Assembly: GCA_025358315.1 (NCBI GenBank)
Contig: JANYKA010000218.1
Location: forward strand, 1 to 36,799
Source of the DNA: Gemmatimonadota bacterium
GTDB taxonomy: Bacteria > Gemmatimonadota > Gemmatimonadetes > Gemmatimonadales > Gemmatimonadaceae
Reading direction: 5' to 3'
Length of the DNA: 36,799 nucleotides
The translations under genes and the position numbers were made by a program. Every line of letters starts with the position of its first letter. The stretch's first letter is position 1. The notes beneath the pieces were generated by a model. The model was given only the letters and a program-made list of their open reading frames with translations, did no database searches and was not told the origin of the DNA. Shown here piece after piece: positions 1 to 36,799 of this stretch.

Positions 1-404
1 GCCGGATGCACCCACCCTAACGTGAAGTGCATCAGGTGATATGGAATGAAGGCGAGTAAATAAAATCCGCCCCACCGCATCGTCTGCGACGCCCATGTGG
101 AGACCTGCGGCTCATACTTCACATACGCCACTGGCCGCGCCTCCCGATTGCGCAGCGTCAGTTGTATCGCCGCCGTCACGTGCAACACGACCGAGACGAG
201 CAATCCGGCGCGCAACAGCCACGTCAGCTCGATGATGTCGTGCTGCAAAAAGCGCGAGTAGCCGTTGAACTTGTCGGGCCCGAGGAAGATCTGGAGGTTG
301 CCCGCCATGTGTGCTAGCACAAAGCCCACGAGAATGATCCCCGTGAGCCCCATGACAATCTTCTTGCCGACGGTGGAATTCCAGAACGTTGCCAGCCGTT
401 GCAT
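1..404 (-). CDS. sdhC: Succinate dehydrogenase cytochrome b558 subunit, partial
   Basis: This is the membrane anchor of succinate dehydrogenase/fumarate reductase (complex II), which binds haem and quinone. The reading frame starts at ATG (complement of 402-404) and runs off the left edge, giving 134 residues of a family usually a little over 200 long. The start reads MQRLATFWNSTVGKKIVMGL, typical of the b558-type SdhC family. Hydrophobic segments lie at about residues 16-33, 60-82 and 112-128, with candidate haem-ligand histidines at 32, 75, 123 and 126. It begins 4 nt after the mdh stop codon, so it is probably co-transcribed with mdh. The sdhA/sdhB genes would be expected beyond the left edge. 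Confidence 0.88.
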   Translation of the reverse strand, partial: MQRLATFWNSTVGKKIVMGLTGIILVGFVLAHMAGNLQIFLGPDKFNGYSRFLQHDIIELTWLLRAGLLVSVVLHVTAAIQLTLRNREARPVAYVKYEPQVSTWASQTMRWGGFYLLAFIPYHLMHFTLGWVHP

Positions 405-408
405 AAGT

Positions 409-1544
<1,136 letters not shown>

Positions 1545-2516
1545 TTAGCCGCCCACTTGGGATAACGCGCGTAGGCCACCGACCTGCATTTGCAAGAGGT
1601 TGTGCTCCTTCGGCTTTTCGGCCAGCGCTTTGACAAAGAGCGGCTCCAACGGATCGCCCGCCCGCAACGGGTCACGCAAGTTCACTTCATGGTCGCCGTA
1701 CAGACAGGTGCGCAGGCGACCATCGGCCGTAAGCCGTACGCGGTTGCAGGTGCCGCAATAGGTGTGGCTCATCGGAGTGATCACGCCAATCGTTCCCGCA
1801 GCACCAGCGAGACGATGATACGCCGCCGGCCCGTTGCCTTTTGAGGGACCGTCAGACGGCGCAAGTGTTCCAATCATCGCGATGCGGGCGAGAAGTTCAT
1901 CACTCGGCACAACATGCTCGAACGTGAGATTCGCCATATCGCCCACCGGCATCAGTTCGATAAACCGGACATGCCACGGATTTTCAAGCGTGAGACGAGC
2001 AAAATCTTCGATCTCGTCGTCATTGATGCCGCGCATAACGACGACATTTATTTTTACCGGATCGAGTCCGGCCGCCGATGCCGCCCGCGCCGCGTCGACT
2101 GGATGAAACGCAAAGTTACGACGGGCAATCTGCGCGATGCGCTCGGGGCGCAACGAGTCGGCGCTGATATTCACCCGGTCGAGGCCGGCCGCACGGAGCG
2201 GCGCGGCCATCTCCGGAAGTTTCACACCGTTGGTCGAAAGGGCGATGTCCTCGATATCCGGGATCGCTTTGAGCATGCGGACCAGCGATGTCAGGTTGGG
2301 ACGAATGGTCGGTTCACCACCCGTGATGCGCAGGCGCCGCAGCCCAAGAGGTGCGAGTTGTCGCACGACCTCGGTGATCTCTTCGTACGAGAGAATTTCC
2401 GCTTTGGGGAGCCAGGCGAGCCCCTGCTCCGGCATGCAATAAACGCAGCGAAAGTTGCAACGATCGGTAACGGAGATGCGCAGATATTCAATTCCGCGGC
2501 CGAATTGATCTTTCAT
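1545..2516 (-). CDS. moaA: GTP 3',8-cyclase MoaA
   Basis: Radical-SAM enzyme making the first intermediate of molybdopterin synthesis from GTP. The 323-residue protein has the N-terminal radical-SAM cluster motif CNFRCVYC (Cys20, 24, 27), the GGEPT motif at 66-70, and the second cluster ligands Cys254, Cys257 and Cys271 in the C-terminal domain. It ends in a Gly-Gly tail, as is normal for the family. ATG at complement 2514-2516 overlaps the moaE stop by 4 nt (ATGA), so the two are translationally coupled. A 13-codon upstream extension of the frame lies inside moaE and is rejected. With moaD and moaE it provides cofactor for molybdo/tungsto-enzymes such as the formate dehydrogenase at 28.5 kb. 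Confidence 0.97.
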   Translation of the reverse strand: MKDQFGRGIEYLRISVTDRCNFRCVYCMPEQGLAWLPKAEILSYEEITEVVRQLAPLGLRRLRITGGEPTIRPNLTSLVRMLKAIPDIEDIALSTNGVKLPEMAAPLRAAGLDRVNISADSLRPERIAQIARRNFAFHPVDAARAASAAGLDPVKINVVVMRGINDDEIEDFARLTLENPWHVRFIELMPVGDMANLTFEHVVPSDELLARIAMIGTLAPSDGPSKGNGPAAYHRLAGAAGTIGVITPMSHTYCGTCNRVRLTADGRLRTCLYGDHEVNLRDPLRAGDPLEPLFVKALAEKPKEHNLLQMQVGGLRALSQVGG

Positions 2517-2950
2517 GACGTCACCACGGCCTTCGCCGCCGTCGGATCGACCCACTCCCGTGTGCCGTCAGAGTAATGTTCGCGCTTCCATATAGGCACA
2601 CGCTTTTTCAGTTGTTCGATCACGTATCGCGTCGCATCGAGTGCGGGTGCACGGTGGGCGTGAGCCACGGCAATCGCCACGCTCACGTCGCCAAGTCCGA
2701 GTATGCCGATGCGATGTTCCACGACCAGCGCGCTTGTCATGAACTGCACATGCGCTTCGCTGGCGATACGCTCCAGCTCGGCGGCAGCCATGGCTTCGTA
2801 GGTCGTGTATTCCATGCCCGTTACCGCGCGTCCGTCATTGACCTCGCGCACAGTGCCGATGAAGAGCGACGTAGCACCATGGGCATCGCTGGCAACTTCG
2901 GTGAGCAGCGCGGACGGGTCAATGACGCGGGTGACAATCGCGGTGCGCAT
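2513..2950 (-). CDS. moaE: Molybdopterin synthase catalytic subunit MoaE
   Basis: Large subunit of molybdopterin synthase. With thiocarboxylated MoaD it inserts the dithiolene sulfurs into cyclic pyranopterin monophosphate. The 145 residues are normal in length. The signature KKRVPIWKREHYSDG near residues 115-128 contains the paired lysines (115 and 122, equivalent to E. coli Lys119/Lys126 by spacing), and His99-Arg100 lies in the conserved AHAHR stretch. ATG at complement 2948-2950 shares one base with the moaD stop, and its own stop overlaps the moaA start. Confidence 0.96.
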   Translation of the reverse strand: MRTAIVTRVIDPSALLTEVASDAHGATSLFIGTVREVNDGRAVTGMEYTTYEAMAAAELERIASEAHVQFMTSALVVEHRIGILGLGDVSVAIAVAHAHRAPALDATRYVIEQLKKRVPIWKREHYSDGTREWVDPTAAKAVVTS

Positions 2951-3207
2951 CAGCCGCCCGCTACGGGGGGAATGATTGCCACTTCATCCCCGGGCTGGAT
3001 GCGGACGTTGGGGCCGGCATAGCGTTGATTGACGGCGACCAGCGGAGCCGGTGGCAGCGCGTGACCGACGGCGAGGGCTTTCACTTGTGCAAGAACATCT
3101 GCCACCGTAGCTCCATCGCCAAGCGAGAGCTGGAGTTCCGACGAACCCAATGCGTCGGCGTACGACGCAAACAGTAAAACCTTGAACTGATGGTTGTCTG
3201 AATTGAT
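2950..3207 (-). CDS. moaD: Molybdopterin synthase sulfur carrier MoaD (start uncertain)
   Basis: Small ubiquitin-like sulfur carrier whose C-terminal Gly-Gly is thiocarboxylated and donates sulfur in molybdopterin synthase. The family match begins at FKVLLFASYADALG, and the protein ends VAIIPPVAGG with the required GG. No ATG, GTG or TTG lies in frame between the HU stop (3218-3220) and this conserved strand. The best candidate is an AUC codon at complement 3205-3207, 7 nt after AAAGG (3215-3219), giving 85 residues. The frame remains open upstream inside the HU gene, but that stretch bears no resemblance to MoaD. An unusual start, translational coupling to HU, or a sequence error are the options. 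The stop codon shares one base with the moaE ATG. Confidence 0.8.
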   Translation of the reverse strand: MNSDNHQFKVLLFASYADALGSSELQLSLGDGATVADVLAQVKALAVGHALPPAPLVAVNQRYAGPNVRIQPGDEVAIIPPVAGG

Positions 3208-3217
3208 AGCTAAACCT

Positions 3218-3538
3218 TTACGCGTCCGTGAGTTCCGAGATATCGATATCGGCGACCAAGGCCCGGAGCTCTTTCGACGGCTTGAATACGGGCACTGGGC
3301 GGGCCGACACTTCCACCGGCGCGCCAGTGCGCGGGTTGCGAGCCATTCTCGTTTTGCGCTGGCGAATTTTAAAAGTACCAAAGCCCCTAACTTCAATGTT
3401 CTTCTGATCTTTCAACGCGTCTTTTATGGAGTCCAAGAATGAATCCACGACCCGCGCGCAATCCTTTTTGGAAATCATCGGTCCCGAGGTTAGGGCAATC
3501 GACTCGGTAACGAGCTCGACGAGATCGGCTTTGGTCAT
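3218..3538 (-). CDS. HU/IHF family DNA-binding protein
   Basis: Small histone-like DNA-bending protein of the HU/IHF superfamily, 106 residues. The N-terminal helix region MTKADLVELV leads to the beta-arm, which contains the family signature GFGTFKIRQRKTRMARNPRT and the Pro-containing tip RNPRTG. A short acidic tail (VADIDISELTDA) follows the usual domain end. ATG at complement 3536-3538 is preceded by GAGGG about 5 nt away. A near-consensus promoter is at 3584-3613. moaD, moaE and moaA follow with overlaps or short gaps, so this promoter probably also drives the molybdopterin genes. Whether it is HU or an IHF subunit cannot be told from sequence alone. Confidence 0.94.
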   Translation of the reverse strand: MTKADLVELVTESIALTSGPMISKKDCARVVDSFLDSIKDALKDQKNIEVRGFGTFKIRQRKTRMARNPRTGAPVEVSARPVPVFKPSKELRALVADIDISELTDA

Positions 3539-3583
3539 TCAACCCTCGCATAGGACACCGGCAGAACCGCCGTAAGTGTATCC

Positions 3584-3613
3584 AGTATAGGATGTTACCT
3601 ATTGGGGTGTCAA
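3584..3613 (-). promoter_or_regulatory. Sigma70-type promoter for the HU-moaDEA unit
   Basis: Read on the minus strand, a perfect TTGACA (complement 3608-3613) is followed after 18 nt by TATACT (complement 3584-3589, 5/6 match to TATAAT). It lies just after the carA stop codon and about 46 nt upstream of the HU ATG, which is a sensible position. It is the clearest promoter in the window. Confidence 0.75.
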
Positions 3614-3614
3614 G

Positions 3615-4727
3615 CTATGAGGCTTTGATCGCACCCATAAAATCGTCAAATAGCGACCTCGCATCATGTGGCCCGGGCGCCGCCTCAGGATGGTATTGCA
3701 CGGCAAATACAGGCAGTGTCCTGTGCTTGAGACCCTCCAGTGAGCCGTCGTTCAGGTTCACATGGGTCGCCTCCAGGTCCGGTGCGCCAGTCACCCCATC
3801 TTCGCTCCCTTCAACCGCGAATCCGTGATTTTGCGATGTAATAAAAATCTTCCCCGTCGACAGCTCTTTCACCGGATGATTACCGCCGCGGTGGCCATAC
3901 GGCAGCTTAAATGTCCTCCCCCCAAAGGTGAGCGCGATGAGCTGGTGCCCCAGGCAAATCCCAAACATCGGCACACCGCTCTCGGCCAGCGCCTTGATTG
4001 CCGGTAGCGCATATTCGACGGCCTCCGGATCGCCGGGACCATTCGACAAGAACACGCCATCAGGTTTGAGCGCGAGAACTTCCGCCGCCGATGTCGACGA
4101 CGGTACCACGGTAACACGGCAATCCCGCTGCTCGAACAGGCGCAGAATATTGTGTTTGATCCCGTAGTCATACGCTACGATATGGTGTGCAGCGAGGGGA
4201 TTACCCCAGCTATACGGAGCCTTCGTGGTGACTCTGGACGCCAGATCGAGACCGGACATCGATTCACACGCATCGAGCGCAGACTTGGCCTCGGCGGTTG
4301 GTAGCTCGCCGGCTCCAATGACACCACGAAGCACCCCAACTGTCCTCAAGTGACGCGTGAGACGACGGGTGTCAATATCATACAGGACAGGGATTTGCGA
4401 AGCTTGGAGATATGATCCAAGGTCACCAGTTGCCCTCCAGTTAGAATGGCTGCCCGACAGCTCTCGCACCACCACGCCGCTGACCTGTGGGCTGGCAGAT
4501 TCAGGGTCTTCAGTGTTGACGCCGTAATTGCCGATCATCGGCGAGGTCATCACAACAATCTGCCCACGGAATGACGGATCCGTGAATGTCTCTTGATACC
4601 CGCTCATGCCGGTAGTGAATACGACCTCAGCCACTGCCGGCGCGCCAAGCGGGGCGCGCAAATGGCCGTGAAAAAGGGTTCCATCCTCGAGGAGGAGGAA
4701 CCCCGGTGCTGCCTGGAGCATGGTCAT
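3615..4727 (-). CDS. carA: Carbamoyl-phosphate synthase small subunit
   Basis: Glutamine amidotransferase subunit that releases ammonia from glutamine for carbamoyl phosphate synthesis (pyrimidines and arginine). It is 370 residues long, with the N-terminal CarA domain (about 8-140) followed by a class I glutaminase domain. The catalytic triad is visible: Cys258 in FGICLGHQ, then His346 and Glu348 in QYHPEA. The SNGPGDP motif is at 228-234. ATG at complement 4725-4727 lies 11 nt after the secG stop; a second ATG two codons later is an alternative. The large subunit carB is not adjacent, because the HU gene follows after its own promoter. Confidence 0.97.
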   Translation of the reverse strand: MTMLQAAPGFLLLEDGTLFHGHLRAPLGAPAVAEVVFTTGMSGYQETFTDPSFRGQIVVMTSPMIGNYGVNTEDPESASPQVSGVVVRELSGSHSNWRATGDLGSYLQASQIPVLYDIDTRRLTRHLRTVGVLRGVIGAGELPTAEAKSALDACESMSGLDLASRVTTKAPYSWGNPLAAHHIVAYDYGIKHNILRLFEQRDCRVTVVPSSTSAAEVLALKPDGVFLSNGPGDPEAVEYALPAIKALAESGVPMFGICLGHQLIALTFGGRTFKLPYGHRGGNHPVKELSTGKIFITSQNHGFAVEGSEDGVTGAPDLEATHVNLNDGSLEGLKHRTLPVFAVQYHPEAAPGPHDARSLFDDFMGAIKAS

Positions 4728-4738
4728 CGCCGCGATGG

Positions 4739-5131
4739 TCAGGGCTTCTTGGTAACAGGCGCTGGGATTGGCTGCAGTGGCGACGCCGGAGCCGGCGTAA
4801 CCGGTGCAGCACCTGCAGGAGCGGAACTTTGCGTGCGCGGCGCGGTCTTCGGCGCGTTGAACGATTTATCCAGCACCGAAGTCGGCGCACTGCCCTTGCT
4901 CGCGTAGATCTGGAGGATGAATGCGAGCCCAATGAAAATTCCACCACACCACCAGCTCGCCTTCGTCAGCAGATTTCCGGCCTGTCGGGTACCCATCAAT
5001 GAATCGGTTGACGACGAGGCGCCACCAAAACTCGCCGCGAGGCCGCCGCCTTTGCCACTCTGCAACAGGATGGCCGCGACCAGAATCAGCGCGTCGATGA
5101 TCAGAATAATTAGCAGGAACTTATAAAACAT
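4739..5131 (-). CDS. secG: Protein-export membrane protein SecG
   Basis: Small accessory subunit of the SecYEG translocon. The protein begins MFYKFLLIILIIDALILVAA, with a first membrane segment at about 2-21. The conserved cytoplasmic loop LLQSGKGGGLAASFGG follows, with a second membrane segment near residues 58-75. At 130 residues it is longer than the minimal family because of a Pro/Ala-rich C-terminal tail after about residue 85. ATG at complement 5129-5131 is preferred over an upstream in-frame Met, since it matches the family start. It lies between tpiA and carA, a placement next to glycolytic genes seen in many bacteria. Confidence 0.93.
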   Translation of the reverse strand: MFYKFLLIILIIDALILVAAILLQSGKGGGLAASFGGASSSTDSLMGTRQAGNLLTKASWWCGGIFIGLAFILQIYASKGSAPTSVLDKSFNAPKTAPRTQSSAPAGAAPVTPAPASPLQPIPAPVTKKP

Positions 5132-5188
5132 TTCGGAGTCGGGTCTGGAGAGGTAAGCCTCTAAAAATAGCTGACTTATCCCTGCCAA

Positions 5189-5938
5189 TCAAGTCCGGCA
5201 GATGGCGGACCAACCGTCAGGGTCCAAGCTGGCGCCACCCACTAGTAAGCCGTCCACATCAGGAGCGGCCAAGAGCGACACGGCGTTCCCCTTGCTGACA
5301 CTTCCGCCGTACAGAATCGGGACGCCTTCGCCACGCTCCTCGGTCAGGGAGCGAAGTTCACTCCGAATTGCCGCGTGCACCACGCTGGCGTCGTCGGGGG
5401 TCGCCGTCTTGCCGCTGCCAATCGCCCAGACGGGCTCATACGCCACCAGCGAGCCGGCAATTTGATTTGCCGTGAGCAGTGCGCACGCCGCGCGGAGTTG
5501 ACGTAGCACCACCGTGCTGGTGTCGCCGGCTTCACGTTGCTCCAACGTTTCGCCCACACAGATCATCGACGTGAGCCCGGCGCGTTCGGCGGCGGCCGCC
5601 TTCTTCCCGGTTTCTTCGTCGGTCTCACCAAACACGTGACGTCGTTCGGAATGGCCAATGAGCACGTACCGCGCTCCCGCTCCACGGGCGATCGCCGCCG
5701 AGTTCTCACCGGTAAAGGCGCCGGCATCGGCCCAGTGGATGTTCTGCACGCCGACCTGAATATCCGGCCGGTCACTGAGTGCACCGGTCACCGCATACAG
5801 CGATAGCGCGCTCGGAAACACGAGCACGCTCCGGTCTTGTTGGCGCGGATACTGCGCAAGGAACTGCCGCATAAACGCCAGTGCGTCAGCGGGTCCTTGA
5901 TTCATTTTCCAGTTGGCGGCGAATATCGGATGCTTCAC
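5189..5938 (-). CDS. tpiA: Triosephosphate isomerase
   Basis: Interconverts dihydroxyacetone phosphate and glyceraldehyde 3-phosphate. The 249-residue length is normal for this TIM barrel. Catalytic residues are in place: Lys11 (ANWKMN), His96 (IGHSERR) and Glu168 (AYEPVWAIG); the phosphate-gripping loop follows, and YGGSVS is at 210-215. The start is GTG (complement 5936-5938), overlapping the pgk stop by 4 nt (GTGA), so translation is coupled to pgk. It is part of the gap-pgk-tpiA glycolytic unit. Confidence 0.97.
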
Positions 5939-7137
5939 TTTCCTGCCTTTTCATCGAGTGCTTCCACGCCGGGGAGCGATTTGCCCTCGAGGAACTCTAG
6001 CGATGCGCCGCCACCTGTGGATACGTGGCTCATTTGCTTTGTGAGGCCGGCCTGTTCAACTGCCGCCGCGGAATCGCCGCCACCAACAATCGTTGTGGCA
6101 CCTTTTGCAGTGGCCTGAGCCAGCGCGTGCGCCACGGCGAGCGTACCAGCGTCGAGCGGTGGCGACTCGAAGACACCCATTGGGCCGTTCCAAATAACGG
6201 TCTTCGCGCTGAGTATCGCGCGGGCGAACGAGGCCGCCGAATCGGGTCCGATATCGAGCATCGCTTCGTGGGCCGGTATGGCATCCCGTTTCACGGCATG
6301 CGCCTTGGACGCCTCGGCGATAGACGGCGCAACCATCGCATCGTGCGGTAGCGTCAACCGGTACCCGGCGCGTTCCGTAAGATCGGCGGCCATCTCGACC
6401 CGGTCGGGCTCGATGAGCGAAGTTCCCGTCTCGAACCCCATGGCCTTATAAAATGTGCAGGCCATCGCGCCGCCAATCAGGAGGCCATCGACTTTCGGCA
6501 GTAACGCCTCGATGACGTCGATCTTCCCGGAAATTTTCGAGCCGCCAAGGATGGCGATGAATGGCCGTTTCGGTTTTTCGAGTGCGTCGCCGAGGTAGTC
6601 GAGTTCGCGCTGCATCAACAGTCCGGCCACCGCGGGCTTGAGGAACGCGGCGACGCCGGCGGTCGAACTATGCGCGCGATGCGCGGTGCCGAATGCGTCG
6701 TTGACATAAAAGTCACCGAGACGGGCGAAAGATTTCGAGAGTGCCTCGTCGTTTTTCTCTTCACCCGGGAGGAATCGGGTGTTTTCGAGCACAAGCACTT
6801 CACCATCATGGAGCGCCTTCGTGGCCGCTACCGCCGCATCCGTATTCGACTCCCCCAGGAAATGCACGGGACGCGAAAGCAATTCGCCGAGACGCTTTGC
6901 GGTCGGAGCGAGTGAGTATTTCGACTCTGGTTTCGCGTTGGGACGGCCCAGATGCGAGAGAATAACAATGCGTGCACCAAGTTTAATCAGCGCCTGCAAC
7001 GTCGGCACAGCGGCGCGGATGCGCGTGTCGTCCGTGATATGGTCGCCGTCAAGCGGAACATTAAAATCCACACGCACAAGCGCCCGCTTCCCTTTCACCT
7101 CGGCGGGAGCCAAGTCAAGAACTGTACGTTTACTCAT
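5935..7137 (-). CDS. pgk: Phosphoglycerate kinase
   Basis: Transfers phosphate between 1,3-bisphosphoglycerate and ADP in glycolysis/gluconeogenesis. The 400 residues show the N-terminal substrate motif RVDFNVPLD, the LSHLGRPN loop, the central [14 protein letters not shown] stretch, and the C-terminal nucleotide-binding [11 protein letters not shown] and [13 protein letters not shown] motifs. The frame is open about 31 codons further upstream, but MSKRTVLDL at complement 7135-7137 matches family starts. It follows gap by 35 nt and overlaps tpiA by 4 nt. Confidence 0.97.
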
Positions 7138-7172
7138 TCGTGGCCCGTCTCGCTCGGCAACATTCCCGTCGG

Positions 7173-8180
7173 TTACAGCAACTTGCCGATGTGCAGCGCC
7201 AAATCGACGCAGCGCGACGCATAGCCCCACTCGTTGTCATACCAGCCGGACAAGTTCACCAAAGTGCCATCCACGACGTTGGTGCTCTTGGAGTCAAGAA
7301 TGCAGGAATGGGCATTCCCCACATAGTCAATGGAGACAAGTTCTTCTTCGGTGTACTGCAAAATGTGTTTGAGCGGGCCGTCGGCGGCGGCTTTGAATGC
7401 GGCATTCACCTCGGCAACCGTCGTGCGCTTCTCTACCACGACGGCGAGCTGGGTGAGGGACACATCGGGCGTCGGCACGCGGATGGCGATACCGTCAATC
7501 TTTCCCTTCACTTCCGGAATGACCAATGCCGTGGCTTTCGCCGCGCCGGTGGTCGTCGGAATCATCGAGAGCGCGGCCGCGCGGGCGCGCCGCAAGTCTT
7601 TGTGCGGCATGTCGAGTACACTTTGATCATTCGTGTACGAGTGAATCGTGACCATCGACGCATGGGTGAACCCAAACGCATCGCGAATCACTTTCACCAT
7701 CGGCGCAAGGCAATTCGTCGTGCACGAGGCGTTGGAAATGATGTGGTGCTTGGCCGAGTCGTATTTATTGTCGTTCACGCCGAGCACGACCGTGAGATCT
7801 TCTCCCTTGGCCGGCGCCGAAATAATAACTTTCTTCGCGCCGGCAGTGATGTGCTTGCGCGCATCGTCGGCGTTAGTGAAATGGCCGGTCGATTCGATCA
7901 CGACGTCGACACCGAGCTCTTTCCACGGAAGCAGCGACGGATCTTTGTGCTTAAACACGCGGATGTGGTGCCCATCGATCACGATGGCGTCGTCCAGTGA
8001 CGACACATTGCCGTGATAAGTGCCGTGGATAGAATCGTATTTAAAGAGGTGCGCAAGTGTCCTGGTATCAGTCAGGTCGTTGACGGCCACAAAATCGAGA
8101 GCGGCGCCGGATTCCTTCGCGGCGCGAATCACCTGGCGACCGATGCGGCCGAAGCCGTTAATGCCAACTTTGAGAGTCAT
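7173..8180 (-). CDS. gap: Glyceraldehyde-3-phosphate dehydrogenase, type I
   Basis: Phosphorylating glyceraldehyde-3-phosphate dehydrogenase, 335 residues. The Rossmann motif INGFGRIGR is at residues 7-15. The active-site signature [10 protein letters not shown] places the nucleophile at Cys153, with the base at His180 (TIHSYTNDQ). The Asn34-Asp35 pair after strand 2 suggests preference for NAD over NADP. The open frame extends about 110 codons upstream into comF with no homology, so ATG at complement 8178-8180 is used. It lies upstream of pgk and tpiA in a single direction. Confidence 0.97.
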
Positions 8181-8233
8181 TGTGAGTTCAGGAGAATGAA
8201 CAACGGATATGTATCTGGCGGTCACTGGCGATG

Positions 8234-8983
8234 CTATTTGTCTCCGCTTGCGCGGGCCCTGCCAAACGTTGCATAGCTGATCGTACGGGCGCCGGCATCG
8301 AACAGCGCGGCGGCGCACGCATTCAATGTGGCGCCGGTGGTGATGACATCGTCGATGAGCACGAGGTGACGACCCCGCACCGACTCCGACATGCCGTCGC
8401 AGACATCGAAGGCGCGATGAACGTTCGCGGATCGTTCCCCGGGAGTCAACCGGGTTTGCGTCTCGGTGGCGCGCTTTCGCATCAACAGTTGACTCCAGAC
8501 GGGAATGCCCCACTGCACCGCGAGCGCGTCGGCGATCAGTTGCGCCTGATTAAAACCGCGCTCGCGCTCACGTACCGGCGCCAGCGGTACCGGCACGAGC
8601 GCGGCGCGTTCCGCGAGTACGTCCAGGGGCCACGCAAGCCGTGCGATACGCCCGGCGATCCCCAGCGCCGCATTTTGCCACTCGTGATACTTGAGGGCAT
8701 GCACCACGCCGCTGGAGACTTCGTGCGGCACCCAGCATACAGATCGAACGGCCCGGATGAATGGGGGGAACAGTTCGCAAAAGCGACACCGACGTCCTTG
8801 GGTCGGGTGCCCGCAACGCGCACACTGCGGATGCGGCAGCATCGGCAAGCGAGCCCAGCAGGTTCCGCATATCACCCCATGATCACCCGCACTCATCGCC
8901 CGATCGCATGCCGCGCAGCTGCGCGGCAACATGAGATCCAGAAAAGAAAAAGCGGCCGAGGTTAGCGACCCACGGCCTTCCAC
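8234..8983 (-). CDS. comF: ComF family phosphoribosyltransferase-like protein
   Basis: A ComF/GntX-type protein, implicated in natural competence in several bacteria. Eight cysteines arranged as four CxxC pairs (23/26, 39/42, 54/57, 66/69) make an N-terminal zinc-ribbon region. The C-terminal half is a type I phosphoribosyltransferase fold with the PRPP-binding loop [12 protein letters not shown] near 205-217. The ERGFNQA motif is also present. The chosen GTG start (complement 8981-8983) overlaps aroE by 22 nt. A Met at complement 8930-8932 would be later but would cut into the usual LLDLLLP-type leader. The biochemical role of the family is unsettled. Confidence 0.88.
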
Positions 8984-9768
8984 ATCACCGTCCGGTCGGG
9001 GATCACGCCAAACCAGCGTTCAAAGGCGAGTGCACCTTGCTCTACCACCATCGACAGTCCGTCTGCGGCGCGCAGACCGCGGGCACGACACGCCAGCACC
9101 CACGGCGTCTCTGTGCGGCGATAGGTCAGGTCAAACGCATCCGTGTTCGGTTTGAGGATCGATGGATCGATCGGACATTCATCGCCGTGCAAACCAACGG
9201 GCGTAGCGTTGATCACCAGCGATGCGGTTTCGACAGCTGCGGTCACGGTGGCGACCGCCGTCGTGAAACGGGGGAATCGTGCCGCGAGCGCGTTCGCGCG
9301 GGCCCGCGAGCGACCATACAGTTGCACGCGTGCGCCATCCCATCGTTCAATCGCTGTCAATACCGCCGCCGCCGCGCCACCCGCCCCGATCACGGCAACC
9401 AGCTTATTCGCTGCGGGCGCGCCAAAATGCCGACGGATAGCGGCATCAAATCCCCCGACATCAGTATTGTCGCCAACAAGTTGATTGTCTTCTGTCCAAA
9501 ACGTGTTTACGGCGCCAGCACGTTCGGCGACGGGACTGCGGCGCGCGCACAGCTCGGCAAATGCCTCCTTGTGCGGAACCGTGATATTGCCGGCGGCGCG
9601 GGCATCGCGAAGCAGGCCTGCGACCGTTCCGAGTTTCCCTGACGTGACATCGAGCACTTCATACGTCAGCGGAATCCCGGCACTGCGCAATGCTGCATTT
9701 TGAAAAACCGGCGAGAGCGAATGATTAACCGGATGTCCGAGTAGCACCAGTCGGCCCGGGAGCTCCAC
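8962..9768 (-). CDS. aroE: Shikimate dehydrogenase
   Basis: NADPH-dependent reduction of 3-dehydroshikimate to shikimate in aromatic amino acid synthesis. The 268-residue length is normal. The substrate motif NHSLSP is at 15-20, the catalytic pair is Lys67 (NITVPHKE) and Asp103 (GDNTDVGGF), and the nucleotide-binding GAGGAA loop is at 128-133. The GTG start (complement 9766-9768) shares one base with the preceding phosphatase stop codon. Belongs to a tightly packed multi-gene run from yicC to comF. Confidence 0.96.
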   Translation of the reverse strand: MELPGRLVLLGHPVNHSLSPVFQNAALRSAGIPLTYEVLDVTSGKLGTVAGLLRDARAAGNITVPHKEAFAELCARRSPVAERAGAVNTFWTEDNQLVGDNTDVGGFDAAIRRHFGAPAANKLVAVIGAGGAAAAVLTAIERWDGARVQLYGRSRARANALAARFPRFTTAVATVTAAVETASLVINATPVGLHGDECPIDPSILKPNTDAFDLTYRRTETPWVLACRARGLRAADGLSMVVEQGALAFERWFGVIPDRTVMWKAVGR

Positions 9769-10238
9769 TACGCGGGACCGGGCGCGGGCTCGGCCGTGAT
9801 TCGATCGAGTACCAGACCGATCTTTCTCTCGAGTTCATCGGCGGTGGTACGATACAGGTCGAGTCCGCCCCCGAACGGGTCTTCGATCGCCCTTCCCTCT
9901 GATGAATGCTCAGCAAAGTCGCTCAGCAAATGTGCCTTGTCGCCACCGCCAAGGGCGTTTATACGCTCGAGATGATGTGGCCCCATCGCCAAAATCAACG
10001 TTGCTGCGGCGATGATGTCCGGTGTGAGTTGACGCGCCCGATGATCGCTGAGATCGAGCTTTCGTTCCAGTCCTACAAGCATTGCGCCATCCGACGCAGC
10101 CGCTCCGTCCCATGCGCTGGTCCCGGCGCTGACGGCCTCCACGCTACCGATTCTGCGGTCGTCAATCAGCTGGTCCGTAATTGCCACGGCCAGGGCGCTG
10201 CGACAAGTGTTACCGGTACAGACAAAAAGTAATTGCAC
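9768..10238 (-). CDS. Low-molecular-weight phosphatase, arginine-phosphatase-like
   Basis: Low-molecular-weight protein phosphatase, 156 residues. The P-loop VCTGNTCRSA gives nucleophile Cys7 and Arg13, and the general acid is Asp120 in the DPFGG loop. Thr11 in the P-loop matches the position reported to give Bacillus YwlE its phospho-arginine specificity, whereas most phosphotyrosine enzymes have Ile or Leu there. The tsaC neighbour also parallels Bacillus, where the Sua5/YrdC gene ywlC is near ywlE. The substrate therefore may be phosphoarginine, but this is inference. GTG at complement 10236-10238 comes 1 nt after the tsaC stop; the frame's upstream Met lies within tsaC and is rejected. 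Confidence 0.9.
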   Translation of the reverse strand: MQLLFVCTGNTCRSALAVAITDQLIDDRRIGSVEAVSAGTSAWDGAAASDGAMLVGLERKLDLSDHRARQLTPDIIAAATLILAMGPHHLERINALGGGDKAHLLSDFAEHSSEGRAIEDPFGGGLDLYRTTADELERKIGLVLDRITAEPAPGPA

Positions 10239-10239
10239 G

Positions 10240-10911
10240 CTATTGATCCCCAACGAGATCGGGAACAGCTTCGCGGAGCAGTTCCGACGGGATTGCTCCG
10301 GGCCGAATGACACGGGGGCGCCGCGCGGTACAGTCTACAACGGTCGAGGGTGCCGAAGGCTTGAGCGTCCCACCGTCGAGCACACGCAACTGTCCACTCG
10401 CCACGGCACTCGGCCACTGCGTCAGAATATCACCGGCGCGCATGGCCGGCGGGCTGCCCGGAAGATTGGCGCTGGTAGAGGTCAGCGGATCGCCAATCGC
10501 AGAAATCAGACGTTGCAGTCCCGGATGCGGAGTCCAACGCACCGCGATACCCCCCTCGGGCCCGCGGAGCCGCGCCGCCACTCGGCGCTCCCCGCCGCCA
10601 AGTACGAGCGTCAGCGGGCCCGGCCAGAAGCGCGCCGCGAGCATGGACGCAGCGCGCGAGAGCTGCAGGTCGAGCCGGTCGATCATTGTGGTATCGGAAA
10701 TGAGCAACAGGAACGGCTTGCCATCAGGGCGCTTTTTGAGAGCGACGAGTTTTGCCACGCTCGCCGAATCGATCAGGCCACCAAAGCCGTACACCGTTTC
10801 CGTGGGATAGGCCAGTACGCCGTTCCGCTCGAGATGCGCGAGCGTACCACGCAACGACGCTTCGACTTCGGGTGCGGACCAAAATGGGATAGCCGTTGGC
10901 TCGCGATTCAT
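10240..10911 (-). CDS. tsaC: Threonylcarbamoyl-AMP synthase TsaC/YrdC
   Basis: Makes threonylcarbamoyl-AMP from threonine, bicarbonate and ATP for the universal tRNA modification t6A37. The 223 residues cover the YrdC domain only and lack the extra C-terminal Sua5 domain. Visible motifs are AYPTETVYGFGG near 34-45, KKRPDGKPF (the conserved KRxxxKP-type nucleotide-binding stretch) and TSTSANLPG near 143-151. Its ATG overlaps the ispD stop by 4 nt. Confidence 0.95.
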   Translation of the reverse strand: MNREPTAIPFWSAPEVEASLRGTLAHLERNGVLAYPTETVYGFGGLIDSASVAKLVALKKRPDGKPFLLLISDTTMIDRLDLQLSRAASMLAARFWPGPLTLVLGGGERRVAARLRGPEGGIAVRWTPHPGLQRLISAIGDPLTSTSANLPGSPPAMRAGDILTQWPSAVASGQLRVLDGGTLKPSAPSTVVDCTARRPRVIRPGAIPSELLREAVPDLVGDQ

Positions 10912-11609
10912 TCCGCAAGCGGGAACAGCGCTTCGGCACGAACGAAATCTCCCTCCTCGGTAACTTTCATGGCGCGCTCGCTGCCACGGACGACAACCAC
11001 GGGAAGTCCGAGGCGCTCGAGCAGTGCGGCATCATCGGTCGCAGTCACATGGGCAGCGCTTGCATCCGCGTGGGCGCGAACGATCAGCTGCCGTGGAAAA
11101 CCTTGCGGCGTTTGCGCGCGCCAAAGGTTTGTCCGATCGACAGTGCGGACAATCCGGCCGTCAGCGTCGACTTCTTTGAGAGTGTCCGTCACGGGGAGCG
11201 CCGCAATTGCCCCATGGCCTTTTCTGGCTTCGGCGACAACCCGATCGATCATCTCTGGCGTCACGAGTGGACGCGCGGCGTCGTGGATCAGCACGATCTG
11301 GCACGCCGACGTGAGATCTTCGAGTCCGTTCTGCACCGATTCGCCTCGCGTTTTGCCGCCAACCGAGATGAGCATTCGCTCGATGTCGCACTGAAAGAGC
11401 CACGGAGGCGGATCGCCGGCATAGCGTTGCGGCACTACGCACACGACCATCGCAACATCCGGACGCGCCTGAAATGTCTGCAGGGAATGCAGGAGCATCG
11501 GCTTGCCGGCCACCCAACGCAACTGCTTGAGTTCGGCCCCGCTCTCGCCCGGCGCACGCGTACTGGAACCTGCCGCGACGATTATTACACCAACATCGCG
11601 CACGGTCAT
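10908..11609 (-). CDS. ispD: 2-C-methyl-D-erythritol 4-phosphate cytidylyltransferase
   Basis: MEP-pathway enzyme that attaches CMP to methylerythritol phosphate on the way to isoprenoids. The 233 residues include the N-terminal nucleotidyltransferase motif IIVAAGSSTR, followed by a slightly longer loop before ELKQL. HDAARPLVTPEMID is the conserved central motif, and TDDAALLERLG lies near the C-terminus. It overlaps radA (upstream) and tsaC (downstream) by 4 nt each. ispF, often a neighbour or fusion partner, is not here. Confidence 0.95.
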   Translation of the reverse strand: MTVRDVGVIIVAAGSSTRAPGESGAELKQLRWVAGKPMLLHSLQTFQARPDVAMVVCVVPQRYAGDPPPWLFQCDIERMLISVGGKTRGESVQNGLEDLTSACQIVLIHDAARPLVTPEMIDRVVAEARKGHGAIAALPVTDTLKEVDADGRIVRTVDRTNLWRAQTPQGFPRQLIVRAHADASAAHVTATDDAALLERLGLPVVVVRGSERAMKVTEEGDFVRAEALFPLAE

Positions 11610-13003
11610 CGAAACAGTCCACGAAAAAGTGTGGTGATATCGCGAACCCCTTCGACGCGGATCGCCCGCGGGGCGCGCTTCGGCACACTGCGTTCGCCCA
11701 CATATGCGACCTGCATTCCCATCTTTTCCGCTTCGGCAATGCGGCGCTCGATCTGGCTCACGGCACGGATCTCACCGCCAAGTCCGATCTCGCCAATAAA
11801 TACGGCATCTGCAGGGAGCGCTTTGTCGTACACGCTTGAGGCCAGTGCCGCCGCGACGGCGAGATCGCCGGCCGGTTCTTGCATCCGGACTCCACCGACC
11901 ACGTTGAGAAATACATCGAGCTGCGCGAACGAGAGTCCGGCACGTTTGTCGAGAACGGCGAGCAAGAGTGCCAAGCGGCGGCCATCGAAACCCGTCGCCA
12001 CACGCTGCGGCGTGCCGAAACCCGCCTTCACGGCGAGTGCCTGAACTTCGATAAGGATCGGACGTGAGCCTTCGAGCGTCGCGCTCACCGCGCTGCCGGA
12101 GGCGTGATGTTTTTCGCGGTCGCCGAGGAAAAGCGCCGACGGATTCTCCACCGGCAACAGTCCTTGCTCCGTCATCCGGAACACACCGATCTCGTCCACC
12201 GACCCAAAACGGTTCTTGGTGGCCCGTAGCACCCGATAGTCGAGCGATCCCTCACCTTCGAAGTAGAGTACTGTGTCGACGATGTGCTCGAGTGTTTTTG
12301 GGCCGGCGATGCCACCGTCTTTCGTGACGTGGCCAACGACGAACACCGCCGTACCGCTTTCTTTTGCATAGCGCATCAGCCGGGCCGCGCACTCACGCAC
12401 CTGGCCCACATTTCCCGGGGCGCCCTCAAGATCACCGGTGAACACGGTCTGGATCGAATCCACGATCATCACCGCTGGCGCGCGTTCGCTGCCAGTGGCG
12501 AGAATAGTTTCCAGCAGCGTCTCGCCGAGCAGTTCCACGTCGCCGGCGTGACCGCCCAGGCGATCGGCACGGAGCTTCACTTGCAGCGGTGACTCTTCGC
12601 CCGATACATAGAGCGTGCGCGATCCGCGAGCCTCGAGCTGCGCCGCGACCTGCAATAAAATTGTGGACTTCCCGATGCCGGGCTCGCCACCAACGAGCAC
12701 CATCGACCCCGGGACCACTCCACCGCCGAGCACAAAATCGAATTCATCGAGCCCGGTACTCAGGCGATGATCTTCGGCGCCTACGACGTCCCGAATATGA
12801 GGGGTGGCGGCCACCCGGCCACCACTTCCCATGGCCGCGATGCCGGCCCTACGCCGCGCCGCACCAGAGGACGCTGTCTTGGGCGCCGCGAGTTCCTCGA
12901 CCAGCGTATTCCACTCGCCGCAGACTTCGCACTTCCCTGCCCACTTGGGATAGTCGGCACCGCAGTTGGTGCAGCGGTACACAGACTTCAGCCGCGCGCT
13001 CAT
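11606..13003 (-). CDS. radA: DNA repair protein RadA/Sms
   Basis: RecA-like ATPase acting on branched recombination intermediates. The 465-residue protein has an N-terminal C4 zinc finger (Cys11, 14, 25, 28), a Walker A motif GEPGIGKS at 106-113, Walker B VMIVDS near 178-183, and the RadA-specific KNRFG motif at 263-267. A C-terminal Lon-protease-like domain follows, including GAEI-type GEIGLGGEIR. ATG at complement 13001-13003 lies 10 nt after the dnaB stop, so it is probably co-transcribed with dnaB. Confidence 0.97.
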   Translation of the reverse strand: MSARLKSVYRCTNCGADYPKWAGKCEVCGEWNTLVEELAAPKTASSGAARRRAGIAAMGSGGRVAATPHIRDVVGAEDHRLSTGLDEFDFVLGGGVVPGSMVLVGGEPGIGKSTILLQVAAQLEARGSRTLYVSGEESPLQVKLRADRLGGHAGDVELLGETLLETILATGSERAPAVMIVDSIQTVFTGDLEGAPGNVGQVRECAARLMRYAKESGTAVFVVGHVTKDGGIAGPKTLEHIVDTVLYFEGEGSLDYRVLRATKNRFGSVDEIGVFRMTEQGLLPVENPSALFLGDREKHHASGSAVSATLEGSRPILIEVQALAVKAGFGTPQRVATGFDGRRLALLLAVLDKRAGLSFAQLDVFLNVVGGVRMQEPAGDLAVAAALASSVYDKALPADAVFIGEIGLGGEIRAVSQIERRIAEAEKMGMQVAYVGERSVPKRAPRAIRVEGVRDITTLFRGLFR

Positions 13004-13013
13004 CGCTTTTTCC

Positions 13014-14444
13014 TCAACCCGGTGTGCGGGCGGTCCAGTTCTGGAAACGAGTGAACTGTTTGGCGAAGTTGAGTTTCACGAGCCCCGTCGGACCATTGCG
13101 CTGCTTGCCGATGATCACTTCGGCAAGCCCTTCGATCGGTGTGCCATCGGACTGCGTGACGGCTTTGCCGTTGTCATCGACTGGCCGGTCGTACATCTCC
13201 GGGCGATAAATGAACATCACAACATCAGCGTCCTGCTCAATCGCCCCCGACTCACGCAAGTCGGAGAGCTGCGGCCGTTTGTTGTCGCCCGTGCGCTGTT
13301 CGGGCGCTCGCGAGAGCTGCGACAGGGCCAATACCGGCACACCGAGTTCTTTCGCCAGAATCTTCAACGAGCGCGAAATCTGTGAGATTTCCTGCTGGCG
13401 GTTCTCGACTCCCGGCGGGCCGGCAATAAGCTGCAGGTAATCGACAATCACCATTTTGATATCCGCGGTCGACTTCAACCGACGCGCCCGCGAGCGAATC
13501 TCGAGCAACGTGAGCCCGGGCGTATCGTCAATCCAGATGGGTGCCTGTCCAAGCAATGCGGCGGCCTTCGCCAGGTTGGAATGATCCTGACTGGTGAGTT
13601 TGCCCGAGCGTAGGCGCTGGGCATCGATGAATCCTTCGGAGGCGAGCATACGCATCACAAGAGACTCTTTACTCATTTCCAGCGAAAAGATCGCCGTCGC
13701 AATATTGCTCTCGACAGCGGCGTATTGCGCGATGTTCAGTACGAACGCCGTTTTGCCCATCGACGGTCGAGCCGCGATGATGACGAGATCGGCCGGCTGA
13801 AAGCCAAGCGTGATTTTGTCGAGATCGGTGAATCCGCTCGGAATACCGGTAAGGGGCCCGCCTTCGCGCAGTGATTCAATGCGCTCCATCGCCGGCCAGA
13901 GCAGTTCTTTGATACGCGTGAACCCATCGGATCCGCGCTGCTGACTGACCTGAAAAATCCGGTGTTCGGCGAGATCAATCAGCTCCGCCGCATCGCTCGG
14001 CGATTCATGCGCCTCGGTCACCAGACCCTGCGCAACTTCAATGAGCCGTCGGCGAAGCGCTTTTTCCTTGACGATTTTTAGATGGTACTCGACGTTTGCC
14101 GCCGTGGGCACGACATAGAGCAGAATGCCGATATAGTCTTTGCCGCCTGCCGCGGCCAACGAACTCGTGCGATCGAGTTCTTCGGCAAGAGTCAGAGGAT
14201 CGACAACGGCACCACCTTGATGCAAGGCAAGCATCGCCCGGAAAATTTTGCGGTGGCCTTCGCGATAGAACATCGTCTCGTCGACGAGTTCCACGGCGCG
14301 CACGATAGCGTCGCCATCGAGCAGCATTGCTCCGAGCACGGCTTGCTCCGCGTCCTCCGAATAGGGAGGGCGACGGTCACGAAACGGATCACGCGCCGCT
14401 GTTGCTGCTGGCGCTATCGAATACTCTACGGGCAAGCTGGACAT
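13014..14444 (-). CDS. dnaB: Replicative DNA helicase DnaB
   Basis: Hexameric replicative helicase, 476 residues. The N-terminal DnaB domain spans about 27-130 (PPYSEDAEQAVLGAMLLD). The RecA-like domain carries Walker A ARPSMGKT at 225-232 and Walker B VIVDYLQLI. The C-terminal segment LSDLRESGAIEQDAD is highly characteristic. There is no sign of an intein, a common invader of this gene. The ATG at complement 14442-14444 means a 56-nt overlap with the upstream uracil-DNA glycosylase gene; a GGGAAG sequence just before it supports the start. Confidence 0.97.
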   Translation of the reverse strand: MSSLPVEYSIAPAATAARDPFRDRRPPYSEDAEQAVLGAMLLDGDAIVRAVELVDETMFYREGHRKIFRAMLALHQGGAVVDPLTLAEELDRTSSLAAAGGKDYIGILLYVVPTAANVEYHLKIVKEKALRRRLIEVAQGLVTEAHESPSDAAELIDLAEHRIFQVSQQRGSDGFTRIKELLWPAMERIESLREGGPLTGIPSGFTDLDKITLGFQPADLVIIAARPSMGKTAFVLNIAQYAAVESNIATAIFSLEMSKESLVMRMLASEGFIDAQRLRSGKLTSQDHSNLAKAAALLGQAPIWIDDTPGLTLLEIRSRARRLKSTADIKMVIVDYLQLIAGPPGVENRQQEISQISRSLKILAKELGVPVLALSQLSRAPEQRTGDNKRPQLSDLRESGAIEQDADVVMFIYRPEMYDRPVDDNGKAVTQSDGTPIEGLAEVIIGKQRNGPTGLVKLNFAKQFTRFQNWTARTPG

Positions 14445-15354
14445 CTTCCCAAGTGGGGCGCTTCCACGACGGATTGCGGAGAAGCGCTGCGGGGTGATAG
14501 GTGACGATCAGTGGCACCCCGTAGAACCGGTGTACCTGTCCGCGTAATTTACCGATCGGCGTCGTTGTCTGCAGGAGAGTCTGGCTCGCAAAGGTCCCGA
14601 GGGCAAGAATCACCTTCGGCCTGAGCAGTTCGAGCTGTCGAAGCAGGAACGGGCTACACGCCTTAATCTCGTCGGGAGCCGGATTACGGTTCCCGGGTGG
14701 CCGATGCTTCAAAACATTACAAATAAAGACATCTTCACGCTTGAAATTGATTGCGCCAAGGATCTTTTCGAGGAGTTGACCGGACTGACCCACGAAGGGG
14801 CGCCCCGACCCATCCTCCTTCTCTCCCGGCGCTTCCCCCACGATGACAAATCCCGCGTTCGGGTTTCCTTCTCCCGGAACCGGGTGGGTAGCGCTTTCAT
14901 ACAGGGAGCAGGCCTTGCATCCGGCGATGGCTTTGGCCACCGCTTCGATAGTGGTCAAATCGGCTCGCCCGCTGGTCGCACCGCCACCGATGCTCAGCCC
15001 CGGTTTGGCATCCGCGTGCGCCGCCTGAGCTTCACCCGTGGATTCGGCCGACGGCATTTCATACCGGCCGATTTTTTCGACGACTGGCGCCGATGGCGCG
15101 TCGGCGCCCACTGACCGGAGCGCGGCACGCCAGTCCCCAGACTCACCGGCTTTCTCTGCAGCAGCTCGGGCAGCGCTGGCGGGTCCGGCGGGGCGTTCTG
15201 CCTGTTCCGCAGGAGCCTGTGGATCCGGTAGCGCTCCCTGCATCCCTATTGCGCGAAGCGCGTCCTCGACGCTCATCCCATCAAGGATGAATTCACTCTC
15301 GCCGAGTTCCCGCCGCTGTTCGAAATACTGCCGTAGCCGATCCCTAGCGTCCAC
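14389..15354 (-). CDS. Uracil-DNA glycosylase, family 4
   Basis: Fe-S-containing uracil-DNA glycosylase removing uracil from DNA. The catalytic core is about residues 135-315, with GEAPGEKEDGSGRPFVG (173-189) and TYHPAALLRNP (285-295). An N-terminal extension of about 130 residues, rich in Ala/Glu/Pro and probably disordered, precedes it. Cluster ligands would be Cys146, Cys149 and Cys233; the usual fourth position in the KCRPP motif is His217 here (KHRPP), with an extra Cys212 five residues before. The GTG start (complement 15352-15354) overlaps the coaBC stop by 11 nt, and the 3' end overlaps dnaB. Confidence 0.93.
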   Translation of the reverse strand: MDARDRLRQYFEQRRELGESEFILDGMSVEDALRAIGMQGALPDPQAPAEQAERPAGPASAARAAAEKAGESGDWRAALRSVGADAPSAPVVEKIGRYEMPSAESTGEAQAAHADAKPGLSIGGGATSGRADLTTIEAVAKAIAGCKACSLYESATHPVPGEGNPNAGFVIVGEAPGEKEDGSGRPFVGQSGQLLEKILGAINFKREDVFICNVLKHRPPGNRNPAPDEIKACSPFLLRQLELLRPKVILALGTFASQTLLQTTTPIGKLRGQVHRFYGVPLIVTYHPAALLRNPSWKRPTWEDVQLARRVFDSASSNSGA

Positions 15355-16552
15355 CGAGCAACGCCTCGACGCGGTCGAGGATCGCGTCGGCGACCTCGGC
15401 TTTACTCATCAACGGCAGCGCCACGGGTTCGGCATTGGGCGCCATGATCGTCACTCGATTGGTGTCACCGCCGAAACCGGCGCCGGGTTCACGCGCGTCA
15501 TTCACCACAATCAGATCCAATTCCTTTGCGCGAAGTTTTTCCGCTGCATGGGCCATCACATCATCGGTCTCAAGCGCAAAGCCGACAATCACCGAGCCTG
15601 GACGACGGGCATCGCGCGTACTTTTCAGGATGTCCGGTGTTTCCTCTATCGCCAACGCTTCGGGTCGGGTGGTCTTTTTAATTTTTGCAACCGCGACCGT
15701 CGCCGGTTTAAAATCGGCGGGAGCGGCGGCCATGACCAACACGTCGGCCGTGGAGAGTTCTGAGCGCACGGCGTTCGCCATATCGCTGGTGCTTTCGACG
15801 TCGAGTGCACGCATGCCAAGCGGTGGCGTGATCGATAGAGGGCCGGCAATGAGCGTCACCTCGGCCCCGCGTCGCCAAGCCGCGGCGGCGATCGCCACAC
15901 CCATTTTCCCGCTGCTGTAATTCGAAAGAAAGCGCACCGGATCGAGCGATTCACGCGTCGGTCCGGCAGTGACGACGACGCGCTTGCCGTTTAGCGCACC
16001 CTTCGGCTCGAGCATTCGGCCGACCTGCGCGAAAATCGTGTCCGGTTCGGGCATGCGTCCGGCCCCGGCCCCTTCTTGCGGCGACGCCAGCGGCCCTGTG
16101 TCAGGATCGAGTACGGTGTATCCGATCGAACGCAGATGCGCGACGTTCGCGATGGTTTGTTGATGCGCCCACATCATATCGTTCATGGCGGGCACGAGGA
16201 GCACTGGCGCCTTGGTCGCCAACAAACACGCTGCGAGCAGATCATCGCTGCGGCCACCGGCAGCACGGGCGAGGAAGTCCGCCGTTGCCGGCGCGACGAC
16301 AACAAGCTCGGCGGCTTGTGCCAAACGAATGTGGTCGAGCGCCGAACCCTCGGCGACCAACTCAGTATGGACCGGTCGCCCGGTCAGCGCTTCGAATGTC
16401 ACCGCGCCAATGAACTCACGGGCGGACTTCGTCATCACCGTATCGACCTCGGCGCCCGCCTGCGAGAGCAGGCGAGCCAGCCAGGCCGTCTTATAACTCG
16501 CGATTCCCCCGGTCACGCCGAGGAGAATTCGCCGCCCGTGGAATGGGCGCAC
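15344..16552 (-). CDS. coaBC: Bifunctional phosphopantothenoylcysteine decarboxylase/synthetase
   Basis: Two-step coenzyme A enzyme of 402 residues. The N-terminal flavin-dependent decarboxylase (CoaC, about 1-185) has GVTGGIASYK at 12-21, active-site His74 (ALDHIRL) and PAMNDMMW at 121-128. The C-terminal synthetase (CoaB) begins at about 190, with VTAGPTRESLDPVRFLSN and AAPADFKP. In the decarboxylase substrate loop the usual ACGxxGxGRM reads ASPQEGAGAGRM, with Ser157 where E. coli has the redox-active Cys158. GTG at complement 16550-16552 is the start; rpoZ is 33 nt upstream. Confidence 0.95.
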   Translation of the reverse strand: MRPFHGRRILLGVTGGIASYKTAWLARLLSQAGAEVDTVMTKSAREFIGAVTFEALTGRPVHTELVAEGSALDHIRLAQAAELVVVAPATADFLARAAGGRSDDLLAACLLATKAPVLLVPAMNDMMWAHQQTIANVAHLRSIGYTVLDPDTGPLASPQEGAGAGRMPEPDTIFAQVGRMLEPKGALNGKRVVVTAGPTRESLDPVRFLSNYSSGKMGVAIAAAAWRRGAEVTLIAGPLSITPPLGMRALDVESTSDMANAVRSELSTADVLVMAAAPADFKPATVAVAKIKKTTRPEALAIEETPDILKSTRDARRPGSVIVGFALETDDVMAHAAEKLRAKELDLIVVNDAREPGAGFGGDTNRVTIMAPNAEPVALPLMSKAEVADAILDRVEALLGGR

Positions 16553-16585
16553 CGTTGCGCTTCCGCAGTGCCTGCTACGTGCCGC

Positions 16586-16798
16586 TTATTCCGCGGACCG
16601 GCGCCGCGGAACCACGCGATACTCGATGTCGCCGCCCGACAAATCTTCGAGCGAACGGGTCGTCAGCTTCTTCTCGCCGCTCTTCGCGCGGTCGCGCGGA
16701 AAATCATTGAGCACACGCGAGTACTTCGCGGCGACCAAAATCGCGAGGTACTTATTCGTGGCATGCACGGTAACTTCGTTCGGTGTAAAAACTCGCAT
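16586..16798 (-). CDS. rpoZ: RNA polymerase omega subunit
   Basis: Small RNA polymerase subunit that assists beta-prime folding. It has 70 residues and includes the family pattern NKYLAILVAAKYSRVLN near 15-31 (the helix that holds the polymerase). ATG at complement 16796-16798 has AGGA 8 nt upstream. The order yicC-gmk-rpoZ-coaBC is conserved in many bacteria and supports the call despite the short length. Confidence 0.9.
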   Translation of the reverse strand: MRVFTPNEVTVHATNKYLAILVAAKYSRVLNDFPRDRAKSGEKKLTTRSLEDLSGGDIEYRVVPRRRSAE

Positions 16799-16836
16799 GG
16801 GTCTGTCCTGAAAAAAGATAAAAAGAACTGTGTGTG

Positions 16837-17484
16837 CTATGCGCGCGCGGAAAGTTCGGAAATTTCGCGTTCCAACCGGGCCACGAGCCCGGAAAGTTGC
16901 TGATCTAATAAATGCACCCGACTGCGTTTGACTTCTTCGGCGTCGATCACCGCCGACACGCGGTGCACCGTTCGTTCCAGATCATCGTTCACCACGACAT
17001 AATGATAACCATCAACTTCCTGCAGTTCGGCGTGTGCACTCTTTAACCGTTCGAGCAGTGCCGCCGCATTCTCGGTATTGCGCGCTTTCAGCCTCTCAAC
17101 CAGCACCTCCACTGACGGTGGTAACAGAAAGACCAATACCGCCGACGGATATGCTGTTGCGACCTGCGCTGCACCCTGTACGTCGATGTCCATCATGACA
17201 TGTTTGCCATTGTCGAGCACCTGCTTCATTGCCGACTTGAGCGTCCCGTACATCTTGCCATGCACCACCGCCCATTCGGCCAACTCACCACGATCCCGGC
17301 GGGCCATGAACTCGGCATCGCTCAAAAAGTGGTAATCCACGTCGTTCACTTCGCCGGCCCGTGGTGCGCGAGTCGTACACGACACGGAGTAGCCGAGATC
17401 ATTCCGCCGCTGCATTAGCCGGTGCGTCACGGTCGTCTTGCCGCCGCCCGAAGGCGCCGAGAGCACCACAGGAAAGTGGGTCAC
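16837..17484 (-). CDS. gmk: Guanylate kinase
   Basis: Phosphorylates GMP to GDP. The 215 residues contain the P-loop SAPSGGGKTT at 9-18, the GMP-binding SCTTRAPRAGEVNDVDYHFL segment, and MMDIDVQGAAQ. GTG (complement 17482-17484) overlaps the yicC stop by 4 nt, so translation is coupled. rpoZ follows after 38 nt. Confidence 0.97.
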   Translation of the reverse strand: MTHFPVVLSAPSGGGKTTVTHRLMQRRNDLGYSVSCTTRAPRAGEVNDVDYHFLSDAEFMARRDRGELAEWAVVHGKMYGTLKSAMKQVLDNGKHVMMDIDVQGAAQVATAYPSAVLVFLLPPSVEVLVERLKARNTENAAALLERLKSAHAELQEVDGYHYVVVNDDLERTVHRVSAVIDAEEVKRSRVHLLDQQLSGLVARLEREISELSARA

Positions 17485-18368
17485 TCGAGATTCTCCACCT
17501 GCTCACGGATCCGTTCCAGCTCTTCTTTTATCAAAACGACATCACGCTGAATCGTCGAATCATTCGCCTTGCTGCCGGTCGTGTTGGCCTCGCGGAGCAT
17601 TTCCTGCAACAGGAACCCGAGCCGCTTACCGACCGCTTCGTCGTCCTTATTCGTCAGGGCTTCACAGAACGCGCCGATGTGGGCAGCAAAGCGATCCAGT
17701 TCTTCTCCAACGTCGAGCCGGTCGGCCAGAATGGCGATTTCCTGAGCGAGACGTTGCTCGTCCACGGCGATCCCGTCGGCGAGCACTTTCACGTTTTCCC
17801 GTAACCGATCACGCTGCGCAACGACCCGTTCCGGCGATCGAAGTGCGATGCGTTTCAATGCCTGTTCAACCACGTCAATCCGTTCGCGCAACACGTCGGC
17901 CAGTCGGGCGCCCTCGGCTTCGCGCATCCGTAGCAGCTCAGCTGCTGCCGCTTCGACCACGGCCACCAGCTCCTCAACGGAGCCTTCTACATCGTCCTCG
18001 GCAATGCCGGCCGAGCGAATCACATTCGGCATCCGGAGCACCGTCGGCACGTCGATTTCACCGCCCAAGCCGTGGCGGTCGCGCAACGCGAGCAACGCCT
18101 TCGACACTTCGGCGAACGTCAATTCGTCGACCCCAAGCACCGACTCGGCTGCGGCGATCCGTTCGATTCGCGCCGTAACGGTGACGTGCCCGCGGACGAT
18201 CCGTTTCCGGAGCGCCTCGCGAACATCGCCTTCCCATTTAGTCAGGGCAGACGGGAGCTTGAGACTTGGGTTAAAAAAGCGATGGTTTACGGTGCGCAGT
18301 TCGACACTAACGCGGGTGGACCCCACTGTGCCGTCTGCCGCGCCAAAACCGGTCATACTTTTGAGCAT
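17481..18368 (-). CDS. YicC family endoribonuclease-type protein
   Basis: YicC-family protein, 295 residues. Members have been described as endoribonucleases in E. coli; the role here is inferred. The N-terminal signature MLKSMTGFGAADG, the ELRTVNHRFFNPSLKLP motif and the C-terminal segment QEMLREANTTGSKANDSTI with KEELERIREQVENLE are diagnostic. The central part is helical and probably coiled coil. ATG at complement 18366-18368 is the first gene of the yicC-gmk-rpoZ-coaBC run. A weak TTTACA-17 nt-TAACTT promoter-like pair (18381-18409, minus strand) and an inverted repeat at 18373-18392 lie just upstream. Confidence 0.93.
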   Translation of the reverse strand: MLKSMTGFGAADGTVGSTRVSVELRTVNHRFFNPSLKLPSALTKWEGDVREALRKRIVRGHVTVTARIERIAAAESVLGVDELTFAEVSKALLALRDRHGLGGEIDVPTVLRMPNVIRSAGIAEDDVEGSVEELVAVVEAAAAELLRMREAEGARLADVLRERIDVVEQALKRIALRSPERVVAQRDRLRENVKVLADGIAVDEQRLAQEIAILADRLDVGEELDRFAAHIGAFCEALTNKDDEAVGKRLGFLLQEMLREANTTGSKANDSTIQRDVVLIKEELERIREQVENLE

Positions 18369-18450
18369 AGTCAGCCTAATAAGTTATTGGCTTTCAACGA
18401 CTTTGTAAAGGCGACCCGGGGTGCCGGGAGAGGGGGACAAAACCGCTTAA

Positions 18451-20358
18451 TCAGTTCCAAAACTCCCATCGGACCCCATAAGTATTCACCAGTCTCGGCA
18501 TCACATACCCCGGGTACGTCGCGTAGACCGTGCCGGTCGTATTGCGGTACTGCCAGGAGATTACCGCAGTTGAGATCCGGATTTCCAGGAGCGTGGAAAT
18601 CACGCTTCCCCCCGCCGTCGTCTGGCCAATGGAATTCTTGCCAAGCGGAGCATATCCGGCGGTCCGATACTCGTAGGTGCCGGCCACGGAAAGATGAAAA
18701 TTTCCGCGCGGAAAGCTCTCCAGAAAACTTGATTCGAACCAGAGTCGGGCTCGGGCTTGGGTCTGCGGACGATAGGCATCCGCAGCCGCCCAGTTGATCG
18801 CATCCACGTCGAGCGACCAACCACGCAGCAGCGGGCCGCGAATCGTGACAATCGTGCCGGTCGACGCGGCCACATTAACGGCCCGCAGGGCGGTGTCGAG
18901 TTCAATCGGGGCAGCAACGGTACTCGCGCCCCGAGTGATAATTCCGCCACCTACCCAGCGATCGCGCCACTTGAGGGCTCCCTCCACACGTGACGCCGCG
19001 GTAATCAATCGCGAAGACCCGCTATTGGGAGCGTACCGGCTCACGGACCCGGACACATTGAACCAGGAGAGCGGAGCAAATCGCGCCTGCACATCAGAGC
19101 GTGTCGTCGAATCCGAACCGCGTTCGCCGAACGCCGAGACGGTCAGCAGCTTCGATTCGTACTCGACGCGCGCCCCAGGCGAAAACGTCGATTTGCCCTG
19201 CATCGATCGGAACCGATTCGTGCTGCTCAACTTCAGTCCCCATTTCGTAATGCCGGCGGCAAGCGTGTACTGCGTGCTCACCCGCATCGTATCTACCGTG
19301 TCAGTTGGAGCAGCCGACGGCTGTTGAGCCCCCAATAAACTGCTTTTCGCCCGGCTCTCGCCTGCCGAAATCGACGCGGCGATGAGTTGCGCCCAAGGGC
19401 CGTCGTTTTGCGGATCACGCCAGGCGGCGCGCAGGTATGTCAGGTTCTCGCTTCCCTGAAACGCGGGGAGCGCATTGATCTCCGGTGTCGTCACCACATT
19501 GCGAACACCGGAATTGCGATCGACGCTCTGATGCAGCAGCGTGCCGTCCACGCTCCAGTTGCCTCGCGCCCATCCGATGCGAGCCATCCCGCCGAACGAG
19601 GCTCCATCCATTCCGGTGCGCGAAATGCTGCTCTGCTGCTGGCCGAGTAGCTGAAGCATCACGCCATTATCAAATCGCTTGCCAAAAAACCCGCGATACA
19701 AGTTGAGGTTTTCTGTGCCGGTGAGAATATCGGCTCGCGTCGATGCCGTGGTGCTCCGCGTGCGAACGGTGCGCAAATGGACGCGCAGTTCACCCGCCGA
19801 ACGCTCAATATTTACATCTTCGAGCGACCACATCGGCACGACGGCGAAATCGGTAACACCACCATTGCGCACATTTATGGCATCGAGTTCGACGCCATCG
19901 AGAAACACCCGCACGCGGCCAGGATCGCCGTACCATGCGGCGACTTGCGGCGCTATGATAAATCCGGTGCGCATTAAGTTCACGCCTGGCACCGTGGCGA
20001 GCAGATCACCAAGTGTGAGTGCGCCACTGGCGTACATCGCATCGCGGTCCCAATGCCAGCTCGCCGCGCCAATTTCTGTCGAGGCGGGCGCATACGGGCG
20101 CACGAGTGGCGACTTCAACGTGTCGCGCGGTGGTATTCGGGAACCGTTCACACTGTCGCGGCGCGCGAACGCCGAGTCGGGAATCGCTGGACGCGTGATG
20201 GTATCCGCGACGGGCTTGCGCACGGTATCCGCGACGGGCCGGCGAATTGAATCGCTGGTGGATTTAGGCACTGGCGGCGATCCACCGCCCTGCGCAAGGC
20301 CAACCGCCGGGGTGAACGCCGCGAACGCGGCGAACAGTAACCCAACGAACACCCGCAA
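18451..20358 (-). CDS. TonB-dependent receptor-like outer-membrane protein
   Basis: Secreted outer-membrane protein with a TonB-receptor plug domain and beta-barrel; the substrate is unknown. The frame has no ATG after the pepA stop. A TTG (complement 20356-20358), 8 nt after GAAGGA, gives 635 residues and a clean signal peptide RVFVGLLFAAFAAFTPAVGL, cleaved near residue 22. A Pro/Arg/Asp linker with a repeated PVADT motif follows (about 23-75). The plug is at about 95-180 (LGDLLATVPGVNLMRTG, VRVFLDGVELDAI). The rest alternates in beta-barrel fashion and ends YGVRWEFWN. It is shorter than typical TonB receptors and no clear TonB box was seen. The gene lies 17 nt after pepA. Confidence 0.8.
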   Translation of the reverse strand: MRVFVGLLFAAFAAFTPAVGLAQGGGSPPVPKSTSDSIRRPVADTVRKPVADTITRPAIPDSAFARRDSVNGSRIPPRDTLKSPLVRPYAPASTEIGAASWHWDRDAMYASGALTLGDLLATVPGVNLMRTGFIIAPQVAAWYGDPGRVRVFLDGVELDAINVRNGGVTDFAVVPMWSLEDVNIERSAGELRVHLRTVRTRSTTASTRADILTGTENLNLYRGFFGKRFDNGVMLQLLGQQQSSISRTGMDGASFGGMARIGWARGNWSVDGTLLHQSVDRNSGVRNVVTTPEINALPAFQGSENLTYLRAAWRDPQNDGPWAQLIAASISAGESRAKSSLLGAQQPSAAPTDTVDTMRVSTQYTLAAGITKWGLKLSSTNRFRSMQGKSTFSPGARVEYESKLLTVSAFGERGSDSTTRSDVQARFAPLSWFNVSGSVSRYAPNSGSSRLITAASRVEGALKWRDRWVGGGIITRGASTVAAPIELDTALRAVNVAASTGTIVTIRGPLLRGWSLDVDAINWAAADAYRPQTQARARLWFESSFLESFPRGNFHLSVAGTYEYRTAGYAPLGKNSIGQTTAGGSVISTLLEIRISTAVISWQYRNTTGTVYATYPGYVMPRLVNTYGVRWEFWN

Positions 20359-20375
20359 GGCTGAATTCCTTCCCG

Positions 20376-21860
20376 TCAGCGCGCCCTCCCCCGAACGAAC
20401 TCGACGAATGTGCGCACCGGCACTCCCGTGGGCCCGCGGGGAATCACCACGAGGTCCGACTCCGTATACGCCGTGCCTGCAATATCCAGATGGACCCACG
20501 AATATCCCTCGGCAAACTCGGCGAGAAATAGCGCGGCCGTTGTCGTGCCGGCGCCACGACCGCCGATGTTTTTAATGTCCGCCACATCGGACTTGATCTG
20601 CTCTTTGTACTCGTTCCACATCGGCAACTGCCAGCCGGGTTCCCCGCCCCGCTTGCCTGCGGCCAGGACTTCGTCGATGGTGCCTTGATCATTACCCAGT
20701 ACACCGGTCGCCGTGTTCCCGAGTGCGACAACACAGGCACCCGTCAGCGTCGCCGCATCAACAACGGCCTGCGGTTTAAAACGTGCCGCATAGGAGAGAA
20801 CGTCGGCGAGGACCATGCGCCCCTCAGCGTCGGTATTGATAATCTCGATGGTCTTCCCGTTGATCGCGCGGACCACGTCGCCCGGATTCATCGCCGTGCC
20901 GCTCGGCATGTTGGTAGTCGAACCGACAAGGCCAATCACATTGATTTTCAATTTCATGCGGGCAATCGCTTCCATCGCGCCAAGCACACCGGCGGCTCCG
21001 CTCATATCGAATTTCATCCACTCCATCCGGTCGGCCGGCTTGATGGAGATGCCACCGGAATCGAAGCAGAGTCCCTTGCCGACAAGACATATCGGCGCCT
21101 CGCCACGGCCGCCGCCACGGTACTCGAGAATGATGAACTTGGGATCCTGCGGAGTGCCCTGCGCGACGGCAAGGAAGGATCCCATTTTGAGCCGAGTCAT
21201 TTCTTTGCGGCCATAGACGGTCACTTTTAGTTTGTGCCGTTTGGCAATATCACGCGCCGTGGCCGCGAGATGCGCTGGAGTGCAAAGATTGCCTGGCATG
21301 ATGGCCAGGCGACGGGCAACGCGCTGCCCCTCAGCAATGGCGACGCCGGCGGCGAGTGCATGTGCCGCACTGCGAGCGCTCGGTACGCAAATGATCGCTT
21401 CAAGCAGCGGCTTGGGTCGCTCGCGCACCGGGGGCATTGTCTTCAAATCGCGATATTCCCAACTGCCAAGCGAAAGACCAATCGCCGCATTCTCCAAAGA
21501 GGGACCGTCGAGCGCGTCGGCCCAAAACGCCATGCGCTGTACGCCCATCACGTTCGCTTTGCGACCGGCGAGTGAGGCAGCACGGGTCATCGCGGTGATT
21601 TCGGGTGCGGCGCCGAGTCCAACCAGCAGCACGCGTTGCGGCCCACGATTCGCATTGAGGATCAATAGCGTTTCATCACGGCCGCCCTTGAAATCTTTCT
21701 GACGAATGGCCCGCGCAAGAGCACCGCCCAACACCCGGTCGAGTGCGCCGAGCGATCGCGGCAGCGGTTTGTCCGACGGTAACGCAATCGCCAGCAACGG
21801 CGAGCTCAAACGAGACGGATCGCCAGCGCGAACCGATAGTGCAAGAGACAGTGGCGCCAC
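20376..21860 (-). CDS. pepA: Leucyl aminopeptidase, M17 family
   Basis: Cytosolic dimetal aminopeptidase, 494 residues. The metal and active-site residues expected for M17 are present: Lys262, Asp267, Lys274, Asp285, Asp344, Glu346 and Arg348, within GKGLCFDSGGISIKP and the diagnostic NTDAEGRMVL motif. The N-terminal domain (about 1-165) is variable, as usual. The GTG start (complement 21858-21860) is 2 nt after the icd stop, so the two are likely co-transcribed. Confidence 0.96.
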   Translation of the reverse strand: MAPLSLALSVRAGDPSRLSSPLLAIALPSDKPLPRSLGALDRVLGGALARAIRQKDFKGGRDETLLILNANRGPQRVLLVGLGAAPEITAMTRAASLAGRKANVMGVQRMAFWADALDGPSLENAAIGLSLGSWEYRDLKTMPPVRERPKPLLEAIICVPSARSAAHALAAGVAIAEGQRVARRLAIMPGNLCTPAHLAATARDIAKRHKLKVTVYGRKEMTRLKMGSFLAVAQGTPQDPKFIILEYRGGGRGEAPICLVGKGLCFDSGGISIKPADRMEWMKFDMSGAAGVLGAMEAIARMKLKINVIGLVGSTTNMPSGTAMNPGDVVRAINGKTIEIINTDAEGRMVLADVLSYAARFKPQAVVDAATLTGACVVALGNTATGVLGNDQGTIDEVLAAGKRGGEPGWQLPMWNEYKEQIKSDVADIKNIGGRGAGTTTAALFLAEFAEGYSWVHLDIAGTAYTESDLVVIPRGPTGVPVRTFVEFVRGRAR

Positions 21861-21862
21861 GG

Positions 21863-23110
21863 TCAGCTCCTCGCTCCGGCGATGACCGCATCGCCGAACT
21901 TGGAGGTTGACACTTCGGTGGACCCAGGCATTTGACGAGCCAGATCATACGTGACGGTCTTGGCGGTAATGGCTTTCTCAACGCCTCGTACGATGCGGTC
22001 CGCAACTTCCTGCCAGCCCATGTGTTCGAACATCATTGCGCCGGAAAGTATGACACTCCCGGGGTTGATCTTGTCGAGGCCCGCGTATTTGGGCGCGGTG
22101 CCATGCGTCGCTTCGAACACGGCAGCAGCGTCACCGATATTGGCGCCGGGTGCGATGCCAAGCCCGCCGACTTGTGCGGCAGCCGCATCGGAGACGTAAT
22201 CACCATTTAAGTTTGGCGTGGCGATCACTTCATAGTCTTCCGGACGAAGCAGCAATTGCTGGAACATCGAGTCGGCGATGCGGTCCTTGAGAATCACCGC
22301 GTCGGCTCGGGCACCGGTTCCGCCTTTGTAGAAATCCGCCTCGGACACCACCGTCGCAGCGAATTCGTCGCGCGCGATTTCATACCCCCAATCGCGAAAG
22401 CCACCCTCGGTGAACTTCATGATGTTGCCCTTATGCATCATCGTGACCGTCTTCTTACCGCGCTTGATTGCGTATTCGAGGGCCATCTTTACCAGACGCT
22501 TCGATCCGAACGGTGACATGGGTTTGATCCCAATCGCCGAGCCTTCGCGAATGTTTTTGTTGAATCTGATTTTTATAAAATCGCGTAACTCGTTCGCCTC
22601 GGGCGAACCGGCCTTGAACTCGATACCGGAGTACACATCTTCGACGTTTTCGCGGAAAATGACGATGTTGAGTTTCTCGGGCGCTTTCATCGGCGCACCT
22701 ACGCCCGCAAAGTATCGTACCGGACGAATGCAGGCGTAGAGATCGAGCTCCTGTCTCAGCGCCACGTTCAATGAACGAATACCGCCGCCCACCGGAGTCG
22801 TCAGCGGTCCTTTGATCGCGATCTTAAACTCGCGAACGGCCTCAAGCGTTTCCGCTGGCATCCACTCGCCCGTCGCGTTGAATGCTTTCTCGCCGGCAAG
22901 AATCTCCATCCACTCAATTTTCCGTTTGCTGCCATACGCTGCCTCGACCGCGGCATCGAACACCCGTACGGAAGCGCGCCAAATGTCTGGGCCGGTGCCG
23001 TCACCTTCAATGAAGGGAATGATCGGATGGTCGGGAATCTGGAACTTTCCGCCGGCGGCTTCGATGCGTTCGCCCTTGGCGGGAACGGTGGCGTGTTTAT
23101 AAGCAGTCAC
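21863..23110 (-). CDS. icd: NADP-dependent isocitrate dehydrogenase
   Basis: Oxidative decarboxylation of isocitrate to 2-oxoglutarate in the TCA cycle. The 415-residue protein resembles the E. coli type: Ser113 falls in [10 protein letters not shown], the site phosphorylated by AceK in E. coli, and Lys341-Tyr342 in [10 protein letters not shown] match the NADP-specific pair. The GTG start (complement 23108-23110) has AAGGA 10 nt upstream. No aceK is present in the window. The 83-nt upstream gap holds no clear promoter; it contains the small inverted repeat GTACA-C-TGTAC (23179-23189). Confidence 0.96.
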
Positions 23111-23193
23111 TGGTATTAATTCCTTTTTAATTCGTATGTAAGTCAGTCAGGTAAAATAGCGTAGTTCGTGCGATACGGGTACAGTGTACGGAA

Positions 23194-24201
23194 TCACGCC
23201 ACCCGATTTGGCACTTCATGTCCAGCAAAAAACGCCTCGAGATTGTCCACCGCGAGCATCCCCATCGCCGTTCGGGTTTCGTGGGTTGCGCTGCCGATAT
23301 GTGGCAGCAACACCGCGTTGGGGAGCTGCAGTAGCTCGGGTCGCACCGCCGGCTCCCCTTCAAAAACGTCGAGCCCAGCACCGGCAATCGCGCCCGCACG
23401 GAGTGCGGCCACCAGTGCGCTTTCGTCGACTACGTCGCCTCGGGAAGTATTGATCAGGAAAGCTCCCGGACGCATTCGCGACAATCGCTCGCCATTGATT
23501 AAATGTCGCGTGTGATGTGTGGATGGCACGTGCACAGACACAAAATCACTCGACGCCAACAATGCCTCGATGGTCGCACACCGCGTCACTCCGGCGTCAT
23601 TCGCCTGTGGTTGGGTGAGCGAACGGCTCCACGCGAGCACTCGCATGCCGAACCCATCGCGCGCCCGCGCGGCCACCGCCCGCCCAATCCGGCCAAACCC
23701 AACAATGCCGAGCGTTTTCCCCGAAACGCGCGTACCCAGCAGGTGTGTAGGGTGCCAACCGGACCAGTCCCCCGCTCGCAACTCACGCTCGGCTTCACCA
23801 GCACGGCGGGCGGTCGCGAGCATCAATAGCATCGCGAGATCTGCGGTATCGTCCGTGAGTACGCCTGGGGTATTCGTGACGGTGATGCCGAGCTCACGTG
23901 CGACTGTAATATCGATGTTGTCATATCCGACACCGAAGTGGGCGATGAGCTTCGTCCGAACTGCTGAACTGCCGGGCAGCGTGGCAGCGTGCAGGGTGGC
24001 AGCGTGCAGCGGGTCGCCGAGCGTGGTGATCATCGCATCGGATGATGCCATTGCCCGCGATAGCGCGACAGCGTCGAGTGGAACGTCCGTGCTATTCAAT
24101 CGCACGTCGAACATCGCGGTCAATCGCGCCTCGACGGCGGGCGGAAGCCGACGGGTGACCGTGATTACCGAGCGCGCTGTTGGCACTTCGCTGGCTGTCA
24201 C
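23194..24201 (-). CDS. D-2-hydroxyacid dehydrogenase, glyoxylate/hydroxypyruvate reductase-like
   Basis: NAD(P)H-dependent D-2-hydroxyacid dehydrogenase of about 335 residues. The Rossmann motif GFGRIG is at 168-173, the catalytic Arg lies in TSRGDVVDE, and the Glu/His pair is in LDVFEGEP and LPHIGSATHE. HFGVGYDNID is typical of glyoxylate/hydroxypyruvate reductases. Translational coupling to the serine-glyoxylate aminotransferase (GTG start overlapping its stop as GTGA) supports hydroxypyruvate or glyoxylate as substrate. An upstream in-frame ATG at 24237 is possible. Residues 66-75 are a perfect HAATL tandem duplication from a 15-bp DNA repeat. Confidence 0.88.
   Translation of the reverse strand: MTASEVPTARSVITVTRRLPPAVEARLTAMFDVRLNSTDVPLDAVALSRAMASSDAMITTLGDPLHAATLHAATLPGSSAVRTKLIAHFGVGYDNIDITVARELGITVTNTPGVLTDDTADLAMLLMLATARRAGEAERELRAGDWSGWHPTHLLGTRVSGKTLGIVGFGRIGRAVAARARDGFGMRVLAWSRSLTQPQANDAGVTRCATIEALLASSDFVSVHVPSTHHTRHLINGERLSRMRPGAFLINTSRGDVVDESALVAALRAGAIAGAGLDVFEGEPAVRPELLQLPNAVLLPHIGSATHETRTAMGMLAVDNLEAFFAGHEVPNRVA
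23981..24010. repeat. 15-bp tandem duplication inside hydroxyacid dehydrogenase
   Basis: Two adjacent copies of GTGGCAGCGTGCAG plus one variable base (23981-23995 and 23996-24010). The repeat keeps frame and duplicates HAATL in a surface-type loop before the KLIAHFGVGYDN core. Homologues normally have a single short helix here, so this looks like a recent slippage event. Confidence 0.8.
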
Positions 24202-25382
24202 CGGGTTGCGAGCGTTGCCGCACTTTCCTGATACCACGCTTGTGCCGCCGCGACTCCGCTGCCGAGTGTCACCGGAATACCGGCGTCGTTCAATGCCATT
24301 TCCACTCCGGAAAGCGCACCAAGCAACATCAGGTCATTGAGATCGCCGACGTGACCGATGCGGAACACTTTGCCAGCCAGCCTGCCGAGCCCACCGCCCA
24401 ACGCGAGGTTGTACCGGCGGAACGCGATATCGATGACCTTTGCGGCATCCGTCCCGCTCGGGACAACAACCGCCGTAACGGTGCCCGAGTAGGTCTTGGG
24501 ATCGTTCGCACAGATGTCTAATCCCCACGCGCGGACGGCACGGCGCACACCTTCGGCCAGCCGATGATGGCGTGCAATGACGTTGACCATGCCTTCTTCG
24601 AGCAGCATGTCGAGCGCTTCTCTTAATCCGAACAAATGGGCGAGCGCTGGCGTGTAAGGGAACGACCCCAAGGCGTTCTGTTTCGCCTGATCGCGCAAAT
24701 CAAAGAACACCCGAGGGCACTTTGCTGAATCGGCCATCGCCGATCCTTTCTCGCTGACACAAAGCAATCCGAGCCCGGCCGGCATCATGAATCCCTTTTG
24801 CGATCCGGCGATGGCGAAATCGACCTTCCATTCGTCGAAGCGAAAATCGAGACTGGCGATTGAACTCACGCCGTCGACGTGCAGCAGCGCCGGATGGTTG
24901 GCCGCATCCATCGCCGCCCGGATTGCCCCGATATCGCTGGTGACACCCGTGGCCGTCTCGTTGTGCACAATCAACACGGCTTTGATTTCATGTTGAGTGT
25001 CGGCAGTGAGCAGTTGACCGATGCGGCCTGGCGGCGCGGCTTCGCCCCATTCGAGGTCAATCACATCGACCCGCAAGCCGAGGCGTTCGGCGCAGTCAAT
25101 GAACAGATGACTGAACTGCCCGAACCGACAGGCGAGGACGCGGTCACCTGGCGAAAGCGAGTTGACCAGCGAGGCTTCCCACATTGCGGTGCCGGTCGCC
25201 GGGAAAATAAATGTTTGTCCTTTCGCTGTGCCGTAGATTTTTTTCAAATCTGCGAATAGTCCACGAGGCAGCTCCGGAAACGCGGAAGACCGATGGTCTT
25301 CTTGCGCGCGGTGCATGGCGCGGAGAACGCGATCGGGGACGTTGGTGGGACCGGGAACGAAGAGAAAATGGCGACCGGGCAT
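24198..25382 (-). CDS. Serine-glyoxylate/alanine-glyoxylate-type aminotransferase
   Basis: PLP-dependent class V aminotransferase, 394 residues, in the family of serine-glyoxylate and alanine-glyoxylate aminotransferases. It begins MPGRHFLFVPGPTNVPDRVL, has PATGTAMWEASLVNS at 61-75, the cofactor Asp in LLHVDGVSSIA (Asp170) and the PLP lysine Lys196 in AGSQKGFMMPAG. These match the serine-glyoxylate enzymes of serine-cycle bacteria more closely than cysteine desulfurases, but substrate specificity is inferred. The following coupled reductase would convert hydroxypyruvate to glycerate. ATG at complement 25380-25382; the leader contains the CTCCCAC-rich repeat described below. Confidence 0.9.
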   Translation of the reverse strand: MPGRHFLFVPGPTNVPDRVLRAMHRAQEDHRSSAFPELPRGLFADLKKIYGTAKGQTFIFPATGTAMWEASLVNSLSPGDRVLACRFGQFSHLFIDCAERLGLRVDVIDLEWGEAAPPGRIGQLLTADTQHEIKAVLIVHNETATGVTSDIGAIRAAMDAANHPALLHVDGVSSIASLDFRFDEWKVDFAIAGSQKGFMMPAGLGLLCVSEKGSAMADSAKCPRVFFDLRDQAKQNALGSFPYTPALAHLFGLREALDMLLEEGMVNVIARHHRLAEGVRRAVRAWGLDICANDPKTYSGTVTAVVVPSGTDAAKVIDIAFRRYNLALGGGLGRLAGKVFRIGHVGDLNDLMLLGALSGVEMALNDAGIPVTLGSGVAAAQAWYQESAATLATR

Positions 25383-25403
25383 GACGGTAGTTGAGAGTGA
25401 TGA

Positions 25404-25480
25404 GTGGGAGTAGGAGTGCTGAGTGCGAGACTAGTGGGAGAAAGAAGTGGGAGAGGAGTGGGAGAAAGAAGTGGGAGAGT
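25404..25480. repeat. Purine-rich GTGGGAG tandem repeats
   Basis: The heptamer GTGGGAG occurs five times (25404, 25434, 25447, 25458, 25471). The last four copies form two adjacent 24-nt units (25433-25456 and 25457-25480) that differ only at the final base. The stretch is almost pure purine on the plus strand and pyrimidine on the other. It lies between the divergent aminotransferase (25382, minus) and DUF983 gene (25536, plus), hence in the leader or promoter of one or both. Confidence 0.85.
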
Positions 25481-25535
25481 GTTTCTGGCGACGCGCCAGC
25501 CCACCTCGAGCTCCGCACACACTGAGCCACTTAGC

Positions 25536-25955
25536 ATGGCGCCCCCGAAGTATATTGCAAGCGTGATCACCTTGCCCGTCCGTCCTGTCGTTCGCATCGT
25601 GCGCGGCCTTACGCTGCGCTGCGCGGAGTGCGGGAAGGGCGGCATTTTATTGTCGTGGTTCCGTCTGCGGGCGGCGTGTCCCCACTGCGGGTTACTGCTC
25701 GATCGAGGCGCGCGGGATTTCTTTGTCGGCGCATACCTGATCAACCTGATTATCGCCGAGATGGTGTTTGCGATTGGGTTTAGCGTCTGGATGATGCGCA
25801 GCTGGCCGAACATCCCGTGGGACATGGTGCAGTGGGTGGCGATCGTCGCCATCATCGCCGCACCGCTGATCACGTATCCGTTCACGAGAACTACCTGGCT
25901 GGCAGTGGATCTGGTGTTTCAGCCGCCCACCGACCACGACCGGCTGGCCGGATAA
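25536..25955 (+). CDS. DUF983 family membrane protein
   Basis: Small protein of 139 residues with an N-terminal zinc-ribbon-like pair of CxxC motifs (CAECGKGG and CPHCG) and two hydrophobic segments (about residues 70-92 and 100-120), as in the DUF983 family. The function of the family is unknown; members are often near heme-copper oxidase genes, which are absent here. The frame opens at 25404 through the purine-rich repeat, but ATG 25536 fits the family start. It is the only plus-strand gene left of the formate dehydrogenase block and converges on the aminotransferase at 25984. Confidence 0.75.
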   Translation: MAPPKYIASVITLPVRPVVRIVRGLTLRCAECGKGGILLSWFRLRAACPHCGLLLDRGARDFFVGAYLINLIIAEMVFAIGFSVWMMRSWPNIPWDMVQWVAIVAIIAAPLITYPFTRTTWLAVDLVFQPPTDHDRLAG

Positions 25956-25983
25956 CCGTGCGGTGTCGCCACTCGCTGCCCAG

Positions 25984-27144
25984 CTATACCTTGGCGCGAA
26001 GTTTGGCGAGCCGCTCGACGGCCTGCTCAAGCGTGGACTGCTTCTTGCAAAACGCGAAGCGCACGTAGCGTTTGCCCTCGGCCGCGTTGGGACGATAGAA
26101 ACTCGACCCGGGAACGGTAGCGATTCCAATTTCCCTCGTCATCCATTTGGCAAACGTGACGTCGTCGTCACGGCTCAATGCGCCAAACTCGGCGAAGAAA
26201 TAGTACGCACCATCGGGCTCGGCGAACTGGAAACCTGCGTCGCGTAATGGTTCGGCAAGAAATTCGCGCCTGGCCAGATAATTAGCGGCGAGCGTTTTGT
26301 AATACTCATCGTCAAACGCATAGCCAATCGCTGCGGCATGTTGCAACGGCGCCGGGGCGCCCACAGTGAGAAAATCGTGCACTTTGCGAATGGCACTCGT
26401 TTTATCCGGTGAGGCAATCGCATATCCGAGTCGCCAACCGGTAATACTGAAGGTCTTCGACAGACTCGAAATCGTGACCGTGCGCTCGCGCATGCCCGGC
26501 AGCGTGGCGATGGGAATATGTTCGCCGCGGAAGACGATGTACTCATATGGATCATCCGTGATGACCAGCAAATCATGGGCAATGCAGACGCGCGCGATCG
26601 CCTCCAGCTCGGAGCGGGGAAAAACGTGTCCCGTCGGATTATGCGGAGAGTTGAGCACCAGTGCCCGGCTTCGCGGCGTGATGGCGGCTTCGAGTGCGCT
26701 CAAGTCGAACTGCCAGTCGGGCGGCGTGAGCGGCACGAATACCGGCGTCGCGCCGCAGAGAATGGCGTCGGGTCCGTAGTTCTCGTAGAACGGCTCGAAA
26801 ATCAGGACTTCGTCGCCCGGATTGAACAGCGCGAGAAACACCGCGGCGGCGGCTTCGGTGGCGCCACAGGTCACGGTGATCTCGCGTTCGGCATCCACCG
26901 GCATACCGTAACGGCGCTCATACTTTCCGACGATCGCATCGCGGAGCGGTTTTGAGCCCCACGTGATGGCGTACTGATTAATGTCGGCGTGAATCGCCGC
27001 ACACGCGGCCTCTTTCATCGCTGCTGGCATCGGGAAATCCGGGAATCCCTGCGCCAGGTTGATCGCACCGTGTTCGTTCGCCACGCGGGTCATCTCGCGG
27101 ATGACCGATTCAGTAAAGGTTTTCGTGCGGATCGCGTTTGTCAT
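25984..27144 (-). CDS. Class I pyridoxal-phosphate aminotransferase
   Basis: Fold type I aminotransferase, 386 residues. Features include the N-terminal INLAQGFPDFP motif (28-38), which is typical of the kynurenine/methionine aminotransferase (YbdL-like) subgroup, NSPHNPTG at 165-172, DDPYEYIVF, and the PLP lysine Lys230 in SSLSKTFSITGWRLGY. Substrate preference (methionine, glutamine, aromatic or kynurenine) cannot be settled from sequence. ATG is at complement 27142-27144. It follows the secreted two-repeat protein by 39 nt. Confidence 0.92.
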   Translation of the reverse strand: MTNAIRTKTFTESVIREMTRVANEHGAINLAQGFPDFPMPAAMKEAACAAIHADINQYAITWGSKPLRDAIVGKYERRYGMPVDAEREITVTCGATEAAAAVFLALFNPGDEVLIFEPFYENYGPDAILCGATPVFVPLTPPDWQFDLSALEAAITPRSRALVLNSPHNPTGHVFPRSELEAIARVCIAHDLLVITDDPYEYIVFRGEHIPIATLPGMRERTVTISSLSKTFSITGWRLGYAIASPDKTSAIRKVHDFLTVGAPAPLQHAAAIGYAFDDEYYKTLAANYLARREFLAEPLRDAGFQFAEPDGAYYFFAEFGALSRDDDVTFAKWMTREIGIATVPGSSFYRPNAAEGKRYVRFAFCKKQSTLEQAVERLAKLRAKV

Positions 27145-27183
27145 TGGCCGGGGCTTGGGAAAGAAGGAAGACCGCCGTGGACG

Positions 27184-28410
27184 TTACTTCGAGCGACGGT
27201 GGGCCGTGATGAGCACCGCAATTTCGTCAGTGCGCGGATTGATGAAATCCAGTCGCACGCGCCCGTCGCCGAAGTCGCTTATCGTTGCCGGAATGGAACT
27301 GTTCGTGAGCACCCATCCCGCCGGGAGCACAACCGTATTAGCCGGACGTCCGAACGTTCGATCCCAGAAGAGTTCATTCCCGATCAGCCTGTACCGTGCA
27401 GAGTCTGTATAGGTCTCCGACATTCTCAGGCGCACCGACCGGCCGGTCCGAACGGCGGTGAATCGAAAGACGACGGCTTCCGTCATCGGCGTCACACCCG
27501 GTTCTTCGGGGGCGGCCGCAGTAATATCAGCGCCCTTGAGCAACTTCCACGTGAGTGCTTCGCCCGTATCGAGATTTCGCGCCGACGGCTTCGACGCCGT
27601 ACTTCCGGTGCGCACGATGTTCACATACGAGCCCGTACCCGCCCGCGACTCGGTGTAATCGTGATACAGGTCGAACGCATGCGTTTCCGGCTGTTGCAGC
27701 AAGTACACGATCTTGCGATTCTGGTGTGCCCGTTCGTCGAGCCGCGACGTCACGTCGCGCGGCAGAACGAGCGGCGCGCTACCCGTGACGGCCGGAACAG
27801 CCGGAACGGCCTTGAGCACGAGTGCGGCATCGCCTGACGTGTTGTTCCAGAACGCCACGCCAATGCGTCCGTCGGCTTCGCGCAGAATCTGCGCCGGATA
27901 ATTACAGGAGATCAGTTCGTAATTGGCCGGCAGCACCACGGCGTTGCGTCGAATGCCCAGTGTCCGACTGAAAATGATCGTGTCGCCGGCGGAGTAATAA
28001 CTCTTCGCGTCTTCGTATGTCTTGTCAATCAACAATCGCGATTCCCCGCCATTCGCCGGCACGGGTCGCGTCAGCGTAACCCGGATGTACTTCTGTGACG
28101 AGTCACGTCCTCGCACCCCCATCGCCGATGCAACATCCTGCCCCACGATGTCGAACAGCAACGGTTGCCCGGTCGCACGGTCGCGAACGGACTCATTGCT
28201 GGCAATGCTGCCCGATCGAATGGGATTGAAAAAATGCGTCGCACCCGCGGCTACGGCCGTGACTTCGTAGAGAATCCGGAACTTTGCCGAACCCGGAGCG
28301 AGCAGTTCATACCTCGTATAGGCATCTCCGGCGGCGGCTGTTCCTGACTGGGCCGCCAACACGCGAACGGCAACGGCTATTCCCAGTACCGCGTAGGATA
28401 ATCGGGGCAT
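27184..28410 (-). CDS. Secreted protein with two internal repeats, unknown function
   Basis: Not recognised as any characterised family. The 408 residues start with a probable signal peptide (hydrophobic 5-20, cleavage near AAQS). The mature part is two related halves, about 31-199 and 232-404. Each contains a polar beta-rich segment with a ratio-like RxGS motif (IRSGSIAS, VRTGSTAS), an RL-x-x-x-TY-x-D-(A/S) stretch, and a closing block RT-(L/F)-G followed by VVLPA, then a G-D/A-GR turn (FSRTLGIRRNAVVLPANYEL and WDRTFGRPANTVVLPAGWVL). This suggests an ancient duplication, perhaps of a beta-sandwich domain. ATG at complement 28408-28410 has GGAGA 5-6 nt upstream. It is transcribed divergently from the formate dehydrogenase cluster. 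Confidence 0.75.
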   Translation of the reverse strand: MPRLSYAVLGIAVAVRVLAAQSGTAAAGDAYTRYELLAPGSAKFRILYEVTAVAAGATHFFNPIRSGSIASNESVRDRATGQPLLFDIVGQDVASAMGVRGRDSSQKYIRVTLTRPVPANGGESRLLIDKTYEDAKSYYSAGDTIIFSRTLGIRRNAVVLPANYELISCNYPAQILREADGRIGVAFWNNTSGDAALVLKAVPAVPAVTGSAPLVLPRDVTSRLDERAHQNRKIVYLLQQPETHAFDLYHDYTESRAGTGSYVNIVRTGSTASKPSARNLDTGEALTWKLLKGADITAAAPEEPGVTPMTEAVVFRFTAVRTGRSVRLRMSETYTDSARYRLIGNELFWDRTFGRPANTVVLPAGWVLTNSSIPATISDFGDGRVRLDFINPRTDEIAVLITAHRRSK

Positions 28411-28531
28411 TGGTTCTCCAATGTGAACGAAGGGTCGCGGGAATCATACGGCCCTTGCCTCGCGCGCGCACCAGACGCCAACTTTTTCGTGTCCCGTGAC
28501 ATCCAGCTTTAACATAAAGGAGACGCGTTAT
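28411..28531. promoter_or_regulatory. Divergent intergenic region upstream of the formate dehydrogenase cluster
   Basis: 121 nt separate the secreted protein (minus) from fdhA (plus), so both promoters must be here or overlap the genes. Upstream of fdhA a TAACAT at about 28509-28514 could be a -10, but the -35 is poor. No convincing sigma54 pattern was found. AAAGGAG (28516-28522) is a strong ribosome-binding site 9 nt before the fdhA ATG. Confidence 0.45.
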
Positions 28532-30487
28532 ATGCGGAACACCCCTCGGCGTCAATCGTCCGCTCCGCGGTCATACGTGCGTCTCACTGAGCCGCTGGTT
28601 CGTGAAAACGGCGTGCTTCGGCCGGCGACATGGGATGAAGCGCTCGACCGCGCGGCAGCCGGGTTCCGCCGAAACATCGACGCGCGGGGTCCGAACGCCC
28701 TCGGCACCTTCAGCTGCTCGAAGTCGACCAACGAAGTCAACTTCCTCGCGCAGAAGCTGAGTCGCGTGGCCTTTGGCACCAATAACATCGACAGTTGTAA
28801 TCGAACGTGACACGCACCTAGCGTCGTCGGTCTGGCGACGGTGTTCGGAGCGGGAGGCGGTACGAACTCCTACAAAGAGGTCGAAGAGACGGACGTCGTT
28901 TTCCTTTGGGGGTCGAACGCGCGCGACGCGCATCCGATCTGGTTTCATCATTTACTGAAAGGGATTCGCAACGGTACGCGGCTCTACGTGATGGACCCGC
29001 GTCGCACCGCGTCGGCGCAGTGGGCTGATGTGTGGCTTGGACTGCGCGTCGGGAGCGACATCGCGCTATCAAATGCCATGGCGCGCGAAATTATTCGCGC
29101 CGGCCTTGCCCACACCGATTTCATCGCGCGATCCACGGAAGGGTTCGATGCATACCGTGCGTCCGTCGAGTCGTGCACGCTCGAATGGGCGGAGCCGATC
29201 ACCGGCATTCCCGCCGACGTCATTCGCGAAGCCGCCCATACGTTTGCGAAGGCCGACCGCGCGATGGTCTGCTGGACGCTTGGGATTACGGAGCATCACA
29301 ACGCCGTCGATAACGTGCTGGCGCTGATAAATCTGTGTTTGTTAACCGGACACGTTGGTCGTTGGGGCTGTGGCGCCAATCCGTTGCGCGGTCAAAATAA
29401 TGTGCAGGGCGGTGGTGACATGGGCGCCATCCCGAACAAACTGCCGGGATTTCAGGACATCACCGACAGCGAAGCACGGACGCGCATCGGCAACCTGTGG
29501 AATACGACCATTCAGCCTACCTACGGTCGCAATCTGACAGAAATGCTTCACGCCATGGAGCACGGTGAAATCACGTCACTGTACGTCATTGGCGAGAACC
29601 CCGCACAGTCCGATGCCGACGGGTCGAAAGTTGAACGGGCCCTCCGATCCCTTGACCATATGGTCGTGCAGGAGATTTTCCTCACCAAGACTGCGCAACT
29701 GGCCCACGTCGTGCTTCCGGCAACGGCAAGCTGGTGTGAAAGTGAAGGCACGGTCACGAATAGCGAGCGTCGGGTGCAACGGGTGCGCAAAGCGAAGGAG
29801 CCGCCGGCAGGCGCCCGCGACGAGCTTTGGATCATCGCCGAGCTTGCCAAACGGCTCGGATATGATTTCGGGGCGCCGACTGCGGAATCCACTTGGAACG
29901 AGTTCCGCGCGGTTGCACCGGAGTTTGCTGGTGGAATGAGTTATGCACGCCTCGAATCACTGAGCGGCATCCAATGGCCGTGCGCGACGGAATCGGATCC
30001 GGGGGCCGTATTTCTCCACGCACGATTGTGGGACGAACCGCGCGGAGGACCAGCGGCACCGTTCAGCGTCGTCCTCAACGTACCCCCATTCGAAGAACGC
30101 GACGCCGAATATCCTATTCTACTGACCACAGGTCGCCGGCTTGAGTCGTACAACACCGGCGTCCAAACCGGCGGCTACGATTCCCCGCTCCATCGCGGCG
30201 AGTCGCTCGATATTTCACCGGACGATGCCACGCGACTTGGCATCAGCGACGGCGATCTTGTCCGTGTGTCATCGCGGCGGGGGAGTGTCATTGCGCCAGC
30301 ACACATCGATCCGGCATTGAGAACGAACCTCGTGTTCATGACGCTCCATTTTCCCGACGACGTTGCCACAAATTTACTGACGATCGACGAGTCTGATCCG
30401 AAATCCGGCACGGCAGAGTTCAAGGCGTGTGCCGTACGCATTGAACGGGTCCGCGGACGTGAACCCGCCACTGCTGGTACGCGCTGA
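28532..30487 (+). CDS. fdhA: Formate dehydrogenase catalytic subunit, selenoprotein (UGA 28808-28810 = Sec93)
   Basis: Mo/W-bis-molybdopterin formate dehydrogenase catalytic subunit, 651 residues if the in-frame UGA at 28808-28810 is read as selenocysteine. The UGA falls at the metal-ligand codon: upstream reads NNIDSCNRT, downstream HAPSVVGLATVFGAGGG, where cysteine enzymes have NRTCH. Catalytic partners His94 and Arg286 (RGQNNVQG) are intact, the frame is open after the UGA for 558 codons, and a SECIS-like hairpin follows immediately. The C-terminal dinucleotide-binding domain (TTGRRLESYNTGVQT onward) is complete. Unlike typical NAD-linked alpha subunits it starts after the Fe-S region, at RLTEPLVRENGVLRPATWDEA; the missing part is encoded at 32379. 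ATG 28532 follows AAAGGAG; an in-frame GTG at 28496 is less likely. Its stop overlaps the next ATG by 1 nt. Confidence 0.92.
28808..28844 (+). promoter_or_regulatory. Bacterial SECIS element with the Sec UGA codon
   Basis: Directly after the UGA, an RNA hairpin can form. The apical stem 28823-28828 pairs with 28834-28839 (six pairs including one U-G), closing the pentaloop GGUCU at 28829-28833. A lower stem 28814-28818 pairs with 28840-28844, with a one-sided bulge. GGU CUG occupies the same eighth and ninth codons from UGA as in E. coli fdhF, whose SelB-binding loop has the same GGUCU. A U is also found at position 17 counted from the UGA, as in E. coli, although here it could pair. SelA, SelB and tRNA-Sec are not in this window. 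Confidence 0.85.
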
Positions 30488-32382
30488 TGGACATTCGCCT
30501 TCCTGATGCGGTAGCGTCCTCAGCAGAACGTGAGGCGGTGGATGCGTTCCTTGGCACGCCGCGCACCGCGTGGGATGGTGGTCCCCGTGGCAGCGAACGC
30601 GACGCACATACAGCGACCGGCGGCCAGTCCGTTCGGGACCAACGCCACTTGCTTGTGCCGGCGTTGCAAGCCCTGCAGTCGCGCGTCGGCTGGATCAGCG
30701 AAGGCGGCATTGGCTATGTCTGTACGCGACTCGGCGTTCCGCCAGCCGACGCGTGGGGTGTCGCGACATTCTATGCGATGCTGGCCACATCCCCGCGGCC
30801 GCGGCGTGTATTGCATGTGTGCGACGACATTGCGTGCCGTGGCCGTGGTGCTCTGGCGATCTGCAGTGACTTAGAAAAGCGCGCAGGTCCACCGATCGCG
30901 CACGCGCCGAGCGGAAATCATACCGCGCTCGATTCCGATCGCGCCGCATGGATGCATTCGCCTTGTCTCGGCTTGTGCGATCAGGCGCCAGCAGCATTGG
31001 TGACGGAAGCCGGCAGGGCGCCCGACGAGCGACTGCTCGGCCATATGACAGCCGATACCGCGTGGGCAATTGTTGCCGGCGGTCCGCTACCGACCGATGC
31101 GCTGGAGCAGATCACAGTGCCGGACGCTGGTAATGCGTCGTTGGTGCTGCTCAAGCGGGTCGGCTCCGTGGATCCGACGAGCCTTACTGCATACCGGGGC
31201 GCTGGCGGCTACGTAGCGCTGCCGCGCGCTATCGCCATGGGAGCCGAAGCGGTGATTCGCGAAGTCACCGATGCAAAACTCGTCGGTCGCGGTGGCGCTG
31301 CGTTTCCGACCGGCCGGAAATGGGACGCCGTAAGACGTCAGGCTGTCACACCGCATTATCTCGTATGCAACGCCGATGAATCGGAACCTGGAACATTCAA
31401 AGACCGCGCGCTGCTGGCCGGCGATCCGTTCGCGATCGTCGAGGCGATGACCATTGCCGGGATCGCGACAGGTTCGGAGCGCGGCTATTTATATATTCGC
31501 GCCGAGTATCCGCTGGCGACAATACGAATGACTCACGCGATTAACGAAGCACGGGCGGCGGGATTGCTCGGGTCAAACATTTTGTCGAGTGGTGCAACAT
31601 TTGACATCGAGATTCGACGCGGCGCCGGCGCCTATATCTGCGGCGAAGAAACCGCATTGTTCGAATCGATTGAAGGAAAGCGCGGCGAGCCACGCAGCAA
31701 ACCGCCATTTCCCGTGAATGCCGGTGTGTTCGGCAAACCGACGGTCGTGAACAATGTCGAGACCTTGGCGAATGTGCTCCCGATTATTCTTGACGGCGGC
31801 GCCGTGTTTGCCACGACCGGCACGTTGCAATCCACCGGGACACGACTCTTTTGCCTGAGCGGCGCCGTACAGCGACCGGGTGTGTATGAAGTTTCCTCCG
31901 GCACGTCATTGCGGACGCTGATCACACGTGCCGGCGGCGTGACTGCTGGCCGTACGCTGTCGGCGATTCTGCTCGGCGGTGCGGCTGGAACGTTTTTGCG
32001 TCCGGATGAGATCGATCTTCCTTTGTCACTCGAAGCGGCCCGTGCGGCGGGCACAACACTCGGCTCCGGTGTCGTGATGCTCTTTGATGACACAGCGGAT
32101 CTTCGCGACATCGTGATGCGAATCGCCGGGTTCTTCAGGGACGAATCGTGTGGCCAGTGCGTTCCGTGCCGGGTGGGGACGGTGCGGCAAGAAGAAGCGT
32201 TACACCGTATCAGCGCCGGTCAAACACGCGACGGTGTGCGCGGTGAGCTCGCGTTGCTTGATGAAATTGGCCTCGCGATGCGCGACGCGTCGATATGCGG
32301 GCTCGGTCAGACGGCGTACGCCGCCGTGGAATCAGCTATCAAGCGGTTGAGACTTTACGACAGCGCCGGAGTCGGAGTATGA
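30487..32382 (+). CDS. Formate dehydrogenase diaphorase subunit, NuoE-NuoF fusion
   Basis: Single 631-residue protein fusing a NuoE/FdsG-like [2Fe-2S] thioredoxin-fold domain to a NuoF/FdsB-like NAD(H)- and FMN-binding subunit. The N-terminal part has the cluster ligands Cys112, Cys117, Cys160 and Cys164 (CDDIAC, CLGLC). The NuoF part has GRGGAAFPTG (267-276, FMN/NADH site), GAGAYICGEETAL (379-391) and [4Fe-4S] ligands Cys555, 558, 561 and 604 (ESCGQCVPC, SICGLGQ). It passes electrons between the formate dehydrogenase Fe-S chain and NAD. Such fusions are known, for example in Methylobacterium Fdh1B. It overlaps fdhA by 1 nt and the Fe-S gene by 4 nt, strongly implying one operon. Confidence 0.95.
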   Translation: MDIRLPDAVASSAEREAVDAFLGTPRTAWDGGPRGSERDAHTATGGQSVRDQRHLLVPALQALQSRVGWISEGGIGYVCTRLGVPPADAWGVATFYAMLATSPRPRRVLHVCDDIACRGRGALAICSDLEKRAGPPIAHAPSGNHTALDSDRAAWMHSPCLGLCDQAPAALVTEAGRAPDERLLGHMTADTAWAIVAGGPLPTDALEQITVPDAGNASLVLLKRVGSVDPTSLTAYRGAGGYVALPRAIAMGAEAVIREVTDAKLVGRGGAAFPTGRKWDAVRRQAVTPHYLVCNADESEPGTFKDRALLAGDPFAIVEAMTIAGIATGSERGYLYIRAEYPLATIRMTHAINEARAAGLLGSNILSSGATFDIEIRRGAGAYICGEETALFESIEGKRGEPRSKPPFPVNAGVFGKPTVVNNVETLANVLPIILDGGAVFATTGTLQSTGTRLFCLSGAVQRPGVYEVSSGTSLRTLITRAGGVTAGRTLSAILLGGAAGTFLRPDEIDLPLSLEAARAAGTTLGSGVVMLFDDTADLRDIVMRIAGFFRDESCGQCVPCRVGTVRQEEALHRISAGQTRDGVRGELALLDEIGLAMRDASICGLGQTAYAAVESAIKRLRLYDSAGVGV

Positions 32383-33374
32383 CAGAAACCGCTGCCATTC
32401 CATTCGTGCAACTCCGCCGCCCGCGGACGGTACCGAAGGCAAATATCGAACTGACCATTGATGAGCAACTTGTAAGCGTGCCAGAGGGCACGACTATACT
32501 AAGTGCATGCGCGAAATTAGGCATCGAGATTCCGACGCTCTGTTATCTCGAGACGTTACGGCCGGTCAATGTCTGCCGATTGTGCGTGGTCGAGGTCGAA
32601 GGTGCGCGCGTGTTAGCGCCCGGGTGTTCTCGCACCGTTGAGGCGGGGATGGTGGTGCATAGTACATCGGACCGGGTGCGGCATTCGCGTAAACTGGTGC
32701 TCGAGTTGCTCGCCTCGTCCGTCGACCTGTCAACGACACCCGGGATGAATGCCCTTCTTGAGGAGTACGACTGCAAGCCCGAACGTTACGGGCCCCCTGC
32801 ACCACCGGCGCCCGCCGGCCAGCGCGACAATGCCATTCCCGGTCATCACGCGGCGCCTGACGTCCGCTATGCGGCAACCGTCGCGCAGCCAGTGAAGGTC
32901 GACAACGATTTGTACATTCGCGATTACGCAAAATGCGTACTGTGCTATAAGTGCGTCGAAGCGTGCGGCCCGGATCACCAGAACACTTTCGCTATTGCAG
33001 TGGCCGGCCGCGGATTTGACGCGCGGATTTCGACCGAGTTCGCCGTACAGCTCCCCGACTCCGCCTGCGTGTATTGCGGCAACTGCATTGCCGTTTGCCC
33101 GACGGGCGCACTGATGGCAAAAACCGAATTCGACATGCGCGGCGACGGCAGTTGGGATGAATCGAAGCAGACGGTCACCGATACGATTTGCCCGTACTGC
33201 GGCGTCGGATGCACGCTATCGTTGCATGTGCAGAACAATCTGATCGTGACCGCGACATCGCCGATCGACAATGGAGTGACGCTCGGCAATCTGTGCATCA
33301 AAGGGCGATTCGGATGGCAGTTCGTCCAGAATCACGACACGGGCGGCGGCCCTGGAGCCGATGGCCGCGGCTGA
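32379..33374 (+). CDS. Formate dehydrogenase Fe-S subunit (detached alpha-subunit N-terminus)
   Basis: 331 residues equivalent to the N-terminal Fe-S region of FdsA-type alpha subunits, here a separate protein. In order: [2Fe-2S] plant-ferredoxin/NuoG-like domain (Cys55, 66, 69, 83); 2x[4Fe-4S] ferredoxin domain (Cys186, 189, 192, 196 and Cys230, 233, 236, 240); and the [4Fe-4S] domain that normally opens the molybdopterin subunit (CPYCGVGC, Cys271, 274, 278 and Cys306, then KGRFG). It stops just after GWQFVQ, the point where FdhA (28532) resumes. The His/Cys-rich cluster usually found between the first two domains is not visible; only Cys132 occurs there. ATG 32379 overlaps the previous stop (ATGA); GGAG lies 7 nt upstream. 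An in-frame upstream start at 32295 is rejected. Confidence 0.92.
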   Translation: MTETAAIPFVQLRRPRTVPKANIELTIDEQLVSVPEGTTILSACAKLGIEIPTLCYLETLRPVNVCRLCVVEVEGARVLAPGCSRTVEAGMVVHSTSDRVRHSRKLVLELLASSVDLSTTPGMNALLEEYDCKPERYGPPAPPAPAGQRDNAIPGHHAAPDVRYAATVAQPVKVDNDLYIRDYAKCVLCYKCVEACGPDHQNTFAIAVAGRGFDARISTEFAVQLPDSACVYCGNCIAVCPTGALMAKTEFDMRGDGSWDESKQTVTDTICPYCGVGCTLSLHVQNNLIVTATSPIDNGVTLGNLCIKGRFGWQFVQNHDTGGGPGADGRG

Positions 33375-34215
33375 CGGCCCATCGTCCGCGCTTGGCGCGG
33401 CTCCGGGGCTCGGCCAGAGCGCCCCGGTCAGCACGCGCGGCTTCGTCAGAATAGCCGGCACGCAGACATCACACGAGAGCACGCAAGTCGCCGAAGAGGT
33501 GCCGGTCGCATTTGTGTATTCCGGACGGCCACATGCGGTGATGATGTGCACGCCGACCGATCTCGAAGATCTGGCGATAGGCTTTTCGCTGACGGAAGAG
33601 ATTGTCGGCGCAAGAGAAGATATCGGCACCATTAGTGTCACGCGTCATAGCCGCGGCATCGAGCTCAGCGTCGAGATTCCGCCAGCCGCCGCAGCGACGC
33701 TTGCCACGCGCGCCCGTGCGCTGTCCGGACGGACGGGTTGCGGCCTGTGCGGCGTGGAGGCAATTGATGACGCCGTTCGCACGCCGCATTTCGTGCAGTC
33801 GGAACTCGTTGTCCCGGCCACGGCGCTTTGGAGCGCCGGAACCGCACTCGCGGCGCGCCAGCATTACAATAATGAGACACACAGCGTACACGCTGCGGCG
33901 TGGGCGACACCTGATGGGGAATTGCGCGTCGTGCGTGAAGACGTTGGCCGCCATAACGCGCTCGACAAAGTACTCGGTGCACTCGCGCGCTCGGGCACCG
34001 ACCCACGGGTCGGCTTTATCGTCATTACCAGCCGCGCAAGTTTTGAACTCGTTCAAAAAATTGCCGTTGCCGGTGTGCCTTTGCTCGCTGCTGTATCCCG
34101 TCCGACTGGCCTCGCGATTCGATTGGCGGAACACGCGGGGATTACGCTTGTCGGCCTGTTGCGCGGCGAGAGCGCCAATACCTACACACACGCCAACCGT
34201 ATTTCTCTCACTTAA
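33361..34215 (+). CDS. fdhD: Sulfurtransferase FdhD
   Basis: Formate dehydrogenase accessory sulfurtransferase that moves sulfur from a cysteine desulfurase to the bis-molybdopterin cofactor before insertion. The 284 residues include the catalytic CxxC loop GRTGCGLCG (Cys127, Cys130), the N-terminal EEVPVAFVYSG and TPTDLEDLAIGF motifs, and the C-terminal VREDVGRHNALDKVLG and TSRASFELVQKIA motifs. The first 25 or so residues look unstructured. ATG 33361 gives a 14-nt overlap with the Fe-S subunit gene and has GGAG only 3 nt away; a later start is possible. Its place in the operon supports the formate dehydrogenase being active. Confidence 0.95.
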   Translation: MAAADGPSSALGAAPGLGQSAPVSTRGFVRIAGTQTSHESTQVAEEVPVAFVYSGRPHAVMMCTPTDLEDLAIGFSLTEEIVGAREDIGTISVTRHSRGIELSVEIPPAAAATLATRARALSGRTGCGLCGVEAIDDAVRTPHFVQSELVVPATALWSAGTALAARQHYNNETHSVHAAAWATPDGELRVVREDVGRHNALDKVLGALARSGTDPRVGFIVITSRASFELVQKIAVAGVPLLAAVSRPTGLAIRLAEHAGITLVGLLRGESANTYTHANRISLT

Positions 34216-34226
34216 AATCGAGCACC

Positions 34227-35906
34227 ATGTCGCCCAAGGTTCCGTCGGACATTGAGATCGCCCAAAGCGCAAAACCGCGGCATATCACCGCCGTAGCCGC
34301 AGACCTCGGCCTAAGCGCCGACGACATCGACCATTACGGTAAATACAAGGCGAAGCTGCCACTTGAGCTGGCCTCGCGCCCGCCTAAGGGAAAACTTGTC
34401 CTTGTCACGGCGATCAGTCCGACGCCGGCCGGCGAAGGCAAAAGCACCGTCAGCGTAGGACTCGCCCAGGCCCTGCGTCGTATTGGCACGAACGCCGTGC
34501 TCTGCATTCGCGAGCCAAGTCTCGGGCCGGTATTCGGTGTGAAAGGCGGCGCTGCCGGCGGTGGCTATTCACAAGTGATTCCGATGGAGGATATCAATCT
34601 CCACTTCACCGGAGATTTCCATGCAATCTCAAGTGCACATGCGTTGCTGTCGGCGCTGCTCGACAATCATTTACAGCAGGGCAACGCGCTGAACCTCGAC
34701 TCGCGGCGCGTGACATGGCCACGGACGATCGACATGAACGATCGCGCCCTGCGCAATGCGACGATCGGACTGGGCGGCGTTGGCGATGGCATTGTGCGCG
34801 AGGAGCATTGGGTGATCATTCCGGCCAGCGAAGTGATGGCGATTGTTTCGCTCGCCACCAGCCGCGCCGATCTTGAAGAACGGCTCGGCCGAATTATCGT
34901 TGGAGCGACGGCTGGCAAAGACAAGAAGCCCGTGCGTGCCCGCGATCTCAAAGCGTCCGGGGCGATGGCGATGCTGCTCAAGGATGCGATTCGCCCGAAT
35001 CTTGTGCAGACACTCGAGGGCGGCCCGGCGCTGGTGCATGCCGGCCCATTTGGAAATATCGCGCACGGATGCAACAGCATTCTTGCGACGAAGTCGGCGC
35101 TTGCACTTGGCGACGTGGTCATCACAGAAGCCGGGTTCGGCAGTGATCTGGGCGCCGAGAAGTTCTTTGATATCAAATGCCGCTTTGGCGGATTGAATCC
35201 CGAGGCGGCAGTGCTCGTCGCCACGATTCGTTCATTGAAAATGCAAGGCGGCGCTGACAAGAAAGAGCTGACCAAAGAAAACGCCGCGGCGCTTGAGAAG
35301 GGGCTTCCCCACCTTGAGCATCACTTACGGAACGTGCAACAGTTCGGCTTGCCCGTTGTCGTGGCACTGAACCGAATCACCAGCGATACCGACGCAGAGT
35401 TGAAGATTGTGATGGATTGCGCTGCGAGACTTGGCGTGAAGGTGGTGCTGACAGAGGTGTGGGCGCGCGGCGGCGCGGGCGGCGAGGAACTGGCGAAAGA
35501 GGTGCTCGCACTGCTCGCATCAAAAACGGCGAAGTACGCACCCCTCTACGCGACGGAGTTGCCGATCCGCACAAAAATCGAAACGATCGTAAAACGGGTA
35601 TATGGCGGCGACGGCGTGGACTACGCGCCTGCAGCCGAACGGTCGATGGACTACCTCGAGTCGATTGGACTCGGAAACACGCCCGTGTGCATCGCTAAGA
35701 CCCAGTACTCGCTGACCGACGATCCAACGCGTCTGTGCAAACCCACGGGTTTCCGGATCACGATCAACGAGGTGTACGGGTCAGCAGGCGCAGGGTTTGT
35801 GGTTGCGAAGGCCGGCGACATCATGACGATGCCGGGATTACCCAAAGTACCAGCTGCGGAAGGCATGTCGATTGATGCTGATGGCGAAATCTCCGGACTT
35901 TCGTGA
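34227..35906 (+). CDS. fhs: Formate-tetrahydrofolate ligase
   Basis: ATP-dependent formation of 10-formyl-tetrahydrofolate from formate. The 559-residue length is typical. The P-loop-like TPAGEGKST is at 66-74, followed by REPSLGPVFGVKGGAAGGG and the folate/substrate region NLHFTGDFHAI. The C-terminal GAGFVVAKAGDIMTMPGLPK motif is intact. It starts 11 nt after fdhD. Together with the formate dehydrogenase it links CO2/formate to the tetrahydrofolate pool, in either the oxidative or assimilative direction. Confidence 0.97.
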   Translation: MSPKVPSDIEIAQSAKPRHITAVAADLGLSADDIDHYGKYKAKLPLELASRPPKGKLVLVTAISPTPAGEGKSTVSVGLAQALRRIGTNAVLCIREPSLGPVFGVKGGAAGGGYSQVIPMEDINLHFTGDFHAISSAHALLSALLDNHLQQGNALNLDSRRVTWPRTIDMNDRALRNATIGLGGVGDGIVREEHWVIIPASEVMAIVSLATSRADLEERLGRIIVGATAGKDKKPVRARDLKASGAMAMLLKDAIRPNLVQTLEGGPALVHAGPFGNIAHGCNSILATKSALALGDVVITEAGFGSDLGAEKFFDIKCRFGGLNPEAAVLVATIRSLKMQGGADKKELTKENAAALEKGLPHLEHHLRNVQQFGLPVVVALNRITSDTDAELKIVMDCAARLGVKVVLTEVWARGGAGGEELAKEVLALLASKTAKYAPLYATELPIRTKIETIVKRVYGGDGVDYAPAAERSMDYLESIGLGNTPVCIAKTQYSLTDDPTRLCKPTGFRITINEVYGSAGAGFVVAKAGDIMTMPGLPKVPAAEGMSIDADGEISGLS

Positions 35907-36088
35907 CCGCTATTACCGCCTCCCAAACTACGCTGTGAAGTCAACCAATACATTGTATACCAATGCATTGTGGAGCGTTAAAGCGAATACAGATTAAGCC
36001 GTAAAGAAACATCCACCCGTTGTAGCCTGTAGTTTAGAGCGAGGGCGCCGCTCCCCAGCGCCCCTCTCACTGGAGTCGGAAAGCAGTC
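35907..36088. other. Intergenic region with direct repeat and hairpin
   Basis: Between fhs and the NfeD-like gene. A 12-nt direct repeat CCAAT(A/G)CATTGT occurs at 35945-35956 and 35960-35971 (15-nt period); the second copy contains the perfect palindrome CAATGCATTG (35961-35970). A GC-rich hairpin follows at 36041-36066 (GAGGGCGC against GCGCCCCTC with a one-base bulge). It lacks a T-run, so it is not a standard terminator, and it sits about 22 nt before the next ATG. The repeat could be an operator for the downstream gene. Confidence 0.5.
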
Positions 36089-36760
36089 ATGGATATCTAT
36101 AGTTTCAGTCTTGTCCTCGGTGGCGCCGGCCTCGGCGTGATGGCCATCGGCGGATTCGGACGACATGCGGGCCAAACACATGGCGGAGGCTCGCATGGCG
36201 CGGGTTCGCATCACGGTGTTGCCGTGCAGTCCGGACACGCAGCCGGTCACGCTGCGGCAACCGGTCACGCCACCGCTGGCCACGCGCACCAAACCCACGG
36301 CGCTGTCTCGACGAATGCCAGATCATTGACGGACACCTTCTGGTCACTCGCATCACCAATGCTGCTTTTTTCGGTACTGCTTGGCTTTGGCGTGACCGGT
36401 TTGCTCTTCCATCGCATTCTCTCCGGCGTGATCCTGGCTGGCGTGGCGGTTGCCGGAGCCATCCTATTCGAACGATTGATCATTTCGCAGCTGTGGAAGC
36501 TGTTGCTTCGCTTCGCGTCAACGCCGGCGCTCGCCATTGAGAGTGTGCTCGAAGACGAGGCGCGGGCCGTCAGTGGATTCGATGCGAAAGGCTGCGGACT
36601 TATTTCCGTCGAATTCGATGGCCAGGTGCGACAACTCCTGGGAACCCTCACACCCTCCGATTTGTCCTCCGGCATCCGTGTGCGCGCCGGTGATCGACTG
36701 CGCGTCGAAGCCGTGGACGGCGCGCGCAACCGCTGTACCGTTTCGTACATCGGATCGTAG
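36089..36760 (+). CDS. NfeD-like membrane protein with His-rich loop
   Basis: 223-residue membrane protein of uncertain function. An N-terminal hydrophobic segment (4-23) is followed by a Gly/Ala/His-rich stretch (25-72) with 11 histidines. Two further membrane segments lie at about 88-107 and 111-129, and a soluble beta-rich domain at 160-222 (GLISVEFDGQVRQL, VRAGDRLRVEAVDG) resembles the OB-fold of NfeD-like proteins. The His-rich loop could bind metal such as nickel, zinc or copper, but this is only suggested by composition. ATG 36089 follows GGAG (36072-36075) at a rather long distance. It is separated from fhs by 182 nt and probably has its own promoter. Confidence 0.7.
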   Translation: MDIYSFSLVLGGAGLGVMAIGGFGRHAGQTHGGGSHGAGSHHGVAVQSGHAAGHAAATGHATAGHAHQTHGAVSTNARSLTDTFWSLASPMLLFSVLLGFGVTGLLFHRILSGVILAGVAVAGAILFERLIISQLWKLLLRFASTPALAIESVLEDEARAVSGFDAKGCGLISVEFDGQVRQLLGTLTPSDLSSGIRVRAGDRLRVEAVDGARNRCTVSYIGS

Positions 36761-36799
36761 CCGGCGAGTGTCCGGTACGCCGATCCGCATAACCCTAGG

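Follow-up and report, generated by a model that had tools for sequence, protein, structure and literature searches.

When an in-frame TGA occupies the codon for the metal ligand of a formate dehydrogenase (FDH), is it a stop or a selenocysteine codon, and is the enzyme around it complete? This question is raised by a locus of a Gemmatimonadota bacterium, located in a stretch of 36,799 nucleotides that was analysed as a whole and is called the window below. Translation of the forward frame at 28532-30487 gave 651 residues with a single internal stop, the TGA at 28808-28810 (codon 93), which is flanked by NNIDSCNRT upstream and HAPSVVGL downstream, and is followed by 558 open codons up to the terminal TGA at 30485-30487. 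The first-pass annotation had placed the internal TGA at the codon of the Mo/W ligand, with 558 open codons behind it, and retranslation agrees. It had also expected naive ORF calling to yield a 92-residue fragment and a 5'-truncated enzyme, and essentially these pieces were obtained. The features of the locus are collected in Table 1.

Table 1. Features of the formate dehydrogenase locus (window coordinates)
Feature	Coordinates	Strand	Evidence
Shine-Dalgarno-like AAAGGAG, 5' of the fdhA-cat ATG	28516..28522	+	read from sequence
fdhA-cat: Mo/W-bisPGD catalytic subunit, 651 residues, predicted Sec93, without the usual N-terminal [4Fe-4S] domain	28532..30487	+	TIGR01591, alignments, model
In-frame UGA, predicted to be read as selenocysteine (Mo/W ligand), then conserved His94	28808..28810	+	conservation; Cys codons in homologues
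SECIS-type hairpin CGUCGUC-GGUCU-GGCGACG, 11 nt past the UGA; loop 28829-28833	28822..28840	+	comparative sequence evidence
NuoE-NuoF (FdsG-FdsB) fusion: NAD(H)-binding diaphorase subunit, FMN and FeS domains	30487..32382	+	profile matches, alignment
FeS subunit: NuoG/HoxU-like ferredoxin arm and C-terminal [4Fe-4S] domain, C-x2-C-x3-C...C-x-K	32379..33374	+	profile matches, alignments
fdhD: sulfurtransferase, FDH cofactor maturation	33361..34215	+	TIGR00129, 193 bits (cut-off 141)
fhs: formate--tetrahydrofolate ligase	34227..35906	+	PRK13505, 835 bits (cut-off 652)

In the profile search, TIGR01591 outscored every other family by a wide margin for fdhA-cat, with 657 bits over profile positions 53-672. 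This is below the cut-off of the family (666.25 bits), because profile positions 1-52, which correspond to the [4Fe-4S] domain, sit in the gene at 32379. PF00384 and PF01568 were matched as well, and the two sides of the TGA form one continuous FDH catalytic domain. An alignment to Cys-type FdsA and Sec-type FdhF had been suggested beforehand; fdhA-cat aligns over its whole length to both (6tg9 and 1aa6, respectively), as it does to HDCR FdhF (7qv7). The remaining active-site residues had been described as intact. This holds for the Mo/W-binding part, where Sec93-His94 and Arg286-Gly-Gln are invariant over 33 aligned sequences, but not for the N-terminal [4Fe-4S] domain, which lies outside the ORF.

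Orthologues at least 67% identical were found in 22 further genomes among the 60 relatives searched, the nearest (95-96%) being that of G012. Exactly one TGA was present, at the same place, in every orthologue covering codon 93 (67-96% identical), and the 96% identical fragment of the near-identical species G012 also has one TGA. We conclude that the TGA is due neither to chance nor to a sequencing error. In actinomycete homologues, Cys codons (TGC or TGT) replace it. The equivalent residue of FdhF/FdsA-type enzymes is a Cys or Sec that binds Mo or W. A general reassignment of UGA in this organism is contradicted by fdhA-cat itself, whose terminator is again a TGA, one that overlaps the start codon (ATG) of the following gene.

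The region downstream of the UGA can form a short hairpin. Counting the U of UGA as base 1, it covers bases 15-33 and has G23 and U24 in its loop; the SECIS of E. coli fdhF presumably has GU in the loop in the same register, and a GGUCU loop at the same distance from its UGA. Over 21 sequences, the 7-bp stem was 96.6% paired, compared to 14-87% when the 3' arm was slid, and compensating changes (C-G to G-C at the base of the stem) were observed in loci L081 and L086. Codon choice follows the same pattern: codons 98-102 (GTC GTC GGT CTG GCG) are 95-100% fixed, which is the strongest synonymous conservation of the gene. In a test on 373 conserved columns, in which the commonest codon was used 68% on average, the best window of codon fixation in fdhA-cat was codons 92-103. 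TGA loci were also compared with TGC/TGT loci in named genomes. At TGA loci, 6.6 of the 7 stem pairs were kept in split enzymes (those whose [4Fe-4S] domain is encoded apart, see below) and 6.3 of 7 in unsplit ones, and GU was found at positions 23-24 in 23/23 and 34/36 loci, respectively. At TGC/TGT loci the hairpin is lost, with 4.0 (split) and 3.9 (unsplit) pairs out of 7, and GU in 1/10 and 4/9 loci. This comparison is the strongest control for the putative recoding signal. The folding energy of the hairpin as a single sequence was not unusual (z -0.94), and the case therefore rests on comparative evidence. An Rfam search of the window and of the UGA region matched no family. A longer minimum-energy register (15 pairs) was rejected, as it was 89.2% paired with covariation barely above that of shuffles, and the 7-bp SECIS register fits better. 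The hairpin is retained as a candidate SelB-binding element of SECIS type.

Part of the selenocysteine machinery was found in the source MAG (G000; 2.8 Mb, 283 contigs, 82% complete, 5.6% contaminated). It contains selA (532 bits for a cut-off of 268) and selB (322.6 bits for a cut-off of 242, profile positions 1-577 of 581), the latter adjoining, by our reading, a RecO-like gene. For tRNA-Sec and selD, no match exceeded the cut-off in this 82% complete assembly, nor was the corresponding region of G012 matched in it. In G012, the closest relative, the two genes are neighbours (contig C216, 8372-8464 and 8601-9524). The simplest reading is that in G000 both lie in sequence that the assembly lacks. 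Overall, tRNA-Sec was present in 46 and selD in 49 of the 61 relatives, including most of the genus, and ARAGORN found a tRNA-Sec with anticodon UCA in all 11 relatives tested. By a hand tally of the 23 genomes carrying the TGA gene, 21 have selA, 20 tRNA-Sec and 22 selD, the gaps being confined to the incomplete MAGs G000 and G017, and to G038. None of the ten relatives devoid of selA, tRNA-Sec and selD has the TGA gene. As for G038, which belongs to the same order (95% complete, 240 contigs), no selA or tRNA-Sec match exceeded the cut-off; this genome has a TGA-containing split FDH (contig C98) and a selD over the cut-off, and the two missing genes are probably assembly gaps. Many of the selD genes of the order (L058-L066 and those of other relatives) have one in-frame TGA, and those of the window's own genus have none; SelD is probably itself a selenoprotein in the relatives concerned.

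If the TGA were a real stop, the locus would be a pseudogene, or would produce a 92-residue fragment and a truncated enzyme starting at GTG 28841. The outcome of naive ORF calling is in line with this, as is the failure to find tRNA-Sec and selD in the 82% complete source MAG. We nevertheless consider it very improbable: the same TGA is found in 67-78% identical and otherwise intact genes across the genus, the family and the order, and protein-level constraint persists on both sides of it; a product started at the GTG would lack the catalytic His, and a frozen hairpin would serve no purpose without recoding. The open frame does not by itself identify the residue inserted, so that UGA might be read as something other than Sec, either Trp or a near-cognate Cys or Trp. 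There is hardly any likelihood of this, given that the terminator is also UGA, which is not reassigned, that the position is that of the Mo/W ligand, Cys or Sec in known FDHs and encoded by Cys codons in homologues, and that selA and selB are present in the MAG. Sequence comparison supports the reading of UGA 93 as a selenocysteine codon in the FDH active site. The earlier proposal that the catalytic subunit is a selenoprotein is thus sustained, by the conserved UGA, the SECIS-type hairpin, the frozen synonymous sites and the loss of the hairpin in Cys homologues.

The separation of the catalytic chain from its FeS domain had been overlooked in the first-pass annotation. The operon has a permuted order: catalytic gene, NuoEF fusion, FeS gene, fdhD and fhs. 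The [4Fe-4S] domain (TIGR01591 positions 1-52, PF04879) is outside fdhA-cat, at the C-terminus of the protein encoded two genes downstream (32379-33374), and its four cluster Cys and its Lys are invariant in an alignment of 27 FeS proteins. Residues 308-936 of Rhodobacter capsulatus FdsA (6tg9_A) align to the catalytic ORF, and residues 23-307 to the FeS ORF. As judged from these alignments, the FdsA-equivalent chain is cut exactly in two at 307/308. Compared with an Fds-type enzyme, the operon does include a NuoE/NuoF diaphorase gene, in fused form (30487-32382), but the NuoG-like arm and the catalytic domain do not form one FdsA chain, the NuoEF gene separating the two genes. In R. capsulatus, the cluster able to take the electron from Mo is A1, which is the only FdsA cluster outside the N-terminal 250 residues (PMC7171172). 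We equate A1 with the cluster of the split-off [4Fe-4S] domain, and the first electron hop would therefore cross two polypeptides.

The distribution of the split form was surveyed on 80 loci from named genomes. Homologues at least 56% identical were all split, where upstream sequence was present in the locus, and the FeS domain was fused in every homologue of at most 53% identity. In a catalytic-domain tree of 85 sequences, the 39 split forms grouped as a single clade (SH-aLRT 98) lying within the Sec enzymes; its immediate neighbours are short Bacillus-type Sec enzymes of the fused form. A single change from Sec to Cys occurred within the clade, in ten actinomycetes including Streptomyces. 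The FeS-arm tree gave the same single division between split and fused forms, with a support of 100. Members of the split clade are labelled as Gemmatimonadota, Acidobacteriota, Actinomycetota, Planctomycetota and Bacillota, besides one deltaproteobacterial and one Chthonomonas MAG; taxon labels of MAGs can be wrong, and membership is safer for the isolate genomes, which are from Ilumatobacter, Actinomycetospora, Streptomyces, Nonomuraea, Amycolatopsis and Nocardiopsis. Among cultured members, Ilumatobacter nonamiensis YM16-303 and Actinomycetospora lemnae DW7H6 have the Sec type, and S. parvulus is one of the Streptomyces with the Cys type. An unsplit Sec FDH, 44% identical, with one TGA and a fused FeS arm, was encountered in the same order (L086 of genome G059, 6036-8786, reverse strand), with fdhD and NuoEF genes upstream. 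Both architectures therefore exist in the order.

Solved FDH alpha chains include the [4Fe-4S] domain, and it might be argued that the catalytic gene encodes a usual, self-contained chain whose FeS domain is missing only through an artefact of annotation or assembly. Such an explanation is barely tenable. No [4Fe-4S] Cys motif was found upstream in clade members having upstream sequence, while every outgroup has one, and the one motif that was flagged, in L108, is at a contig end. Moreover, the domain is found, with its four Cys and Lys invariant, in the third gene of those loci that are long enough, and the split form is already present in independent assemblies. A further alternative concerns the origin only: the FeS domain of a short FdhF-like chain may have disappeared and been replaced by one taken from a separate FdsA-derived gene, without fission of a long FdsA. 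This origin is conceivable, if rather doubtful. It would fit the nearest unsplit sequences in the tree, namely short FdhF-like proteins of Bacillus that have no NuoG-like arm; against it, the FeS arms of the split clade form a single group relative to the arms of long FdsA chains, and the join matches FdsA 307/308 exactly. Domain borrowing would leave the preferred account of the enzyme's working unaffected. On the joint evidence, we regard it as very likely that the locus encodes a cytoplasmic, NAD-dependent Mo/W FDH of the Fds type, with a Sec ligand, and with its FdsA equivalent made as two proteins.

Several known systems can be compared with this operon. FdsABG(CD) of R. capsulatus, an NAD-dependent FDH (PDB 6TG9; PMC7171172), has the same total domains, namely a NuoG-like arm, a proximal [4Fe-4S], the bis-PGD domains, a NuoE/NuoF diaphorase and an FdhD-type maturation protein. 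Its FdsA is one chain with Cys386, whereas the window has two chains at either end of the core operon, Sec, and a NuoE-NuoF fusion. Methylorubrum extorquens FDH1 (PDB 7VW6) is the best structural match of the catalytic chain, and its 572 aa beta subunit aligns to the NuoEF fusion; its alpha subunit (989 aa) is unsplit, however, and combines FeS arm and catalytic domain in one chain. E. coli FDH-H, or FdhF (PDB 1AA6), resembles the window enzyme in its Sec encoded by UGA with a SECIS hairpin and in the conserved His and Arg, but includes an N-terminal [4Fe-4S] domain in its chain and functions with no diaphorase. The short Sec FDHs of Bacillus, Cytobacillus and Mesobacillus (L117, L120 and L123) are the nearest unsplit relatives in the tree. 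They share the UGA and hairpin, and differ in having the [4Fe-4S] domain fused in front, with no NuoG-like arm in the chain.

An AlphaFold model of the catalytic chain was good (pLDDT 87, pTM 0.88; TM 0.91 to FDHs), and it is therefore plausible that this chain adopts the fold of an FDH core in the absence of the FeS domain. For the FeS chain, the model was poor (pLDDT 59) and was not used. We propose that SelB-bound Sec-tRNA would decode UGA 93, helped by the hairpin 11 nt downstream, and that the FdsA-type polypeptide would be replaced by a pair of proteins encoded at opposite ends of the core operon. The catalytic chain would bear Sec93, His94, Arg286 and the bis-PGD folds, and the FeS chain the proximal [4Fe-4S] domain and the NuoG-like arm; both would presumably assemble in trans with the fused NuoEF subunit. 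Electrons would then pass from formate to Mo/W-Sec, to the [4Fe-4S] on the other chain, to the FeS arm, to FMN and finally to NAD+, both the reaction direction and the nature of the metal being inferred. An NAD-dependent FDH function, in formate oxidation or CO2 reduction, is suggested because genes for a NuoEF partner, FdhD and formate--THF ligase are present. It is plausible that the enzyme would have a role in formate turnover linked to the metabolism of one-carbon units, serine and glyoxylate.

Other genes of the window surround the operon. Divergent from it is a gene for a 408-aa protein (27184-28410, reverse strand) with no Pfam or NCBIfam match, which has a counterpart at the same place in several relatives (about 63-65% identity). 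Past fhs, a 223-aa open frame (36089-36760, forward strand), also without a Pfam or NCBIfam match, may not be a gene. The region 23194-25382, on the reverse strand and thus opposite to fhs and the FDH genes, which are close by, holds the gene of an aminotransferase of BhcA/serine-glyoxylate-like type (567 bits, under the cut-off of that family) beside a glyoxylate/hydroxypyruvate-reductase-like gene.

Selenocysteine in FDHs is textbook knowledge, and FDH is the commonest bacterial selenoprotein, so that the Sec part of our results extends a known trait to Gemmatimonadota. Its use was not known beforehand to be well described in this lineage; no description was found in the searchable literature (outside subscription papers and supplements), and 'gemmatimonad' was absent from the text of the selenium surveys searched. 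Likewise, neither a split FDH nor the Streptomyces FDH was described in the literature searched, which excludes most subscription journals. We think it probable that this is an undescribed Fds-type lineage, whose Mo/W-Sec catalytic chain would be a different polypeptide from that carrying the [4Fe-4S] domain which receives the first electron.

The split chain matters more than the Sec. All solved FDHs that we know of carry the [4Fe-4S] domain as part of the catalytic chain; the multi-phylum lineage described here separates the two cleanly at one domain border. Automatic annotation can break such operons twice, at the UGA and at the missing domain. A natural two-piece FDH would be useful for the study of cofactor insertion and for the engineering of CO2 reduction. 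If the split is as proposed, the catalytic chain might mature alone and dock in trans, and might even switch between electron-transfer partners.
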